This document shows positions 1 through 64,000 of a stretch of DNA of 64,000 nucleotides, piece after piece. Each line of letters opens with the position of its first letter. Positions within the stretch are counted from its first letter, which is position 1. Below the pieces are notes generated by a model that saw only the letters and a program-made list of their open reading frames with translations, searched no databases and was not told the origin of the DNA. The DNA is from Winogradskyella thalassocola (lineage in GTDB: Bacteria > Bacteroidota > Bacteroidia > Flavobacteriales > Flavobacteriaceae), in NCBI RefSeq assembly GCF_900099995.1, contig NZ_FNCZ01000011.1, positions 1-64,000 on the forward strand, given 5' to 3'. Made by a program: the position numbers and the translations under genes.

Positions 1-1
1 T

Positions 2-26
2 TGACCCGTCCTGAAATATGTATACA
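2..26. repeat. Left inverted repeat of the IS3-family element
   Basis: It starts TGACCCGTCCTGAAATA and matches the reverse complement of 1286-1310 at 20 of 25 positions. The mismatches are at repeat positions 3, 5, 12, 18 and 21. The OrfA reading frame begins inside it. Confidence 0.8.
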
Positions 27-407
27 CTAAACCAAATGTATATGTATAAAAATGATGGATATGTAAGACGTTATAGCGAAAGCTTTAAACTCAAAGTTCT
101 TGATGAACTTGCTAAGGGAAACCACTCTAAAAGACAAGTAGGATTGCTCTATGGCGTCCAATCCAGTACCATTAACGAATGGATAAAAAAGTACAATCGT
201 AAAGATTTAATGAACACCCGTGTAATCGTGCAAACAGATGATGAACTTACCCGAATAAAAGCCCTGCAAAAAGAGCTTAAACAGCTAAAGGAACTTCTCA
301 TAAAGAAAGACCTCGATAAACTTATTGATGATAGTTACCTCACTGTGGCTGCTAAGAAACTAGGCTACAAAGATGCTTTAGAACTCAAAAAAAAACTAAA
401 CATCTAG
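18..407 (+). CDS. IS3-family transposase OrfA (helix-turn-helix)
   Basis: This is the DNA-binding half of an IS3 transposase, 129 residues at most. Residues about 20-60 form a helix-turn-helix resembling the HTH_Tnp_1 family (SESFKLKVLDELAKG, then QSSTINEWIKKY). Residues about 77-103 are a leucine-rich coiled coil (LQKELKQLKELL) that normally mediates multimerisation with OrfB or OrfAB. The first ATG (18) lies within the inverted repeat; in-frame ATGs at 36 and 42 are equally possible starts. OrfB starts 5 bp after the stop in the -1 frame, with an A9 run at 387-395 just before the stop. Function is inferred from the family and the two-frame architecture. Confidence 0.87.
   Translation: MYTLNQMYMYKNDGYVRRYSESFKLKVLDELAKGNHSKRQVGLLYGVQSSTINEWIKKYNRKDLMNTRVIVQTDDELTRIKALQKELKQLKELLIKKDLDKLIDDSYLTVAAKKLGYKDALELKKKLNI
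387..395 (+). other. Probable -1 ribosomal frameshift site (A9 run)
   Basis: Nine adenines read as three AAA lysine codons in OrfA. The -1 frame is open from this run through to the OrfB ATG at 413, because the intervening codons in that frame contain no stop. Slippage here would therefore give an uninterrupted OrfAB protein. A-rich slippery heptamers at the orfA/orfB junction are typical of IS3 elements; use of this one is inferred. Confidence 0.6.
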
Positions 408-412
408 CACTA

Positions 413-1270
413 ATGGAGACTTTAGACAATAATCCAAAAGAAAGACCTTATAGTATAGCAACAATCTGTAAGGGATATTTCCTAACTCGTGATGCGTTTT
501 ATAAATACAAAAAGCGATACGTCAAGCGAATAAAGATTGAAAACCAAGTGTTGGAAATCGTTCATAAAAGAAGAAGGACTTTACCAAGAGAAGGCGCTCG
601 AAAGTTGATGCGGTCCCTAAAAACGGACTTTAAAAAACACAACATCAAAATTGGTAGAGATCAATTGTTACGTGTCCTCAGAGATAATAATCTTTTGATA
701 CGGAGAAAGAAATATTCGTCCAGAACAACAAACTCACATCATAGATTTTACAAATACAATAATAGTATTAAAGATGTAGAAATAGTTAGATGCAACCAAG
801 TGTGGGCTGCAGATATAACTTACATCAGAACTATTAAAGGATTTTGCTATCTAGCACTCTTAACAGATATGTATTCACGTAAAATCGTAGGTTATGATCT
901 AAGTGACAGCTTAGAGCTAACCGGTTGTGTTAGGGCGCTTAAAAAGGCAATCTATCATAATAAAGGACTCAAGAATCTAACCCACCACTCAGACAGAGGA
1001 ATACAATATTGCAGCAATGTATACACCAACGAGCTAAAGCGAAAAAAGATAGCAATTAGCATGACTGAAGAAAATCATTGTTATGAAAATGCCCTTGCAG
1101 AGCGGGTAAATGGAATTTTAAAAGATGAATTTTACCTCGACCAGACCTTTGCCAGCGTAGAAGATGCAAAAAGAGCAACTAAAAATGCAATCAAATTATA
1201 TAACTCTAAAAGATTACATTTATCTTTAGACTATAAAACACCTAATAATGTGCACCAAAATGCAGCTTAA
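413..1270 (+). CDS. IS3-family transposase OrfB (DDE integrase core)
   Basis: This is the catalytic half of the IS3 transposase, 285 residues. An N-terminal HTH_21-like segment (about residues 40-105, rich in Arg and Lys) precedes an rve-type RNase H-fold core. The catalytic triad can be read as D134 (in WAADITYIRT), D194 (in HHSDRGIQYC) and E230 (in ENALAE), with 35 residues between the second Asp and the Glu, the DD(35)E signature of IS3 elements. The C-terminal KRLHLSLDYKTPNNVH resembles the usual 'R.H..L.y.tP' tail. The frame is intact. It is expressed either alone from 413 or as the OrfAB fusion after a -1 shift in the A9 run. Confidence 0.92.
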   Translation: METLDNNPKERPYSIATICKGYFLTRDAFYKYKKRYVKRIKIENQVLEIVHKRRRTLPREGARKLMRSLKTDFKKHNIKIGRDQLLRVLRDNNLLIRRKKYSSRTTNSHHRFYKYNNSIKDVEIVRCNQVWAADITYIRTIKGFCYLALLTDMYSRKIVGYDLSDSLELTGCVRALKKAIYHNKGLKNLTHHSDRGIQYCSNVYTNELKRKKIAISMTEENHCYENALAERVNGILKDEFYLDQTFASVEDAKRATKNAIKLYNSKRLHLSLDYKTPNNVHQNAA

Positions 1271-1285
1271 TTTTAATCAATAACC

Positions 1286-1310
1286 TGTAGACGTATTTTA
1301 GGACGAGACA
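1286..1310. repeat. Right inverted repeat of the IS3-family element
   Basis: It ends TATTTTAGGACGAGACA, the imperfect reverse complement of the left end. It sets the right boundary of the IS 24 bp before the next gene start. Confidence 0.8.
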
Positions 1311-1334
1311 TTTACAAAAACCAAGCAAACATCA

Positions 1335-2156
1335 ATGAGATTAACAATTTTAATAACCACTTTCCTTCTCTCTCAACTGACCTTTTCACAGTCAATAGCA
1401 AGTTATAACAGCAATGCTACCAAATACGAAAAGAACGCGAATTTCACTCAAATTATTGAAAAAACGAGTTTTTATAATTCGGACGGAATTAAAACGGAAA
1501 TTGAGCATAAGGACTTCAATAAATCAATGCAATTGACAAGCCTTAAAAGATTCGATGATAAAAACAAATTGATTTGGCTAAATATTTATAAATATGACAG
1601 TTTACAGAGAAGAGTTAGACTTGATAACAAAAGATGGATAAATGTAATTGGATATCAAACAAAACACACTGAATATAAATATGATTCAATTGGAAATTTT
1701 GTTCAAATAGATTATAATTCACAAAAGCAAATTTCGAATATCGCTCAATACTTCTTGGACAAAGAAAAAAACTTAATTAGACTTGAGAACTATAACGGAA
1801 ATGGTAGTTTAATTGGTTATGAAACTGCAAATTATGATTTAGAAAATAATGTCGTGGTCGTTAATCAATATAATAATAAAAACGAGTTGGTCAATTCTAA
1901 CAATAGAGCAATAAGTCATTCTGGAGAGAAAAAACAAAAGACTTCTAATAAATATAATGAACAAGGAGATTTAATATTTTACAAAAGAAATTGGAACGAC
2001 AATGATAATGTTTGTTACACAATTGAATATAAGTATGACAAAAAAGGAAATTGGATTTCAAAAAAAAGATATAGCCATATTCAAACTGAAAGCGGCAAAT
2101 TGAAAAAGAAAAAAACAAAAATGGTTAAAACGAGAAAAATAAAATACGGAGAATAA
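1335..2156 (+). CDS. Secreted protein with degenerate YD-type repeats
   Basis: The protein has 273 residues with a signal peptide (about residues 1-18, ending TFSQ). The rest is a series of short Tyr-Asp motifs: YKYDSLQRRV, YKYDSIGNFVQ, NYDLENNVVV, KYNEQGDLI and YKYDKKGNW. Spaced Y-D-x-x-G-N motifs are the hallmark of YD/RHS-like beta-strand repeats, so an extracytoplasmic beta-rich protein is likely. It lacks an RHS core or toxin domain and is much shorter than RHS proteins, so I infer no activity. The composition is Lys- and Asn-rich. It starts 24 bp after the IS, so its original upstream region may have been replaced by the insertion. It is followed by an attC-like non-coding element, as is the next gene, so it looks like a mobile single-gene cassette. 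Confidence 0.6.
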   Translation: MRLTILITTFLLSQLTFSQSIASYNSNATKYEKNANFTQIIEKTSFYNSDGIKTEIEHKDFNKSMQLTSLKRFDDKNKLIWLNIYKYDSLQRRVRLDNKRWINVIGYQTKHTEYKYDSIGNFVQIDYNSQKQISNIAQYFLDKEKNLIRLENYNGNGSLIGYETANYDLENNVVVVNQYNNKNELVNSNNRAISHSGEKKQKTSNKYNEQGDLIFYKRNWNDNDNVCYTIEYKYDKKGNWISKKRYSHIQTESGKLKKKKTKMVKTRKIKYGE

Positions 2157-2323
2157 AAACGTACCCTAACAAAGTACTGTGCTAAAAAACAAGTAAAATC
2201 CCATTAATTTTTCACTAGCGTACTTTTATACGTTGCATCAAATATTAACCCAGATTTTGCGATAGCAAATGCTTGTTTTAGTAGCTTAATCACGCAACTA
2301 ATCATACACATCAACGTTAAAAA
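2157..2323 (+). repeat. Cassette-junction (attC-like) non-coding element, copy 1
   Basis: The 167 bp between two orphan genes begin directly after a stop codon with AAC and then AAAGTACTGTG (2171-2181), and end with AATCATACAC (2300-2309) and CAACGTT before the next ATG. Complementary arms GCTAAAAAACAAG (2181-2193) and CTTGTTTTAGTAGC (2272-2285) could fold the region into one large imperfect hairpin. The outer motifs recur in 3140-3289. A long imperfect palindrome between promoterless same-strand genes is how integron attC sites look. No integrase is present and the canonical core GTTRRRY is not matched cleanly, so the assignment is inference. Confidence 0.45.
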
Positions 2324-3139
2324 ATGAATAAAACAATATTAATATTCCTGATTTTAATAACAATTTTTTCTTGTAAAACAGAAGAGTCAACTGAAATAAT
2401 TGTTATTGGAACACTTCATAAACCAGAATCTAATTTTAACTCAGAGATTCTCTTCAATATATTAGAAGATGTTCAACCTGATTTTATATTAGAAGAACTA
2501 GACTCTTCTTTTTTTACTTCAGATTTTAGACACAAAAATGTTTCAAATAGTAATGAACGTATGGCATCTGAAAAGTATATTGAAAATTACCCTACTGCTA
2601 AATTGAGACCATATGAATTTGAAGGTAGAAATGAATATAGGATAAATATTGGATCACGACCTACTGATGGATTAACAACAAAACTCATAGATAGTTTAAA
2701 CAAAGTTGACCTATTATCTGATACAGAAGCCAAAATTCATAATAAATATAAAGCTCTTTTAGAACCATTAATAGTATTAGCTTCTAAATCACCTAAAAAC
2801 TTCAACAACCCATCAACAGATAGCATTTGCTCAGAAAGACAGTATTATCAATACAACATGCTGACAAGAATAACGAATAAAAGAGATGAGTTCGCAACTC
2901 GTTTTCATACCAAACCAAATGGTGAAAAAATAAGTTACCGAGATGGATATCAGTTGGCTAGTGATTTTTGGGATTTAAGAAATCAAACAATGGCTAAAAA
3001 TATAATGCGAATTTCTGAACAGAATCAAGGTAAAAAAATTGTTGTACTCTGTGGATTTATGCATAGATATTATATTTTAAGTGAATTGAGAAAATTAACA
3101 GAGGGCAAAAATATTATCATAAAAGAGTTTTACGAATAA
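2324..3139 (+). CDS. Putative lipoprotein, TraB/GumN-like
   Basis: The protein has 271 residues with a lipoprotein signal (residues 1-17, lipobox IFSC with Cys17). The mature part opens with IIVIGTLHKP (G29-H32), followed by DFILEELD (about 53-60). Near the C-terminus is KKIVVLCGFMHRYYI. A GT-x-H motif after a short strand, a conserved Glu-Glu about 25 residues later and a late G-x-x-H motif are the pattern of TraB/PrgY/GumN-type proteins, some of which are metal-dependent proteases. The match is at motif level only. It sits in the cassette-like run with attC-like elements on both sides. The alternative is an unassigned lipoprotein. Confidence 0.5.
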   Translation: MNKTILIFLILITIFSCKTEESTEIIVIGTLHKPESNFNSEILFNILEDVQPDFILEELDSSFFTSDFRHKNVSNSNERMASEKYIENYPTAKLRPYEFEGRNEYRINIGSRPTDGLTTKLIDSLNKVDLLSDTEAKIHNKYKALLEPLIVLASKSPKNFNNPSTDSICSERQYYQYNMLTRITNKRDEFATRFHTKPNGEKISYRDGYQLASDFWDLRNQTMAKNIMRISEQNQGKKIVVLCGFMHRYYILSELRKLTEGKNIIIKEFYE

Positions 3140-3289
3140 TAAAAACTGTTGCCAATAAAGTACTATGGAAAAAACACACCACATCCCAACGCAGTGGTAC
3201 ATACATAATGAATCATACACCATTACCAAAATTAAAAGAATAACATCAGAGACTACAAATAGTCTTATATATTACTATAAAATAACAAA
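3140..3289 (+). repeat. Cassette-junction (attC-like) non-coding element, copy 2
   Basis: The 150 bp have the same two landmarks as copy 1: AAAGTACTATG at 3157-3167 close to the upstream stop, and AATCATACAC at 3211-3220 toward the next gene. The first 24 bases align to copy 1 at about 16 positions. The interior differs and shows less obvious self-complementarity. A third, very short relative (AACGTTGTTATCAA) follows the next stop at about 3526. Confidence 0.4.
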
Positions 3290-3523
3290 ATGATTATAGA
3301 GCAAGAACAAAAATTTAAAGAGGTACTTTCTAAAATAGAAGGGAAAATTAATGAACAAAGTTTTTTTAATAAGTTTTTGGAATTGTATCCTGACGTTTGG
3401 AAAAAACATAAATCTATCTTTTTTAAATTTAATAGAAGCAAACAATTTGGACAAACAATACCGTTAGCAAATCCTGAAGTTTCATTACGAAAAGAAATTA
3501 GGATATGGTTACAGAAACAATAA
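3290..3523 (+). CDS. Small protein of unknown function
   Basis: The predicted protein is 77 residues, basic and hydrophilic, without a signal peptide or membrane segment. It contains NEQSFFNKFLELYPDVWKKH, reminiscent of a helical hairpin, and a C-terminal basic helix (RKEIRIWLQKQ). I do not recognise a family. It starts at an ATG after the second attC-like element and ends just before a short third relative. Its position as a lone gene between junction elements supports reality more than its sequence does. It could be the remnant of a longer cassette gene. Confidence 0.45.
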   Translation: MIIEQEQKFKEVLSKIEGKINEQSFFNKFLELYPDVWKKHKSIFFKFNRSKQFGQTIPLANPEVSLRKEIRIWLQKQ

Positions 3524-3539
3524 AAACGTTGTTATCAAT

Positions 3540-4106
3540 TTGAGAAAAAAGCAAAAAGTCACTACATTGATAATTATGGTAATCCTTAATTGGGCATGTA
3601 AGAACACCGTTAATCTAGAAATGAAAACTAAAGATATGCTAGAGCATATAGAAGTGAGAGAATTAAATACTAATCATTGGCAAACCTATACAGATATTGT
3701 AATTGATGCTCCAATTGAAAAAGTATGGAAAGTTTTAACGGATTGGAATAACATTTCGAATTGGAGTAGCTCTCTTGTAGGAATTAATGGAAATACTCAT
3801 AACAACGGAAAAGTTATGATTTCATACTTAGTAGACGGAAAAACATATAATACACCACATGTTTTTATTTATAAGGACATGCAAGAATTTGGATGGTCAG
3901 ACCCTATGGAAGGAAGTTTTAAAGGATTGATGGACAATCACAGATTTAGAGTAGAGAAGATTTCTGATACGGAAACGCGCTTTATACAATCTGATGACTT
4001 TAAAGGATTAGGAAACAAAGACATGTCGGCTGAGCAAGTAGCCAAGATTACAGTGGAATTCTTCCCTATATTTAACCGAGAATTAAAAATTGAGGTTGAA
4101 AACTAA
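3540..4106 (+). CDS. SRPBCC-family lipoprotein (polyketide cyclase-like fold)
   Basis: The protein has up to 188 residues starting at TTG. That start gives a proper lipoprotein signal: basic RKKQK, hydrophobic TTLIIMVILNW, then lipobox NWAC. The first ATG (3576) would remove most of it. Residues about 48-188 read as an SRPBCC/START-like domain: YTDIVIDAPIEKVWKVLTDW, then NWSSSLVGING, ending in a long C-terminal helix (SAEQVAKITVEFFPIFNREL). Such domains enclose hydrophobic ligands; the ligand here is unknown. The 3' end overlaps the acyltransferase frame by 17 bp, suggesting co-translation. A membrane-anchored SRPBCC protein is less common than the cytosolic form. Confidence 0.7.
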   Translation: MRKKQKVTTLIIMVILNWACKNTVNLEMKTKDMLEHIEVRELNTNHWQTYTDIVIDAPIEKVWKVLTDWNNISNWSSSLVGINGNTHNNGKVMISYLVDGKTYNTPHVFIYKDMQEFGWSDPMEGSFKGLMDNHRFRVEKISDTETRFIQSDDFKGLGNKDMSAEQVAKITVEFFPIFNRELKIEVEN

Positions 4107-5184
4107 AGTTACAAATAGAATCTACCAATTAGACGTATTTCGATTTATTGCGGCTTTAATTGTTGTGCTTTATCATTATCTATTTAGAGGGTATACAGCA
4201 GATCATTTGTCTGATTTAAACTTTAGTGACATTAGTGACTACTTTAAATATGGTTACTTAGGTATTAATATCTTCTTTATGATTAGTGGTTTTGTAATTT
4301 TACTTTCTATTAAAGATCGATCGATACTAAAATTTATAATTTCTAGAATTTCAAGGCTGTATCCAATGTATTGGATTTGCGTTTTACTAACCTTCATGGT
4401 TATTCTATTATTTGGAGAACCAAGATTTACAGCAGAGTTTAGTCAGTTCTTTTATAACCTTACGATGTTTCATAATTATATCGGAGTCGAAAGTATTGAT
4501 GGAGTATATTGGACTTTATTTATAGAAATGAAATTCTATATTTTCGTTATCGGTTCATATCTCGTCTTAAACAAATTAAAACACATAAAACTAGATTATC
4601 TAATTTATACCTGGCTGACACTATCCATGTTATATCTGTTTTTTAACGACCATTTTATTTTTAGAATTGGTAAATCCCTCTTTATACTAGACTGGAGTTC
4701 TTATTTTATTGCCGGAATTATTTTTTATCAGATTTATAAAAGTAAGTTGAATCTAAAATATGCATTAGTATTGCTAATTACTTTATCAATATCCATACAA
4801 CACACTATTGTTGAGACAGCTAAAAAAGCGAGGCATTTTAATGTTGAATTCGATCCCTATATTGCTTGTGGTATAATTGTTCTCTTTTATCTATTAATAT
4901 TACTTGTGGCTTGCAATAAATTGAAACACATAAATTCTTCTAAGTTCATTAAAATAGGAATGCTCACCTACCCGCTTTATTTACTTCATCAGAAAATTGG
5001 GTATATTATTTTTGATAATTTAGGAAATGACACCAACAAGTATGTCGTCGTAATTGCGACAACTTTATTCATGATCTTTTTATCCTTTATTTTAAGTGAG
5101 TTTTATGAACCAAGAGTGTCTGGTTATTTAAAATCTAAATTAAGACAGTTATCATCAAAGTATGTCTCAAAACCGACCAATTAA
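4090..5184 (+). CDS. Acyltransferase 3 family membrane protein (OafA-like)
   Basis: This is an integral membrane O-acyltransferase of about 364 residues with roughly ten hydrophobic helices. The N-terminus YQLDVFRFIAALIVVLYHY carries the family R...H signature, followed by YLGINIFFMISGFVI and SRISRLYPMYWICV, all characteristic of Acyl_transf_3. Relatives transfer acetyl or other acyl groups from the cytoplasm to periplasmic sugars, O-antigen or lipids; the acceptor is unknown. No ATG lies near the family N-terminus, so the start is TTG at 4090 or 4096, inside the end of the preceding SRPBCC gene. The 3' end overlaps the next frame by 23 bp, making a three-gene overlapping unit. Confidence 0.88.
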   Translation: MRLKTKVTNRIYQLDVFRFIAALIVVLYHYLFRGYTADHLSDLNFSDISDYFKYGYLGINIFFMISGFVILLSIKDRSILKFIISRISRLYPMYWICVLLTFMVILLFGEPRFTAEFSQFFYNLTMFHNYIGVESIDGVYWTLFIEMKFYIFVIGSYLVLNKLKHIKLDYLIYTWLTLSMLYLFFNDHFIFRIGKSLFILDWSSYFIAGIIFYQIYKSKLNLKYALVLLITLSISIQHTIVETAKKARHFNVEFDPYIACGIIVLFYLLILLVACNKLKHINSSKFIKIGMLTYPLYLLHQKIGYIIFDNLGNDTNKYVVVIATTLFMIFLSFILSEFYEPRVSGYLKSKLRQLSSKYVSKPTN

Positions 5185-5617
5185 GTACGAGATGAAAGTG
5201 TTATTAAACAATATAGAAGTTACTAAAGAAACTCTCTTAGTAAACAGTGGTATGAACTACGGGAGATTCTATAACCATTATACCGAAGATTATGAAATTC
5301 AACTCAGCACTTCTGAATTTATTCACTTAATTGAAAGCGAGTACAATAACATTAGAAACGAAATAAAGATAGACGACCAACGTCATGAGGATGATTCAGA
5401 TTTTAAGAGCACTAATTATTGCACATTATCAGAGCTCTTAGTTTATAAATCGGAGTTTGAAGCCATAGTCAAAACCTATTTAGATCAAATACTTTTTGAT
5501 AAACTATTCTCTAATTCTGCAAGTAACACGTTTGTTATAAATAGCACAGAATCGGTGTCTGTAATTGAGAATAAGGTGGTTATAAGTGGCAAAGCATATC
5601 GGTTAGAACCCAAATAA
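5162..5617 (+). CDS. Protein of unknown function
   Basis: The predicted protein has 151 residues, is acidic and has no signal peptide or transmembrane segment. It starts at an ATG overlapping the acyltransferase end by 23 bp, or at the in-frame ATG 5192, which leaves an 8 bp gap. Helical segments (SEFIHLIESEYNNIRNEI, then LSELLVYKSEFEAIVKTYLD) precede a beta-rich C-terminus (VSVIENKVVISGKAYRLEP). No family was recognised. Position and orientation suggest co-transcription with the acyltransferase. It converges on holA with only 27 bp between. Confidence 0.5.
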   Translation: MSQNRPIKYEMKVLLNNIEVTKETLLVNSGMNYGRFYNHYTEDYEIQLSTSEFIHLIESEYNNIRNEIKIDDQRHEDDSDFKSTNYCTLSELLVYKSEFEAIVKTYLDQILFDKLFSNSASNTFVINSTESVSVIENKVVISGKAYRLEPK

Positions 5618-5644
5618 TAACAGGCTATTTTTAAATACTATTAA

Positions 5645-6670
5645 CTATCCTAAAATCTTAACTAACAACTCTTTAAGCAAGTCACCTTGAGGTATTGCAT
5701 TAGCACCAACACCTTTGCTTTTTACATCTGTTTCGCGAAGTAAACCAATTATATAGCTCACTTTTTTCATCGGATAATTTCTAGCAGCATCTAAATATTC
5801 GTTCACAAAATAAGGGTTCACCTTTAATGCCGAAGCGACACTACGAGGATTTCTATCAGACATACCATGAAGATGTAATAATTGTGAAAAGAAGCCGAAT
5901 AACAACGCTACAGAAACCACTATAGGATTGTCCTTTGGATTTTCTGCAAAGTATTTTGCTATTTGGTGCGCTTTTAAAACATTACGCTCTCCCACGGCCT
6001 TTCGTAATTCAAAATTATTAAAATCCTTACTGATTCCAATATTTTGCTCAATATGATCTGGAGTTATTTGTGTTCCTTCTGGTAAAACAATTTTGAGCTT
6101 ATTAAGTTCGTTATCGATTTTGCTAAGGTTAGTGCCAAGAAATTCAACCAACATCTGAGCCGCTTTTGGCGAAATATTATAATTCTGACCCGCTAAAACA
6201 CGTCTAATCCAATCGGCAACTTGGTTTTCATACATTTTCTTACTTTCGAAAACAATACCACCGTGTTTATTAATTGCCTTATATAAAGCCTTACGCTTAT
6301 CTATCTTTTTGTACTTATAATTAATAACTAAAACCGTTGAAGGTTGCGAATTAGCAGCGTATTGCGCCAACTGCTCTATGGTTCTACTTAAGTCTTGTGC
6401 TTCCTTAACAATAACAACTTGGCGTTCTGCCATCATCGGATAACGCTTAGCATTACTCACAATGTCATCTATAGTGACATCGCGCCCATAAAGCACCATT
6501 TGGTTGAATCCTTTCTCGGTTTCGTCCAAAACATTGTCTTCAATATAATCTGAAATCTTATCTATATAATAGGCTTCTTCTCCCATTAAAAAATAGATAG
6601 GCTTAAGATCTCCCTTTTGTATTGCAGCTACTAATTTTTTTACGTCGTCCAAAATTGATATAAATTCCAC
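5645..6670 (-). CDS. holA: DNA polymerase III subunit delta
   Basis: This is the delta subunit of the clamp loader, which opens the beta clamp for replication; 341 residues is the normal length. The N-terminus LKPIYFLMGEEAYYIDKISDYIE is the divergent AAA+ start of HolA. Typical later features are TVLVINYKYKKIDKR, a helical collar segment (MLVEFLGTNLSKIDNELNKL) and the C-terminal GDLLKELLVKIL. ATG 6670 gives a six-residue leader; the TTG codon at 6652 would give MDDVKKLVAAIQ, closer to relatives as I recall them, so the start is uncertain. It diverges from the HsdR_N-like gene. Confidence 0.93.
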   Translation of the reverse strand: MEFISILDDVKKLVAAIQKGDLKPIYFLMGEEAYYIDKISDYIEDNVLDETEKGFNQMVLYGRDVTIDDIVSNAKRYPMMAERQVVIVKEAQDLSRTIEQLAQYAANSQPSTVLVINYKYKKIDKRKALYKAINKHGGIVFESKKMYENQVADWIRRVLAGQNYNISPKAAQMLVEFLGTNLSKIDNELNKLKIVLPEGTQITPDHIEQNIGISKDFNNFELRKAVGERNVLKAHQIAKYFAENPKDNPIVVSVALLFGFFSQLLHLHGMSDRNPRSVASALKVNPYFVNEYLDAARNYPMKKVSYIIGLLRETDVKSKGVGANAIPQGDLLKELLVKILG

Positions 6671-6730
6671 TAATTAAACTCCCAATTCCAATTGCTAATA
6701 TTAAATAATATGGATTTTGGTAATCGAAAA

Positions 6731-6761
6731 TTGTGATTTGTGGTATTCTAATTTAACTTTG
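6731..6761 (+). promoter_or_regulatory. Bacteroidota-type promoter for the HsdR_N-like gene and glycosyltransferase
   Basis: A TTG at 6731-6733 is followed after 20 bp by TAACTTTG (6754-6761), fitting TTG-N17-23-TAnnTTTG. The predicted transcript starts about 15-20 bp before the GTG at 6782. Confidence 0.55.
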
Positions 6762-6781
6762 AAAAAAATTAGTGATTCTAA

Positions 6782-7234
6782 GTGTTGCAAGATCTCAACT
6801 TTCCAAAGTTTGAATACCGTTTCAAAAGTACAGAAAATAAAGTTTCTATTTTTGATGTCGTTCGGAAAAAATTCATCGTCCTTCAACCCGAAGAATGGGT
6901 GAGGCAACATTGTGTACATTATTTAATGACGGTTAAGAACTACCCTAAATCATTGATTAATGTTGAAAAAGAACTGATTATAAACGGCTTAAAAAAACGT
7001 TACGATATTGTCATTTTTAATTCGGATGGTAGCATTCTTTTAATAGTAGAATGTAAATCCCATAATATCAAAATAGACCAAACGACCTTCGACCAAATTG
7101 CACGATATAACCTGGCTTTAAATGCCTCGTATTTAATGGTGACTAATGGTTTAAATCATTATTATTGTGAAATGGATATGAATGCTGAACGATTTTCGTT
7201 TTTAAAAGACATCCCTAATTATACTCAAAAGTAA
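6782..7234 (+). CDS. Type I restriction enzyme R N-terminal domain protein (HSDR_N_2-like)
   Basis: The 150-residue protein consists only of a PD-(D/E)xK-type nuclease domain. The motif run ELIINGLKKRYDIVIFNSDG, then ILLIVECKSH, gives D in YDIVIF and E-x-K in VECKS, the catalytic signature of this superfamily. It lacks the helicase part of a real HsdR subunit and there is no hsdM or hsdS nearby, so it is not a restriction system. From memory this stand-alone domain recurs next to holA in Flavobacteriaceae. The start is GTG 6782 (TTG 6785 also possible); there is no upstream ATG. The stop abuts the glycosyltransferase ATG, so the two are translationally linked. Confidence 0.8.
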   Translation: MLQDLNFPKFEYRFKSTENKVSIFDVVRKKFIVLQPEEWVRQHCVHYLMTVKNYPKSLINVEKELIINGLKKRYDIVIFNSDGSILLIVECKSHNIKIDQTTFDQIARYNLALNASYLMVTNGLNHYYCEMDMNAERFSFLKDIPNYTQK

Positions 7235-8224
7235 ATGCTACAAACCAAGAACTTAGCGATTGTTATTTTAAACTGGAATGGAAAAGCCTTACTCGAACAA
7301 TTTTTACCGTCTGTCATAAAACATTCTGAAGATGCTATAATTTATGTAGCAGATAACGCGTCAACCGATGATTCGGTTACTTTTGTTTCTAAACACTTTC
7401 CTACTGTAAAACACATTCAAAACACAGAAAATGGTGGCTATGCAAAAGGTTACAATGATGCTTTAAAACATATAGAAGAACCTCTACTCTGCTTATTAAA
7501 TAGTGATATTGAAGTGACCGAAAATTGGCTTCAACCCATAATGTCCGAATTTAATAGTACTACTACTGCTATCATTCAACCTAAAATTTTGGATTATAAA
7601 AATAAATCTCATTTTGAATATGCTGGTGCAGCTGGAGGATTTATAGATAAGTATGGATTCCCATATTGCAGAGGCCGAATTTTTGACACCATAGAAGAAG
7701 ACCACGGACAGTACAACGATACCAAAACTATTTTCTGGGCTTCAGGAGCTTGCTTTTTTATAAGAAATGAGGTTTTTAAAAGCTTAAAAGGTTTTGACGA
7801 AACCTATTTTGCGCACATGGAAGAGATTGATTTGTGTTGGAGTGCCTTTAATGCTAACTATATAACAAAGTATGTTGGTAATTCAACGGTATATCATGTT
7901 GGTGGTGCCACCTTAAATAATACGAACCCTAAAAAAACCTATCTCAATTTTAGAAATAGCTTAATAACTCTATTAAAACACACCGATGCTCATGTTCTTT
8001 TTAGAATAATGTTTAAAATGGTATTGGATGGTATTGCAGCTATACGCTTCTTATTTCAATTAAAACCAGCTTTTTTCTTTGCTATTTTAAAAGCACACCT
8101 ATCATTTTATTTTAGTTTAACACGACTTTTAAAACAACGAAAACAAGAATCTAAGCGTTCAGGGTACTATGAAACAGTGTCTATAGTTTGGTCTTATTTT
8201 ATAAAAAAACGAACGCAATTTTAA
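7235..8224 (+). CDS. Glycosyltransferase family 2 (rhamnosyltransferase-like)
   Basis: This is a GT-A fold transferase of 329 residues that would add a sugar from a nucleotide donor to a cell-surface glycan. Landmarks are AIVILNWNGKALLEQFLPSV at the N-terminus, VADNASTDDSV (nucleotide-binding Asp), LLNSDIEV (DxD-like) and EEIDLCWSAFNA (the acidic ED motif of the family). The C-terminal 80 residues are hydrophobic and basic (FRIMFKMVLDGIAAIRFLF), probably for membrane association. It begins at the base after the preceding stop and shares its promoter. Acceptor and donor are unknown. Confidence 0.88.
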   Translation: MLQTKNLAIVILNWNGKALLEQFLPSVIKHSEDAIIYVADNASTDDSVTFVSKHFPTVKHIQNTENGGYAKGYNDALKHIEEPLLCLLNSDIEVTENWLQPIMSEFNSTTTAIIQPKILDYKNKSHFEYAGAAGGFIDKYGFPYCRGRIFDTIEEDHGQYNDTKTIFWASGACFFIRNEVFKSLKGFDETYFAHMEEIDLCWSAFNANYITKYVGNSTVYHVGGATLNNTNPKKTYLNFRNSLITLLKHTDAHVLFRIMFKMVLDGIAAIRFLFQLKPAFFFAILKAHLSFYFSLTRLLKQRKQESKRSGYYETVSIVWSYFIKKRTQF

Positions 8225-8283
8225 TTGTTTATAAAACTGTTAAAATTTATGTTAATCCATGACCTACGGACTTTTGTTTTCCA

Positions 8284-8291
8284 TAATTTTG
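8284..8291 (+). promoter_or_regulatory. -7 box upstream of the OmpA lipoprotein gene
   Basis: TAATTTTG matches TAnnTTTG 37 bp before the ATG. No good -33 TTG is found at the usual spacing, so only the -7 element is supported. Confidence 0.4.
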
Positions 8292-8328
8292 TTATGTTAA
8301 ACTTAACAATTTAAACTAGAGTTCAATT

Positions 8329-9186
8329 ATGAAAAAATTAATGTTATTAGGTGTTTGCTCAATGGTATTTTTGGCATCTTGTGTGTCTAAAAAAGATTAT
8401 TTAGCACTTGAAGCACAACAAAAAGAAACCCAAGATTTATTAAATACTGCAACCGTTAAATTAAATAGTTGTTTATCTGACGTAGCTGCGGCTAATGCAA
8501 GAGTGGAAACCATGAAGGACCAACTTGCTGATTTACGTAAGTCAAATCAAGATTTAATTGATACCAAAGGAGACTTAACAATCTTAACTAAAAAAGGATC
8601 TGAAAATCTTGAAAAGTCTTTAGAAAGCTTAAAAGAACGTGATTTAAAAATTACAAGATTACAAGATGCATTGACTAAAAAGGATAGCGTAACACTTGCT
8701 ATTGTTACTAGCCTTAAAAAAGCCGTTGGAATTAACGATCCAGACATTGAAATTAATGTTGAAAAAGGTGTGGTATTTATATCTATTGCTGATAAATTAT
8801 TATTCCAAAGTGGAAGCTACAACGTTACGACAAGAGCTAACGAAATCTTAGCGAAAGTTGCTAAAGTAATTAATAGCAAACCTGACTTTGAAGCTATGGT
8901 AGAATCTCATACTGATAATTTATCTTACAGTAAACCACCATTGTTAGACAACTGGGATTTAAGTGTTAAGCGCGCAACATCTGTTGTTAGAGTTTTAGAA
9001 AGCTTAAATGTTAATCCTCAGCAGTTAATTGCTGCTGGTCGTAGTTCTTATGTTCCTTTAGTAGACAATGACACTGCTGAAAATAGAGCAAAAAATAGAC
9101 GTACGCGTATTGTTGTAATGCCTAAAATTGACCAATTCTATGAAATGGTTGAAAACGAAATGAAAAATTTATCTGAAGGAAAATAA
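8329..9186 (+). CDS. OmpA-family outer-membrane lipoprotein
   Basis: The protein has 285 residues and should link the outer membrane to peptidoglycan. A lipoprotein signal (lipobox LASC, Cys18) is followed by a long coiled coil (about residues 25-130, ALEAQQKETQDLL and heptad-like repeats), then a C-terminal OmpA/MotB domain (about 150-270). That domain contains LLFQSGSYNVTTRANEILAK, VESHTDN and the peptidoglycan-binding run WDLSVKRATSVVRVL, with NRAKNRRTRIVV at its end. It has its own -7 box and ends at a strong bidirectional hairpin, so it is probably monocistronic. Confidence 0.9.
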   Translation: MKKLMLLGVCSMVFLASCVSKKDYLALEAQQKETQDLLNTATVKLNSCLSDVAAANARVETMKDQLADLRKSNQDLIDTKGDLTILTKKGSENLEKSLESLKERDLKITRLQDALTKKDSVTLAIVTSLKKAVGINDPDIEINVEKGVVFISIADKLLFQSGSYNVTTRANEILAKVAKVINSKPDFEAMVESHTDNLSYSKPPLLDNWDLSVKRATSVVRVLESLNVNPQQLIAAGRSSYVPLVDNDTAENRAKNRRTRIVVMPKIDQFYEMVENEMKNLSEGK

Positions 9187-9208
9187 TCCTAATAGATTTT
9201 AATATTGA

Positions 9209-9240
9209 AAAGCCCAATGCGTTTGCATTGGGCTTTTTGT
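9209..9240. terminator. Bidirectional intrinsic terminator
   Basis: A 12-bp stem, AAAGCCCAATGC with GCATTGGGCTTT, and a GTTT loop is followed by a T run. It lies between the convergent ompA-like and vWA genes, with T-rich (plus) and A-rich (minus) flanks. Confidence 0.85.
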
Positions 9241-9256
9241 TTTTTATGAGTTCCTT

Positions 9257-11344
9257 CTAATTTATATTATCATAAGATTTTACTAACCTTATAAACTCTG
9301 CTCTATAACCATCCTTATCATCTCCTCTACCCCCTTCTGCGAGTTCAAGCACTTTAGACGACGATGTATTATTAGAATATTTAGAATGTCTCAATTGCAT
9401 ACCAAATAATGCGACAGCTGATGCAAAATTCATATCATTAGAAGCCTCACTTATTTTATTCTCCTGTATATGAATCATTTCAATACTCTTATCCTCATTA
9501 GGATTTTTGTATCTGAATTTTACTGTAAACAATTCATCATCGTAATGAGAAGCTACTTCAGATTTAGTGTATTTTAAATCTGGTACCTTTTTAAGGTAAT
9601 GACTTTTCACTCCAGTCGGAATTATTTCATATAAGGCTGTAACGGTATGTCCACTTCCCAACTCACCAGCATCTTTGGTATCATCTACAAAATCCTCATC
9701 TGCTAATAATCTATTTTCGTACCCAATTAATCTGTAGGCCTGGACTTTTTTAGGATTAAATTCGACTTGGATTTTTACATCCTTTGCTATTGTGAATAAA
9801 GTACCACCGAATTCTTTACCAAATACCTTCTGTGCTTCTTGCATATTATCAATGTACGCATGGTTTCCGTTTCCTTTATCCGCTAAAATTTCTAATTTTG
9901 AATCTTTATAATTGCCATAACCAAAACCTAAAACAGACAAGAATACTCCAGACTTTCGTTTCTCTTCAATTAAGGCTTGCATCTCATTATCACCTGAAGC
10001 ACCTACATTAAAATCTCCATCCGTAGCTAAAATGACACGATTGTTTCCTGTTTTTTTGAAATTCTTTTCTGCTAATTTATAGGCTAATTCAATGCCTGCT
10101 CCTCCTGCTGTAGAACCTCCGGAATTCAAATTGTCTAATGCAGCTAATATGGTTTGTTTTTTATCACCCGATGTTGGTTCTAAAACTACACCTGCAGCTC
10201 CAGCATACACAACAATAGATACCTTATCTTTTTCACGAAGTTGATTCACCAAAAGCTTAAATGCACTTTTTAATAATGGCAATTTATTCTGCGACCCCAT
10301 AGATCCTGACACATCAATTAGGAATGTTAAATTAGATGCTGGCAATTTATCATTGTCATACGTTTTGCCTTGTAATCCAATTCTAACCAATTGTGTGTCT
10401 TTGTGCCATGGTGTCGTTACAACTTCTGTATTTATAGAAAATGGGTGTTCATCTGTTGGTTGTGGGTAATTATAATTGAAGTAATTTACCATCTCTTCGA
10501 GCTTTACCGCATTTGGAGGAATGGTTTCACCATTATTAATCATGCGTCTAACATTACTATAACCGGCTTTATCTACATCTATAGAGAAGGTCGAAAGCGC
10601 AGCAAGTTGAGTTCGTTTAAATGTATTCTCTTCAATTTGAGTATAAGATTCATTCAGAAAATTATCAATATCATCAAAATTAATCTTGTTTTTATGGCCT
10701 TTTGTTCTTAATATAATAACACCTTTTGTGCCTTCATAACCATATACAGTGTTTCCTTGACGCGCATTTAAGATTTCAATATGCTTAATTTTATCTGCTT
10801 TAATATTTCTAAATTCATTTTCAGAAATTGGCTTTCCATTTAAAATATAAAGCGGTTTTTTTGAATTTGCTGAAGCAGTACCTCTAATAACAATATTTGA
10901 TGATGTTCCTGGTGTTCCGTTTGAATTCGTAACTGAAACTCCAGACACTTTTCCTGAAAGCTTTGAAGCTAGAGTTGGTCTTGGCTTAGAGTAATGTGTA
11001 TAGCCATCTCTACTAGAAGTTCCATAACCAACGACAATGACTTCATCTAAAGCGTTATCTGATTCAAGTGCTATATCATAAATTACACCAGATCCAATAG
11101 TAACATTTTGAGTTTGCATACCAATATAGGATACCATTATAATGTCACCAACATTAGCTTTTAGCTTATACTTCCCATCAAAATCAGTTTGAGCACCAAT
11201 TGAACTTCCTTTAATAATAACACTAGCTCCTGGCAAAGGTAAACCATCACCTGCAGTTGTTATAGTTCCTGAGATTGTTTTTTCTTGAGCTATTATGTAT
11301 CCTGTAGATAACATAAAGCATAAAATAAGCACTAGATTTTTCAT
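9257..11344 (-). CDS. von Willebrand factor A protein with CarboxypepD_reg-like and TonB-plug-like N-terminus
   Basis: An exported protein of 695 residues. The signal peptide ends near residue 19. Residues 21-95 form a CarboxypepD_reg-like domain (TISGTITTAGDGLPLPGASV, DGKYKL). Residues about 100-215 resemble the TonB-receptor plug (VIVVGYGT, SKLSGKVSGVSV, IVIRGTAS, PLYILNGKPI, GTKGVIILRT). A vWF_A N-terminal segment (FSIDVDKAGYSNVRRMINNG) leads to a vWA domain with MIDAS motif DVSGS at 344-348, and the C-terminal part resembles DUF3520. The YfbK-type vWA core is known; the N-terminus is like that of SusC proteins but no barrel follows. It ends at a shared terminator. Confidence 0.85.
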   Translation of the reverse strand: MKNLVLILCFMLSTGYIIAQEKTISGTITTAGDGLPLPGASVIIKGSSIGAQTDFDGKYKLKANVGDIIMVSYIGMQTQNVTIGSGVIYDIALESDNALDEVIVVGYGTSSRDGYTHYSKPRPTLASKLSGKVSGVSVTNSNGTPGTSSNIVIRGTASANSKKPLYILNGKPISENEFRNIKADKIKHIEILNARQGNTVYGYEGTKGVIILRTKGHKNKINFDDIDNFLNESYTQIEENTFKRTQLAALSTFSIDVDKAGYSNVRRMINNGETIPPNAVKLEEMVNYFNYNYPQPTDEHPFSINTEVVTTPWHKDTQLVRIGLQGKTYDNDKLPASNLTFLIDVSGSMGSQNKLPLLKSAFKLLVNQLREKDKVSIVVYAGAAGVVLEPTSGDKKQTILAALDNLNSGGSTAGGAGIELAYKLAEKNFKKTGNNRVILATDGDFNVGASGDNEMQALIEEKRKSGVFLSVLGFGYGNYKDSKLEILADKGNGNHAYIDNMQEAQKVFGKEFGGTLFTIAKDVKIQVEFNPKKVQAYRLIGYENRLLADEDFVDDTKDAGELGSGHTVTALYEIIPTGVKSHYLKKVPDLKYTKSEVASHYDDELFTVKFRYKNPNEDKSIEMIHIQENKISEASNDMNFASAVALFGMQLRHSKYSNNTSSSKVLELAEGGRGDDKDGYRAEFIRLVKSYDNIN

Positions 11345-11403
11345 AATAGTTGATTTATAAGTTTTTGTAAACCTATAAACAAATACTAAAATGTAAAACC
11401 TAC

Positions 11404-11440
11404 AATGAGTAAACTCCCTGTTTGAATGAGTTAACTCCCT
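11404..11440. repeat. Short direct repeat spanning the menE stop
   Basis: AATGAGTAAACTCCCT (11404-11419) and AATGAGTTAACTCCCT (11425-11440) are 16-bp copies with one difference and a 21-bp period. The second contains the palindrome GAGTTAACTC and includes the menE stop codon, suggesting a small tandem duplication at the end of the gene. Confidence 0.6.
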
Positions 11441-12516
11441 AAAACAGCTTTTATGGTTTTTTTACGTTGAATTTTTCCGTTTACTGTTTCTGAGAATTTC
11501 GCTATAGTGTAAATTTCCTTAGGGACTTCAAACTTATTTAGAGTCTTTAATTCTTTAATTGCTTTTGCAATTTCTTCTTTAGAAACTGACGGATTTTCAA
11601 CTATAAGAATCAGTTTTTCCCCTAAAGTTACGTCATCTTCACCGGCCACTATATAACGTTGTTTAATCGCTGGTTGTAGTTTATCTTCTATCTGTTCTGG
11701 AAATAATTTTACTCCACCAGAATTTATAACATTATCAAAACGTCCAAATAACTGAAAACTTGTTTCCGATTTCAACTCTACAATGTCATTAGTAACTAAC
11801 GCTTCCTCTACCAACTTTGGAGCATGGATAACTAAACAATTTCTGTCATCTTGTTCGAAAGTCACATTTTCTAAAGCCTTAAAATAAAGCTCTTTTTCGG
11901 CTGTCTTAGATTGTAACTGTCTTACGGCAACATGTGTTACGGTTTCCGTCATTCCATAAGTTTCATAAAACTTAGGCTCACAGTTTTTAATTTTTTCTAA
12001 TAACGGCTTAGTGACTTTAGAGCCACCAACAATAATCGATTTTATATTCTGTATATAATTAATGGTATGTTTTAATTGTAATGGTACCATAGCACAGAAG
12101 TCATAAGTCTTTTCGTAATCAAAAATAGGATGTGCAGAAGGCTCTACAAAATCAATTTCTAAACCTAAAACTAAAGCACGTACAAACATCATTTTCCCTG
12201 CAATGAAATGACTTGGTAAACAATCTAAAGCTTTATCCCCTGGCTCTAATCCAAAAAAGTTACCTGTAGCAATGGAAGAATTCACCATTGCTTGTTTCAT
12301 TAATTTAATCTCTTTAGGATGTCCTGTAGAACCTGAGGTTGTTACATATAAAAAATCCTTATTGTTTAGCCAATCAATTAAAAAATTCCCAGTTACTTTT
12401 TCATAGGGCTCTCCTTCTTTTATGAGACTGTAAGCTACTTCTTTAAGTTCTTCGTGACTAAAATGAAGTCCATTAAACTTAAAACGATTGTGTACTTTGT
12501 TATATTCTGGTGTCAT
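11431..12516 (-). CDS. menE: o-Succinylbenzoate-CoA ligase (MenE)
   Basis: This enzyme activates o-succinylbenzoate with ATP and CoA in menaquinone synthesis. It is an ANL adenylating enzyme with the P-loop TTSGSTGHPK (residues 59-68), the A5 motif FYETYGMTETVTH, the hinge GRFDNVINSGGVKLFPEQIE and the catalytic lysine in NGKIQRKK (Lys348). At 361 residues it is shorter than MenE of Bacillus or E. coli because the N-terminal region is reduced, which fits my recollection of other Bacteroidota. It is last in a tight minus-strand operon, menC-CPBP-menE, with a 3 bp gap to the CPBP gene, and menC upstream supplies its substrate. Confidence 0.9.
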   Translation of the reverse strand: MTPEYNKVHNRFKFNGLHFSHEELKEVAYSLIKEGEPYEKVTGNFLIDWLNNKDFLYVTTSGSTGHPKEIKLMKQAMVNSSIATGNFFGLEPGDKALDCLPSHFIAGKMMFVRALVLGLEIDFVEPSAHPIFDYEKTYDFCAMVPLQLKHTINYIQNIKSIIVGGSKVTKPLLEKIKNCEPKFYETYGMTETVTHVAVRQLQSKTAEKELYFKALENVTFEQDDRNCLVIHAPKLVEEALVTNDIVELKSETSFQLFGRFDNVINSGGVKLFPEQIEDKLQPAIKQRYIVAGEDDVTLGEKLILIVENPSVSKEEIAKAIKELKTLNKFEVPKEIYTIAKFSETVNGKIQRKKTIKAVLGS

Positions 12517-12519
12517 ATT

Positions 12520-13461
12520 CTAGTCAATTATTTTATAATTCTCTTTTGGTGGCTCTTCTACTTTTCCGAATAATTTATCTTTCCAGTTAGTCCAGCCGTA
12601 TTTTTTTGAAAGTATTAATAACATTAAAGGATAAACGATTAAAACAGGTAATATAATTTCTGAAATTGATCCTAATTCTGGTTCAGATGTATCTTTAAAA
12701 AGAGCATCGGTTTGCAACGCTGTCCAATCTGCTGTTACTAACAAAGAAGCAATTAGATTATTGCCTAAATGAAATCCTAGAGCTAACTCTAAACCTTCGT
12801 CCATTAAAGTCATAATTCCTAATAGTAATCCTGTTCCTACATAGAAAATCATCATCTGCCAGAAGCCGATTGCCCCTACCTCTGGATTTGCACTATGCGC
12901 AATTCCGAATAAAATTGATGTAAAAATTAAAGGAAACCATTTATTCTTAACTAAAATACCTATATGTTGCATTAAATAACCTCTAAAGAGATACTCTTCT
13001 AAACCTATTTGAAACGGAAATAAAAGAATACTTATTATAAATAAAATTGAAAACTTAACAGGATTAAATTGAAATTCAATTTCTGATGAATCTATAGAAT
13101 ACATTATAAAAAAAGAAACAACTGTATATATTGTAATCATTAAAAACGAAAATAAAATTCGTTTATAATCTACCTTAAGTCGTGTTGTTGTTAATGACAA
13201 AAGGCTTCTTTGATGTACAAATTTTACTAAAATAAATAAGAGCCCTAGCAAAAATACAAATGGCAATAAATTGATGGCTAATATGACATTTGCAGGTAAA
13301 TTCCAACTTTTCATGGCATCCATAGCCGCATCTAAATCACTGGGATCTGACACTAAATAAAACACAAAATTGCTAATAAAAATACCCGCAACCAAAAAGG
13401 TTGTTAGGATAAACATCCAAAGTTCACGCTGACCTTTATAGGCTTGTTGAATATAATTCAT
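12520..13461 (-). CDS. CPBP-family intramembrane metalloprotease (CAAX/Rce1-like)
   Basis: A polytopic membrane protein of 313 residues with about eight hydrophobic helices. It carries the Abi/CPBP motifs: E155-E156-x-x-x-R160 in EEYLFRGYLMQ, H189 in FGIAHSANP, and a late His in ALGFHLGNNL. These residues form the metal-type active site in Rce1 relatives. The substrate is unknown. It is embedded between menC and menE with gaps of 2-3 bp, so it is co-transcribed with menaquinone genes, although no CPBP protein is known to me as a pathway enzyme. The C-terminal tail after the last helix is hydrophilic. Confidence 0.88.
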   Translation of the reverse strand: MNYIQQAYKGQRELWMFILTTFLVAGIFISNFVFYLVSDPSDLDAAMDAMKSWNLPANVILAINLLPFVFLLGLLFILVKFVHQRSLLSLTTTRLKVDYKRILFSFLMITIYTVVSFFIMYSIDSSEIEFQFNPVKFSILFIISILLFPFQIGLEEYLFRGYLMQHIGILVKNKWFPLIFTSILFGIAHSANPEVGAIGFWQMMIFYVGTGLLLGIMTLMDEGLELALGFHLGNNLIASLLVTADWTALQTDALFKDTSEPELGSISEIILPVLIVYPLMLLILSKKYGWTNWKDKLFGKVEEPPKENYKIID

Positions 13462-13463
13462 AT

Positions 13464-14510
13464 CTAAATACTAAATTTCCAATTCTGTTTTAAATCGTTA
13501 TGCAAAGTTCCGTTTTTTACATGTAATGGAGAAGGAAAATTATTAGTAAATAAACTTCCAGTTCCTAAACCTTGAGGCATGGTGTTTTTTAATGTATACG
13601 TCCATTGTGCTATGGAGTTCAACCCAATATTACTTTCTAATGCACTAGTAATCCACCATTTTATATTTAAGTTTTTTGCCATGTCAATCCATTGTTGACT
13701 ACCTGTAAAACCACCAACCAAACTTGGTTTTAAAATAATATATTGCGGTTGTATAGTTTGTAATAATTCTTGTTTTTTTTCTTCTGTGAACACGCCTATT
13801 AATTCTTCATCTAAAGCAATTGGCAATGGCGTTTCCTTACAAAGCTGAGACATCACTTCAAACTGCTTTGGTTTTATAGGTTGTTCTATAGAATGTAATT
13901 GGTATTTTGAAAGTCGTTTTAACTTTTCTAAAGCATCTTTAGGCGAAAACGCTCCGTTAGCATCAACTCTTATTTCAATATCTGAAACTGAGAACTCTTT
14001 TCGTATAGATTTTAAAATATCTAATTCAGTTTGAAAATCAATCGCTCCAATTTTTAATTTAATACAGTTAAATCCTCCCTCAATTTTTTCTTTGATTTGG
14101 GTTCGCATAAAATGGTCATCTCCCATCCAAACTAAACCGTTTATAGGGATGTTGTCCGTTCCTTTGGTGAAATCTGAAGGAAATAATTGAAATTGATCTG
14201 TACTTTCTAAAGATTTGAATGCGGTTTCCAATCCAAATTGAATACTTGGAAATTCAATTAATTCATCTAAAAGTTTTTCTAAGCCAAGATGGATGTTATG
14301 ACAAGTCCATTTTAATTTGTCCTCAAAATCAGGCCGATCATCTATAGATAAACCTCTTAAAATACCGCACTCGCCTACTCCGTTATTAGCTTTGTGTTCT
14401 AATAAGATAAACCACGTCTCCTTTGTGGTCATTACACCTCTAGATGTGCCGCTTGGACGTTTAAAGTCTAGAATGTATTTATAGTAGGTTGCTTTAATCA
14501 TAGGTATCAA
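13464..14510 (-). CDS. menC: o-Succinylbenzoate synthase (MenC)
   Basis: An enolase-superfamily enzyme of 348 residues that dehydrates SHCHC to o-succinylbenzoate in menaquinone synthesis. The active-site layout is complete: Lys pair K151-x-K153 (IKLKIG), metal ligands D183 (VDANGA), E209 (IEQPI) and D234 (LDE), and Lys261 (ILKPSLVGG). The N-terminal capping domain includes RPSGTSRGVMTTKETWF. ATG 14510 or the ATG three codons later (MIKATYY) could be the start. It is first in the menC-CPBP-menE operon and diverges from the sterol-desaturase-family gene with 47 bp between. Confidence 0.93.
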   Translation of the reverse strand: MIPMIKATYYKYILDFKRPSGTSRGVMTTKETWFILLEHKANNGVGECGILRGLSIDDRPDFEDKLKWTCHNIHLGLEKLLDELIEFPSIQFGLETAFKSLESTDQFQLFPSDFTKGTDNIPINGLVWMGDDHFMRTQIKEKIEGGFNCIKLKIGAIDFQTELDILKSIRKEFSVSDIEIRVDANGAFSPKDALEKLKRLSKYQLHSIEQPIKPKQFEVMSQLCKETPLPIALDEELIGVFTEEKKQELLQTIQPQYIILKPSLVGGFTGSQQWIDMAKNLNIKWWITSALESNIGLNSIAQWTYTLKNTMPQGLGTGSLFTNNFPSPLHVKNGTLHNDLKQNWKFSI

Positions 14511-14557
14511 AAATAGTTAATTATTTTCGTAATTTAGAGCACAAATAACTACTGATA

Positions 14558-15451
14558 ATGCCAGATTTTCCTAATATCATTCTTTATGCCATACCCTTTT
14601 TTATATTGGCAATGTTGTTAGAATTATATATCACTACAAAACAACACATTAACACCTATAAAACTAAAGATGCCTTCTCATCTATAGCCATGGGATTAGG
14701 TAATGTGTTTTTAGGTTTTGCTAGTAAAACTATTGTGGTATTAGTGTTCTTTTGGGTTTATGATAACTTTAGATTATTTACAATTCCTGTAGCTTGGTGG
14801 TCTTTTATCTTAATATTTTTTGCTGATGACTTTGCCTATTATTGGTTTCATCGCGTTTCTCATGAGTGCCGCTTATTTTGGGCATCACATGTGGTTCATC
14901 ATTCTTCAGAACATTATAATTTAAGTACAGCACTTAGACAAACTTGGTCTGGTAGTTTCTACACGTTTATATTTTGGCTGTGGTTGCCGTTGTTAGGCTT
15001 TCATCCAGCTATGATTCTGCTACAAATGTCTATTAGCTTGTTGTATCAGTTCTGGATTCATACGGAAGCCATCAATAAAATGCCAAAATGCTTTGAAGCT
15101 GTTTTTAATACTCCATCGCACCACAGGGTACATCATGGAAGTAATCCAATTTACTTAGACCGAAACCACGCAGGAATTCTAATTATTTGGGATCGCTTAT
15201 TTGGGACGTTTCAACCTGAATTGGAGGACGAAAAAGTTATATATGGTTTAGTTACAAATATTAAAAGCTACAACCCAATAAAAATTGCTTTTGTTGAATG
15301 GTGGCAACTTTTGAAAGATGCATCTACAGGGCGAATATCTTTAAAACACCGATTACTCTACCTCTTTAAACCTCCCGGTTGGAAACACGACGGAAGTGGT
15401 AAACTTAGTCATGATTTAAGGCAAGACTGGCTGAAGGAAAACGAGAACTAA
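14558..15451 (+). CDS. Sterol desaturase / fatty acid hydroxylase superfamily protein
   Basis: A di-iron membrane oxygenase of 297 residues with four to five hydrophobic helices. The eight-histidine signature is visible: HRVSHE then HVVHHSSEHYN after the ADDFAYYWFH helix, and HHRVHHGSNP near residue 190. Members hydroxylate or desaturate lipids such as fatty acids, sterols or carotenoids; the substrate here cannot be read from sequence. It is divergent from menC and convergent with the family 4 glycosyltransferase (7 bp between), and probably monocistronic. Confidence 0.87.
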   Translation: MPDFPNIILYAIPFFILAMLLELYITTKQHINTYKTKDAFSSIAMGLGNVFLGFASKTIVVLVFFWVYDNFRLFTIPVAWWSFILIFFADDFAYYWFHRVSHECRLFWASHVVHHSSEHYNLSTALRQTWSGSFYTFIFWLWLPLLGFHPAMILLQMSISLLYQFWIHTEAINKMPKCFEAVFNTPSHHRVHHGSNPIYLDRNHAGILIIWDRLFGTFQPELEDEKVIYGLVTNIKSYNPIKIAFVEWWQLLKDASTGRISLKHRLLYLFKPPGWKHDGSGKLSHDLRQDWLKENEN

Positions 15452-15458
15452 TTTTAAT

Positions 15459-16574
15459 TTATTTGGTTAGATTATAAACTTTTACTAATTCATCTACCAT
15501 TGATTCTTCTGAAAAATTATTAATAGCACGTTGATAGGCATTTTCACCTAATTCTTTTAATATTTCGGGATTTAAAGTGATTTTTTTAATGATATTTGCT
15601 AATTGCGAAGAATTTTCAGATTCAAATAGGAATCCATTTTCACCTTCAATAATTTGGTCTTGAGCTCCTTCAATATTTGATCTAATTACAGATTTTTTCA
15701 TCATCATAGCTTCTAAAGGGACCAATGGAAAACCTTCAACTCGTGATGGAAGAATTAATACATCTATCATATTATAGATATCTGAAGGGTCTCTAAAAGG
15801 AATTAAGGTAATTAAACTTCTGAGTTTATTTTCATCAATTAAACCATTCAGCCAATCCATATTACCATTTCCAAGAATTATGAGGTGGATTTTTAAATCT
15901 TTGCAGTTTTTAAATGCATTGATTAAAATATCAATTCCTTTACGCTTATTTATAGTGCCAACAAAACCAAAAACAATCCGGTCTTTAGGTATATGATTAA
16001 TTTCTTTTAATCTAATTATGGAATTGTTATCAAGCACATTTTTATGATCTTTAACACCATTGAAAATAAGTTTGACTGCATTTTTTTTATAGTTATAATT
16101 TGAAATCAAACTCGATTCTAATTCTCTACTAATCGCTATAACATAATCTCCTTGTCTATTAAAAATATGTTTAGGAATTTTCATATTGTGATGCGTTACA
16201 ATAAATTTCTTTCCTGTTAAAAATCTATAGATAGCAGCTAAGTATGTGGTTACAGGATAATGTGCGTGTATAACATCGGGTTTAATTTTATACAATTGAA
16301 ATAATGCAAATGGAATTGCAAATAGATATGAGACTAATTGTCGAAATCTCGTAAGAAAATTAATCTTATTGTGTAAAGGGAAAGGAAGTTTAATAAATTG
16401 AACTCCTGTTAGTTCAGCTTTCTCATATAATAGATTCGCATTATAATCGCCACCTGTACCTCTAGATAAAATATAGACACTATGACCTCGCTTTAAAAGA
16501 TTATCCGCTACTGCATACATATGCGTAGTAGAACCTTCAGCTGGTAAGTATCTTGCTAAAAAAACAATTTTCAT
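15459..16574 (-). CDS. Glycosyltransferase family 4 (GT-B fold)
   Basis: The protein has 371 residues with two Rossmann halves. The N-terminal acceptor domain begins MKIVFLARYLPAEGSTTHMYAVA and includes PDVIHAHYPVT. The C-terminal donor domain has FGFVGTINKRKGIDILINAF, then VLILPSRVEGFPLVPLEAM, containing the family E-x(7)-E element that binds the nucleotide sugar. Such enzymes build capsule, O-antigen or glycolipids. No other polysaccharide gene is adjacent, so its product is unknown. A candidate promoter with a pentanucleotide repeat at its -33 region lies 86 bp upstream, which may affect expression. Confidence 0.9.
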   Translation of the reverse strand: MKIVFLARYLPAEGSTTHMYAVADNLLKRGHSVYILSRGTGGDYNANLLYEKAELTGVQFIKLPFPLHNKINFLTRFRQLVSYLFAIPFALFQLYKIKPDVIHAHYPVTTYLAAIYRFLTGKKFIVTHHNMKIPKHIFNRQGDYVIAISRELESSLISNYNYKKNAVKLIFNGVKDHKNVLDNNSIIRLKEINHIPKDRIVFGFVGTINKRKGIDILINAFKNCKDLKIHLIILGNGNMDWLNGLIDENKLRSLITLIPFRDPSDIYNMIDVLILPSRVEGFPLVPLEAMMMKKSVIRSNIEGAQDQIIEGENGFLFESENSSQLANIIKKITLNPEILKELGENAYQRAINNFSEESMVDELVKVYNLTK

Positions 16575-16659
16575 AATAATCTAAAAAATGATCAAACTCG
16601 TTTATAGAAATTCATATTTTTAATTGATCAAATTTATCTATTTCACAATAGAATCATAG

Positions 16660-16667
16660 CAAATATA
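16660..16667 (-). promoter_or_regulatory. -7 box of the family 4 glycosyltransferase promoter
   Basis: On the minus strand TATATTTG lies 86 bp before the start codon. TTTTG elements provided by the adjacent (GTTTT)n tract fall 16 and 21 bp upstream, so the repeat itself could supply the -33 element. Confidence 0.5.
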
Positions 16668-16677
16668 CATTTGTTTC

Positions 16678-16729
<52 letters not shown>

Positions 16730-17034
16730 AAACAGTAACTCTTTATAAACTATTATTTTATAAATACTTAGTATTACGCAAATCGATTTTTACAATTAAT
16801 ATACAAAGATATATCTTTAAATTTTGCTTTGAAATAATAATACTCAAAAAATGTGGCACTTATAAAATGAATTTAATAAAGTTACTTGTTATTTTTTTAC
16901 ATTTAATTTCTAGATTGAAACTTTACTAATTTCTAACACTTGGTTGGATACATAATTCAAGTGTTAATTTCTATAATAATTTACATAATGACTGTTAGTA
17001 TTGAAAATTTAAGAAATAGTTAGAAATATAATAT

Positions 17035-17826
17035 ATGACATTTACTCACAAAGTTATTTGGATTACTGGAGCCTCAAGTGGTATTGGGAAAGCATTAGCT
17101 CTACAATTATCGCAACTAGATTGTAAGTTAATCTTTTCCTCGAGACGCGAAACTGCCTTATTGGAGGTAAAAACAGAATGTTCCAATTCTGCCTCTATTG
17201 AAATTCTTCCTTTTGATTTAGCTGATTATTTAAATATGAAACCTATTACTGAAAAAGCGCTATCCTTTTTTGGTCATGTAGATATTCTAATTAATAATGG
17301 TGGTATTAGCCAAAGATCTTTAATAATTGATACGGACATTTTAGTTGACAAGAGACTAATGGATGTTGATTATCTCGGAACTGTTGCTTTGTCTAAAGCC
17401 CTTTTACCACATTTTATAGCCCAGCAATCGGGTCATTTTGTAACTGTAACAAGTCTTATGGGGAAATTTAGTTCTCCATATCGTTCTGCCTATTGTGGAG
17501 CCAAACATGCGTTACATGGCTTTTTTGATGCGTTGCGATTAGAACATGACAAAGACCATATAAAAGTTACTATGATTTGTCCAGGATTTGTGAATACAAA
17601 TGTGGCTATAAATGCTTTAACTGGTGATGGTTCATCGCAAAGCACGCAAGATACCGCTACAAAAAACGGTTTAGAAGTGTTCGTATTTGCCAAACGTATG
17701 CTTAAAGCCATCCAAAAAGAGAAGTTTGAAGCCTATATAGGTAAGGGTGAAACTAAAGGAATTTATCTTAAGCGATTTTTTCCTCGTTTACTTCATAAAA
17801 TCATTTTGAAAAGTCAGGTGCGGTGA
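17035..17826 (+). CDS. Short-chain dehydrogenase/reductase
   Basis: A classical SDR of 263 residues that oxidises or reduces an unknown substrate with NAD(P). The cofactor loop is TGASSGIG (11-18), the NNGG motif lies near residue 87-90, and the catalytic residues are Ser140 (TVTSLMG), Tyr153 and Lys157 (YCGAK). FSSRR after the second strand favours NADP. The C-terminal part (KRFFPRLLHKIILKSQ) is basic and amphipathic, as in SDRs that associate with membranes. It converges on the RluA gene with a 2 bp gap. Confidence 0.9.
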   Translation: MTFTHKVIWITGASSGIGKALALQLSQLDCKLIFSSRRETALLEVKTECSNSASIEILPFDLADYLNMKPITEKALSFFGHVDILINNGGISQRSLIIDTDILVDKRLMDVDYLGTVALSKALLPHFIAQQSGHFVTVTSLMGKFSSPYRSAYCGAKHALHGFFDALRLEHDKDHIKVTMICPGFVNTNVAINALTGDGSSQSTQDTATKNGLEVFVFAKRMLKAIQKEKFEAYIGKGETKGIYLKRFFPRLLHKIILKSQVR

Positions 17827-17828
17827 GC

Positions 17829-18497
17829 TTAGATGGATTTAAATTTCCAAAATTTATTATGAGGTAATGGTGCTTCAAAAGTTTTCATCTCTTCAGAACC
17901 AGAATCTTTATAGGTTATTTTCCAAGCATGAAGACAAACAGCCAAAGGAAAATAATATTCAACTGATCCATATTTTTCATCTCCAAGAATAGGAAGTCCA
18001 ATATGTGCCAATTGCGCTCTTATTTGATGAAACCGACCTGTTTTTGGTTTTATTTCTAAAAGGTAACCGAAATCGTTTTGGTCAATGACTTTATAAGAAA
18101 GCATACAATCTAACGTCTCTTTCGATTTTGATGTAACGATGTCTGCCCTTTTTTCTAAATTATTCTTCACGAGAAAATTAACTAAGGTCCCTTTACTCTT
18201 TATAGGCTTGTCTTTAACAATTGCCAAATACGTTTTTTGAACTTTTCGGCTACTAAATAACGTATTAAACGCTACAAGAATGCTTTTTTTCTTAGCGAAA
18301 ATTATCACACCACTTGTGACGCGATCTAATCTATGAATGACACCAACATAAGGCTTTCGCTTACTTTTTATAAAGTGATTGAATACCTGATTCTCAACAG
18401 TAAGATTCTCGTAAGGACTTTTTTCTGTAATAAGTCCTGCTACTTTATTAACGATTATATAATCGTTATTCTCTTCTATTATTTCAAGATTTGACAT
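17829..18497 (-). CDS. RluA-family pseudouridine synthase
   Basis: The protein has 222 residues and isomerises uridine to pseudouridine in rRNA or tRNA. The catalytic motif VGVIHRLDRVTSG places the essential Asp at residue 58. Downstream are RKVQKTYLAIVKD and KPKTGRFHQIRAQLAHIGLPI, both diagnostic of the RluA class. There is no S4 domain, so it is the short, catalytic-domain-only type; the target uridine is unknown. It lies 15 bp downstream of the YgiQ gene and is probably co-transcribed. A second RluA paralogue is at 59163-59864. Confidence 0.92.
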   Translation of the reverse strand: MSNLEIIEENNDYIIVNKVAGLITEKSPYENLTVENQVFNHFIKSKRKPYVGVIHRLDRVTSGVIIFAKKKSILVAFNTLFSSRKVQKTYLAIVKDKPIKSKGTLVNFLVKNNLEKRADIVTSKSKETLDCMLSYKVIDQNDFGYLLEIKPKTGRFHQIRAQLAHIGLPILGDEKYGSVEYYFPLAVCLHAWKITYKDSGSEEMKTFEAPLPHNKFWKFKSI

Positions 18498-18512
18498 TAG
18501 AATACACTTTTT

Positions 18513-20483
18513 TTAACGTCTTTTTGGTCTTGATTTACGTTTCTTTTTTCGACGAGAACCATTTGAAAAATTTGAATCCGTAGAAGGAATAGCATCATCG
18601 AACGTGTTTTTAACCGCTTTAAGATTAACACTTTTCCATCCTTTTTCCTGACTTTCTGGTAACAACACATTTAATAAATCTTGCCTACCTACTTTATTCA
18701 AGGTCTTTCTAATCCAATCCTTGTTTTCCTTTTTATACCAAAAGAAGAAACGATGTTGTTCCTCTTTTTCCTTTCGAGATTTTGGTGTTTGCGTTGGTTT
18801 TAGAGTATATGGATGATAACCACTATAATAGATCACTGTTGCAACTGTCATTGGTGTTGGAGTAAACCCTTGGACTTGCTCTAACTGAAACCCCATATCT
18901 TTAGTTTCCGCAGCCAAATTCGCCATATCTTCTACTTCACAAGCTGGATGATTTGAAATAAAATAAGGAATTAGTTGAAGTTTTAAATCTTTCTTAATAT
19001 TGATCTTGTCAAAACGCTCTTTAAATTTATGAAAGTATTTAAACGATGGCTTACGCATCAACTTTAGTACAGGATCAGAAGTGTGCTCTGGCGCCACTTT
19101 TAATCGTCCAGAAATATGATTTGTCATCACTTCTTCTGTGTAAGCATCTAATTCTTTTGGATCTGCATTTTTATTGAATTCTGGTACCAACATATCATGA
19201 CGAATACCACTACCTATAAATGATTTTTTTATTTTAGGATGCTTATCAACCGCTTGATATAGTTCCGTTAACGGCTTATGAGAGGTGTCTAGATTGCTAC
19301 AAATTACAGGCGAAATACAAGAAGGAGCTACACATTTATCGCAAATAGATTGCACCTTTCCTTTCATCTTATACATATTGGCAGAAGGGCCGCCAATATC
19401 TGATAAATACCCTTTAAAATCGGGCATATTGGCCACTTTATCAACTTCTCTTAAAACCGATTCCTGACTACGACTCGCAATAAATTTGCCTTGATGGGCG
19501 GAAATGGTACAAAAACTACAACCTCCAAAACAACCACGATGAATGTTAATGGAAAACTTAATCATTTCAAACGCAGGAATTGGGCCACGCTTATTGTATT
19601 TAGGGTGTGGTAATCGTGTATAAGGTAAATCGAATGAGGCATCAATTTCTGCTTCTAACATCGTTGGAAACGGTGGATTAATAACCAATTGTCGCTTGTT
19701 AACACCTTGAAGAATTCGTTTTGCGTTTAATTTATTCGATTCTTGCTCAATTATTTTAAAGTTAGAGGCAAATTTCTTCTTATCTTTTAAACAGATATCA
19801 TGTGACTGAATTTCAACATCTTCCCAATTTTTATTCTTTGGAAGTGATTCATCGCTATCTAATAAAAAAGCGGTTTGTTTAATCGTTTTTAAACTCGAAA
19901 AAGGTACTCCTTTTTGTAACAACTCTACTATTTCTCGTAAAGGTTGTTCTCCCATTCCATACACCAACATATCTGCTTTAGAAGTTTCTAAAATAGTTGG
20001 CATTAGTTTATCACTCCAGTAATCGTAATGTGTTACACGACGTAAAGACGCTTCAATACCTCCTATTAATACAGGAACATTTGGGAATTTTTCTTTTAAA
20101 ATATTAGAATATACAGAGGTCGCATAATCTGGTCTAAATCCTATATCTCCATTTGGTGTATAGGCATCTTTATCGCGACGTCTTTTACTCGCTGTATAAT
20201 TACTAACCATAGGATCCATACAACCACCAGTCACTGCAAAGAATAATTTTGGAATTCCTAGTTTTGTAAAATCTTGTAAATTGTCGTTTACACTAGGCTG
20301 TGGTACAATAGCAACTTTAAGTCCATAACTTTCTAAAATACGGCCAATAACTGCAGGTCCAAATGATGGATGATCCACATATGCATCTCCACTAAAAAGT
20401 ATAACATCGAGCTCTTGCCAACCTCTAATTTTAACTTCTTTGTTTGTTGTAGGTAACCAATCTGTAAGTTTATTCATTTTCAT
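18513..20483 (-). CDS. YgiQ family radical SAM protein
   Basis: A 656-residue radical SAM protein of the YgiQ (UPF0313) family, whose reaction is unknown. The N-terminal domain (DVILFSGDAYVDHPSFGPAV) is the YgiQ B12-binding-like region. The [4Fe-4S] motif is C318-x3-C322-x2-C325 (HRGCFGGCSFC). Additional cysteine clusters (ICDKCVAPSCISPVIC near residue 385-400) are typical of the family. The tail SRRKKKRKSRPKRR is highly basic and may bind nucleic acid. A TATCTTTG box lies 8 bp upstream of the start, implying a very short leader. Confidence 0.93.
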   Translation of the reverse strand: MKMNKLTDWLPTTNKEVKIRGWQELDVILFSGDAYVDHPSFGPAVIGRILESYGLKVAIVPQPSVNDNLQDFTKLGIPKLFFAVTGGCMDPMVSNYTASKRRRDKDAYTPNGDIGFRPDYATSVYSNILKEKFPNVPVLIGGIEASLRRVTHYDYWSDKLMPTILETSKADMLVYGMGEQPLREIVELLQKGVPFSSLKTIKQTAFLLDSDESLPKNKNWEDVEIQSHDICLKDKKKFASNFKIIEQESNKLNAKRILQGVNKRQLVINPPFPTMLEAEIDASFDLPYTRLPHPKYNKRGPIPAFEMIKFSINIHRGCFGGCSFCTISAHQGKFIASRSQESVLREVDKVANMPDFKGYLSDIGGPSANMYKMKGKVQSICDKCVAPSCISPVICSNLDTSHKPLTELYQAVDKHPKIKKSFIGSGIRHDMLVPEFNKNADPKELDAYTEEVMTNHISGRLKVAPEHTSDPVLKLMRKPSFKYFHKFKERFDKINIKKDLKLQLIPYFISNHPACEVEDMANLAAETKDMGFQLEQVQGFTPTPMTVATVIYYSGYHPYTLKPTQTPKSRKEKEEQHRFFFWYKKENKDWIRKTLNKVGRQDLLNVLLPESQEKGWKSVNLKAVKNTFDDAIPSTDSNFSNGSRRKKKRKSRPKRR

Positions 20484-20490
20484 AGTGCTG

Positions 20491-20498
20491 CAAAGATA
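20491..20498 (-). promoter_or_regulatory. -7 box for the ygiQ-rluA unit
   Basis: The minus strand reads TATCTTTG, a full TAnnTTTG match, 7 bp before the ATG. This predicts a nearly leaderless mRNA unless the true start is further downstream. Confidence 0.45.
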
Positions 20499-20571
20499 CA
20501 GTTAAATTCGATTACCTATTAAAACCTTAAAAAATTCAATTATAATTAGATAATCAAAAATGTTTTTGCTT

Positions 20572-21684
20572 TTAGAAATTCTTAATCACTAACGCTTCAG
20601 GGTTAAGCGTATTACTTATTATAATTTCAAAATCAACCACACCTATAATTAACTCTTCTTCGGTTATAACTTCAACTTTCCATAAACCTTCCTTTATATT
20701 GTTCTTAACGGTATAACCGCGATAGCCATCATTTCTACCTCCAGTAATATCAAAACCTATATCTTCAACAATCTCCCAGTCATCGGTTTGACTATTAAAC
20801 CATTTCCAGCGATGAAATATTGATTTCTCTATATGAGTTGGGGCAAATATTGATGAAAAGATGTATACACTTTCTCCTGGACTCGTTATAAATTTTAACC
20901 GATGCATTCTCCAGAATATATACCATTCTTCTTTTTGATAGCTAACCGAATATTTATTGTTATCGACTTTAATATGATGTGCTACAATGCCATTTTCTAA
21001 CGCAAGTGGTACAGGAGGAATAAGATTATAGAAATAAAACAAATTAATGATAGTGTACATTCCGAAAACGATTCCTACAATTTTTGCAAGTTTTATCTCA
21101 GCTCGTGTCGTTGGACTTTTATAATAGATAACTAAGATTAACGTCAGTGTGAGAACTAGGCTAACAACACCAGATAAAATAAAAATACTAGTATTCATCT
21201 TTTTTAGTAATACAGGGATAATGAAAGAGAAAAAAGTAAAACTGATAAAAAAATATACACTAAACTGTAAGTATTTATTAGAAATTCTTTTCTTAAGTAA
21301 CTCGTTCGCAAAAAGTAACACGAGTAATATTATAAAGAAAGACATGGTTTTAGAAAGCGAAACACTTCTTGAAAAATAGATAACATAAGCACTTGAAAGT
21401 GCTCCAAAGAAAAACTGAATCGCTAGTGGATAGTAGTCGCGATAGCGTTGAAGAATTGTAAGTCTCCATTTAAAATCATCCGCTAAATTATAGAGATAAA
21501 GTGTTACACTCAACATTGTCATGTGTGAACACAAAACAATGGTATCATACAACCTATCCACACGTCCTAAAGTCAACGTATCAAAAATAAATCCCCCAAT
21601 AAAAAATATAATTGGGGCATATTTTTGATGTTTTTTTAGAAATCTGTGAAAAGCACTTTTTCTAAATTTATCTAATGTTCTCAT
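20572..21684 (-). CDS. DUF2914 domain membrane protein
   Basis: A 370-residue protein. The first about 220 residues hold six to seven hydrophobic helices, beginning PIIFFIGGFIFDTLTLGRVDRLYD, characteristic of this family. The last part is a soluble beta-rich domain, DUF2914 (WKWFNSQTDDWEIVEDIGFD, GYRGYTVKNNIKEGLWKVEV), probably periplasmic. The function is not known. It is a single gene in its own 88-bp-flanked slot between ygiQ and a lipoprotein esterase, on the same strand as both. Confidence 0.83.
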   Translation of the reverse strand: MRTLDKFRKSAFHRFLKKHQKYAPIIFFIGGFIFDTLTLGRVDRLYDTIVLCSHMTMLSVTLYLYNLADDFKWRLTILQRYRDYYPLAIQFFFGALSSAYVIYFSRSVSLSKTMSFFIILLVLLFANELLKKRISNKYLQFSVYFFISFTFFSFIIPVLLKKMNTSIFILSGVVSLVLTLTLILVIYYKSPTTRAEIKLAKIVGIVFGMYTIINLFYFYNLIPPVPLALENGIVAHHIKVDNNKYSVSYQKEEWYIFWRMHRLKFITSPGESVYIFSSIFAPTHIEKSIFHRWKWFNSQTDDWEIVEDIGFDITGGRNDGYRGYTVKNNIKEGLWKVEVITEEELIIGVVDFEIIISNTLNPEALVIKNF

Positions 21685-21738
21685 TGAAATTCAAATCGCA
21701 CTTATAAATTTAATAACTATGACTTAAGATAATTTAAA

Positions 21739-22563
21739 TCAATCTTTTTCATCAACATTCAAAATCCAAATCAAAGCTTTCTCTTTTGTAGCTCTAAAAA
21801 TGGTGTTATGCTGTTCTTTTGGCTTGTCAGAGTATTTCCACACTAACTGCTTAGGTGATTTATTTTCTAAAATTTTAGTAAGACTTTTAGAGTGAATTGA
21901 AATATCTTTTGCATCAGAAGCTGCAAACCAAAGTTTAGTTTGTCGTTCTGGTAAATTTTCTAAATAGTTTTCCGTGTTTTTTACTAAATAATGATCATTC
22001 CACCAAAGTGAAGGATCCATAGCAATATAAAAATCAAAAATCTCAGGATTCAAAAAAAACGTTTCCATCACAAACAAACCCGCTAAAGACTCTCCAATGA
22101 TACCTTTTTCATTGGTCGTTCTATACTTACTGTTTATTTCAGGGATTAATTCATCTGTAATAAAAGCTCGGAAATTTTTTGCCCCATCCGTTAAAGGACA
22201 ATAGTCTTCATCTGCTTTTACCTCTGAATACCCAGATAAATCTTTTCTTCTATCAATATTTTCTATACCAACAAGTATAATTGGAGGAATGCTTTTGTTT
22301 TCAACTAATTTTGAAATTGTATTTGCAATGTGTGGAAAATCTTCCATTACAATACCACCATCTGGCATGTAAATGACAGGCAAGGAATCACTACTTGATT
22401 TATAATTTGGAGGTGTCCAAACATTTATAACTCGTGTTTCACTTAGTAATGACGATTCTAACTTAAAATTATCATGAGGAGGAATAGGATCATCATATTG
22501 TGGTGCATTTGAGCAATTCAATACAACCGATAGTAGTAATAATAAAATTAGTGATTTATACAT
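21739..22563 (-). CDS. Esterase D / enterochelin-esterase-like lipoprotein
   Basis: A 274-residue alpha/beta hydrolase with a lipoprotein signal (LNCS, Cys17). The fold is indicated by LPVIYMPDGGIVMEDF and ILVGIENIDRRKDL, the nucleophile elbow GESLAG (Ser159), AMDPSLWWND and a late His in KEQHNTIF. These are features of the putative esterase (PF00756) family, which includes enterochelin esterases and esterase D. There are no siderophore genes nearby, so the substrate is open. It lies 20 bp downstream of the MBL-fold hydrolase and may be the last gene of the menB-menA unit. Confidence 0.85.
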   Translation of the reverse strand: MYKSLILLLLLSVVLNCSNAPQYDDPIPPHDNFKLESSLLSETRVINVWTPPNYKSSSDSLPVIYMPDGGIVMEDFPHIANTISKLVENKSIPPIILVGIENIDRRKDLSGYSEVKADEDYCPLTDGAKNFRAFITDELIPEINSKYRTTNEKGIIGESLAGLFVMETFFLNPEIFDFYIAMDPSLWWNDHYLVKNTENYLENLPERQTKLWFAASDAKDISIHSKSLTKILENKSPKQLVWKYSDKPKEQHNTIFRATKEKALIWILNVDEKD

Positions 22564-22583
22564 GTTTAAAGTATTATTTAAAA

Positions 22584-23261
22584 TTATAATTCTATACGCT
22601 CACCAATCTCTAATAACATTAAATCTTTACCCTTATCAAAGAATTTACGTTTGGCGTCTTCATGATTAATCTCTATATAACCGAAAGTATCAAAATGATA
22701 ACCTAGAACTTTATCGCATTCTATAAAATCACTAGCAAGAATAGCATCCTCAATTCCCATTGTAAAATTATCTCCAATAGGTAAAATTGCTAAATCGAGA
22801 TTAACTTGCATCGGAATTAACTTCATATCCATAGTTAAAGCTGTATCACCTGCGATGTAAATAGTTTTGCGTTCTCCTTCAATAATAAATCCGCCAGGTT
22901 GACCTCCATATGATCCATCAGGAAAAGACGAAGAATGAATAGCATTAACATATTTAAGATTACCAAATTCAAAATCCCAAGATCCACCGTGATTCATAGG
23001 ATGACCTTCTAATCCTTTATTTTGAAAATGAGTTACAATTTCAAAATTAGAAACAATTATTGCTCCTGTACGTTTCGCAATGGCTTCTACATCTAAAATA
23101 TGATCTCGATGCGCATGTGTGATTAGAATATAATCCGCTTTTATAGCTTCAATATCTATCTCAGAAGCTTTGTCGTTTCCTGTTATAAAAGGATCGACTA
23201 AAATATAAACATCTTTAATTTGAATGCCCAAAGAGGCATGACCGTAGAATGTAATTTTCAT
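22584..23261 (-). CDS. Metal-dependent hydrolase, metallo-beta-lactamase fold (UPF0173-like)
   Basis: A 225-residue metallo-beta-lactamase-fold enzyme. The metal site is complete: H49-x-H51-x-D53-H54 in THAHRDH, and later His and Asp ligands in MNHGGSWDFEF, IAGDTALTMDM and LGYHFDTFG. The N-terminus MKITFYGHASLGIQ is typical of UPF0173/YtkL-like hydrolases, whose substrates are mostly unknown. It lies 36 bp downstream of menA. That position led me to consider a role in the quinone pathway, but the sequence does not show one. Confidence 0.85.
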   Translation of the reverse strand: MKITFYGHASLGIQIKDVYILVDPFITGNDKASEIDIEAIKADYILITHAHRDHILDVEAIAKRTGAIIVSNFEIVTHFQNKGLEGHPMNHGGSWDFEFGNLKYVNAIHSSSFPDGSYGGQPGGFIIEGERKTIYIAGDTALTMDMKLIPMQVNLDLAILPIGDNFTMGIEDAILASDFIECDKVLGYHFDTFGYIEINHEDAKRKFFDKGKDLMLLEIGERIEL

Positions 23262-23297
23262 ATTATATTAATTTTAAAGGCTAAATTGCTCTTAAAA

Positions 23298-24203
23298 TTA
23301 ATACAAAATATAACCAACTCCTAAAAGTATTGCCATTAGGAATGTAGATAATGCCAAAACCTTTAGCTGACTATCAAAATCATTAGCTGTCTTCGCTCCT
23401 TTTATCTTTTTAAGATGAATAAGTAAAGGTATAAAAGCGATTAAATATAAGAAATTATAAGGTTCTACATAATAGAGGATTGAAAACAACATGGTAAACA
23501 ACATGGCACCTATAATAAGAGCAAAGTGATAACGTTTAGCATCCTTCTTTCCTAGCTTTATAGCCAAGGTAATTTTCCCAGAATTGGTGTCGGATTCAAT
23601 GTCTCTCATATTGTTTAAATTCAATACTCCCACACTTAATAAACCTATTGAAATAGCAGGTAAAACAACAACATGATCTAAGGTATGCACAAAAAGTAAG
23701 TAGCTCCCAAGCGTACTAACCAATCCAAAAAACACAAATACAAATACATCTCCAAGGGCACGATAGCCGTATGGAGAATCCCCCATTGTATAATTTAAAG
23801 CGGCATAAACCGAAAGTCCTCCAAGTAATAAAAACAATATAATATAAAGAATGCTACCAGGGTCAAATGCGTTCCAAATAAGAACCATTGTAAATACAAT
23901 AACGATAATGATGTTCAGTTTTATACCATCCATCATTTCATCTGGAGTAATGGCCCCACTTTGTATAGCACGTTGTGGACCTACACGCTCATCATTATCT
24001 GTACCTCGCACTCCATCACCATAATCATTTGCTAAGTTTGATAGTATTTGCAAACTGATAGTGGTCAATAAAGCAAAAATAAAAATCCACTCGTCAAAAT
24101 GTCCATTATAATATGCAAAACAGCCACCAAGGATAATTCCAGAAACAGAAAGTGGTAAAGTTCTTAATCGCATGGCATTAAGCCATGGTATAATTTTATC
24201 CAT
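23298..24203 (-). CDS. menA: 1,4-Dihydroxy-2-naphthoate polyprenyltransferase (MenA)
   Basis: A UbiA-superfamily integral membrane enzyme of 301 residues that attaches the polyprenyl chain to DHNA to form demethylmenaquinone. The first Asp-rich motif is NLANDYGDGVRGTDNDER (N59-D60-x-x-D63). The second is NNMRDIESDTNSGKITLA, both needed for Mg-diphosphate binding, with about nine hydrophobic helices around them. LRTLPLSVSGIILG at the N-terminus is a MenA-like start. It follows menB with a 15 bp gap, and menB makes the CoA ester of its substrate, so pathway context supports the call strongly. Confidence 0.95.
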   Translation of the reverse strand: MDKIIPWLNAMRLRTLPLSVSGIILGGCFAYYNGHFDEWIFIFALLTTISLQILSNLANDYGDGVRGTDNDERVGPQRAIQSGAITPDEMMDGIKLNIIIVIVFTMVLIWNAFDPGSILYIILFLLLGGLSVYAALNYTMGDSPYGYRALGDVFVFVFFGLVSTLGSYLLFVHTLDHVVVLPAISIGLLSVGVLNLNNMRDIESDTNSGKITLAIKLGKKDAKRYHFALIIGAMLFTMLFSILYYVEPYNFLYLIAFIPLLIHLKKIKGAKTANDFDSQLKVLALSTFLMAILLGVGYILY

Positions 24204-24218
24204 GTATTATAATTTAGA

Positions 24219-25067
24219 TTAAGGAATCCATTTTTTCGGAAAGTTAGGCTTCCTCTTTTCTAAAAAGGCATCTCTACCTTCTTTAGCTTCATCTGTCATG
24301 TAAGCTAATCTTGTGGCTTCACCAGCAAATACTTGTTGTCCAACCATACCATCATCGGTAAGATTCATGGCAAACTTTAACATTTTTATAGATGTCGGTG
24401 ATTTTGCTAATATTTCTTGCGCCCATTCGTAGGCTGTATCTTCTAATTCTTCATGAGGAATAACCGCATTTACCATGCCCATATCAAAAGCTTCTTGGGC
24501 AGAATAATTTCGTCCTAAGAAAAAGATTTCTCTTGCTCTTTTCTGGCCTACCATTTTTGCTAAATAAGCAGAACCATAGCCTCCGTCAAAACTGGTAACA
24601 TCAGCATCTGTTTGTTTAAAAATGGCGTGTTCTTTACTGGCTAAAGTTAAATCGCATACAACGTGTAAGCTGTGTCCTCCTCCAACGGCCCAACCTGGTA
24701 CAACTGCAATAACAGCCTTTGGCATAAAACGTATTAAACGTTGAACTTCTAAAATATTTAAACGATGGTAACCATCCTCTCCTACGTAACCTTGATGTCC
24801 TCTTGCCTTTTGGTCTCCACCAGAACAAAAGCTCCAAATACCGTCTTTAGAAGAAGGTCCTTCTGCACTTAAAAGTACGACTCCAATATTTACATCCTCA
24901 CCTGCATCATAAAATGCATCATAAAGCTCTGAAGTAGTTTTTGGACGAAAAGCGTTTCTTATATCTGGTCTATTAAATGCAATTCTAGCAACTCCATTGC
25001 ACTTATGATAGGTTATATCTTCATAAGACTTGGCAACTTTCCAATCTATATGGCTCATATTTATCAC
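24219..25067 (-). CDS. menB: 1,4-Dihydroxy-2-naphthoyl-CoA synthase (MenB)
   Basis: A crotonase-fold enzyme of 282 residues that cyclises o-succinylbenzoyl-CoA to DHNA-CoA. CSGGDQKARGHQGYVGEDGY is the MenB-specific substrate loop. PGWAVGGGHSLHVVCDLTLA forms the oxyanion hole, and QTDADVTSFDGGYGSAYLAK contains the catalytic Asp and Tyr region. The C-terminal KPNFPKKWIP is typical of MenB. The start may be ATG 25058 (MSHIDWK) rather than 25067. It leads the menB-menA unit. The divergent promoter region contains a 16-bp perfect palindrome. Confidence 0.96.
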   Translation of the reverse strand: MINMSHIDWKVAKSYEDITYHKCNGVARIAFNRPDIRNAFRPKTTSELYDAFYDAGEDVNIGVVLLSAEGPSSKDGIWSFCSGGDQKARGHQGYVGEDGYHRLNILEVQRLIRFMPKAVIAVVPGWAVGGGHSLHVVCDLTLASKEHAIFKQTDADVTSFDGGYGSAYLAKMVGQKRAREIFFLGRNYSAQEAFDMGMVNAVIPHEELEDTAYEWAQEILAKSPTSIKMLKFAMNLTDDGMVGQQVFAGEATRLAYMTDEAKEGRDAFLEKRKPNFPKKWIP

Positions 25068-25123
25068 TATTTAGAGCGTAAAAATAAGAAATTAATAATA
25101 ATAAAATAAACTCTCGTTTTTAC

Positions 25124-25154
25124 TTGATTTTATTATGCATGCATAATATATTTG
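25124..25154 (+). promoter_or_regulatory. Promoter of the 25176 gene
   Basis: TTG at 25124-25126, a 20-bp spacer, then TATATTTG at 25147-25154 match the Bacteroidota consensus. The spacer is largely filled by a 16-bp palindrome, so a protein bound there would overlap the polymerase footprint. Confidence 0.6.
25132..25147. promoter_or_regulatory. Perfect palindrome ATTATGCATGCATAAT (operator candidate)
   Basis: A 16-bp perfect inverted repeat lies between the -33 and -7 elements of the plus-strand promoter, 65 bp upstream of menB on the other strand. Its 14-bp core TTATGCATGCATAA occurs again at 43482-43495, upstream of the nitronate-monooxygenase-like gene. Confidence 0.5.
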
Positions 25155-25175
25155 CGCACATATTATTAATTTGCA

Positions 25176-25601
25176 ATGAATTACAATCCTAAAATAATTA
25201 ACAAGGCATATACGATCTATAACCTGAAATTAGGAACGGTATATTTTTACCATAATTTTATGGTAGCAGAGTTTAAAGAAGGAGCGGATATAACATTTAA
25301 AAACTTTGAAGAACTCTCATTCTTAATAAAAACACATTATAAGGATCAACCTATTGGGTTTATTACTAATAGAGTAAATTCATATTCAGTAAACGTTAAT
25401 GACGCTAAGAACTTCAACGAAACATTCGGAAACCTAAAAGCATATGCTACAATTGCTTATAGCAACCTTACTGAACGAATCATTGAAATTGAAAGTCACT
25501 TTTTTAAATTCAATAGAAAAGTATTTAAAGATTTTGACACCGCTATAAGTTGGGTTGAAGAAACCTTATCGAAACAAGAAACCAAGCATTATAATAAATA
25601 A
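25176..25601 (+). CDS. Protein of unknown function, possibly SpoIIAA/STAS-like
   Basis: A 141-residue cytosolic protein with alternating strands and helices: KLGTVYFYHNFMVAEFKEG, then FEELSFLIKTHYKDQPIGFI, and YATIAYSNLTERIIEIESHF, ending in a helix FDTAISWVEETLSK. The layout recalls the SpoIIAA-like (STAS) proteins of Bacteroidota, where the last helix also has this 'F.....A..WL' look. I cannot confirm the family. It has a good promoter with a palindrome in the spacer. The 3' end overlaps the cvfB 3' end by 13 bp on the opposite strand. Confidence 0.6.
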   Translation: MNYNPKIINKAYTIYNLKLGTVYFYHNFMVAEFKEGADITFKNFEELSFLIKTHYKDQPIGFITNRVNSYSVNVNDAKNFNETFGNLKAYATIAYSNLTERIIEIESHFFKFNRKVFKDFDTAISWVEETLSKQETKHYNK

Positions 25602-26419
25602 ATACCGTCCTCTTTTATTTCTATCTGACGTTCTTTATACAAAGAACCAATCGCCTTTTTGAAACTCTTTTTACTCATTTGAAGTAAATCTTTAATTTTT
25701 TCAGGATTCGATTTATCGTGTACCGGTAAAAAGCCACCATTATCATGCAGTTCATTTAGAATGTGCTCTGCATTAGGTTCAATATTTCTATAGCCTATTT
25801 GATTTAACGAAATATCTAATTTATTATCTTCTCGAACTTTCTTAACAATTCCTTTAAGTCTATCACCAACACTAATATCTTTATAAATATCATCATTAAA
25901 GACTAAACCTAAGTGGGTTTTATTTACAATAACGTTCATTCCTAATTCTGAAGGATGAGAAACAATAAGATCTACCTCGTCAAATTGAGCAACGGTTAAC
26001 TCTTTATTATCTAAAAAACGATTTGTCTTACTAGACGCAACTAAACGTTCGGTTTCATCATCTAAATAGCAATGCACTAAATACCAACCACCCGCTTTCA
26101 TTTTAAATGCTTGTTCCCTAAAAGGACAGAACAATTCCTTTACCAAACCCCAATCTAAAAAGGCTCCATAATCTGTAATTTGATTACAACGTAATAAAGC
26201 AAAATCACCTTTTTTAATATAAGGTTGATCTGTTGTGGCAACTGGACGTTCTTCGTTATCTAAATAAACAAAAACTTCAATTTTATCACCAATTTCGAAT
26301 ACTTTTGGCACATATCTATTAGGTAAAAGTACTTCACCTTCTGCACCATCACCTAAAAACAATCCAGGTTCAGTATCTCTTAAAATTTCTAATGTATTGT
26401 ATTCGCCTAAGTTTATCAT
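25589..26419 (-). CDS. cvfB: S1-like RNA-binding protein, CvfB family
   Basis: A 276-residue protein with tandem S1-type OB folds and a C-terminal winged helix. The N-terminal S1 domain starts at about residue 5 (NTLEILRDTEPGLFLGDGAE) and the second at about 70 (KGDFALLRCNQITDYGAFLDWG). A third lies near 150-215 (VNKTHLGLVFNDDIYKDISV, ISLNQIGYR). The winged-helix end is LQMSKKSFKKAIGSLYKERQ. This matches CvfB, an RNA-binding regulator described in Staphylococcus. It is last in the row menD-DUF2853-cvfB but has its own TACCTTTG box. Confidence 0.88.
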   Translation of the reverse strand: MINLGEYNTLEILRDTEPGLFLGDGAEGEVLLPNRYVPKVFEIGDKIEVFVYLDNEERPVATTDQPYIKKGDFALLRCNQITDYGAFLDWGLVKELFCPFREQAFKMKAGGWYLVHCYLDDETERLVASSKTNRFLDNKELTVAQFDEVDLIVSHPSELGMNVIVNKTHLGLVFNDDIYKDISVGDRLKGIVKKVREDNKLDISLNQIGYRNIEPNAEHILNELHDNGGFLPVHDKSNPEKIKDLLQMSKKSFKKAIGSLYKERQIEIKEDGIYLL

Positions 26420-26423
26420 ACTG

Positions 26424-26431
26424 CAAAGGTA
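26424..26431 (-). promoter_or_regulatory. -7 box for cvfB
   Basis: The minus strand reads TACCTTTG four bases before the start codon, implying a leaderless or nearly leaderless transcript. It follows the terminator of the upstream gene, which supports separate transcription. Confidence 0.45.
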
Positions 26432-26489
26432 AATATATTTTTACGAGATTTAATAGGAATTTTTATGGATAGTGAAATATATTCAGCAT

Positions 26490-26523
26490 AAAAAAAAGCG
26501 TTATAACTTTTAAATTATAACGC
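26490..26523 (-). terminator. Intrinsic terminator of the DUF2853 gene
   Basis: GCGTTATAA (26498-26506) pairs with TTATAACGC (26515-26523). On the minus strand the stem is followed by a run of T. It lies 23 bp after the DUF2853 stop. Confidence 0.75.
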
Positions 26524-26545
26524 TATAACATATATATAATTCTAT

Positions 26546-26887
26546 TTAAGAATAAATAGCTTCTTTTTTAAAGTGCTTAGTCAATAAGTAATAAACCACA
26601 ACTCTATACTTTGATCGGTTAGAACGTCCATAAGTTTCCATTACGGCGTCAATAGCTTTATCTAGTTCTGCACCTTCTTTTAAACCTAATTTTTTGATTA
26701 AAAAGTTATTTTTTACTGTAGCTAATTCTTTGTCGTCAGAACCAGAAACCGTTGAAGAATCTGCATTGTAAATTGAAGGACCTAAACCTACAGTTACTTT
26801 AGTTAATAAATCCATATCTGGATTAACACCACATTTGTCTTTTAAATCTGCCGCATACTTTACGATTAAATCATCTCTTTTACTCAT
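26546..26887 (-). CDS. DUF2853 family protein
   Basis: A 113-residue helical cytosolic protein. MSKRDDLIVKYAADLKDKCG, VTVGLGPSIYNADSSTVSG and the C-terminal RSKYRVVVYYLLTKHFKKE match what I know of DUF2853, a small all-alpha family with no assigned function. It is the right length for a single-domain member. It is separated from menD by 96 bp and has its own terminator, so it may be an independent gene. Confidence 0.87.
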   Translation of the reverse strand: MSKRDDLIVKYAADLKDKCGVNPDMDLLTKVTVGLGPSIYNADSSTVSGSDDKELATVKNNFLIKKLGLKEGAELDKAIDAVMETYGRSNRSKYRVVVYYLLTKHFKKEAIYS

Positions 26888-26983
26888 TTTTCTGTTTTTT
26901 TAAGTTTAATAAATAACCCTTTAAAGGTACTATTTTTTAGACACAATAAAAATCAAAAAGTCACATCTTAACTATTTTACCAA

Positions 26984-28744
26984 TTATTTAATATATCTAA
27001 AGAAATCTAATAAAACCTTGTCGTTCATACGAGATGGAGTAAAAACCTCTAATAATTTTGGCTGCTTAGTCCCTTTGTAAAACGTTTCTAATTGCGCATC
27101 TAATTGTTTTTCATCTTTAGCAACACTGTATTCTAAACCGAACATATCACATAATTGCTTGGCAGATAAATGATGTTTGGTTTCAAAAAAGCGATCAAAA
27201 TTTTCTGAGTTTTTATCACCTGGTAATATTCTAAAAATCCCACCACCTTCATTATTAATCACGATTATTCTAAAGGTTTTAGGAATATAGTTGTTCCAAA
27301 GTGCATTACTATCGTAAAAGAAGCTTAAATCACCTGTAACAAATGTCGTTCGCTTTTCGGATACAGTTGAAGATCCTATTGCTGTGCTCGTACTACCATC
27401 AATACCACTTGTTCCTCTATTACAAAATACATCGATACTTTTTGTAAGTTGAAATAATTGCGTGTATCTTATTGCGGAGCTATTACCCACCTGTAACAGA
27501 CTTTGTTTTGGAATACTCTTTAAAACTGAATTAAAGACTTTAAAATCGGAAAACGGAAGAGTTTGCAAATATTCCTCTTGCAATTTTCGTCGTTTTTGAC
27601 GTACAGCAAGCCACGAACTTTTATAGGTGCTTTTGGTATGATGTGTGACTTGAGGTAAGAATGCACTTAAAAAAGTGTTTGGACGTAATTTAATATGCTT
27701 TTCTAAACAGAAAAAGGTATCATTAGCTCTCGTTAATCCAACATGGCAGTGAAACTCTGGCTTATACGTTCTTAAAAATGCTTTAATTTTTTTGGAAACG
27801 ATTAAACCTCCAAATGTGATTAATATATCGGGTTGTAATGCTTTTAAATCGTCTTCGTTTAAAGGTGCTATTAATTTATCTATTCCCGGAAAAAAATCGG
27901 CATGATGTAAATTCGAAGTCGTTTCAGTTAATACTATTATACTGTCATCATCCGCTATTTCCTGAATCCATTGTGCCTCAATAGAATTAGGTTCTAAAAC
28001 ACCAACCAAAATCATTTTTCGTTTAGCACTGTGCCAAATATCTAATAAGCTTTTAATTTCAAAACGATCTATCTTATCTTCTCTACTCTGAATTTTATAA
28101 GGTTTCGGATTTATTAATAACTCTTCAGTGGTTTCATATAATGGTTCATCAAATGGGCAATTAATATGCACTGGTCCTAAATTTAATCTAGAAATCGTAA
28201 GTGCATCATGAATTTCAGATTCATTATGTGTTTGTATATCTTTTTGAAGTCCTAAAAAACGTTCCAACTTATTTTCTATACTTTTTAGAATTGGTCTATC
28301 ACTTTCTATAATCGTATTCTCTCCTTCTTTTATATCTAGCTTTAAATTGGCATTATACAAAACATGTTCACCATAAACATTTTTTTGTTTAATGGTTTGT
28401 CCATCTCCAATATCAATCAAATGTTTTGGCCTATCAGCAGATATAACGACTAGAGGAATATTGCTATAATACGCTTCCGAAACCGCAGGATAATAATTTA
28501 GTAATGCACTACCAGACGTGCAAACCACGGCGACTGGTTCTTGTAGTTGCTGAGCGATTCCTAGTGCGAAAAATGCAGCACAACGTTCGTCAACGATACT
28601 ATAACACTTAAAAAAATCATCGTTCGTAAAACCGATTGTTAAAGGAGCATTTCTACTTCCTGGAGAAATTATAATATGTTTTACATTATGCGTTTTGCAT
28701 AAGGTAACTATGGTTTGAGATAAAGGTATTTTTGAGTACTTCAT
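26984..28744 (-). CDS. menD: SEPHCHC synthase (MenD)
   Basis: A thiamine-diphosphate enzyme of 586 residues that condenses isochorismate with 2-oxoglutarate, the first committed step of menaquinone synthesis. HIIISPGSRNAPLTIGF and VDERCAAFFALGIAQQ form the PYR domain with its catalytic Glu. TSGSALLNYYPAVSEAYYS follows. The PP domain has NRGTSGIDGSTSTAIGSS, then GDLSFFYDSNALWN with the Mg-binding residues, and NNEGGGIFRILPG. Length and motif order are those of full-length MenD. It lies 84 bp downstream of menF, which makes its substrate. Confidence 0.96.
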   Translation of the reverse strand: MKYSKIPLSQTIVTLCKTHNVKHIIISPGSRNAPLTIGFTNDDFFKCYSIVDERCAAFFALGIAQQLQEPVAVVCTSGSALLNYYPAVSEAYYSNIPLVVISADRPKHLIDIGDGQTIKQKNVYGEHVLYNANLKLDIKEGENTIIESDRPILKSIENKLERFLGLQKDIQTHNESEIHDALTISRLNLGPVHINCPFDEPLYETTEELLINPKPYKIQSREDKIDRFEIKSLLDIWHSAKRKMILVGVLEPNSIEAQWIQEIADDDSIIVLTETTSNLHHADFFPGIDKLIAPLNEDDLKALQPDILITFGGLIVSKKIKAFLRTYKPEFHCHVGLTRANDTFFCLEKHIKLRPNTFLSAFLPQVTHHTKSTYKSSWLAVRQKRRKLQEEYLQTLPFSDFKVFNSVLKSIPKQSLLQVGNSSAIRYTQLFQLTKSIDVFCNRGTSGIDGSTSTAIGSSTVSEKRTTFVTGDLSFFYDSNALWNNYIPKTFRIIVINNEGGGIFRILPGDKNSENFDRFFETKHHLSAKQLCDMFGLEYSVAKDEKQLDAQLETFYKGTKQPKLLEVFTPSRMNDKVLLDFFRYIK

Positions 28745-28828
28745 ATAAATACAAAATTACCTAATTAAAGGAGATAATAAAATAGCGCTTCGACTAAAAA
28801 TAGAACTAATTACAATTACATTTTGTAT

Positions 28829-29947
28829 TTAATTAAGTACCGTATTTATTGTGGCTGTTTTATTCACAGTTTCTTCCCATTCATTCTTTGGGTTAGAAGC
28901 TTTGGTAATACCTCCACCTACATAAATATTTGCTTTGGCATCTTTGAGTTGCATACAGCGTAAATTCACATAAAAATTAGACTGCGTTTTTATAACAGCA
29001 TAAGCATTATTCTCAACGTTACGCCTATTAGTGTTGCGGGTTTTGCTTTGTTTTAGGTTTAATTCGCCTAAAAAACCAGTGTAATATTCTCGGTTATAGT
29101 TTTCATTATTAAGAATAAAATCCTTTGCTTTAGCTTTAGAAAACCCACAAACCGCAGGGGTTGGATGCAAGGCTTCGATTATAGCTTTTAAATCCGCATC
29201 GTCTTTTAAAACACTGATAATTCTCGTTTTTAGATGTAATAAGTTACCAGCTCTAACGGTATCTACTTCTGATATCGTGATGTTTGAGGTGAAAGGTTTT
29301 AGTTGTTCCGTAATATAATCCGTAACAATTTGCTGCTCTTCAAACTCTTTGTTTGTCCAAGTTGCTTCTGACTGGCTTTGATAAGGCTGTGTTCCTGCTA
29401 AAGAAATTGTGGTGAGTCGTTTACCTTCAACTTTTAATAATAGCTCTGGTGTGGCTCCAATCCATAATCCGACCTTAGGATGATACCAACAGTACACCAT
29501 CGCATTTGAATAGGCATTAAAAAGGCGTTTAAAAATGGTTAATGGATTAGGATCTCGAAGTGATTTTGTTTCACAACGTGATAATACTACTTTTTGTAAA
29601 TCCTTATTTTTTATACTATCGATACCTTTAGAAACTAAATCGATATGTTGAATTCTCTCAGTTTCACTTTGAGTGATTGCGGTAGGTTCATAATCTTCAA
29701 CGTCTAAACTATCCGTCGTTATTTCGGTATATAAACAATGCTCTTTAGGAAAAAGAATACTGTTCTGTTGAAGATCAAAAGGAGCGAATAAAAACCCACT
29801 CTCAGTAAATGTTTCTGATTTATGAACTGTATCATCCTCTTGCATCCAACATTTAATGACTGAATTAATTGGTCTACTATAAACGACAAAGGGTAAATTG
29901 TTTTTGTATTGCTGCTCTAGAGCATCAAAAAAGGACATTGCATCCAT
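28829..29947 (-). CDS. menF: Isochorismate synthase (MenF/EntC type)
   Basis: A 372-residue chorismate-utilising enzyme converting chorismate to isochorismate. The C-terminal catalytic core shows LQKVVLSRCETKSL (general base region), PELLLKVEGKRLTTISLAGT, EEQQIVTDYI, HPTPAVCGFSKAKAKDFI and NREYYTGFLGELN, ending with YVGGGITKASNPKNEWEET. The Glu residues that bind Mg are in these motifs. The N-terminal about 110 residues are divergent, as usual. Adjacency to menD favours a menaquinone rather than a siderophore role. The thioesterase stop lies 3 bp upstream, so the two are co-transcribed. Confidence 0.94.
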   Translation of the reverse strand: MDAMSFFDALEQQYKNNLPFVVYSRPINSVIKCWMQEDDTVHKSETFTESGFLFAPFDLQQNSILFPKEHCLYTEITTDSLDVEDYEPTAITQSETERIQHIDLVSKGIDSIKNKDLQKVVLSRCETKSLRDPNPLTIFKRLFNAYSNAMVYCWYHPKVGLWIGATPELLLKVEGKRLTTISLAGTQPYQSQSEATWTNKEFEEQQIVTDYITEQLKPFTSNITISEVDTVRAGNLLHLKTRIISVLKDDADLKAIIEALHPTPAVCGFSKAKAKDFILNNENYNREYYTGFLGELNLKQSKTRNTNRRNVENNAYAVIKTQSNFYVNLRCMQLKDAKANIYVGGGITKASNPKNEWEETVNKTATINTVLN

Positions 29948-29950
29948 TAC

Positions 29951-30376
29951 TTATTTCTTTTTTGGAAGTGAAATCGTAGATAACCTACATATTGAGATGA
30001 GATTATTAGCTTCGTCTGTCACCCTAATATCTAGTAATTGTGTGGTACGTCCTTTATGCAAAAACGTCGCTTTGGCATAGATATAACCTTTGGTAACACT
30101 TTTTAGATGATTCGCTGTAATTTCTAAACCACGCACAAACATATTCTCGGTATCTATAAAAATATGTGACGCAAAACTACCAACACTTTCTGCTAAAGCT
30201 GCTGTCGCTCCTCCGTGTAAAACTCCATCTGGTTGGTACACTTTGGATGTTACAGGCATTCTGGCCACCAAAAAATCATCCCCATAGTCCACCATTTCAA
30301 TATCTAAGGTTTCCATTAAGGTATTTTTGCTTGCTGAATTCGCTTTTGCTAAGAAATCCTCTTTAGTCATTTGCAT
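29951..30376 (-). CDS. PaaI-type hotdog thioesterase, candidate DHNA-CoA thioesterase
   Basis: A 141-residue hotdog-fold acyl-CoA thioesterase. VYQPDGVLHGGATAALAESV holds the active-site region (H54-G-G and Glu63). LEITANHLKSVTKGYIYAKA and RTTQLLDIRVTDE complete the fold. It is first in the thioesterase-menF-menD unit and lies 3 bp from menF. Menaquinone synthesis needs a DHNA-CoA thioesterase, which in other bacteria is also a hotdog protein, so I infer that role from context. The family also contains phenylacetate-pathway enzymes, but none of those genes are present. Confidence 0.87.
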   Translation of the reverse strand: MQMTKEDFLAKANSASKNTLMETLDIEMVDYGDDFLVARMPVTSKVYQPDGVLHGGATAALAESVGSFASHIFIDTENMFVRGLEITANHLKSVTKGYIYAKATFLHKGRTTQLLDIRVTDEANNLISICRLSTISLPKKK

Positions 30377-30386
30377 ATAAAAATAG

Positions 30387-30411
30387 TATTTTTGAATCGA
30401 TTACAAAGATA
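30387..30411. promoter_or_regulatory. Divergent pair of -7 boxes between the men unit and the hydrolase gene
   Basis: TATTTTTG on the plus strand (30387-30394) faces the hydrolase gene. TATCTTTG on the minus strand (30404-30411) faces the thioesterase-menF-menD unit. They are 9 bp apart. Neither has a clear -33 TTG at the usual spacing. Confidence 0.45.
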
Positions 30412-30429
30412 CAGAAACCGCCTAGAAAA

Positions 30430-31068
30430 ATGAATTCACAAGAGAAAGAAATCTCATACACCAGTACCAACTCCTACTCTACTTTAAATACACTTACGGA
30501 ACGTACAAAAACGGTTTGGTTGGTATGTCACGGCATGGGTTATATGAGTCGTTATTTTCTTAAATATTTTAAAGGCTTAAATCCTGATGACAATTACATT
30601 ATTGCGCCACAAGCTCCCAGCAAATTTTACATTCAACCTAAAATGCATGTTGGTGCTAATTGGCTAACGCGCGATAATACTGAAGACGGAATGGAAAATA
30701 TTGTAAACTATATTGATGCAGTGTTAGAAGTTGAAAAAATTCCTAAAGGTGTTCATTTAATCGTTTTTGGCTATTCTCAAGGGGTTAGTGTAGCTATGCG
30801 ATATATCGCAAAACGACAGCTACAGTGTGATCAACTTATACTCCATTCTGGCGGGATTCCGAAAGAATTAACCGTTGAAGATTTTGAGTATCTAGCTAAA
30901 GCCACCAAAGTAAAGTTGATCTACGGCACTGAAGACGAATATTTAGATGAACAAAGAATTCAACTTGAGTCCGCTCGATCTATAGCTCTATTTGGAGACA
31001 AGATTACTTTTATGCCTTTTAAAGGAACACATATGGTAAATGTTGAGTTTATCAAAAAATTAGTCTAA
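30430..31068 (+). CDS. Alpha/beta hydrolase, carboxylesterase/phospholipase type
   Basis: A 212-residue cytosolic serine hydrolase. TVWLVCHGMGYMSRYFLKYF contains the oxyanion-hole region. IIAPQAPSKFYI follows, then the nucleophile elbow FGYSQGVS (Ser116), an acid in YGTEDEYLDE and His in FKGTHMVN near the end. This is the predicted-esterase/phospholipase pattern rather than that of canonical MenH, which has GYSMGGR. It is divergent from the menF unit with 53 bp between. A menH gene is missing from the window, so a role in that step is possible but unproven. Confidence 0.83.
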   Translation: MNSQEKEISYTSTNSYSTLNTLTERTKTVWLVCHGMGYMSRYFLKYFKGLNPDDNYIIAPQAPSKFYIQPKMHVGANWLTRDNTEDGMENIVNYIDAVLEVEKIPKGVHLIVFGYSQGVSVAMRYIAKRQLQCDQLILHSGGIPKELTVEDFEYLAKATKVKLIYGTEDEYLDEQRIQLESARSIALFGDKITFMPFKGTHMVNVEFIKKLV

Positions 31069-31094
31069 TATCAATTTTTCAATAAACCTTCTTT

Positions 31095-31493
31095 TTAAAG
31101 ATTAGCCATAATTTCTTTTAACTGTCCCGGCTTAATAGGTTTTATAATATAGTCAGATATATCGCTAATACTCTTAGCACGTTCAATATCCACAGGGTCT
31201 ACAGAAGAAGACACCATATAGATAATTATTTTCTTGTTTAGTTTAGGTTTGATTTTTACATACTCTTCCATAAATTGAAAACCATCCATAATAGGCATAT
31301 TAATATCTAAAAATATAATATCTGGAAGTTCTTCATTGTTATAGAGGTTATCTATTAAAAACTCTAAGGCCTCTTCTCCATCTGAAAAAAGGCTTATTTC
31401 TTTATCTAAATCGATGGACTTAAGCATTTTAATAATTGTAAATTGATAGATATCGTCATCATCAATTACACATATATTGTAATTACTGTTCAT
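31095..31493 (-). CDS. Single-domain response regulator (REC only)
   Basis: A 132-residue CheY-like receiver with no output domain. The acidic pocket is DDDD at 11-14, the phosphoacceptor Asp63 is in FLDINMP, the Ser switch is in YMVSSSVD (about 95-97) and the conserved Lys118 is in IIKPIKPGQ. It lies 2 bp downstream of the giant PAS histidine kinase, so it is almost certainly the cognate acceptor. Signalling must pass to another protein by interaction or phosphotransfer. Such REC-only proteins beside PAS kinases are common in Flavobacteria. Confidence 0.92.
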   Translation of the reverse strand: MNSNYNICVIDDDDIYQFTIIKMLKSIDLDKEISLFSDGEEALEFLIDNLYNNEELPDIIFLDINMPIMDGFQFMEEYVKIKPKLNKKIIIYMVSSSVDPVDIERAKSISDISDYIIKPIKPGQLKEIMANL

Positions 31494-31495
31494 AA

Positions 31496-34400
31496 TTAAA
31501 AAGTTATTGTAAATGTTGTCCCTTTATTTACTTTACTCGATACATTAATAGCTCCACCCATAGCTTCGATTTGTGTTTTGGTCATATATAACCCCACTCC
31601 TTTAGCGTCTGGATGTCTGTGAAATACTTTATTTAAACCAAAAATTTTATTACCATGTCTATCTAAATTTATACCTAAACCGTTATCCGTTATAGTTAAT
31701 TTTATCTTTCCGTTAAGGTTTTCAGACTTTATACTAATTTCTGGGTCTCTATCTTTAGACCTATATTTTATAGCATTTCCTATTAAATTAAGAAAAATGC
31801 TTTCTAAATAAATTTTATCATACTTTATTAATGGCAATTTAGAAAAATCTGCTTTAATAATAGTATTAGTTGTTAATATTTCTCCACTTAAAATATCTGT
31901 TGTTGTTCTCAACACATCTTCAAACCTAATATCTTCTTTATTTCTAGAATTATCACTTCGAATTTTTAAAGCTTCTACTAAAGTATTTAAGGTTACAGTA
32001 AGGTGATTAATAACGGCTTCGAATTTTTTAAACAAAAAGTCTTTTTCTTCATTATCATCCGATTCTACATAAAACCCTAAAAGCGAATTTAAATTACTTA
32101 CAGGAGCCCGCAGATTATGAGATGTAATCTGTGCAAAATCTGCAAGTTGACCGTTTTGAATAATTAATTTCTGTGCTAAAACTTCTAAATCATTTTTAGC
32201 ATTTATTATTTTAGTCTGTGCTGTTTTTTGTACTGTGATATCTCGTATCGCTGCCGAAATCAATAAGCCTTCTTCAGTTTGAAGTGGGCTCAAACTTATT
32301 TGTATTGGTATTTCTATACCACTTTTATTTATAGCGAATAATTCTTTTTCATTTCCGACTCCCATTGATCTCACTTTTGGATTAGAGAAAAATCCATCAC
32401 GATGCGATACATGTTTATCTGAAAATTGCTTAGGAATAAGAACTTCAACTGATTTATTTATTAATTCTTCTGCAGTGTATCCAAATAGTTTTTCAGCTTG
32501 TTTATTAATAAGTTGAATATTACCCTCTGCATTTACAATTACCATGGCATCTGGTGCAGACTCTAATAGCCCTCTGAATTTGTTCTCTGCCATTCGTTGA
32601 GATGTTACATCTTGGCAAGTACCTACCATTTCAACCACATTACCTATGCTATCTACGACGACTTCAGCCAAAAGTTGTATGGTTTTTATCGTTCCATCTG
32701 TTAATGTTATACGATGCATTAAATCAACATCGTTTTTATCGTTAATTGACTTTTCTACATACTCAGTTACCTTTTCTTTATCATCTATATGAACAAAGCT
32801 AAAGTATGTATCGTAAGATATCGTTGCGTTTTCTTCTACTCCAAAAATATTATAAAGGTTGGCAGACCAATCTACTTTATTTGTTACAAGATTCCACTGC
32901 CAATTCCCCATCATCGTTATCTTCTCTGCAAAAGTTAATAACTGATTCTTGCGCAAAATTTCACTCTCTGCTTGTTTTTGCGCAGTTATATCTCTTATTG
33001 CTGCTGACAATAGCAGTCCTTGCTCAGTTTGTAGTGGACTAAGACTTATTTGAATAGGAATTTCTTTGCCTTCCTTATTTAAACCATACAATTCTCTTCT
33101 TTCCGTCGATAATCTTTTCTTAGGGGTCTTACTAAAAAAATTATCTCGATGCTCATTATGCATTTCTGCGAATCTTTTAGGAATTAGCATTTCAACCCGC
33201 TCACCTATTAATTCGTCTACATGATAACCAAATAATTTTTCCGCTTCTTTATTAATTAATTGGATTTCATCGTTTTCATCGACAATTACCATAGCATCTG
33301 GAGCCGATTCTAATAAGCCTCTAAACTTATTTTCCTCCATCTTTTGTTCGGTAATATCTTGACAAGTTCCCATCATTTCAATAACCTCACCTTGCTCATT
33401 AAGAATAACTTCTCCTAAGAAATGTACTGTTTTAATTTTTCCGCTACCTGTAATAATGCGGTGAATAAAATTACTAGGGAACTTTTTTTCTAAGAATGAC
33501 CCCTCTACATAATTAGAGATATATTCTTTATCTTCTGGATGAACATAACTGTAGAACGTATCATACTTTAAATTCGTTAGGCTTTCATCATGTTCAAATA
33601 TTTTATATAAATTAGAAGACCATTTTAGGCTATCTGTAACAACATCCCATTGCCAATTCCCCATCATGGTTATCCGCTCTGCAAAACTTAAAAAGTGGTT
33701 TTTACGTATCAGTTCTGTTTCAGCCATTTTCTGAGCTGTTATATCTTGGCATGTACCAATAATTTCAGTAACATCACCAAAACCATTTGTAGTAACCTGT
33801 GCTAAAAGTTGAACAATTTTTATTGTACCATCTTTTAATTGAATTCGATGTGATATATCCGTAAACGTTTTGTTTTCAACCGTCTTCCGCATGTGTTCCG
33901 CTAAACGATCTTTATCTTCTGGGTGTGTATAATCTAGGTATGTATCTAAGGTGATATCATTACTTTCATCTAATTGAAAAATGCGATATAGGTTTGCTGA
34001 CCATTTTAAGGTGTTATTTATAATGTCTGCTTGCCAATTCCCCATCAGCGTAATTTCTTCTGCAAAATTTAGTATTTGATTTTTTCGTAATAGTTCATTC
34101 TGTGTTATTTTTCTATCAGAAATATCATTTGCAACCGCTAAAAACCCAATTTTTTCACCGTCATTATTTTTTATGGCTGTTAATGTTAATTCAACAGGAA
34201 AGGTTGTACCATCTTTTCTTCTATAAGTCCATTCTCTTGTGTCGTAAGCATTATGTTTTGACAATTCTAAATAAGGGCTAAAACCCTTGAGATCTTTATT
34301 ATACTTTTTAGCAATATCTTCCTTAAAAGCTAAGAGCTCTTCATCTAAGTGATAAATATCGGGTTTCTTTAATCCAATCATTTCTGAAGCAGAATAACCG

Positions 34401-37400
34401 AGTAAAAATTCCGCACCGTAGTTAAAATGATTAATAATGCCTTCATTATCAACCGATACAATGGCTAGTGGACCAGAATTAAATATCGCTTTTAATTGGG
34501 TGTGGGCATCAAATAATTCTTTTTCAGCAATATGAGCCGCCGTAACATCTTGGCAGGTTCCAATCATTTCAATAATATTACCGAATAAATCAGTAATAAC
34601 TTCACCTAGAAGCTGTACTATTTTTACGTCTCCATTACCTGCTATAATACGGTGCGTAAATCGTTTAAGTCGTTTCTCTACTCGTGTTTGATCAAAATAA
34701 TCGGTTACAATATCCTTATCTTCAGGGTGAACAAAACTAAAATACGTATCAAAACTTAACGTTTCAATTTCCTTATCTAGCCCAAAAATATTATACAGAT
34801 TATCAGACCACTCTACTTTATCTGCAATTGTATCCCATTGCCAATTTCCTAGTAAACTAATTTCTTCTGCAAAATTTAATAATTGATTCTTTCTTAAAAT
34901 CTCATTTTCTGCTAACTTTTTTTCTGTAATGTCAAATGCAACCCCTAAAAACCCGATTTTCTCATCTTGTTCATTTCTAATTGCTGTTAACGTTAACTCT
35001 ACCGGAAACGTAGAGCCATCTTTTCTCTTATACGTCCATTCCCGCGTATCATATTCATTTCGTTTTGCTAATTCAGAAAAAGGATCAAATCCATTAGGAT
35101 CCATACCATACTTTTCTGCTATATCAATCCTAAATTGGTCTAGTTCGTCCTCTAAATGATAAATTTCAGGTTCTTTTAATCCGACCATTTCCGAAGATGA
35201 ATACCCTAATAAATGTTCCGCTCCACTGTTAAAATGGCTAAAAATTCCATTATTATCTGTAGAAACAATGGCTATTGGGCCAGAATTGAAAATTGCCTTT
35301 AACTGCAGGTGCGCTTTATTCAATTCTATTTCAGCAAGTTTAGTTGCAGTAATATCTTGGCTCGTCCCATTTATTTTAGTAATCTCTCCATTATTATCAG
35401 TGATAACTTCACCTAGAACCTCAATAGTTTTTAAGATTCCATCTGCTGTTATAATTCGATGTGTAAACTTATGAAACGATTTCTCTTCTATTATTTTATT
35501 TATATACTCTTTTACAAAACCTTTATCGTCAGGGTGAACTAGATCAAAATAAGTATCAAAACTTAAAAGGTCAGAATTTTTATCAAGGTTAAAAATATTA
35601 TATAGATTATTAGAACTTTCAATATTGCCAGTAACGATATCCCATTGCCAATTACCCATTAAGGTAATCTCTTCCGCAAAATTTAAGAGTTGATTTTTTT
35701 TCAAGAGTTCCTCTTGAGCAATTCTTTTTTCTGAAATATCTGTAGACACTCCTAAAAATCCAATAACCTTTCCCTTCTCATCTTTAATAGATGTTAAGGT
35801 TAATTGAACAGGTAAAATCGAGCCATCTTTTCTAAGATAGTGCCATTCTCGAGTATCGTAAGCATTGTGTTTTGCTAATTCTTCTTGCGCGTTAAAACCA
35901 GTAAGATCTTTTCCATATTGTTTCGCAATATCCGTTTTAAACGCATCTAGTTCCTCTCTTAGATGATATACTAAAGGTCTTTCTACACCTATCATTTCAT
36001 TAGCGGAATACCCTGTTAAGACTTCCGCTCCAGGATTAAACTTACTAATGATACCATCTCTATTCGTAGCAACAATAGCAATCGCTTCAGAATCAAATAT
36101 AGCCTCTAATTCTGTATGAGCCTTATTCAGAGCTATTTGTGAAAGCTTCTTCTCATTAATATCTTGAAACACCCCAAAAATTCGTATACATTTTCCACCT
36201 ACAATTTCTGCCTGACCAATAGCACGTGTCCAAACAATATTACCTTTTAAGGTTACCAACTCAACTTCTACATCATAAGGTTTGCCGTTTTCTATAGCCT
36301 CTTCAACTGCTTTTTCAATAATATCTCTACTGTTTCCTTCTTTGAAAAATTGGATGGCAGTTTCTAAATCCGGTTGAAAATCTTCAGGAGTTTCATGTAT
36401 TTCAAAAACCATTTTACTCCAAAAAATAGTGTTCTTTATTAAATCGATGTCCCATGTACCTGTACGAGATACTTCATTTGATTTTTCTAATATTTTTTCT
36501 ATCCGATTTTTTTCATCTTCATTTTCTTTTATATCCGTTATATCACCTGTTTGCATTAATATGCCTCCTATATTTCCTTCTGAGTCGTACCAAGGACGCA
36601 CATCCCAATAAAGCCATTGTAAAGATCCATCAGCACGTAAAAAAGGTTCTTCGTCATTTTTATCAATAGCACCATTAAGACATCGTTGATGCATAGCCTT
36701 CCACTCATCTCCTATTTCTGGGAAAAGATCATAATGAGAACGGCCAATGAATTCTTGACCTTCCATTTTATAATCTGTAATCCAACGCTGAGAAACGGCT
36801 ATGTAGCACATATTATTATCAACCATAGCGATGGCTGTCGGAGCTTGCTCTATAAAAATTTTATTGTATGCTTGTTGAACCTTTAACTCGGCATGGGCTT
36901 TATTTAACTCTATTTCTGAATTTTTAGCACTAGTTATATCCTGAAACACTCCATAAATACGGATACATTTACCATCTACAATTTCTGCTTGTCCGGTAGT
37001 GCGAACCCAAATGTTATTTCCTTTAAATGTTACAAGCTCTAACTCTAGATCAAAAGAAACACCTTGCACCTCGGCGTCATTAATTGCTTTTTCAATTATC
37101 TTTCGGCTTTTCCCTTCCTTATAAAAATTAATACCTATTTCTAAATTAGGTGTAAAATCACTAGGTACTTCATGTATCTCGAAAACTACTTTACTCCAAA
37201 AAATGGTGTTTTTTATCAAGTCTATTTCCCATGTTCCTATCCGGGCAACTTCATTAGTTTTATCTAATATTTTTTCGATGCGAACCCGTTCGTCTTCTTT
37301 TTCCTTTAGGTGTGTTATATCACCAGTATGCATAAGCAGACCTCCAATCTTATCTTCAGAAATATACCAAGGACGGACATCCCAAAAAATCCATTGCACC

Positions 37401-38374
37401 GTTCCATCTGCTCGAACAAAGGGTGCTTCATCACAAGTATCTATAACACCATTTAAACACTTTTGATGATTCTGTTTCCACTCTTCTCCTATTTCTGGGA
37501 AAATATCATAATGGCTTCGACCAATAATAATCTCATTTTCCATTTTGTAATCAGCAATCCAACGTTGAGATACCGCTAAATATCTCATATCAGTATCTAA
37601 CATGGCAATAGCTGTTGGAGCTTGCTCAATAAACACTTTGTTGTAAGCTTCTCTTTTTTCTAAACCTGTTTTAAGACTTGTTAATTCTAATAAATTCTCT
37701 TTTATCTTGGTTTCAGATTTAGCTAAATCACTATTTACTTTTACCAATTCATTATTTTGTTTAAATAATTCTTTTAGTGCAGGAACTAAAACAAATAAAA
37801 ATTCTCCTATTAATATTAAAATGGCAATGAATACAAGAACATAGATTGTTTGTAAAAAATTCTGACGATTTTGTTCCGCACTTTTTTGATATTCTCTAAT
37901 TGCAGACTGCATCGTTAAGAAATAAGGTAATTCTGTGTCTGCTATAAGATTTACATCCTTTGATATTAAGTTCTTATTAGGATTATTTATAATATTCTTA
38001 CTAGAAGAAATTATTTTTTGTGATTGCGTACCTGTAATTTTAAGCAACGAGTCTAAGACTTTACTCCCCCGATCTTGTTTATTTACAGAGTCTAAAAAAC
38101 GATGTGTATTTTCAAATTTATTGATATAACCTTTAAAAGAACCTATTATTTCTGAACTGATCGTATCATTATTGAGGCTATCAAAAGAATATACTAAGCT
38201 ATTCATGCGCTCGTTCAATAAACATTGCTCAGATGCTTTATTAATTAATAAAGCCACTTTTTTTTGATCATTAATACTACTGCGAATAATAAATAATACA
38301 GCTATAATGATTAATATAATTGTAGATATAAAAAGTAAATACCTTTTTTTAATTGAATGTTCTAATCTATTCAT
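31496..38374 (-). CDS. Giant multi-PAS sensor histidine kinase
   Basis: A 2292-residue membrane kinase. TM helices at about 12-31 and 176-198 enclose a helical sensor region of about 145 residues. Fourteen PAS/PAC modules follow, starting near 243, 373, 501, 633, 753, 894, 1022, 1163, 1292, 1432, 1559, 1683, 1810 and 1931. They belong to five subtypes repeated as (A-B)x2, (C-D)x3, D, E, D, E; for example FIEQAPTAIAM opens modules 1 and 3, and GNWQWD opens most D copies. The kinase core has the H box SHNLRAPVSNL (His2086), N box NLIGNAIKYRS, G1 DNGLGI and G2 GVGLYM. No REC domain is fused. Ligands and cofactors are unknown. Confidence 0.93.
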   Translation of the reverse strand: MNRLEHSIKKRYLLFISTIILIIIAVLFIIRSSINDQKKVALLINKASEQCLLNERMNSLVYSFDSLNNDTISSEIIGSFKGYINKFENTHRFLDSVNKQDRGSKVLDSLLKITGTQSQKIISSSKNIINNPNKNLISKDVNLIADTELPYFLTMQSAIREYQKSAEQNRQNFLQTIYVLVFIAILILIGEFLFVLVPALKELFKQNNELVKVNSDLAKSETKIKENLLELTSLKTGLEKREAYNKVFIEQAPTAIAMLDTDMRYLAVSQRWIADYKMENEIIIGRSHYDIFPEIGEEWKQNHQKCLNGVIDTCDEAPFVRADGTVQWIFWDVRPWYISEDKIGGLLMHTGDITHLKEKEDERVRIEKILDKTNEVARIGTWEIDLIKNTIFWSKVVFEIHEVPSDFTPNLEIGINFYKEGKSRKIIEKAINDAEVQGVSFDLELELVTFKGNNIWVRTTGQAEIVDGKCIRIYGVFQDITSAKNSEIELNKAHAELKVQQAYNKIFIEQAPTAIAMVDNNMCYIAVSQRWITDYKMEGQEFIGRSHYDLFPEIGDEWKAMHQRCLNGAIDKNDEEPFLRADGSLQWLYWDVRPWYDSEGNIGGILMQTGDITDIKENEDEKNRIEKILEKSNEVSRTGTWDIDLIKNTIFWSKMVFEIHETPEDFQPDLETAIQFFKEGNSRDIIEKAVEEAIENGKPYDVEVELVTLKGNIVWTRAIGQAEIVGGKCIRIFGVFQDINEKKLSQIALNKAHTELEAIFDSEAIAIVATNRDGIISKFNPGAEVLTGYSANEMIGVERPLVYHLREELDAFKTDIAKQYGKDLTGFNAQEELAKHNAYDTREWHYLRKDGSILPVQLTLTSIKDEKGKVIGFLGVSTDISEKRIAQEELLKKNQLLNFAEEITLMGNWQWDIVTGNIESSNNLYNIFNLDKNSDLLSFDTYFDLVHPDDKGFVKEYINKIIEEKSFHKFTHRIITADGILKTIEVLGEVITDNNGEITKINGTSQDITATKLAEIELNKAHLQLKAIFNSGPIAIVSTDNNGIFSHFNSGAEHLLGYSSSEMVGLKEPEIYHLEDELDQFRIDIAEKYGMDPNGFDPFSELAKRNEYDTREWTYKRKDGSTFPVELTLTAIRNEQDEKIGFLGVAFDITEKKLAENEILRKNQLLNFAEEISLLGNWQWDTIADKVEWSDNLYNIFGLDKEIETLSFDTYFSFVHPEDKDIVTDYFDQTRVEKRLKRFTHRIIAGNGDVKIVQLLGEVITDLFGNIIEMIGTCQDVTAAHIAEKELFDAHTQLKAIFNSGPLAIVSVDNEGIINHFNYGAEFLLGYSASEMIGLKKPDIYHLDEELLAFKEDIAKKYNKDLKGFSPYLELSKHNAYDTREWTYRRKDGTTFPVELTLTAIKNNDGEKIGFLAVANDISDRKITQNELLRKNQILNFAEEITLMGNWQADIINNTLKWSANLYRIFQLDESNDITLDTYLDYTHPEDKDRLAEHMRKTVENKTFTDISHRIQLKDGTIKIVQLLAQVTTNGFGDVTEIIGTCQDITAQKMAETELIRKNHFLSFAERITMMGNWQWDVVTDSLKWSSNLYKIFEHDESLTNLKYDTFYSYVHPEDKEYISNYVEGSFLEKKFPSNFIHRIITGSGKIKTVHFLGEVILNEQGEVIEMMGTCQDITEQKMEENKFRGLLESAPDAMVIVDENDEIQLINKEAEKLFGYHVDELIGERVEMLIPKRFAEMHNEHRDNFFSKTPKKRLSTERRELYGLNKEGKEIPIQISLSPLQTEQGLLLSAAIRDITAQKQAESEILRKNQLLTFAEKITMMGNWQWNLVTNKVDWSANLYNIFGVEENATISYDTYFSFVHIDDKEKVTEYVEKSINDKNDVDLMHRITLTDGTIKTIQLLAEVVVDSIGNVVEMVGTCQDVTSQRMAENKFRGLLESAPDAMVIVNAEGNIQLINKQAEKLFGYTAEELINKSVEVLIPKQFSDKHVSHRDGFFSNPKVRSMGVGNEKELFAINKSGIEIPIQISLSPLQTEEGLLISAAIRDITVQKTAQTKIINAKNDLEVLAQKLIIQNGQLADFAQITSHNLRAPVSNLNSLLGFYVESDDNEEKDFLFKKFEAVINHLTVTLNTLVEALKIRSDNSRNKEDIRFEDVLRTTTDILSGEILTTNTIIKADFSKLPLIKYDKIYLESIFLNLIGNAIKYRSKDRDPEISIKSENLNGKIKLTITDNGLGINLDRHGNKIFGLNKVFHRHPDAKGVGLYMTKTQIEAMGGAINVSSKVNKGTTFTITF

Positions 38375-38730
38375 TAACAGTTTTTAAATAATTAAATACG
38401 CCTGTTAAAAGAAACAGATACATTTAGATAAATTTGCTATAAAAAATATTTTAACTACAATATTTCCCATATATATTATATGAGACACATTCAATTCATT
38501 AAGAGTCACTTATAAATAGAAAAAAGATGAATATGACTTGGGGTAATACGTATAGATAAAACGTTAAAATACAAAAAATTTGTTAATGATTTTAAAATTC
38601 AAGATTAAGTTCATGTGAATTTATTGAAAAAAAGCTTTGAAATAAAAAACAAAAAAATGAATCTTTTCAAAGTTTGAAAAGATTCATTTTTAGAAGAAAT
38701 TAAATTTATAATGTAATTTACAGAATCACA
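38375..38730. other. 356-bp intergenic region upstream of the PAS kinase
   Basis: AT-rich non-coding DNA between ytxH-like and kinase genes, both on the minus strand. It contains the strong hairpin terminator at 38654-38690. The rest should hold the kinase promoter, but I find no full TAnnTTTG box, and no frame worth calling. Confidence 0.7.
38654..38690. terminator. Strong 17-bp hairpin terminator after the YtxH gene
   Basis: AAAATGAATCTTTTCAA (38654-38670) pairs perfectly with 38674-38690 around an AGT loop, with T- and A-rich flanks. It lies 40 bp after the YtxH stop. The long perfect stem could work in both directions. Confidence 0.85.
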
Positions 38731-39051
38731 TTAGCTTGTCTTCTGTAATGTTTTATTCTTATCTTTTAAAATAGCTAATTGCTTTTCTAAAAAGGTAATT
38801 GCTTGTTCTGTTTTATAACTCGATTTTGAAGCAAAATCTTCCAAATCTTGTTTAAATTTCTCCTTCCCTGAATATGCTGCTTTAGATAAATCCTCTTTTA
38901 CTTCAGTAAAATCGCTAGTGATTTGATCCTTTATCACTTTACCTTCTTTCTTAAGCTTGTCTCTTGTAACGCTTCCTTTTTCTGGTGCTAACAAAACTCC
39001 TGCCGCTGCTCCAATTAATGCTCCTAATACTATTGCTCCTTTATTAATCAT
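38731..39051 (-). CDS. YtxH domain protein
   Basis: A 106-residue small membrane-anchored protein. The N-terminal glycine-rich helix GAIVLGALIGAAAGVLLAPEKG is the YtxH (gas vesicle protein-like) signature. It is followed by a long, charged coiled coil (DQITSDFTEVKEDLSKAAY, then LEKQLAILKDKNK). In Bacillus, YtxH is a general-stress gene; a stress role here is only analogy. It is monocistronic between the VOC gene and a strong terminator. A TAAATTTG box on the minus strand about 70 bp upstream (39121-39128) may be its promoter. Confidence 0.88.
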   Translation of the reverse strand: MINKGAIVLGALIGAAAGVLLAPEKGSVTRDKLKKEGKVIKDQITSDFTEVKEDLSKAAYSGKEKFKQDLEDFASKSSYKTEQAITFLEKQLAILKDKNKTLQKTS

Positions 39052-39168
39052 AACTTTTTTCTTTTTTATTAAACATGTGTTCTACATTATACGTCGTAAA
39101 ACAGGCTGTTTTGTTACAAACAAATTTAGTGCCAAGAGTTTATGGAAATATTAAGCTATTAAAAACGG

Positions 39169-39543
39169 TTATTTAACTTCTGTGTTGAATTCTCCAAAAT
39201 GCCAAAGAATGCCGGCAGGATCATGAAGAAAAAACTCATTTCCCCAATCATTATAAACAATCTCTGAACATCTGACGTTTTCGTACTTTTCTATTATTCC
39301 ACTTTGCTTCAAATGTTGCAGATGGTGTTGAACATTATCAACTTCTAGAAAAACCATAGTATTATCTATCGAATCTTTTGCGTAATAGTCTTGTAAATAA
39401 AAGGCGAATTCTCCTGTTTTAAATGCAGACATATTATGAGAAATAACAAATTCTTCAAATCCTAAATCTTTATAGAATTCTCTAGAAATATTGTAAGCTT
39501 TTGAACCTATGAACGGTCTTATGGATTTTGGTTTTAGTGTCAT
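39169..39543 (-). CDS. VOC-superfamily (glyoxalase/bleomycin-resistance-like) protein
   Basis: A 124-residue protein with the two beta-alpha-beta-beta-beta halves of the vicinal oxygen chelate fold: SIRPFIGSKAYNISREFYKD in the first and MVFLEVDNVQHHLQHLKQSG in the second. It ends with FFLHDPAGILWHFGEF, the usual 'DP.G..w....' finish. Metal ligands cannot be assigned with certainty and the substrate is unknown. It stands alone on the minus strand, 46 bp after the DNA alkylation repair gene. Confidence 0.82.
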   Translation of the reverse strand: MTLKPKSIRPFIGSKAYNISREFYKDLGFEEFVISHNMSAFKTGEFAFYLQDYYAKDSIDNTMVFLEVDNVQHHLQHLKQSGIIEKYENVRCSEIVYNDWGNEFFLHDPAGILWHFGEFNTEVK

Positions 39544-39589
39544 ATATCTTATATTATAGAATAATTAGTGGTCGTTAAATTTTAGAAAT

Positions 39590-40288
39590 CTAAAACCTAT
39601 AAATAGCTCTCGGATAATCAGACATTCTAATGCCTTCCTTTTGCAATTCGGCTAACGCATTTTTGGCTATCCATTGGGCAGATTTACTTTCAAATTCTAG
39701 AATGTCATTAGCGACTTCTATGGCTTTACGATTGAGGTCTACATTTCGTTTTCCTATGTTTCTTAAGGCCCAATTTACGGCTTTTTTCACGTAGAGCCTC
39801 TCATCATGGGCTTCGCGTTTTATAATTGATAAAAATTGTTCAAATAAGGCGTTATCTGAAGTTTTATCTGCCATACAATACGATGCTAAAGTAGCAAATG
39901 CTGCTCTCTTCTCAAACTCTGGTTCTCTTTGTGACCATTCTAATATTTTTGCAAGAGCAAAACTACTTTTTGAAAACAACCCCATACAAAAGCTGTCACA
40001 TATTTCCCAATTTTCAAAGGTCTTTACCCATTTTTCCATGAGCTCCTCTGTAACATCTTTGGGGTTAAATAGTTTGCTACATAATAAGCGCGCTTCGTAA
40101 ATTTCACTATCAAAAAGCTGTAAGGCGAGTGTATTGTCTATACCTATTTCTTTAGCTATTACTTTTAAATCTTTATGATAAATACCTAGTGAATTATATG
40201 AGATAATGCCAAACTTCTTCGCTTTAAAAGCTACTTTATCCTTGTCTTCTAAGTCATAAAGCGCTTCTATAATTTCTTTGCAGGTCAT
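39590..40288 (-). CDS. DNA alkylation repair protein (AlkD-like HEAT repeat)
   Basis: A 232-residue all-helical protein of the AlkC/AlkD class, which excise alkylated bases using a HEAT-repeat scaffold. FKAKKFGIISYNSLGIYHKD near the N-terminus, WEICDSFCMGLFSKS, RAAFATLASYCMAD and KKAVNWALRNIGKRN are family-like; the Trp-Asp-x-x-D and W-A-L-R-x-I-G-K positions line the DNA groove in AlkD. The lesion specificity is not known. It lies 28 bp downstream of the ECF sigma gene on the same strand, so it may be the end of that operon, which would tie it to the ECF regulon. Confidence 0.83.
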   Translation of the reverse strand: MTCKEIIEALYDLEDKDKVAFKAKKFGIISYNSLGIYHKDLKVIAKEIGIDNTLALQLFDSEIYEARLLCSKLFNPKDVTEELMEKWVKTFENWEICDSFCMGLFSKSSFALAKILEWSQREPEFEKRAAFATLASYCMADKTSDNALFEQFLSIIKREAHDERLYVKKAVNWALRNIGKRNVDLNRKAIEVANDILEFESKSAQWIAKNALAELQKEGIRMSDYPRAIYRF

Positions 40289-40316
40289 TTAGTCAATTTT
40301 ATTTCTCAAGTGGTTG

Positions 40317-41558
40317 TTATAAAGATTTCAAAATCTCCTTTTTCTTCAATAAATACGCTTTCTCTAAGGTATTAGTTACCGCATCTAAAGCCAAATCGAT
40401 TTGTAATAAAGCTTCATCAAAATTATCGGTTTCGGCATAATAATCCGCTTTAGCCGCATAATATAAATACACGCGTTGCTCTAAATCTTCTGGTTTTAGT
40501 TGTTTCAAATACGTATTTGCTATTTTATAATCCTTAGTCTGCATTGAAATTACTGCCATAGTTAATAAATGTGAAGCCATAGGTTGTAAGGTATAAAGCG
40601 CTTTGTACCAGTGTAAAATTTTGTTCCAATTGGTGTCTTCAAATGTTTTAGCTTTTAAGTGTTCGGCTGCAATAGCAGCTTCATAATGGTAACAAGAAAA
40701 CTCCTTTGTTTCAACGGCTTTATACATCATGGAATTCCCAAGTTGAATTAATGGGAAATGCCATAAGCTTCTATCTTGTTGTTTTAAATCTAGTACTTCG
40801 TTATTTACGTTTGTTTTGGCTTCTAATCTTGCCGAATGAAAACACATCAAAGCAAAAAGCGCATAACATTCTGGGAATTGGGTTTGTTGATGGTTGAGCA
40901 ATAATTTACATAAACGCAAGGCTTCACCACATAAATCTTCTCTGATTAATTGGTCTTTACTGTTAGAGTGAAACCCTTCATTAAAAATAAGGTATAATAC
41001 TTCTAATACACTATCTAAGCGTTCTTGTAAGTCTTTGCCTTGAGGAATATTGAATTGTAAATTGGCTGATTTAATCGCTTTGCGAGCACGTAATAATCGT
41101 TTCTTAATCGTTGCTTCTTTGGTGAGTAATGCGGAAGCAATTTCTTTAATACTGAATCCGGAAACGGTTTTTAAAGCAAATGAAATGCGGTCTCTAGGAT
41201 CTAATTTGGGATGGCAAGCCGTAAATATCATTCTAAGCTGTGCATCTTCTATTTCTGAATCTAAAAATAATTCATTTATGGCGATGGCATCTGTCCCTTG
41301 AGTAATATGAAGACTATTATTCTTTTGAGCTTTTAAGGTTCTAAAAATATCTAAAACTCTATTTTTAGCTGCCTTTGTGAGCCATGCTTCAGGATACTCA
41401 GGTTGTTCTTTTCTCCAAGACAAACTCGCTTTTATAAAGGTATCTTGTATGGCATCTTCAATAATATCGAGATGTTGTAGTCCAAATATTCGTGTTAAAA
41501 CAGAGACCATCTTTCCACTGTGATGGCGAAAAAGATGGTCTATGAGTTTTGGTTCCAT
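40317..41558 (-). CDS. ECF RNA polymerase sigma factor with C-terminal TPR-like extension (ECF42 type)
   Basis: A 413-residue sigma factor. Region 2 spans about residues 8-75 (VLTRIFGLQHLDIIEDAIQD, WLTKAAKNRVLDIFR). Region 4 spans about 110-165 (FALKTVSGFSIKEIASALLT, KKRLLRARKAIK). The remaining about 240 residues are a helical TPR-like domain (LIREDLCGEALRLCKLLL, LWHFPLIQLGNSM), much longer than classic ECFs. This layout, with a YCII/DGPF-domain gene 6 bp upstream, defines the ECF42 group, in which the extension replaces an anti-sigma factor in control. The inducing signal is unknown. Confidence 0.92.
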   Translation of the reverse strand: MEPKLIDHLFRHHSGKMVSVLTRIFGLQHLDIIEDAIQDTFIKASLSWRKEQPEYPEAWLTKAAKNRVLDIFRTLKAQKNNSLHITQGTDAIAINELFLDSEIEDAQLRMIFTACHPKLDPRDRISFALKTVSGFSIKEIASALLTKEATIKKRLLRARKAIKSANLQFNIPQGKDLQERLDSVLEVLYLIFNEGFHSNSKDQLIREDLCGEALRLCKLLLNHQQTQFPECYALFALMCFHSARLEAKTNVNNEVLDLKQQDRSLWHFPLIQLGNSMMYKAVETKEFSCYHYEAAIAAEHLKAKTFEDTNWNKILHWYKALYTLQPMASHLLTMAVISMQTKDYKIANTYLKQLKPEDLEQRVYLYYAAKADYYAETDNFDEALLQIDLALDAVTNTLEKAYLLKKKEILKSL

Positions 41559-41564
41559 TAACGG

Positions 41565-41912
41565 TTATTGATCGAATACCATAATTTCACGAATTTCTAC
41601 TGTGTTTCCTAAATCATAATCAGGAAAATCATTCGCAATCTCTTGAACCGCATCAAAATCCTTAGCTTTTATCAAATAAAATCCACCGACTATTTCTTTG
41701 ACTTCCGCAGAAGTTAAGTCGGTAACAGTTCTGTCTTTACCAGTAATACGTCTAATTTGTGGTGTTAAGGCTTCACCTCCTTTTAAAATACCTGCTTGTT
41801 CCATTTTGGCTCCCCAAGCAAACCATTTTTCCATCCGGCTTTGTAGCTCTTCTGGAGACATGCCTAAATCAACATACTCTTTACCAACGAAAATCATCAT
41901 AAAATCTTTCAT
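41565..41912 (-). CDS. YCII-related (DGPF-domain) protein, ECF42 partner
   Basis: A 115-residue protein with the dimeric ferredoxin-like YCII fold: KDFMMIFVGKEYVDLGMSPE, MEKWFAWGAKMEQAGILKGG, EALTPQIRRITGKDRTVTD, then VGGFYLIKAKDFDAVQEIAN and VEIREIMVFD. DGPF proteins are the conserved neighbours and often the targets of ECF42 sigma factors. Its gene is first in the pair and the sigma gene follows after 6 bp. The biochemical role is unknown. The 119 bp upstream should contain the promoter, probably recognised by the sigma factor itself. Confidence 0.9.
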   Translation of the reverse strand: MKDFMMIFVGKEYVDLGMSPEELQSRMEKWFAWGAKMEQAGILKGGEALTPQIRRITGKDRTVTDLTSAEVKEIVGGFYLIKAKDFDAVQEIANDFPDYDLGNTVEIREIMVFDQ

Positions 41913-42031
41913 AATTTTTAAAATTTAATAGTTATATCCTTATGACGTTTACCAAAAGATAAAAGAGGACAATTATTACATAAAATTTGAAATAAATATA
42001 TAGACTTTTTTCTAAAGTAGAATAATATTAA

Positions 42032-42463
42032 TCAATAAGGTAAGGCATTTGGCGTGTAGTAATATTGAAATTCTACAACTTCACCTGTCACTAAAGTATC
42101 GCGACCTATAAGATAATAGCTTTCTCCAACATGGTTACTAAAATATGATTTCGCTGCATGAAATGTAATTGCATCACCTGGTTGATATTGTTTTATAGAC
42201 TTCACATCTTTATCGTTATAATTAGAATCATCATTAACCTCTAAACTGTAATGACTAAAACGCAAGTTGTCTTTATGCCAACGAAGCGTACTAACAGTTT
42301 TTAGTTGATGTGGTTTGTTTAAAAAAGACACGTAAGGTTCTTCATTTGAAATGTCTTTTTTAGATTCATACAAAATGAAAGCAAGTATGCCGGTAATAAA
42401 AAGAAAACCTATAACTCCAATGGTAATTATACCATATTTAATGGTCTTTGAAGTTATAGCCAT
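42032..42463 (-). CDS. Single-pass membrane protein of unknown function
   Basis: A 143-residue protein with one N-terminal helix (IITIGVIGFLFITGILAFIL) and a soluble, presumably periplasmic, domain. That domain is beta-rich: HQLKTVSTLRWHKDNLRFSH, QYQPGDAITFHAAKSYFSNH, YLIGRDTLVTGEVVEFQYYY. I recognise no family. Its ATG overlaps the stop of the upstream oxidoreductase (TAATG arrangement), so translation is coupled. Presence in this operon is the only functional clue. Confidence 0.65.
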   Translation of the reverse strand: MAITSKTIKYGIITIGVIGFLFITGILAFILYESKKDISNEEPYVSFLNKPHQLKTVSTLRWHKDNLRFSHYSLEVNDDSNYNDKDVKSIKQYQPGDAITFHAAKSYFSNHVGESYYLIGRDTLVTGEVVEFQYYYTPNALPY

Positions 42464-43410
42464 TAATTAACCAAATTATCTACAATAGCTTTTACAGGAA
42501 GAATTTCTTTAGTATGCTCAATGCTTGGGCCGGCAACCCAAACCGTTTTATAAGTGGCTTTTTTAGCAGCATTTTCGGTAGCTCTCATTCCTATTGAAAA
42601 ACGAATCATTTTCACCCATTTTTTTAGGCTTTTATTCTTATTCAAGAGATTTTCTAGCCATGTCGCCTTTGTTCCTATTTTCTGAACATAAGGTGTATTA
42701 ATTACTGTACATGGAGTCCCAGAGATACGCTCCGTCATTATAATATCTTTTTCACCATAATCTACACAAGCTTGTTTATATTCGTCTGTAACTCCAGCTT
42801 CAATAGAAGCAATAAACGGACTTCCAACAGAAACTCCTTCAGCTCCATAACTCAACATTTTATCAATATCCGCTTTACAGCCTACACCACCCGCTGATAT
42901 TACAGGTATGGTTAATGCTTTGCTTAATTGGTTAGTTAATGCTTCAGGAGATAAATTTCCTCTATGTCCACCAGCTTCATTATTTACAGCGATTGCTGCA
43001 TCTGCTCCTAGTTGTTCAACTTTTTTGGCAAACCTTAAATCGGTAACATCACAGAAGACCTTAATACCAACGGCATGTGCTTGGAAAATGGTTTCTTCCG
43101 GACTTCCTAAAGAGGTGATAATAAAATCACAGCCTTCTTGGCAAATAACTTCTAATTGGGCTTTATATTTAACGTTAGACTTGTTTACAATTAAGTTAAA
43201 ACCAAAAGAACCACCTTCAACTTTATTAGCTTTCAGTTCTTTTATAGCTGCTCTTAATTCGTCTAAAGTTCTGTAATTAAGTGCAGGAATACAACCAGCA
43301 ATTCCAGCTTTCATAGCTTCGGTTACCATAGCAACATTAGAAACCAAGAACATTGGTGCTTGAATGATTGGGTATTTGATGTTTAGAAGTTCTGTGAGTT
43401 TTGTAGACAT
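42463..43410 (-). CDS. FMN-dependent nitronate monooxygenase-like oxidoreductase
   Basis: A 315-residue TIM-barrel flavoprotein of the 2-nitropropane dioxygenase family. IKYPIIQAPMFLVSNVAMVT is the N-terminal signature. AAIAVNNEAGGHRGNLSPEA carries the family A-G-G-H motif with the catalytic His. PVISAGGVGCKADIDKMLSY and GAEGVSVGSPFIAS bind the FMN phosphate. The substrate may be a nitronate, but many homologues have unknown substrates. The upstream region has a TACATTTG box and the TTATGCATGCATAA palindrome shared with the menB/25176 promoter region. Confidence 0.9.
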   Translation of the reverse strand: MSTKLTELLNIKYPIIQAPMFLVSNVAMVTEAMKAGIAGCIPALNYRTLDELRAAIKELKANKVEGGSFGFNLIVNKSNVKYKAQLEVICQEGCDFIITSLGSPEETIFQAHAVGIKVFCDVTDLRFAKKVEQLGADAAIAVNNEAGGHRGNLSPEALTNQLSKALTIPVISAGGVGCKADIDKMLSYGAEGVSVGSPFIASIEAGVTDEYKQACVDYGEKDIIMTERISGTPCTVINTPYVQKIGTKATWLENLLNKNKSLKKWVKMIRFSIGMRATENAAKKATYKTVWVAGPSIEHTKEILPVKAIVDNLVN

Positions 43411-43466
43411 AAATAATTAATTTTAATAACACTTAGACAAGTTCAGTGTGACATTTATTAATAACA

Positions 43467-43495
43467 CAAATGTAATAAATATTATGCATGCATAA
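43467..43495 (-). promoter_or_regulatory. Promoter and palindromic operator candidate upstream of the nitronate-monooxygenase-like gene
   Basis: The minus strand reads TACATTTG (43467-43474), and 7 bp further upstream lies the 14-bp perfect palindrome TTATGCATGCATAA (43482-43495), where a -33 element would be. The same palindrome occurs in the promoter at 25132-25147. Confidence 0.5.
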
Positions 43496-43500
43496 CACTT

Positions 43501-44718
43501 TTATTCTAAAAACCGATAATAGCCACATTTTAAATAGGCTCCTTCAGGAAATGCAATGGGATGGTCTATATCATGTTTGGTTTTTAATTCTGTTTCAAAA
43601 AGTCTTGATTTAGAATTTAAGACTTGAGAGTTTAAATCAAAAAATGCTTGGGCTAATACTCTAGAGGAGCATGATGCTAACACTAAGAGCCCGTTTTTAG
43701 CAGTGAGCTTCTCTCCTAGTTCTGCCAATTGCGCATATTTCTTTTTTGCTAAATCTATTTCTGATTGTTGCTTGGCAAAACTTGGTGGATCGATTACTAC
43801 AACATCATAGGTTTTACCTTTCGCTATTAACGCCTTCATTTCTGCAAATGCATCACCCGAGATGGTTTTATGTTGACCTGTATAAGCATTTAACTTTCCA
43901 TTTTCGCGAGCTATATCTAAAGCTTGCTTACTAATATCTAAACTAGTAACATCGGTTGCTCCCTTTGCTAAAGCATGAACAGAGAATCCTCCTGCATAAG
44001 AGAATACATCTAAAACTGATTTGCCTTTACTTAATTCGCCAACACGTCTTCTATTATCTCTATGATCTAAAAAATAACCCGTTTTATGACCTTTAATAAC
44101 GTTAGCAGAAAAATTAACACCATGCTCTACAAATTCTACAACTTCATTATCTAGTGTACCAAAAATAACTTCACCATCCTTTAAAGAATGGTTTTTACTA
44201 TTCTGTAAACTTCTACTTAAACGCATTACGATGGTTTCCGCTTTTGACGTTTTCTGTAAACTTTCTAAAATAGGTTCTAAATAAGCCAACCAAATTTCGG
44301 AGTATACTTTTACCACTAATACGGAATCATAAACATCAGCTATTAACCCAGGGAAACCATCATTTTCACCGAATAATAGACGATAACTATTAGTATTTGT
44401 TAAAAGTAACTCTGAACGCTTCTCAAGAGCTAATTCTATTTTATGATGAAAAAAAGCAGCATTAACTTCTACTTTGGTGTCAGCATTATGAATGATTTTA
44501 ATTCTAATAGGAGAATCAGCATCATACAATCCTAATCCCACAACTTTGTTTTTATTTTTACTAAATATAATGGCTAAATCACCAGTATGAGCATCATCAT
44601 TAATTTTTACAATACTGTTAGAAAATACCCAAGGATGTCCTTTTACAACGAATTGTTCTGCTTTGGCGTTAAGTTTTACAGCTAATCGTTTTGGGATGTA
44701 ATTGGTATCTAAGGACAT
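43501..44718 (-). CDS. rlmI: Class I rRNA large-subunit methyltransferase, RlmI-like (PUA-SAM)
   Basis: About 405 residues from ATG 44718 (MSLDTNYIPKRLAVKL); the longer frame to 44763 adds 15 unlikely residues. The N-terminal PUA domain includes VVKGHPWVFSNSIVKIND and NKNKVVGLGLYDADSPIRIK. The central EEHEE-like domain leads to a Rossmann methyltransferase with SAM motif LDVFSYAGGFSVHALAKGA and catalytic VIDPPSFAK. A Cys in LLVLASCSSRVL is the nucleophile region of m5C enzymes. E. coli RlmI methylates C1962 of 23S rRNA; the exact target here is inferred by homology. Confidence 0.9.
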   Translation of the reverse strand: MSLDTNYIPKRLAVKLNAKAEQFVVKGHPWVFSNSIVKINDDAHTGDLAIIFSKNKNKVVGLGLYDADSPIRIKIIHNADTKVEVNAAFFHHKIELALEKRSELLLTNTNSYRLLFGENDGFPGLIADVYDSVLVVKVYSEIWLAYLEPILESLQKTSKAETIVMRLSRSLQNSKNHSLKDGEVIFGTLDNEVVEFVEHGVNFSANVIKGHKTGYFLDHRDNRRRVGELSKGKSVLDVFSYAGGFSVHALAKGATDVTSLDISKQALDIARENGKLNAYTGQHKTISGDAFAEMKALIAKGKTYDVVVIDPPSFAKQQSEIDLAKKKYAQLAELGEKLTAKNGLLVLASCSSRVLAQAFFDLNSQVLNSKSRLFETELKTKHDIDHPIAFPEGAYLKCGYYRFLE

Positions 44719-44819
44719 ATTAAAATTCAGATTTAAAATCAAACATACAACAATAAAATGCAATACAAATTAAGCTTAAGATTAAATAATTAATCATTTT
44801 ACAGCTAAAATTAAACGCT

Positions 44820-44863
44820 TTATCCTTAATTTGTATTAATTATCCTTAATAACATTATATTTG
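44820..44863 (+). promoter_or_regulatory. Direct repeats and promoter of the NeuD-like gene
   Basis: TTATCCTTAAT occurs at 44820-44830 and again at 44840-44850, a period of 20 bp (about two helical turns). TATATTTG at 44856-44863 is a good -7 box and TTG at 44831-44833 lies 22 bp upstream of it, between the repeats. The layout suits an activator or repressor binding one DNA face. Confidence 0.45.
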
Positions 44864-44946
44864 AATTATTGTCACCAAATCTATTATTAACATGTTAATT
44901 TGTTTAAAAGAAATCATTTTTTTTATCAATATCTATTTATAACAAA

Positions 44947-45612
44947 ATGAAAAATATTTTAATATATGGTGCTTCTGGCCATGCTAAGATGATTATCGAT
45001 ATTATTCACAGAAACAACAAACACAAAATTATAGGTTTTTTAGATTCATATAAGCCAAGAAATAAAGACATTTTTGGATATAAAATTATTGGTAATTTAG
45101 ATACGCTACCTACATTAATTGAACAACATAATATCCAAGGTATAGTCATCGCTGTTGGAGATAACAGTAATAGGCAAAAGGCTTATAATAATATCTCCAA
45201 AATCACATCAAATTTAGAGTTTGTTCCAATTGTACATCCAAGTGCAATAATTGCTAGAGATGTGGTCATCTCAGAAGGAGCTGTTGTAATGCCAAGTGTT
45301 GTAATAAATGCTAATGCAAAAATTGGTCGGTTTACAATTTTAAATACAATGTCTTCTTTGGGGCATGATTCTGTTATGTCTGATTTTTCTAGTTTAGCAT
45401 CTGGTGCTACTATTGGAGGTAATGTAAACATCGGACTATGCTCTGCAATTTGCTTAAAAACCACTATTATACAAAACATTTCCGTTGGAGACCATACCAT
45501 TATTGGTGCAGCATCGTTAGTTGTTAAATCTATTGGTGATTTAAAAAAAGCTTTTGGATCCCCTATTCATACTATTAAAGATCGAAAACCAAACTCCAAA
45601 TATTTAGGATAA
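44947..45612 (+). CDS. NeuD/PglD-family sugar O-acyltransferase
   Basis: A 221-residue acyltransferase with an N-terminal Rossmann-like sugar-nucleotide domain (KNILIYGASGHAKMIIDIIH) and a left-handed beta-helix made of hexapeptide repeats. Examples of the helix are IIARDVVISEGAVVMPSVVI, NANAKIGRFTILNTMSSLGH and GATIGGNVNIGLC. The His in LGHDS is the likely catalytic base. NeuD and PglD acetylate amino sugars used for surface glycans. It stands apart from any polysaccharide locus, facing the CapK-like gene (112 bp between the convergent ends). Confidence 0.85.
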   Translation: MKNILIYGASGHAKMIIDIIHRNNKHKIIGFLDSYKPRNKDIFGYKIIGNLDTLPTLIEQHNIQGIVIAVGDNSNRQKAYNNISKITSNLEFVPIVHPSAIIARDVVISEGAVVMPSVVINANAKIGRFTILNTMSSLGHDSVMSDFSSLASGATIGGNVNIGLCSAICLKTTIIQNISVGDHTIIGAASLVVKSIGDLKKAFGSPIHTIKDRKPNSKYLG

Positions 45613-45724
45613 AAAAACTTAATTGTATTATTAAGATTAGAACGAGTCCATCAAGAGTTTTTGTTGGCTATTTTGAAACTTAAACTTATTGAAGAAAATT
45701 AACCTTAAAAAATAATGAGCTGAT

Positions 45725-47011
45725 TTAGGTATAATACTCATTTACAACTTCTCTCCTTTTTCCTGAGGCTAAAAGCGGAATCTCATCTACATAATTGATT
45801 TTTATAATAGCGTCTTCCCCGAAATGCACTTTATAATCCGAAATTAATTTCGTTTCATCGATGCGCTTCACTGTGTTTAGATTAAAATGATACTCTGTCT
45901 TACTTTTTTGAACCAATTGAAATTGCTTAAAAGTCCCATAATCTAATAACCTTAACGATAAATGTGATGAGATTAACTCACCACTTGTATTATAAAGTTG
46001 ATCTACTTTCCTTCCTGAAATTTCAGTGAAGAATGGTCGTCCGTTTTTGTCGTGTTCCATAATGCCAATATCACCAGTATCATATCGAATTAAAGGAGTT
46101 GCCAAATTATATAAATCAGTTAAAACAATCCGTCCTAATTCACCATCGGGTAACTTCTTATCTTCATTTAAAGCTAGAATTTCCATGACATAGCTAGAGT
46201 CATTGATTCTAAATTTAGTGTCTTCCGCACTCAATTGCTGAGCCATTATACCTGTTTCATTATTTGAATATCTAGATAATGGTGTAACTCCAAAATACGT
46301 CTCTGTAGTCTGCCTTGTATAAGAATTTAAACGCTCTGAGATTGTAATTATTGATCGGGTTTTAAATTGAATAGGGTTTTCTCCTAGAGCATCTATATAA
46401 TTACAAATTTTCTCAAAAGCAGTGGGGTAACCTAAAAAACTAATAGGCGTCCTTTTCTTATTGAGTGTTGCGATTAACTCTTCAATTGCGGCATCAGATA
46501 AATTTAAAATGTTCCAAGGTTTGAAATTCTTAGCAAAGAAATTCAGCTTTAATTTAAAAGGTAAGAGTTTAGGCCAAATTTTAATAAAGACGAGAAACTC
46601 TCCTAATTCATAGTTTGATAAAGAAGAAAAATAAAGAATGTCAGCCTTTATTTTACGAACCTTTTCTTTATTTTGATAAAGCTGAAATGGTGCTCCTGTT
46701 GAACCGCTTGTAGAAGCAACTTTACATTGCTGTTTTTGGTACTTATCAGAAAAGAAAGCATCAAAATTATCTCGGATCATATTTTTATTAACGACCGGGA
46801 AATCTTCTAATGATTTAAAGGATCTACCTCTATAAAATGACGTTGTCTCAGTAGCATGATTCAACAATTCTAATAAACGATTAGAGTTTTCAGTCTTAGT
46901 CCAATTCTTATCCTTGGCTTCTAAGATAGATGTTGTGTGCTGATAGTTTTTTCTTAAAGAACTTCCTTTAAGTCGGTCTATTGTCCAAAAAATATAGCGT
47001 CTTAAATTCAA
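45725..47011 (-). CDS. CapK/PaaK-like adenylate-forming protein
   Basis: A 428-residue protein of the phenylacetate-CoA ligase-like branch of ANL enzymes. The P-loop is CKVASTSGSTGAPFQLYQ. Later motifs are ITISERLNSYTRQTTETYFG, RYSNNETGIMAQQL and TPLIRYDTGDIGIMEHDKNG (the ATP-binding Asp), with a shortened C-terminal domain. It is more like CapK proteins of capsule loci than true PaaK, because no phenylacetate genes are nearby. The substrate is unknown. It lies beyond the dnaK terminator and is monocistronic. Confidence 0.83.
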   Translation of the reverse strand: MNLRRYIFWTIDRLKGSSLRKNYQHTTSILEAKDKNWTKTENSNRLLELLNHATETTSFYRGRSFKSLEDFPVVNKNMIRDNFDAFFSDKYQKQQCKVASTSGSTGAPFQLYQNKEKVRKIKADILYFSSLSNYELGEFLVFIKIWPKLLPFKLKLNFFAKNFKPWNILNLSDAAIEELIATLNKKRTPISFLGYPTAFEKICNYIDALGENPIQFKTRSIITISERLNSYTRQTTETYFGVTPLSRYSNNETGIMAQQLSAEDTKFRINDSSYVMEILALNEDKKLPDGELGRIVLTDLYNLATPLIRYDTGDIGIMEHDKNGRPFFTEISGRKVDQLYNTSGELISSHLSLRLLDYGTFKQFQLVQKSKTEYHFNLNTVKRIDETKLISDYKVHFGEDAIIKINYVDEIPLLASGKRREVVNEYYT

Positions 47012-47077
47012 TTTGATTTGGTTTCTGTAAAGTTAATTAAATTTTAGATTAGGGACGTTTTTACTATAAACATTAAC

Positions 47078-47113
47078 AAAAAAACGCAACCAAATTAATG
47101 ATTGCGTTTTTTA
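47078..47113 (-). terminator. Intrinsic terminator downstream of dnaK
   Basis: AAAAAACGCAA (47079-47089) pairs with TTGCGTTTTTT (47102-47112) around a 12-nt loop, leaving T-rich ends. It lies about 190 bp after the dnaK stop, so the repeat array at 47140-47303 would be part of the dnaK 3' UTR. Confidence 0.7.
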
Positions 47114-47139
47114 TTATTTAATTGAAGTATTTAGCTTCT

Positions 47140-47303
47140 TTCTGACAAAAAAGTCAGAATTGATTCTCTAAGATGCCCACTTTCGTTGGCATAAGCGATT
47201 CACTCAAAATACGCCAAAAGCATATTTTGGTTCTCTGAGATGCCCACCTTCGTTGGCATAAGCGATTCACATAACTTTCGCAAAAGCAAAAGTTGGTTCT
47301 CTG
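47140..47303. repeat. Tandem array of constant hairpin units and variable palindromes in the dnaK 3' UTR
   Basis: Two copies of a constant 42-44 bp unit (47160-47203 and 47229-47270, about 69 bp apart) contain the hairpin ATGCCCAC-TTTC-GTTGGCAT and then AAGCGATTCAC; a fragment GGTTCTCTG (47295-47303) is a partial third. They are separated and flanked by palindromes of different sequence: 47140-47159 (TTCTGAC/GTCAGAA), 47205-47229 (CAAAATA/TATTTTG) and 47273-47294 (AACTTT/AAAGTT). The last two share the inner pattern cGC-(N)AAAA-GCa. Structure is kept while sequence changes, as in REP-like or structured-RNA elements. Confidence 0.85.
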
Positions 47304-47304
47304 C

Positions 47305-49206
47305 TTACTTAACTTCTTCGAAGTCTACATCTTCCACATCGCTAGACTCGTCAGCTGGTTGCTCTGCTCCTGCTTCAGGACCAGCAGCTCCACCTTGACC
47401 TTCTGCTTGGGCTTTGTACATTTCTTCGCTTGCTACTTTCCATACTTCGTTAATTTTATCTAAAGCTGGAGTGATAACTGCGATATCTTTTGTTTCGTAT
47501 GCTTTTTTCAATTCTTCAAGAGCTGACTCAATTGGCGCTTTTTTATCATCAGATAATTTATCACCAAATTCTTTCAACTGACTTTCTGTTTGAAAAATCA
47601 TAGCATCGGCCTCATTCAATTTATCAGCAGTTTCTTTTGCTTTCGCATCAGATTCAGCATTTGCTTCAGCATCAGCTTTCATCTTTTGAATTTCCTCTTC
47701 TGTTAATCCAGATGATGCTTCAATTCTGATATCTTGAGTTTTGTTTGTTGCTTTATCTGTAGCAGATACTTTAATGATACCATTGGCATCAATATCAAAC
47801 GTTACTTCAATCTGAGGAGTTCCTCGTCTTGATGGTGGAATTCCGTCTAAGTGGAAACGACCAATTGTTTTGTTATCTGCTGCCATTGGACGCTCACCTT
47901 GTAACACGTGAATCTCTACTGATGGCTGATTGTCTGCAGCTGTTGAGAATACTTGCGATTTCTTAGTAGGAATCGTTGTGTTAGACTCAATCAACTTCGT
48001 CATTACATTACCCATAGTTTCAATACCTAATGATAATGGTGTAACGTCTAATAAAAGAACATCTTTTACATCACCAGATAAAACACCACCTTGAATTGCT
48101 GCACCTAATGATACAACCTCATCAGGATTCACACCTTTACTTGGAGCTTTTCCGAAGAAAGCTTCAACTGCGTTTACAACTGCAGGAATACGTGTAGAAC
48201 CACCAACTAAAATAACTTGGTCAATATCAGATTTTGTTAAACCTGCTGCTTTTAGGGCTGTTTGACAAGGCTCTATTGTACGTTTAATTAAATCGTCAAT
48301 TAACTGCTCAAATTTAGAACGTGTTAATGTACGTACCAAGTGCTTTGGTCCACTAGCTGTTGCTGTAACGTAAGGCAAGTTGATTTCAGTTTGTGCAGAA
48401 GATGATAATTCAATCTTCGCTTTTTCTGCTGCTTCTTTTAAACGTTGTAAAGCCATTGGGTCTTTACGTAAGTCCATATTTTCATCAGCAATAAACTCCT
48501 CAGCTAACCAATCGATAATACGTTGATCAACATCATCACCACCTAAATGTGTATCACCATCTGTAGATAATACTTCAAATACACCATCACCTAATTCTAG
48601 AATAGATACATCATGTGTTCCTCCACCAAAGTCAAATACTACGATTTTTTGGTCAGTCCCTTTTTTGTCCATTCCGTAAGCCAATGCTGCAGCTGTTGGT
48701 TCGTTTATAATTCTACGAACTTTAAGACCTGCAATCTCACCAGCTTCTTTTGTAGCCTGACGTTGTGCATCGTTAAAATATGCTGGTACTGTAATTACAG
48801 CTTCAGTTACATCTTGTCCTAAATAATCTTCAGCAGTTTTCTTCATTTTTTGAAGTACCATTGCCGATAATTCTTGAGGCGTGTATAAACGACCATCGAT
48901 ATCTACTCTTGGAGTATCGTTGTCACCTTTTACCACTTTATATGGTACACGCTCTGCTTCTTTCTTAGACTCAGAATACTTGTTACCCATAAAACGTTTA
49001 ATCGAATAAACTGTCTTTGTTGGGTTAGTAACTGCTTGTCTTTTTGCTGGATCTCCAACTTTAATTTCACCACCTTCTACGAAAGCGATAACCGAAGGTG
49101 TTGTTCTTTTACCTTCAGCGTTCGGGATTACAACTGGCTCGTTACCTTCCATTACAGAAACACAAGAGTTTGTTGTACCTAAATCAATTCCAATAATCTT
49201 ACTCAT
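47305..49206 (-). CDS. dnaK: Molecular chaperone DnaK (Hsp70)
   Basis: The 633-residue Hsp70 chaperone folds client proteins with DnaJ and GrpE. The ATPase domain begins [20 protein letters not shown] and includes [18 protein letters not shown] and [13 protein letters not shown]. The linker is [16 protein letters not shown]. The substrate-binding domain runs from about residue 390, and the lid ends in an acidic, Gly-rich tail with the terminal EEVK. Length and motifs are those of a normal DnaK. dnaJ and grpE are not adjacent. The 3' UTR carries an unusual repeat array, which may affect mRNA stability. Confidence 0.98.
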
Positions 49207-49496
49207 AATATTTATTTGTTAATAGTTTTCCGCTTCTACCTAATATTAGACAAATACACGGAAATTATAGTGTGTTAATTTTCTATCTCGGTATGTATTA
49301 GTCAATGATTATGCCATGACAAAAAATATGACATGATGTCACTTTAAGAAATTGTTAAGAGATAATAAACTACACAACACTTAGAATACGTCTACTTAAC
49401 CTTATTAAAAATTTCTTCATTCTTTAATAATACTAAGCATATAATAAGGATACGTATGGTTGATAGCTTTACAGGAACTAAAAACAACCAAAAATT

Positions 49497-52400
49497 ATGA
49501 AACACATTTTACAATTATTATTTATCTTTTTCACATGCTTCGCTAGTGCTCAATTAAGTACTGGTGATATGGCGTTTACTGCTTTTCACGCCAATGACGA
49601 CGATGATTTTGCAATGGTGACATTTGTTGACATACCTGCAAATAGCATTATCTATTTTTCTGACAAAGAATGGACAGGAACAGAATTTAATTCTGGTGAA
49701 GCTAATTATGAATGGCATACAGGTACAGAAGTAATTACAGCCGGATCAATTATTACATTTTACACTATTAGTGACATACCAAACGTATCACATGGAACTA
49801 TTGTTGGTTCGCCTGGCGGAATTTCGGCATCATCAGAAGCTATATTTGTATATCAAGGTACAGATATAGACACTCCTACTACATTTATTACTGCTGTTGC
49901 AAATTCATCTTCTGCCTATGATGATGGTGCTGGCACTGGTTTAATTGGCACTGGACTTACAGAAGGCTCTACGGCTTTAACGTATGCTAACGGAACGACT
50001 TTGGCTGTTTACAATGGACCAAGAACAGGCTATACAGCTAACGGCTATATCGTTGCTTTAAATACTATGAGTAACTATAACTTTGAAGAAGCTGCTAATC
50101 TACCTTTTGACACAACTCCGTTTGTAATCTCAACGACAGATACAAACCCTCCAAGTGTTGCTAATGTTTATTCAATTAACCAAACCACAACCAAAGTTGT
50201 ATTTACTGAAGAGGTCACACAAGCTACAGCAGAATCAATAGCTAATTATATTTTCAGTCCTGCTCTTAATGTGAATTCAATTGTTTATGACAATGTTACA
50301 TTAACAGCAACTCTTACACATTCAGGTTTAAATGAAGGTTTAGCTTATAACGTTAACATCAACAATCTTGAAGATGTCTTTGCCAATACACAAACCACTG
50401 CTTATGTGAGTGACGATTTTTATTACAACTCCTTAACCTCTGGTTTAATTATTACTGAAATCATGTATAATGCTCCTTCTGATGACTCTAACGCTTTAGA
50501 GTTTTTAGAAATCTATAATAATAGTGCTACTTCAATTGATTTAGGAGGCATAACGGTTAATGATGAAGGTAATTTCTTTTTTACATTCCCTGAAATGACA
50601 TTGGCTTCAGAAGGCATTGTTTTATTAGCGACTGACAAAGCTACTGCCGATGCCTTTTACGGAGTGTCATTTTTGGATATGCCGCAAGCTATTTCTAATG
50701 CCTTAGGTAATGGTGGCGAATTATTAGAAATTAAAAATTCTGAAGGCACTGTAATATCTCAAGTTGAATATAGCGATGATTCGCCTTGGCCAACGACTGC
50801 GGATGGTGATGGTCCTTCTTTAGAATTGTTAAATCCTGAAGGCGACTTTAACGAAGGTACCAACTGGTTACCAGCGACTAACTTAATTGGTCCTTCTCTT
50901 GGTGACAATGTTTATGCATCACCAGGAACTTATAATCCTATTACTAATGTGATTCCACAGATTAGTTTTGCCGAAAGCACTTATGTTATTAGTGAAGATG
51001 GAACTAGCCTTGAGGTTTCAATAGAATTATCTGCATCTACAGCTAACATCGTTTCGATAAATGTTAGTTTAGTTACCGAATTATTAACAGCTACAGAGAC
51101 TGATGATTTTACTTTTACAAACCAAACAATAGACTTTCCTGCAAATTCTACAGATGCAATTTCAATAACAATTCCTCTTGTAGATGATGCTATTGCAGAA
51201 ATGGATGAACTTTTTATTTTGAGTCTTTCAAATCCTGTTAATGGTACTTTAGGTGCTCATGAAACTACAGGAGTTTATATTATAGATAATGATACGGCGA
51301 CACCTGCAGCAACTGATCTTTTAGATATTACTTATTTATCTAGTTATTTAGTAGATGGTGCTGGTTCTGCAGAGATTGTGGCTCACGATCCTGTTTCAGA
51401 ACGTCTATTTGTTTTAAATTCAATAGCTCAGAAATTAGAGATTATCGATTTCTCTGATATCAATGCCATTTCTACAATCAGTGCTATCGATTTATCTACC
51501 TATGGTGATCCAACGAGTGTGGCCTATATGAATAATATCGTCGCTCTTGGGATTTCAAAAGGGCCTTTAGAAGATGGTGTGGTTGTGTTTTGTGATATTA
51601 ATGGCACAATCTTATCGACAGTCACTGCTGGAAATCTTCCTGATATGGTTGGATTCACTCCTGATGGCACTAAACTTTTAGTAGCTAACGAAGGTCAACC
51701 AAATGATGATTATTCTGTAGATCCTGAAGGTAGTATTTCTGTTATTGATGTTACATCGGGCTTAGGAAACATTTCTCAAGCGAACGTTACAAGTATTAAC
51801 TTTAATACCTTCGATAATCAATTAACTACACTACAAGCTGCAGGTGTTAGAATATTTGGTCCAAATGCTTCCGTTTCTCAAGACTTAGAACCAGAATATA
51901 TTTCATTCTCAAGTGATTCACAAACAGCTTATGTAACACTTCAAGAAAACAATGCTATTGGAGTTATCGACTTAACAACTAATACTATAACATCTATTTT
52001 GCCTTTAGGGTTAAAAGATCATACTTTAGCAGGAAACACATTAGATGCTTCTGATGATACAGACTTTATTTTCTTAGCCAATTGGCCAGTAAAAGGAATG
52101 TATATGCCAGATGCTATGGCGTCTTACGAAATAGGAGGAGTTACTTATTTAGTAACTGCCAATGAAGGTGATGCCAGAGAATATGATACATTTGAAGAAG
52201 AAGAACGTGTGAGCGATTTAAATTTAGATCCAACGGTTTTTCCTAACGCAGAATTTTTAAAACTTGATAGTAACTTAGGACGATTAACAGCGACTAACGC
52301 TTCTGGAGATACTGACAATGACGGTGATATTGACGAAATTCATGTTTTAGGATCGCGCTCTTTTAGCGTTTGGAATGCCGCAACAGGAGCTTTAGTTTTT

Positions 52401-53036
52401 GATAGTGGTGATGATTTTGAACGTATTACAGCAAACGACCCAACTTATGGAGGTTTATTTAATGCAAGTAATAGCAATAACAACTTTAAAAACAGAAGTG
52501 ATAATAAAGGTCCTGAGCCTGAAGGTGTCACTATTACGGAAATTGATGGTCAGGTGTATGCATTCATCACTCTAGAGCGTGTTGGTGGTTTTATGACGTA
52601 TAACATTACAGACCCAAACAATCCTGTGTTTGAAAAGTATATTAACAATAGAGATTTAGGTGAAGATGAAGGTGGTGACTTAGGTCCTGAAGGTATAATA
52701 TATGTAACTCCAGAAAACAGTCCAGTTAACACTGGTTTAGTGATTATGGCTAATGAGGTTAGTTCTACATTAAGTTTCTATGCACTTAACACTACAACCC
52801 TGAATACAGATGAATTTACTTTGCAGTCTGAATCGTTTAAAATATATCCTAATCCTTCAAAATCAAATCAAACGGTTTATTTTAACCAAACGGTTTCAGT
52901 GTCTTTATTTGATTTACAAGGCCGTGAAATAGCGACTAAGGAAAATACAATGGACTTTAAACTACCAAGTTTAAATATTGGCACCTATATATTGAAAACA
53001 AACAATGGTGAAAGCTTTAAGCTTTTAATTAAATAA
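49497..53036 (+). CDS. Large T9SS-exported protein: lamin-tail, Calx-beta and choice-of-anchor I domains
   Basis: An 1179-residue extracellular protein. The signal peptide ends FASAQ (about residue 19). A beta-rich N-terminal domain (LSTGDMAFTAFHANDDDDFA) precedes a lamin-tail domain near 320-430 (LIITEIMYNAPSDDSNALEF). A Calx-beta repeat lies near 500-600 (VSIELSASTANIVSINVSLV, IIDNDTAT). Residues about 605-1090 form the choice-of-anchor I beta-propeller-like region (PDMVGFTPDGTKLLVANEGQ, GPEPEGVTI). The C-terminal 75 residues are a type A T9SS sorting domain (FKIYPNPSKSNQTVYF). It may bind Ca through its many DxDxD loops. It ends at a strong terminator. Confidence 0.9.
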   Translation: MKHILQLLFIFFTCFASAQLSTGDMAFTAFHANDDDDFAMVTFVDIPANSIIYFSDKEWTGTEFNSGEANYEWHTGTEVITAGSIITFYTISDIPNVSHGTIVGSPGGISASSEAIFVYQGTDIDTPTTFITAVANSSSAYDDGAGTGLIGTGLTEGSTALTYANGTTLAVYNGPRTGYTANGYIVALNTMSNYNFEEAANLPFDTTPFVISTTDTNPPSVANVYSINQTTTKVVFTEEVTQATAESIANYIFSPALNVNSIVYDNVTLTATLTHSGLNEGLAYNVNINNLEDVFANTQTTAYVSDDFYYNSLTSGLIITEIMYNAPSDDSNALEFLEIYNNSATSIDLGGITVNDEGNFFFTFPEMTLASEGIVLLATDKATADAFYGVSFLDMPQAISNALGNGGELLEIKNSEGTVISQVEYSDDSPWPTTADGDGPSLELLNPEGDFNEGTNWLPATNLIGPSLGDNVYASPGTYNPITNVIPQISFAESTYVISEDGTSLEVSIELSASTANIVSINVSLVTELLTATETDDFTFTNQTIDFPANSTDAISITIPLVDDAIAEMDELFILSLSNPVNGTLGAHETTGVYIIDNDTATPAATDLLDITYLSSYLVDGAGSAEIVAHDPVSERLFVLNSIAQKLEIIDFSDINAISTISAIDLSTYGDPTSVAYMNNIVALGISKGPLEDGVVVFCDINGTILSTVTAGNLPDMVGFTPDGTKLLVANEGQPNDDYSVDPEGSISVIDVTSGLGNISQANVTSINFNTFDNQLTTLQAAGVRIFGPNASVSQDLEPEYISFSSDSQTAYVTLQENNAIGVIDLTTNTITSILPLGLKDHTLAGNTLDASDDTDFIFLANWPVKGMYMPDAMASYEIGGVTYLVTANEGDAREYDTFEEEERVSDLNLDPTVFPNAEFLKLDSNLGRLTATNASGDTDNDGDIDEIHVLGSRSFSVWNAATGALVFDSGDDFERITANDPTYGGLFNASNSNNNFKNRSDNKGPEPEGVTITEIDGQVYAFITLERVGGFMTYNITDPNNPVFEKYINNRDLGEDEGGDLGPEGIIYVTPENSPVNTGLVIMANEVSSTLSFYALNTTTLNTDEFTLQSESFKIYPNPSKSNQTVYFNQTVSVSLFDLQGREIATKENTMDFKLPSLNIGTYILKTNNGESFKLLIK

Positions 53037-53056
53037 ATCTGCTAATTTATTTCCAT

Positions 53057-53090
53057 AAAAGCACCTTCAATTGAAGGTGCTTTTTTTCGT
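53057..53090 (+). terminator. Intrinsic terminator of the large T9SS gene
   Basis: AAAAGCACCTTCAA pairs with TTGAAGGTGCTTTT (53057-53084) and is followed by further T residues, 20 bp after the stop. Confidence 0.88.
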
Positions 53091-53206
53091 TGTAATAATT
53101 CAATTCATTTTTCTTTAAGAAGCAAAATCTTAATAATATCTAAAAAGGGCACACTGTTTGATAATAAATAGCAATACATTAGTTATTAATTAAAATTTAT
53201 ATCATC

Positions 53207-53716
53207 ATGAGAAAAATTGCCTCTTTATTATTTGCACTTACTTTTTTATTAACCGCATGTACTGGTGACCAAGGCCCTCCTGGTTTTGATGGACAAGATG
53301 GATTAAATGGAGTTAACTTTGTAGGTCAATCCTTTGAAAGAACAATTGATTTCCTGCCTGAAAACAGCTACGAAGAGTATATTGTTATTCCTAGCTCAAT
53401 TGATCTTTTTGACACCGACATGATTTTAACTTATGTGCTTTGGGAACAAGATCCTGTTACAGGTAATGATGTTTGGAGACTTATACCTCAAACTGTTTTT
53501 ACAGATGCGGGTGAATTATTTCAATATAATTATGATTACAGCTTTGATGAAGTTCGATTATTTATAGACGCACCTGCTAGCTTCGATTTCAATAATCTAT
53601 CATCTGCTGCTACTTTAAACCAAACCTTTAGAATTGTTGTTTTACCAGTTGACTTTGTAAATAGTAGTAATTTAGATATCACAAATTATGAAGACGTAAT
53701 GGAATACATTGAATAG
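53207..53716 (+). CDS. Lipoprotein with a short collagen-like segment
   Basis: A 169-residue protein. The lipoprotein signal ends LLTACTGD. The mature N-terminus GDQGPPGFDGQDGLNG is a short run of Gly-X-Y collagen-like triplets. A beta-rich domain follows (ERTIDFLPENSYEEYIVIPS, TYVLWEQDPVTGNDVWRLIP) to the end. Collagen-like stretches this short probably act as a linker or trimerisation start. Similar small lipoproteins are common in Flavobacteriaceae, without known function. It has a strong terminator 21 bp after the stop and is monocistronic. Confidence 0.8.
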   Translation: MRKIASLLFALTFLLTACTGDQGPPGFDGQDGLNGVNFVGQSFERTIDFLPENSYEEYIVIPSSIDLFDTDMILTYVLWEQDPVTGNDVWRLIPQTVFTDAGELFQYNYDYSFDEVRLFIDAPASFDFNNLSSAATLNQTFRIVVLPVDFVNSSNLDITNYEDVMEYIE

Positions 53717-53736
53717 AATATTAAAATAAATATTTT

Positions 53737-53770
53737 AAAAAGCTTGAAATAAATTTCAAGCTTTTTTTTT
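53737..53770 (+). terminator. Intrinsic terminator of the collagen-like lipoprotein gene
   Basis: AAAAAGCTTGAAAT (53737-53750) pairs with ATTTCAAGCTTTTT (53753-53766) with a two-base gap at the loop, then more T. Confidence 0.88.
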
Positions 53771-53902
53771 GTCATTTTTTAAATTATTCGCAATAGTATA
53801 TGATATATTTTCAAGAATTTTTCTATTAAAAGTTAAAAATAACTTTTTTTATTAATTTAATTATATATATTGAAACCCCTATTAATCAATACATTAAAAA
53901 AA

Positions 53903-54865
53903 ATGAACAAAACTACTTTAAATTTGGTCTTAACATTTATATGCTTATGCTTTTTAAGTGTGACTTATGCTCAAGAAAATAATGCTATAGCTTGTGCTGA
54001 TGGAATCGATAATGACGGTGATGGATTAATTGATTGTGCAGATGACGATTGCCTGGATTTTTCAGATAATGCATGCGAAATATGTACTGATGGTATCACA
54101 TTTGCCGATGTGGTGATTGAATATCAATCTGGTTGTACATTTATAGACCCAGAACCAAATGGCTCACTTGGAATTAGTGATTACGATGGTAGCCTTGAAG
54201 ATTCACCAACATTTGTTGCTTTAGGACAAGGTGGTTTCATTAAACTCGGATTTACTGATAACCTTTTAAGTAATTCGGGTACGGATGATATCGATGTTTG
54301 GGTTTTTGAAATAGGACCTAATGTAGAACCTATTAAATTAGCAATACGCCCAGTAGATAGCTATACTGAAACACAACTTATTGAACAAGGTATTCCTGAC
54401 GAAGATTCGGATGGGTTTTATGAAATTGGTGAAATCGGAGGATCAACTAACGGCATTGATATAGATAATATCTTAGTTGGATACGCTCAAGGTAGTTTAA
54501 AATTTGACGCCATTGAGATTAAAGATATTCCAGATGGAACCTGTGGAGGAACAACTCCTGGTGCCGATATAGATGCCGTATGCGCTTTATTTTCGCTCCC
54601 TTTAAATACTCAAGACTTTCTCTTTGATGCTATTTCAGTAAATGTTCATCCTAATCCTTTTTCCGATAATGTTACTATTCAATATAACACTTCTATAGTT
54701 GATCCTGTTTTATTTGAAATTTATAATACCCATGGTCAACGCCTATTAAATGGATCTATAAAAAACAACGAAAAACTAAGTTTAAACAACTTACAATCAG
54801 GCTTGTATTATTTATCGTTAACAACCAATTCACAAACCATTACTAAAAAGATTCTAAAAATGTAA
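53903..54865 (+). CDS. T9SS-secreted protein with Asp-rich calcium-binding-like repeat
   Basis: About 320 residues from ATG 53903 (MNKTTLNLVLTFICLCFLS, a good signal peptide ending TYAQ); the TTG 33 bp upstream adds residues that spoil the signal. The mature start ACADGIDNDGDGLIDCADDD is an Asp-rich DxDxDG, Cys-containing motif seen in Bacteroidota surface proteins. The middle domain (FIKLGFTDNLLSNSGTDDID, VWVFEIGPNVEP) is beta-rich and may bind sugars or other ligands. The last 75 residues are a T9SS sorting domain (VNVHPNPFSDNVTIQYN, LSLNNLQSGLYYLSLTT). The function is unknown. Confidence 0.85.
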   Translation: MNKTTLNLVLTFICLCFLSVTYAQENNAIACADGIDNDGDGLIDCADDDCLDFSDNACEICTDGITFADVVIEYQSGCTFIDPEPNGSLGISDYDGSLEDSPTFVALGQGGFIKLGFTDNLLSNSGTDDIDVWVFEIGPNVEPIKLAIRPVDSYTETQLIEQGIPDEDSDGFYEIGEIGGSTNGIDIDNILVGYAQGSLKFDAIEIKDIPDGTCGGTTPGADIDAVCALFSLPLNTQDFLFDAISVNVHPNPFSDNVTIQYNTSIVDPVLFEIYNTHGQRLLNGSIKNNEKLSLNNLQSGLYYLSLTTNSQTITKKILKM

Positions 54866-54926
54866 TATCGCTTTCATAAAGATATAGCAAAGGCTGTTTT
54901 TTACTTTTTTCTTCATGCGTATAATG

Positions 54927-54934
54927 TATCTTTG
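54927..54934 (+). promoter_or_regulatory. -7 box of sdaA
   Basis: TATCTTTG lies 23 bp before the ATG, a full TAnnTTTG match. The region 17-23 bp upstream is T-rich but has no TTG. Confidence 0.5.
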
Positions 54935-54957
54935 TTGCTAACACTAATAGTAATTTA

Positions 54958-56382
54958 ATGGAGTGTATTTCAGTTTTCGACATGCTAAAAATTGGTGTAG
55001 GACCATCGAGTTCTCATACTTTAGGACCTTGGCGAGCAGCAGAACGTTGGATAAAAGAACTAAAAGCAAAAAATCGTTTTGATAAGGTTGAAAAAATCAC
55101 CATAGATCTTTACGGTTCTTTATCCTTAACCGGAAAAGGACATGCCACAGATTTTGCTGTAATTTTAGGCTTAACTGGTGCGGACCCTGAACGTATGCCT
55201 ATAGAGGATATCGATACAATTATTACCGATGTTAAGACAAATCAGGTTTTAAACTTTAATAATGAAAGAGCGATTCCTTTCGATTTTAAAACTAATATCG
55301 TTTTTAACCGAAAATCGTTACCATTTCATTCCAACGGAATGATTTTTACAGCACTAATTAACGGTAGAAATTATAAATCGACCTACTACTCTATTGGTGG
55401 TGGATTTGTGGTACAAGAAGAACGAAAAGTATCTAAAGCTAATAAAATAATCTTCTATTGCACATTTCCTTATCCTATTGCCTACGGAGAAGAGTTACTT
55501 AAGTTTTGTGACCAATTACAATTACCTATTTCTGGTGTGGTTTTAGAAAATGAAAAATCCATAAGAGATGAAGCTTCTATTGATTTTGAATTAAAACGAA
55601 TTTGGAATACCATGCTAGAATGCATGTACACAGGTTGCCATACCGAAGGTAATTTACCTGGTGGATTAAACGTAAGACGACGTGCTTTTGACATGCACAA
55701 AAATATTATAGGAGATAATACTTATGAAAACCCACAAGAATGGCTCGAGACTATTAGAAAAACGGAAGTTAAATTCCGCCAGATTTTAAAATGGGTCAGT
55801 TGTTTTGCTTTAGCGGTTAACGAAGTTAATGCCTCTTTGGGACGTGTAGTTACTGCACCAACAAACGGAAGTGCAGGTGTTATTCCATCTGTATTAATGT
55901 ATTATTTGGTGATTGAAAATCACGATGCCGACTTTGAACACATTAAAAGATTCTTATTAGTTGCCAGTGAAATTGGTAGTATCTTTAAAAAGAACGCCAC
56001 TATCAGTGCAGCAATGGGAGGCTGCCAAGCAGAAATTGGAGTGTCGTCTGCAATGGCAGCCGGTGCCTTAACTGAATTATTAGGAGGCACACCAGAACAA
56101 GTTTTAGTTGCGGCAGAAATAGCGATGGAGCATCATTTAGGACTAACTTGTGACCCTATTGGTGGCTTAGTTCAAATACCATGTATTGAACGTAATTCTA
56201 TGGGAGCAATCAAAGCTATTAATGCGGCAGAACTAGCTTTAGAAACAGATCCTAAAAATGTAAAAGTTCCACTTGATAAAGTAGTACAAACTATGTGGGA
56301 AACCGCAAAAGACATGAGCTCTAAATATAAAGAAACCTCTGAAGGTGGATTAGCTGTTGGTGTGAATCTTACAGACTGTTAG
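54958..56382 (+). CDS. sdaA: L-serine ammonia-lyase (single-chain, [4Fe-4S])
   Basis: A 474-residue iron-sulfur serine dehydratase that converts L-serine to pyruvate and ammonia. The beta domain begins [20 protein letters not shown]. The alpha domain contains [40 protein letters not shown] and [20 protein letters not shown], giving the cluster cysteines. A single chain fusing both domains is the E. coli SdaA type. It has its own -7 box, and the SH3 gene begins 4 bp after its stop. Confidence 0.95.
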
Positions 56383-56386
56383 ACTC

Positions 56387-57562
56387 ATGAGGTTAAAAAT
56401 GCTTTTTATATTTCTTTTTGTTTCAATGGTGATTCAGGCGCAAAATCACAAATATATAAACGCTGATACACGCCTTTACAATGAAGCGACTACGAATGAT
56501 GGCTTCAAGGGATATTTTAAAGTCAATGCACGCGTTGAAGTCCTTTCTACACAAACAAGTGATTGGGTTTTTGTAAAAGCAGATAATGACAACACAGGTT
56601 ATGTGCAATCAAAATACCTTTCAGTTAAGTACAATTCAAATCAAAATATTGTAGAAGATAGTGACAATCCCATTTTAAATGGTGACAACTATTACGGTGG
56701 ACATCATTTATTTGTGACTGTGGCCTCTTTAAGAGCGCGAGGTGAACCAAATTTATCAGGAGAAATTCGAACCATTTTAACTATGGGAGAACCTGTGCGA
56801 GTAAAGTATATACCTGTTGAAAAAGATGCATGGGTAAATATCTCTGATAACCGCTACATTCAAAGAAAATATCTTAATGAACGTCCTAGTTATGATGCTT
56901 TAGCTTTGTCTTACGCTAGTATAGAAAAAAGCAATACTAATGAGCGACTTAAGATTGCCGAACGGTTAGTTGAGTTAGCTTGGAATAGCGGCTACACTTA
57001 TCTAAAATCTGCTTATCTTGTTTTACTAGATGTCGCCACAGATACAAATAATACAGCGTTGATAAAGTCTACACAAATGTATTTGACTTTAGCTGATGGT
57101 TTAGAACACCCATTACCATCTGAAATGGTTACCAGCTTTATAGAAGATGCCAGTTTCAAAATAAAAGGAGTACAAATTAACAAGCAAATGGCAGACTTAA
57201 ATACTGTTATTGACACTTACGGACAACCTATTAAAATGGAAAACATAAGTGATGAATGCGGAGTGTATTATAGTTCTACATTTTACCATTATAAAAACAT
57301 GACATTATCTGTTAATCCTGAAGAAAACTTGGCAGAAATTGTCGATATTATTTTAGATGAAAACAGCGTTTTTATTATGAACGAAAACTCTATTATAGAC
57401 CATACCATAATTGAAACTGAATTCATAAAATTATATTCTAAGTATATACGCACTAGCATACAAGATCTTCACACCTATACTATTTTCAATGATTATGGCG
57501 GCTATAACATCGTTTTCAAAAACGGGAAGATCTATAGTGTTACTGTTTTCAACCTTTGTTAA
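56387..57562 (+). CDS. Secreted SH3-domain protein
   Basis: A 391-residue protein with a signal peptide (about residues 1-18, VSMVIQAQ). It has two bacterial SH3 domains: residues about 22-82 (KYINADTRLYNEATTNDGFK, DWVFVKADNDNTGYVQSKYL) and about 106-168 (FVTVASLRARGEPNLSGEIR, EKDAWVNISDNRYIQRKYL). The C-terminal part is a distinct, unrecognised domain with helices followed by strands. SH3b domains typically bind peptidoglycan or metal-linked peptides. No catalytic domain is seen. It is co-directional with sdaA at 4 bp, perhaps only by chance. Confidence 0.82.
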   Translation: MRLKMLFIFLFVSMVIQAQNHKYINADTRLYNEATTNDGFKGYFKVNARVEVLSTQTSDWVFVKADNDNTGYVQSKYLSVKYNSNQNIVEDSDNPILNGDNYYGGHHLFVTVASLRARGEPNLSGEIRTILTMGEPVRVKYIPVEKDAWVNISDNRYIQRKYLNERPSYDALALSYASIEKSNTNERLKIAERLVELAWNSGYTYLKSAYLVLLDVATDTNNTALIKSTQMYLTLADGLEHPLPSEMVTSFIEDASFKIKGVQINKQMADLNTVIDTYGQPIKMENISDECGVYYSSTFYHYKNMTLSVNPEENLAEIVDIILDENSVFIMNENSIIDHTIIETEFIKLYSKYIRTSIQDLHTYTIFNDYGGYNIVFKNGKIYSVTVFNLC

Positions 57563-57791
57563 TATCCTAGTATCTTTCAAATACATAATTCCCCAATGGT
57601 CTACAATCTGCAATAGCGGAAAAGAATAATACCACAATGACTTATTTTTACATAAGACTAAAATTTACAGGTGGCCCAAATATTTACCATGTCTAGTTTG
57701 CAACTAATTACAGATTTGGCAGTATTTGTGTCCTAGATTGATAATTATTTTAGCAAATCTCTTTACTTTTACATCAACTAATATAAACACA

Positions 57792-58610
57792 ATGTCAACA
57801 GCAAAAAAAGAATACAAAAGAATCACGGTTAAGACTTTAGTCGATATGAAGTCTAAAGGTGAAAAAATATCAATGCTTACTGCTTATGATTACACCATGG
57901 CTAAAATTGTTGATGGAGCTGGTATTGATGTTATTTTAGTTGGTGATTCTGCCAGTAATGTTATGGCCGGACATGAAACCACGTTACCAATCACATTAGA
58001 TCAAATGATTTACCATGCCTCTTCTGTCGTTAGAGCAATTGAACGCTCTTTGGTGGTGGTTGATTTACCTTTTGGTAGTTACCAAAGTGATCCTAAAGAA
58101 GCGTTGCGTTCTGCCATTAGAATAATGAAAGAATCAGGTGGGCATGCTGTGAAGATGGAAGGCGGAAAAGAAGTAAAAGAATCTATAAAGCGTATTTTAA
58201 ATGCAGGTATACCAGTAATGGGACATTTAGGATTAACTCCTCAATCTATATATAAATTCGGAACCTATACGGTAAGAGCTAAAGAAGAACAAGAAGCTCA
58301 GCAATTAAAAGAAGATGCTTTAATGCTAGAAAAAGCGGGTTGTTTTGGAATTGTATTAGAAAAAATACCTGCAGCATTAGCAAAAGAAGTTGCCGAAAGT
58401 GTATCTATTCCAGTCATTGGTATTGGAGCTGGTGCTGGTGTTGACGGTCAGGTTTTAGTATTACATGATATGCTTGGTATGACGCACGAATTTAACCCAC
58501 GTTTTTTACGTCGTTATATGAATCTTTATGAAGAAATGACTAATGCTATAGGTCAGTATGTCACTGATGTAAAGTCTGAAGACTTTCCGAATGATGAAGA
58601 GCAATATTAA
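57792..58610 (+). CDS. panB: 3-Methyl-2-oxobutanoate hydroxymethyltransferase (PanB)
   Basis: A 272-residue TIM-barrel enzyme that makes ketopantoate from ketoisovalerate and methylene-THF, the first step of pantothenate synthesis. The true start is ATG 57792 ([20 protein letters not shown]); the frame upstream to 57726 is not conserved-looking. Motifs are [40 protein letters not shown] (Mg Asp), [25 protein letters not shown] and [20 protein letters not shown]. It is at the end of the block that runs into the octanucleotide repeat. panC and panD are not adjacent. Confidence 0.96.
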
Positions 58611-58614
58611 ACTG

Positions 58615-58702
58615 GATTGTTGGATTGTTAGATTGTTAGATTGTTAGATTGTTAGATTGTTAGATTGTTAGATTGTTAGATTGTTAGATTGTTAGATTGT
58701 TA
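58615..58702. repeat. Octanucleotide tandem repeat (GATTGTTA)10
   Basis: Ten perfect GATTGTTA units (58623-58702) follow one degenerate copy, GATTGTTG (58615-58622). The array starts only 4 bp after the panB stop and precedes the four-helix-bundle gene by 78 bp. Such perfect arrays are hypervariable by slippage. Confidence 0.95.
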
Positions 58703-58780
58703 GATAAGTTTATTAAATTGAGGTTATTACCAAAAAATTAAATATTAGGAAATTACTTATTCATTAATAATTCAAAGACA

Positions 58781-59131
58781 ATGCATCGATTTAAAGATTT
58801 AGAAATTTGGAAAAAAAGCAGGTTATTTTGCACTTCAATTTACGAAATCACTTCTAAGTTCCCTGATTCTGAAAAATTTGGACTCACCAACCAATTAAGA
58901 AGAGCTTCTGTGTCTATACCTTCTAATATTGCAGAAGGCTCTTCAAGAAGTTCGAATAAAGATTTCTCGAGATTTCTTCAAATTACCCTTGGCTCTGCAT
59001 ATGAAATCGAAACACAATTATTAATTGCATTTGATTTGAAATTTATAAATAATCAAGAACTAAACGATCTACTAAAAGAACTTGAATCAATTATTAAAAT
59101 GACCTCAAAATTTAAATCTACACTTAATTAA
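58781..59131 (+). CDS. Four-helix-bundle protein, S23/IVS family
   Basis: A 116-residue protein. MHRFKDLEIWKKSRLFCTSI is the family start. SEKFGLTNQLRRASVSIPSN and IAEGSSRSSNKDFSRFLQIT are the S23 signature, and LGSAYEIETQLLIAF and a final helix follow. Homologues were first known as open frames in 23S rRNA intervening sequences, and stand-alone copies abound in Bacteroidota. The related Avd proteins work with retroelements, but no reverse transcriptase is here. It is inserted between panB and an RluA gene, next to a tandem repeat, which hints at mobility. Confidence 0.9.
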   Translation: MHRFKDLEIWKKSRLFCTSIYEITSKFPDSEKFGLTNQLRRASVSIPSNIAEGSSRSSNKDFSRFLQITLGSAYEIETQLLIAFDLKFINNQELNDLLKELESIIKMTSKFKSTLN

Positions 59132-59162
59132 ATCCAAAGATCTAAAAATCGAATAATCTAAA

Positions 59163-59864
59163 ATGTCGAAAAAAATCCTTTCCAACAAAAACAATCTACA
59201 GGTTATCCATGAAGACAATCACATCATAGTCGTTAACAAACGTGCTGGTGATATTGTACAAGGCGATAAAACAGGCGATAAACCTTTGAGTGAAGTGGTT
59301 AAATCGCATTTAAAGGACAAATACAATAAGGATGGTAATGTTTACTTAGGGGTTGTGCATCGCTTAGACCGACCGACCACTGGCATTGTAATGTTTGCAA
59401 AAACCAGTAAAGCTTTACCTCGATTAAATAAATTATTCGCAGAAAAAACAGCTAAAAAAACATATTGGGCTTTGGTGAAGAATCAGCCACCTAAAACAAA
59501 TGATACACTAGTTCATTGGCTAAAAAAGAATCCAAAAAATAATAAGTCTACAGCGTATATTAAAGAAATTGACGCTAGTAAAAAAGCTATTTTACATTAT
59601 AAAGTCATCCAAAAACTTGATAATTTCTTTTTATTAGAAATTGACTTAGAAACAGGAAGACATCATCAGATTCGCGTGCAATTAGCCTCAATTGGTTGTC
59701 CTATAAAAGGCGATTTAAAATACGGGTTTGATCGCAGTAACAAAGATGCTAGCATTAGTTTACATGCTAGAACCTTAACATTTATGCATCCTGTAAAAAA
59801 AGAAAAAGTTTTCGTCACTGCACCTTTACCCAATGATCCACTTTGGGATGCTTGCAATACTTAA
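59163..59864 (+). CDS. RluA-family pseudouridine synthase (second copy)
   Basis: A 233-residue pseudouridine synthase without an S4 domain. YLGVVHRLDRPTTGIVMFAK contains the catalytic Asp in HRLDR. KTAKKTYWALVKNQPPKT and LDLETG-type motif DLETGRHHQIRVQLASIGCP confirm the class. It differs clearly from the RluA protein at 17829 in its middle part (HWLKKNPKNNKSTAYIKE), so the two probably modify different uridines. It lies 31 bp after the four-helix-bundle gene. Its 3' end overlaps the kinase gene on the other strand by 4 bp. Confidence 0.92.
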   Translation: MSKKILSNKNNLQVIHEDNHIIVVNKRAGDIVQGDKTGDKPLSEVVKSHLKDKYNKDGNVYLGVVHRLDRPTTGIVMFAKTSKALPRLNKLFAEKTAKKTYWALVKNQPPKTNDTLVHWLKKNPKNNKSTAYIKEIDASKKAILHYKVIQKLDNFFLLEIDLETGRHHQIRVQLASIGCPIKGDLKYGFDRSNKDASISLHARTLTFMHPVKKEKVFVTAPLPNDPLWDACNT

Positions 59865-60661
59865 ATTTCTCTATAAGGGTATTTCAAATTAAGTATGGTG
59901 CCTTGTTCTAGTTGAGATTCTAATTGAAGTGTCGCATTCAATAATTCTGCTCTTTTTTCTATATTAATAAGTCCAGATCCTTTTTCGGCGTTACCAACGT
60001 CAAAACCTTTACCATCATCTTCCACTTTAATATTTAAGAATTGTGCTTCGTAATCTAAAGACACTAATAATTGTTCAGCTTCAGCATACTTTAAAGTATT
60101 TGAAAAAAATTCTTGAAGAATCCTAAATAGAATAATTTCATCTTTTTTGTTCTCGAAATTCACCTTCTGGCCTGTTATTGACACGTGAGACTCAATAAGT
60201 CCTGATTTATTTAGACGCGCGACTTCATTTTTAACTGTAGCTTCAAAACCTAAATTAAAAATAACATCGCTATTTAATGACCTTGAAATAGCTCTAACTT
60301 CTTCTAGAGATTCCTTTAAGGCAACGGCCGCATTATCGACTTTAGTTTTCATTTCGTCTTTTACGATACTTGCTGCTGCAGTCATTTGCATTGTTGCTAA
60401 GACTAACCTTTGACCAACGTTATCATGCAATTCTCTACCTATATGTTTTAAGGTTTCTTCTTGTATCTCTTGTTGAGTCTTTATAAGTTCTTCATCAAAT
60501 TTTTGCTGTTGTTTTATTTTGTCTCTTAGTAATTGATTTTTACGTTTTTGAAAAACCACAAAAAACAAAATAATTGTAGCAGCAATTATAACCATAACAA
60601 CTATCGAATACGTTAAAATGGTTAAATCTAAAATCTCTTTTTCTACTGTTCTTTCCCCCAT
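59861..60661 (-). CDS. Membrane-bound sensor histidine kinase, HisKA_3 (NarL/DesK) type
   Basis: About 266 residues from ATG 60661 (MGERTVEKEILDLTILTYSI); the longer frame would add seven unlikely residues. One transmembrane helix at about 13-37 is followed by a basic coiled coil. The HisKA_3 motif LKHIGRELHDNVGQRLVLAT carries the phospho-His, then a HATPase_c domain with LFRILQEFFSNTLKYAEAEQ (N box), KVEDDGKGFDVGNAEKGSGL (G boxes). There is no sensor domain of its own. The upstream membrane protein overlaps its start by 19 bp and could be its sensor. No response regulator is adjacent. Confidence 0.9.
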   Translation of the reverse strand: MGERTVEKEILDLTILTYSIVVMVIIAATIILFFVVFQKRKNQLLRDKIKQQQKFDEELIKTQQEIQEETLKHIGRELHDNVGQRLVLATMQMTAAASIVKDEMKTKVDNAAVALKESLEEVRAISRSLNSDVIFNLGFEATVKNEVARLNKSGLIESHVSITGQKVNFENKKDEIILFRILQEFFSNTLKYAEAEQLLVSLDYEAQFLNIKVEDDGKGFDVGNAEKGSGLINIEKRAELLNATLQLESQLEQGTILNLKYPYREI

Positions 60662-61320
60662 AAAAATCCTATTATAAAACAACCATACATGTATACATTT
60701 GCAAATATTATTATAGTTGATCTAATACTGATGACATTTGGATATATTTTTTTATAATATGGCATGTAAAAAATCATAGGAGGATAAATAAGCCACCATA
60801 ATAATATACCAATACTAATATAAAACAGGGTTGATTTATAAAAGATTAATATATTATCACTCAACAATAACTCATAAAAATAAATAGACACACAGATAAA
60901 AACTGAAAACGTTGTCCAAATAAAATTATATTTTAAAATGTTAACAAAGAATAGTGATTTTCCTAAATAAAAATTAAAAGGCACAACTAAAATAGACACA
61001 ACGATTAATAACGTTAATATTCTTCTACGCTTCTGATTTTTTATAAATCCTCTATAAAAAAAAACATAAAAAAACATCGAACCAGTAACGTAAAGATTAA
61101 ATAACCACGAGTTAGTTTCAAAACGAGTTCCTTTTAAAAATTTTAAAAACTCTATTTTATCAATAAAACTAGTGTAGGAACCTAAAGCATCCACACAAAC
61201 CGTAATTACCAAGAAATAAACAAATGGTCTTAATTTAGAGTTTCTATTTTTTATTAAGAAATAAAACCCTGAAAATGCAGCTATTAGTTCTAAAGAGCTG
61301 GTAATTATAGCATCAAGCAT
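60643..61320 (-). CDS. Polytopic membrane protein, possible sensor for the adjacent kinase
   Basis: A 225-residue protein with seven hydrophobic helices (for example LIAAFSGFYFLIKN, PFVYFLVITVCVDALGSYTS, FVNILKYNFIWTTFSVFICV, ISIGILLWWLIYPPMIFYMP, STIIIFANVYMYGCFIIGFL). I recognise no named family, but a seven-helix unit before a kinase recalls 7TMR-DISM-type sensors split into two genes. The stop overlaps the kinase start by 19 bp, suggesting translational coupling and a joint function. The gene before it on the same strand is an unknown lipoprotein-like or membrane-anchored protein 10 bp upstream. Confidence 0.72.
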   Translation of the reverse strand: MLDAIITSSLELIAAFSGFYFLIKNRNSKLRPFVYFLVITVCVDALGSYTSFIDKIEFLKFLKGTRFETNSWLFNLYVTGSMFFYVFFYRGFIKNQKRRRILTLLIVVSILVVPFNFYLGKSLFFVNILKYNFIWTTFSVFICVSIYFYELLLSDNILIFYKSTLFYISIGILLWWLIYPPMIFYMPYYKKIYPNVISIRSTIIIFANVYMYGCFIIGFLWGKEQ

Positions 61321-61330
61321 ATTCTATTTC

Positions 61331-61849
61331 TTACTGAGGGTAATTAGCTCTTGGTGGTTTACCATGAGTTCCTAAATTTAATCCGTCAGAATTCGTTAAA
61401 TCATTACCTCCTTCATCTTGTAGAGAGAAGAAACTTCCTTCAGATATATTCTCATAGCCTGTAGGAACAAAAAACAACGTAGTTAAACCCTTCTCACCAT
61501 TAGCATCTGGATAAGCACCCAAATACAAGCGTAATCCGTCCATTACATGACTATTGTCATTAGCTTGTTTTTTTGCATAGGTCAAATAGTTTTCAATATC
61601 TTCTAACTTATACCAAGTTGATCTATTATCTTCCGCTTTAGTATTCTTAAAAAGGGAATCATTGATAATACGGTATCTTTCATTATAAGCTTGACTAAGC
61701 TCCTTTATTTTAGTAGGTGAAATAATGCCGGAAGGCGGCTTAGTTGGAGAACTATCCATCTTATTTACATCATTACAGCAATAAAAGTACATCGCTAAAG
61801 CTCCCAAGATAATTCCCAAAATAAGCAATCCAAAATTTTTCATAATCAA
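61331..61849 (-). CDS. Membrane-anchored protein of unknown function
   Basis: A 172-residue protein with one N-terminal helix (FGLLILGIILGALAMYFYCC) that could be an anchor; the Cys pair at its end is not a clear lipobox. The rest is soluble, with a helical segment (TKIKELSQAYNERYRIINDS, WYKLEDIENYLTYAKKQAND) and a Gly-rich end (LRLYLGAYPDANGEKGLTTL). I know of similar flavobacterial proteins but no function. It lies 10 bp upstream of the seven-helix membrane gene, so the three genes 61331-61849, 60643-61320 and 59861-60661 probably form one operon. Confidence 0.65.
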   Translation of the reverse strand: MIMKNFGLLILGIILGALAMYFYCCNDVNKMDSSPTKPPSGIISPTKIKELSQAYNERYRIINDSLFKNTKAEDNRSTWYKLEDIENYLTYAKKQANDNSHVMDGLRLYLGAYPDANGEKGLTTLFFVPTGYENISEGSFFSLQDEGGNDLTNSDGLNLGTHGKPPRANYPQ

Positions 61850-61930
61850 TGGTTGGTTTTGTTAATAGTGACCGTAAATTATTGATTTTATTTAACATAT
61901 AAAATTTAAATCAATCGTTTTCGTATAGGA

Positions 61931-62779
61931 TTAATCTTGTAGTCTGATTTTTAGATTATTACCTGTAGTCTTCTGACTTAGAATGTTTATCGATTTTTCA
62001 GTTAATTGAAGGACTCTAGGATAACCACCTGTGGTTTGGCAATCGCGCATTAAAACAATGAGTTGCCCTGATGGAGTAAGTTGTACAGTTCCCGGTAAAA
62101 CGGGAGAGGTTAATATCGGTTTTAAATCATTTTCCACCAATGGCTGAAGCTGATAAGCCATACGATTGTTATATTTTGAAACTTCAAACGTGGTATTTAA
62201 AAGTAAATCCCTTTTGTCATTAGAGAGTTTATCAAATTCCGGACCTTTCAGAACTTCTAAAGTACCCCCATTTAAATAAGACGCATCAAACTTTAACTTT
62301 GCATTTTTTGGAAGTATTAAGTTTGAAGACTTCATTGTTTCTAACCAGTCATCTTTCTGGATTCGGAAATCATCTGTAATTCCTTTCAGCATACTTCTAC
62401 TTCCCAAAACCGTCTCGGTTAAAAAGCCACCTTTTGCCGCCATATAAGCTCTAAAACCAAACTCTAGGCGTCCAAAACTAATTATATCACCATTATGAAC
62501 AATAATGGATTTGAACATCGCAATCGCCTTACTATTTAACTTCGGATCCATATTAGCACCAGTAATAGCAATTGTGGTCGATTTTAGAAATAACAAATCA
62601 GCTCCGGTCATGGTCATTTCCAAAACCGCAGCCGCTTTATCATTTCCAACAAGCTCATTTGCAAATTGACTAGAGTATGAATCCATAGCGCCTGAGATAG
62701 GCACACCGAAACTGCGATGACCTAATCTCCCTTGATCTTGAATCGTGGAATAGAATCCTGGTTTTATAACCTTAATCAT
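61931..62779 (-). CDS. pxpC: 5-Oxoprolinase subunit PxpC (biotin-dependent carboxyltransferase-like)
   Basis: A 282-residue protein of the KipA/allophanate hydrolase subunit 2 family. MIKVIKPGFYSTIQDQGRLG, HRSFGVPISGAMDSYSSQFA and NELVGNDKAAAVLEMTMTGA are the N-terminal signature. AMFKSIIVHNGDIISFGRLE and MRDCQTTGGYPRVLQLTEKS come later. With PxpA and PxpB it hydrolyses 5-oxoproline to glutamate using ATP. The start overlaps the pxpB end by 8 bp, so the two are translationally coupled. It is the last gene of the pxpABC unit. Confidence 0.93.
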   Translation of the reverse strand: MIKVIKPGFYSTIQDQGRLGHRSFGVPISGAMDSYSSQFANELVGNDKAAAVLEMTMTGADLLFLKSTTIAITGANMDPKLNSKAIAMFKSIIVHNGDIISFGRLEFGFRAYMAAKGGFLTETVLGSRSMLKGITDDFRIQKDDWLETMKSSNLILPKNAKLKFDASYLNGGTLEVLKGPEFDKLSNDKRDLLLNTTFEVSKYNNRMAYQLQPLVENDLKPILTSPVLPGTVQLTPSGQLIVLMRDCQTTGGYPRVLQLTEKSINILSQKTTGNNLKIRLQD

Positions 62780-63503
62780 TTAATAATAACGTTTTGAAAT
62801 CAAACTTTGGATTATTGATTTCGGACTTCATCTTTTGATGATCTAATTTCGAAATTGGATGAAATTTCACCCTATCACCTGCCGTAATAAAACATGGTGG
62901 ATTGTGTTTAGGATTGAATAATTCGATGGGTGAATTTCCAATAATATGCCAACCACCAGGACTGTCTTGTGGGTAGATTCCGGTTTGTTTTCCACCTATG
63001 CCAATGGACCCTTTTTTTATGTTGAGATTTGGAGTTATTTTTCGATCTAAATACAGATCAGAATTGAGTCCTCCTAAGTACAAAAAACCAGGTAAAAAGC
63101 CTATAAAAAAAACCGTATAAATCGTATTTGAATGCAAGCTTATAATGACTTCTTTTGATCGCTTTATTTCTTTAGCATAACAATCTAAATCCATAGCAAA
63201 TTCACCCTCATAGCAAACCGGGATTCTAAAGGTTTTGGATTCTATTTGTTCTACATTACTTTGGCTTGAGTATAGTTCTTTTAAGTCTACAAACACATCA
63301 TTGACATTATCAATAGTGAACTTATAAATAATTAATATTGAGTGGTATGCCGAAATCACCTCAACAACTTCTTTAATTAATTTATTTTCAACTTTTTCTT
63401 TAAAAAATAAAATATCTTCAAGTATATTTTCATCAATAATCGCTGGCCATTCCACCAAAACAGAATGCTCATTATACTGCGAATACTGAAGCTGAAAACT
63501 CAT
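62772..63503 (-). CDS. pxpB: 5-Oxoprolinase subunit PxpB (KipI family)
   Basis: A 243-residue protein of the allophanate hydrolase subunit 1/KipI family. The N-terminal half (FQLQYSQYNEHSVLVEWPAI) and C-terminal half (FFIGFLPGFLYLGGLNSDLY, GSIGIGGKQTGIYPQDSPGG, WHIIGNSPIELFNPKHNPPC) form the two cyclophilin-like domains of the family. It works with PxpC to split 5-oxoproline. It lies 5 bp downstream of pxpA. In Bacillus the paralogue KipI inhibits a sporulation kinase, but the pxpABC order here favours 5-oxoprolinase. Confidence 0.93.
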   Translation of the reverse strand: MSFQLQYSQYNEHSVLVEWPAIIDENILEDILFFKEKVENKLIKEVVEVISAYHSILIIYKFTIDNVNDVFVDLKELYSSQSNVEQIESKTFRIPVCYEGEFAMDLDCYAKEIKRSKEVIISLHSNTIYTVFFIGFLPGFLYLGGLNSDLYLDRKITPNLNIKKGSIGIGGKQTGIYPQDSPGGWHIIGNSPIELFNPKHNPPCFITAGDRVKFHPISKLDHQKMKSEINNPKFDFKTLLLND

Positions 63504-63508
63504 AATTA

Positions 63509-64000
63509 TTATTGAATTTTAATATTATTTTTGACCAAATTATTGGATAAATATTTCAAAATTTCAAGTGCATTTTCTGTGTCTCCATGCACACAAACTG
63601 TCGATGCTTTTATAGGCACTTTTACTCCATTTACGGACGTCACTTTTTGATGTTTTACCATGCTCAAAACATGACTCAAAACAGCTTCTTTTTCATGTAA
63701 AATGGCATTACTATTTTCCCTAGAAACTAGAGATAAATCATCGTTGTAATTTCGATCTGCAAAGGCTTCAAACTTCACTGTAATATTTTCAGTTTTTGCC
63801 ACTTCAGCTAATACCGAATTAAAAGGAGCATATAATTTAATTGGAGACGAAAGGCTCTTTATAACTTCGATAATAACTCGTGCTGTATTTTCATCTTTAG
63901 CAGCCAAATTATATAATGCGCCATGAGGTTTTATATGGTATAAATAAGCACCTTCATCATATAAAACAGCTTGTAAAGCACTAACCTGATGCCTTAAGCT
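63509..64000 (-). CDS. pxpA: 5-Oxoprolinase subunit PxpA (LamB/YcsF), 5' end beyond the window
   Basis: Only the C-terminal about 163 residues are in the window; the frame stays open to base 64000, so this is truncation by the window edge. The region before the apparent TTG codon at 63907 reads AVLYDEGAYLYHIKPHGALY, the invariant LamB/YcsF motif with KPHGALYN, which proves that the frame continues. Later motifs are VKFEAFADRNYNDDLSLVSR and STVCVHGDTENALEILKYLS. Full-length relatives have about 245 residues, so some 80 are missing. It is the first subunit of the pxpABC unit. Confidence 0.93.
   Translation of the reverse strand, partial: SLRHQVSALQAVLYDEGAYLYHIKPHGALYNLAAKDENTARVIIEVIKSLSSPIKLYAPFNSVLAEVAKTENITVKFEAFADRNYNDDLSLVSRENSNAILHEKEAVLSHVLSMVKHQKVTSVNGVKVPIKASTVCVHGDTENALEILKYLSNNLVKNNIKIQ

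Follow-up and report, generated by a model that had tools for sequence, protein, structure and literature searches.

The first 3.5 kb of the window, the whole stretch of 64,000 nucleotides analysed here from Winogradskyella thalassocola, are very probably (roughly 0.85) the eroded remains of an integron-like system with its own tyrosine recombinase. The decayed copies in the window are the worn edge of a system that collects single genes as swappable cassettes. Since no cassette in the window passes the arm test described below, the case rests on relatives and on other contigs of the same genome. The sequences show that intact cassettes as a rule have a single ORF, that the two arms of a cassette match each other but not the arms of its neighbours, and that copies of a cassette in other genomes lose homology at GTT and AAC; arrays begin beside a tyrosine recombinase gene, often behind a short conserved attI-like stretch, and an IS110 element inserts into the sites at one point. 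From this arrangement we infer the recombination itself. The enzyme is likely a tyrosine recombinase other than IntI, usually with an N-terminal HARP/XPB-like domain.

Decayed cassettes at the start of the window

The first-pass annotation had described three orphan genes separated by repeated attC-like blocks; this observation was partly confirmed and its interpretation partly supported (Table 1). The three ORFs do lie on the same strand, the proposed left motif AAAGTACTRTG is present at 2171-2181 (AAAGTACTGTG) and 3157-3167 (AAAGTACTATG), and the right motif AATCATACAC is present at 2300-2309 and 3211-3220. What had been taken for one junction element, however, proved composite: the part from 2171 to about 2288 is the 3' end of an IS110-family element, and only about 2288-2318 is an attC-like right arm. 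The left motif, read as part of the junction, is the end of this IS110-family insertion sequence, and the hairpin suggested between 2181-2193 and 2272-2285 is not an attC hairpin; both the motif and the hairpin lie inside the IS110 remnant. A reading of the blocks as plain attC-like elements was thus ruled out by their IS110 left half. Among longer copies of this element, the IS110-type transposase domain PF02371 was found above cut-off at four contig ends, and PF01548 below cut-off at one.

Table 1 Features of the first 3.5 kb of the window
Feature	Position	Strand	Basis
IS3-family element, two transposase ORFs (18-407, 413-1270)	1-1310	+	HTH_Tnp_1 and rve above cut-off
Cassette 1 gene, ORF 1	1335-2156	+	No Pfam match (E up to 0.001)
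Cassette 1 3' arm, R''-like, GTACCCTAAC	2161-2170	+	Placed and built like the arms of intact cassettes
IS110-family remnant: right end and 3' end of transposase gene	2171-2288	-	98% identity to copies continuing into PF02371 coding sequence
attC-like site right arm, ending in GTT, containing the right motif	about 2288-2318	+	Site HMM match 2278-2316, 19.9 bits
Cassette 2 gene, ORF 2, weakly DUF5694-like	2324-3139	+	DUF5694 match below family cut-off
Cassette 2 3' arm, TGTTGCCAAT, AAC decayed	3147-3156	+	Match of 0 to the 5' end of cassette 2
Degraded junction with a trace of the IS110 right end (3157-3167) and an attC-like right arm (from about 3205)	3157-3230	+	
Cassette 3 gene, ORF 3, 77 aa	3290-3523	+	No Pfam match (E up to 0.001)
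Candidate decayed cassette 3 3' end (trace near 3526)	3524-3540	+	By inspection only

Repetition of the blocks held for the first, which gave 24 matches in its own genome, itself included, above chance; the second is degenerate and has, besides itself, a single weak 38-base relative. The 5' end of cassette 1 has probably been replaced by the IS3-family element, and the trace that follows gene 3 may be what is left of a cassette end. The window's contig (C9, of which the window is positions 1-64000) ends at this IS3-family element. The broader proposals, a mobile-cassette array with attC-like junctions and sites scattered across Flavobacteriaceae, were borne out: sites of one kind enclose different genes, and a single cassette is found in many genomes, where its neighbours vary. 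Restriction of the blocks to the same neighbouring genes, or a lack of conserved structure, had been named as grounds against such an array; neither was seen, the former being ruled out by the varied cassette genes across arrays and genomes. The annotation had also seen no integrase and called the mobilising enzyme unknown. Indeed, no candidate recombinase gene lies beside the blocks on the examined part of the window's own contig, but an enzyme can be proposed, since contigs C17 and C16 of this genome carry tyrosine recombinases that are each followed by cassettes.

Intact cassettes and their sites

With a site HMM, the genome was found to hold dozens of sites better than the decayed copies in the window, and sites were present in 67 of the 68 genomes of the genus. 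In an intact cassette a single gene is flanked by inverted arms specific to that cassette, GTTRNNNNNN ... NNNNNNYAAC, and position 11 is a fixed A.C mismatch; for 56 of 58 cassettes, the longest ORF lay on the strand of the array. The arms matched over 9-10 letters in 12 of the genome's 35 cassettes, while none of 36 junctions matched over more than 7 letters; the exact test was failed by 23 of the 35, including those in the window, many with an unrecognised core. The arms of one cassette thus match each other and not those of its neighbours. In the array stretches of this genome, an A/G signature at position 11 marked 24 of 33 ten-bp inverted pairs (one cassette, being on two contigs, is counted twice), and 22 of the 24 also matched at positions 12-14; the signature was carried by 0 of 2 such pairs in window positions 6001-64000 and by 0 of 3 in other stretches of the genome. 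A first HMM, trained on sites of this genome, detected sites at just 7 of the 80 named loci; because sites vary from genus to genus, an arm test that needs no model was used as well. Across the 80 loci, the pairs at position 11 were 51 A/G, 7 G/A, and at most 7 of any other kind. Rfam families gave no match to the sites: a gathering-threshold search of seven site-holding sources returned two hits (tmRNA and DUF805 RNA), neither a site, and window positions 1-6000 gave only low-scoring hits, inside gene 2.

Minimum-energy predictions made the folded bottom strand the more stable one in all 50 reconstituted sites, again in 50 of 50 with the arms cut to 10, and in 48 of 50 for the middle alone; the sites were picked by the A/G signature, a choice that biases towards that strand, though in the full-arm comparison alone. 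The predicted folds held 107 G.T pairs on the bottom strand and 29 on the top. Within the second stem, the first 12 bp were free of one-sided bulges in 36 of 46 predicted folds and bulged on one side in the other 10.

Elements of the IS1111-attC group, which are of IS110/IS1111 type, insert at one point of cassette recombination sites. The element here resembles them in type and in inserting at one point of cassette sites, and its target, unlike theirs, is a Bacteroidota site. It is extremely unlikely that the junctions are only IS110 target sites or debris and the cassette look a by-product of this element. Such an origin would fit the left motif being the IS110 end, AAC preceding 18 of 22 motif copies, and the many copies at contig ends, but 35 of 38 recombinase loci (18 from the same genus and 20 named) carry neither the end motif nor a match to the transposase fragment, the exceptions being L230, L232 and L243. 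Arm matching and arrays occur in these IS110-free loci, for example 11 signature cassettes in one orientation at L234, which refutes IS110 as a full account.

The recombinase beside the arrays

Among genes with 1 kb of DNA downstream, a cassette started within 500 bp of 18 of 25 HARP-type recombinases and of 3 of 42 others, compared with 72 of 4000 random positions. The exact signature was absent nearby in 7 of the 25, and one of the three non-HARP named loci, L145, looks like chance. The same-genus recombinases L229 and L230 have no HARP-like domain, yet cassettes are adjacent; the domain is not essential. At hand-chosen same-genus loci, cassettes lay about 1 kb or less from the gene in 17 of 18, the remaining one meeting a contig end, and array-linked recombinases occurred in named genera from Zunongwangia to Rufibacter. 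A cassette of 605 bp is shared with other genomes, the homology stopping at GTT and AAC. Homologous recombination between repeated sites, with the recombinase a nearby passenger gene, could shuffle genes because the sites are long and alike, and near-complete genomes also have sites dispersed at a distance from any such recombinase gene, unlike one tidy array; as the means by which cassettes spread it is nonetheless very improbable, as it would neither preserve the match between a cassette's two arms nor explain why, in many genera, arrays lie next to one kind of recombinase.

A conserved stretch beside the recombinase is a putative attI-like site. In six type-B genes it lies ahead of the first GTT, 43-45 bp past the stop, and in 5 of 7 type-A genes ATATAACRA lies at 27-46 bp; the remaining loci among the 28 same-direction ones compared differ from both, and what follows the C17 gene, 0.3-0.5 kb on, is an attC-like site instead.

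No IntI scored above the curated cut-off in this genome (rated 100% complete, with some contigs read as N), so a profile search ruled out a hidden one at that level. Five array-linked or HARP-type enzymes (P0001, L083, L103, L107 and L124) scored 188-205 bits, short of the 265-bit cut-off, whereas true IntI reached 404-435. P0001 residues 282-298 align across IntI4 residues 181-240, skipping a stretch that we take to hold the IntI-specific insert, and the array-linked recombinase thus appears to lack this insert in its catalytic domain. The closest family at NCBI bears the name 'site-specific tyrosine recombinase/integron integrase', with a cut-off that P0001 narrowly missed (217.9 versus 220) and the Winogradskyella ursingii gene exceeded (243.3). 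In a tree, three IntI loci formed their own branch, HARP-type recombinases fell into more than one clade with 8 changes, and the C16 recombinase grouped with Winogradskyella ursingii among named records. Of the three IntI loci, L154 and L164 had no chained arms, and L168 had some, without the fixed position-11 mismatch. A true integron, with ordinary attC sites and an IntI that is divergent or unassembled, would agree with that family name, with the one-sided bulge in 10 of 46 folds, and with AAC/GTT cores, 9-11 bp arm pairing and a hairpin that match canonical attC as given in a passage of PMC2727003. We consider it improbable in view of the profile scores, the separate IntI branch, the skipped stretch and the lack of an IntI above cut-off.

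The closest catalytic relatives found were XerA-like tyrosine recombinases (NCBIfam NF040815; PDB 4A8E, 5HXY), from which most enzymes here differ by an extra N-terminal domain and by the cassette arrays beside the gene. Profile and structure comparison likened the fold of this domain to those of the HARP domain of SMARCAL1 and of the XPB damage-recognition domain, here fused to a tyrosine recombinase and not to a helicase. The similarity is modest: the Pfam HARP cut-off was reached by 1 of 7 proteins (L124, 29.6 versus 25 bits; not L128 or L093), at E up to 1 the family matched 4 of 48 proteins but not the enzyme of this genome, the XPB structure match had a Z of 7.2, middling by the tool's grading, and Foldseek gave no match for the domain at E up to 0.001.

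Proposed mechanism and relation to integrons

In the proposed mechanism, the recombinase would cut at the GTT/AAC core, excise cassettes as circles and insert them at the attI-like site, its substrate probably being the folded bottom strand. G.T wobble pairs would keep the bottom-strand stem continuous, whereas the top-strand reading would be A.C, unpaired; wobble pairs would therefore encode the choice of strand, doing here what extrahelical bases do in IntI sites. The HARP/XPB-like domain may help to bind folded DNA.

As in integrons, a recombinase gene stands beside a one-direction array of single-gene cassettes, with AAC/GTT cores, arms matched within a cassette and a hairpin site whose bottom strand is the more stable. 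Unlike in integrons, the recombinase is not IntI and is without its insert, the sites have a fixed A.C at position 11, the predicted stem mostly does without one-sided bulges and has wobble pairs instead, the attI-like stretch is of another form, and the system is mainly in Bacteroidota. We lean, somewhat beyond even odds, towards a Bacteroidota-own integron lineage in which HARP-type recombinases evolved cassette capture independently of IntI, a G.T wobble code picks the bottom strand, and accessory genes, including some for defence, are carried in large number. Among the PMC articles listed by the searches, no description of this system was found.

According to passages of the IntegronFinder 2.0 paper (PMC9024848), integrons are few in Bacteroidota, with one complete integron in Bacteroidetes proper (Salinibacter ruber), and their absence from some clades is intriguing; excerpts of two other papers (PMC8618304, PMC9668308) count Bacteroidota among the phyla with integrons. 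In the present data, sites occur in nearly every genome of one genus, and an integron-like system with a different enzyme beside its arrays is spread through Bacteroidota. Tools that seek IntI would probably miss these arrays. The system is a test case for how a recombinase lacking the IntI insert can recognise a folded single-stranded site, and it gives a further place in which to seek mobile genes; some of its cassettes resemble defence genes.

An IS110-family end within a junction site

In the window, the contig end is occupied by an IS3-family element, after which come three genes on one strand (Table). The two motifs between them were found where the first-pass annotation had put them. 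The left motif had also been taken as part of the junction, which did not hold. A similarity search with block 1 returned 24 rows in the same genome (self counted); in the extended copies, the stretch that begins with the left motif leads into an opposite-strand ORF, and Pfam Transposase_20 (PF02371) was above cut-off at four contig ends. The left motif is therefore the terminus of an IS110-family element. Contig C5 starts with an uninterrupted site, whose arms read TGTGTAT..TTGC on the left and GCAA..ATACACA on the right; the right motif is the right arm of this site. The base triplet before the left motif was AAC in 18 of its 22 copies in the stretches examined (ATC in two, AAT in one, unrelated sequence in one), and the remainder of the site adjoins the opposite IS end in 9/12 pattern matches, the other three looking like chance. 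The element therefore inserts into the site at a single point. As the cause of the cassette arrangement, IS110 was ruled out, since its trace was found only in L230, L232, and L243 among 38 recombinase loci. Separately, a short repeated insert (CGAGCGCARCGAACAGACGAAGT) lies within the right arm of several sites (L010, twice; L019; L036), and two sites of ~180 bp contain an additional AT-rich palindrome that may be a small mobile element.

Table. Coordinates of the features discussed
Feature	Position	Strand
Gene 1 (ORF reading)	1335-2156	+
Gene 2 (ORF reading)	2324-3139	+
Gene 3 (ORF reading)	3290-3523	+
Block 1	2157-2323	
Left motif AAAGTACTRTG	2171-2181, 3157-3167	
Right motif	2300-2309, 3211-3220	
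PDC-M11A-like gene	L232:16278-17777	
Type II methyltransferase-like gene	L233:9454-10716	
AriA-like ATPase gene	L233:17572-19380	
Abi_C-like gene	L234:12523-13248	
Sites with palindrome	L233:15812-15999, L107:12573-12755	
DUF805 RNA (Rfam)	L100:16062-16128	
Cassette start on contig C16	L054:11406	
Recombinases of ~277 aa	L229:8037-8867, L230:5783-6616	

Matched cassette arms and the predicted fold of the site

An iterated whole-site HMM gave 51 site matches in the own-genome stretches examined. Within cassettes (one gene between inverted arms GTTRNNNNNN and NNNNNNYAAC), 12 of 35 start-end pairs agreed at 9 or 10 letters and the remaining 23 at 0-4 letters, many of these with an unrecognised core; across junctions, none of 36 agreed at more than 7. 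A model-free test that accepted only arms with GTTR and exact inverted identity over 10 bp found 33 arm pairs in the own array stretches, of which 24 (one cassette counted twice) had an A.C mismatch at position 11 (5' A, 3' C; hereafter A/G), and 22 of these 24 matched at positions 12-14 too. As controls, window positions 6001-64000 (two pairs) and other own stretches (three pairs) yielded no A/G pair. The A/G share was 50/62 pairs in 27 named loci with a HARP-type recombinase (one with a HARP/XPB-like N-terminal domain) versus 4/24 in the non-HARP loci of L130-L169. When 58 A/G cassettes from five same-genus and fourteen own stretches were surveyed, the longest ORF lay on the array strand in 56, starting 12-44 bp past GTT in 39 of them. 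Four cassette genes resemble defence genes (Table), and a DUF805 RNA lies just inside the 5' end of another cassette.

Using DNA parameters, both strands were folded for 50 distinct sites, each joined to its cassette's own arms; 5 of the sites came from the own genome, 31 from same-genus genomes, and 14 from named loci. The bottom strand was predicted to be stabler in 50/50 cases, also in 50/50 with arms trimmed to 10 bp, and in 48/50 for the middle alone, with 107 G.T pairs on the bottom versus 29 on the top strand. An A.C of the top strand reads as G.T on the bottom, which produces this predicted asymmetry. A loop after the first stem was missing from 4/50 predicted folds; in the other 46, it was a 3-nt one-sided bulge in 28, and the following 12 bp were free of one-sided bulges in 36. 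Known attC sites are reported to have extrahelical bases, a central spacer, and a terminal structure in common, and to recombine through the bottom strand only (PMC2727003).

Recombinases beside the arrays

A profile search for IntI (TIGR02249) gave no match above cut-off in the own genome. The best match was P0001, a 398-aa tyrosine recombinase on contig C17 (202 bits versus a cut-off of 265; 217.9 versus 220 for the XerA-like family), which is followed by a site and then by a cassette with matched arms. For a second recombinase, on C16, a cassette starts 43 bp beyond the last codon; near four other own-genome tyrosine recombinases (L056-L059), no site was found at E up to 1. The closest solved structures to P0001 are XerA-type proteins and IntI4, the alignment with the latter skipping IntI4 residues 181-240. 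Its putative catalytic residues, assigned by homology (R236, K261, H325, R328, H351, Y360), are invariant in 22 aligned sequences.

No Pfam family was above cut-off for the N-terminal domain of P0001. Sequence suggested HARP, the profile's top PDB match being SMARCAL1 HARP (E 0.1), and Pfam HARP passed its cut-off in L124, with L093 and L128 scoring below that threshold. The predicted model (pLDDT 88) aligns with archaeal XPB (Z 7.2, 59 residues), followed by a first eIF1-type fold (Z 6.3). Matches to the domain occur in 58/296 Bacteroidota genomes and 32/139 genera, some being, by ORF length, not recombinases. L124 itself is a contig of a Spirochaetota MAG, on which a cassette signature adjoins the HARP-type recombinase gene.

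A named-genome scan with the 22-sequence recombinase alignment confirmed 589 stretches, the best 80 of which were used; their arm pairs were A/G in 51 cases, G/A in 7, and any other combination in at most 7. With classes assigned by a HARP profile built in part from these same proteins, a cassette started within 500 bp of the gene in 18 of 25 HARP-type loci with 1 kb downstream (33 in all), versus 3 of 42 such non-HARP loci (47 in all; four loci have one when DNA length is disregarded) and 72/4000 random positions. Larger stretches were taken for 18 same-genus loci, hand-picked from 47/60 genomes with a recombinase match. A/G cassettes lay within ~1 kb of the gene in 17, downstream in 13 and divergent in four (L229, L230, L238, L246); in the eighteenth, L235, the contig stops ~110 bp beyond the gene. 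The array-linked recombinases of L229 and L230 are ~277 aa long and have no N-terminal domain. The sequence ahead of the first GTT was compared for 28 same-direction and six divergent loci: six type-B genes carry GTGGATATA-N(9-10)-TATATCCARTT immediately ahead of GTT, ATATAACRA is common to five of seven type-A genes, and the remaining loci differ. Such stretches resemble what might be expected of an attI.

In a tree, three IntI loci (404-435 bits) formed a single branch separate from the HARP-type enzymes, which cluster, yet with 8 changes needed. At the IntI locus L168, arms of 10-13 letters chain up without a fixed mismatch, which indicates that arm matching in itself is common to integrons as well and that the position-11 rule may not be. 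Overall, the sequence evidence indicates that this system works like an integron, and by two enzyme tests (the IntI cut-off and the IntI-specific insert) it is not an IntI integron. Relatives of the recombinase (>90% coverage) are also present on Chryseobacterium, Pontibacter, and Persicobacter plasmids (NZ_CP041688.1, NZ_CP094530.1, NZ_CP111080.1, CP012862.1), one being annotated 'site-specific tyrosine recombinase/integron integrase'.

One cassette in many genomes

With a stretch of contig C26 as query, 68 same-genus genomes were searched, and the 605-bp cassette of this stretch was aligned to 20 of the loci found. GTT and AAC stood at identical ends of the cassette in nine (L170-L176, L178, L180); four aligned over nearly the full length with one core altered or lost, and seven partially, of which L184 and L186 retain an AAC end displaced by a few bases. 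Between the flanks of the nine, no same-side match exceeded 63 residues (tblastx, E up to 1e-8, flanks of ~1.5 kb maximum), and matches up to that length were of the type expected from repeated sites. L173 and L177 have one gene in common, on opposite sides; L188 and L189, which are not cassettes, share both neighbours. The sequence model of the site found matches in 67/68 same-genus genomes, the counts being lower bounds in the 27 that reach 51, because 51 candidates were scored. Sites also occur distant from the recombinase in near-complete genomes, G004 and G010 being examples.
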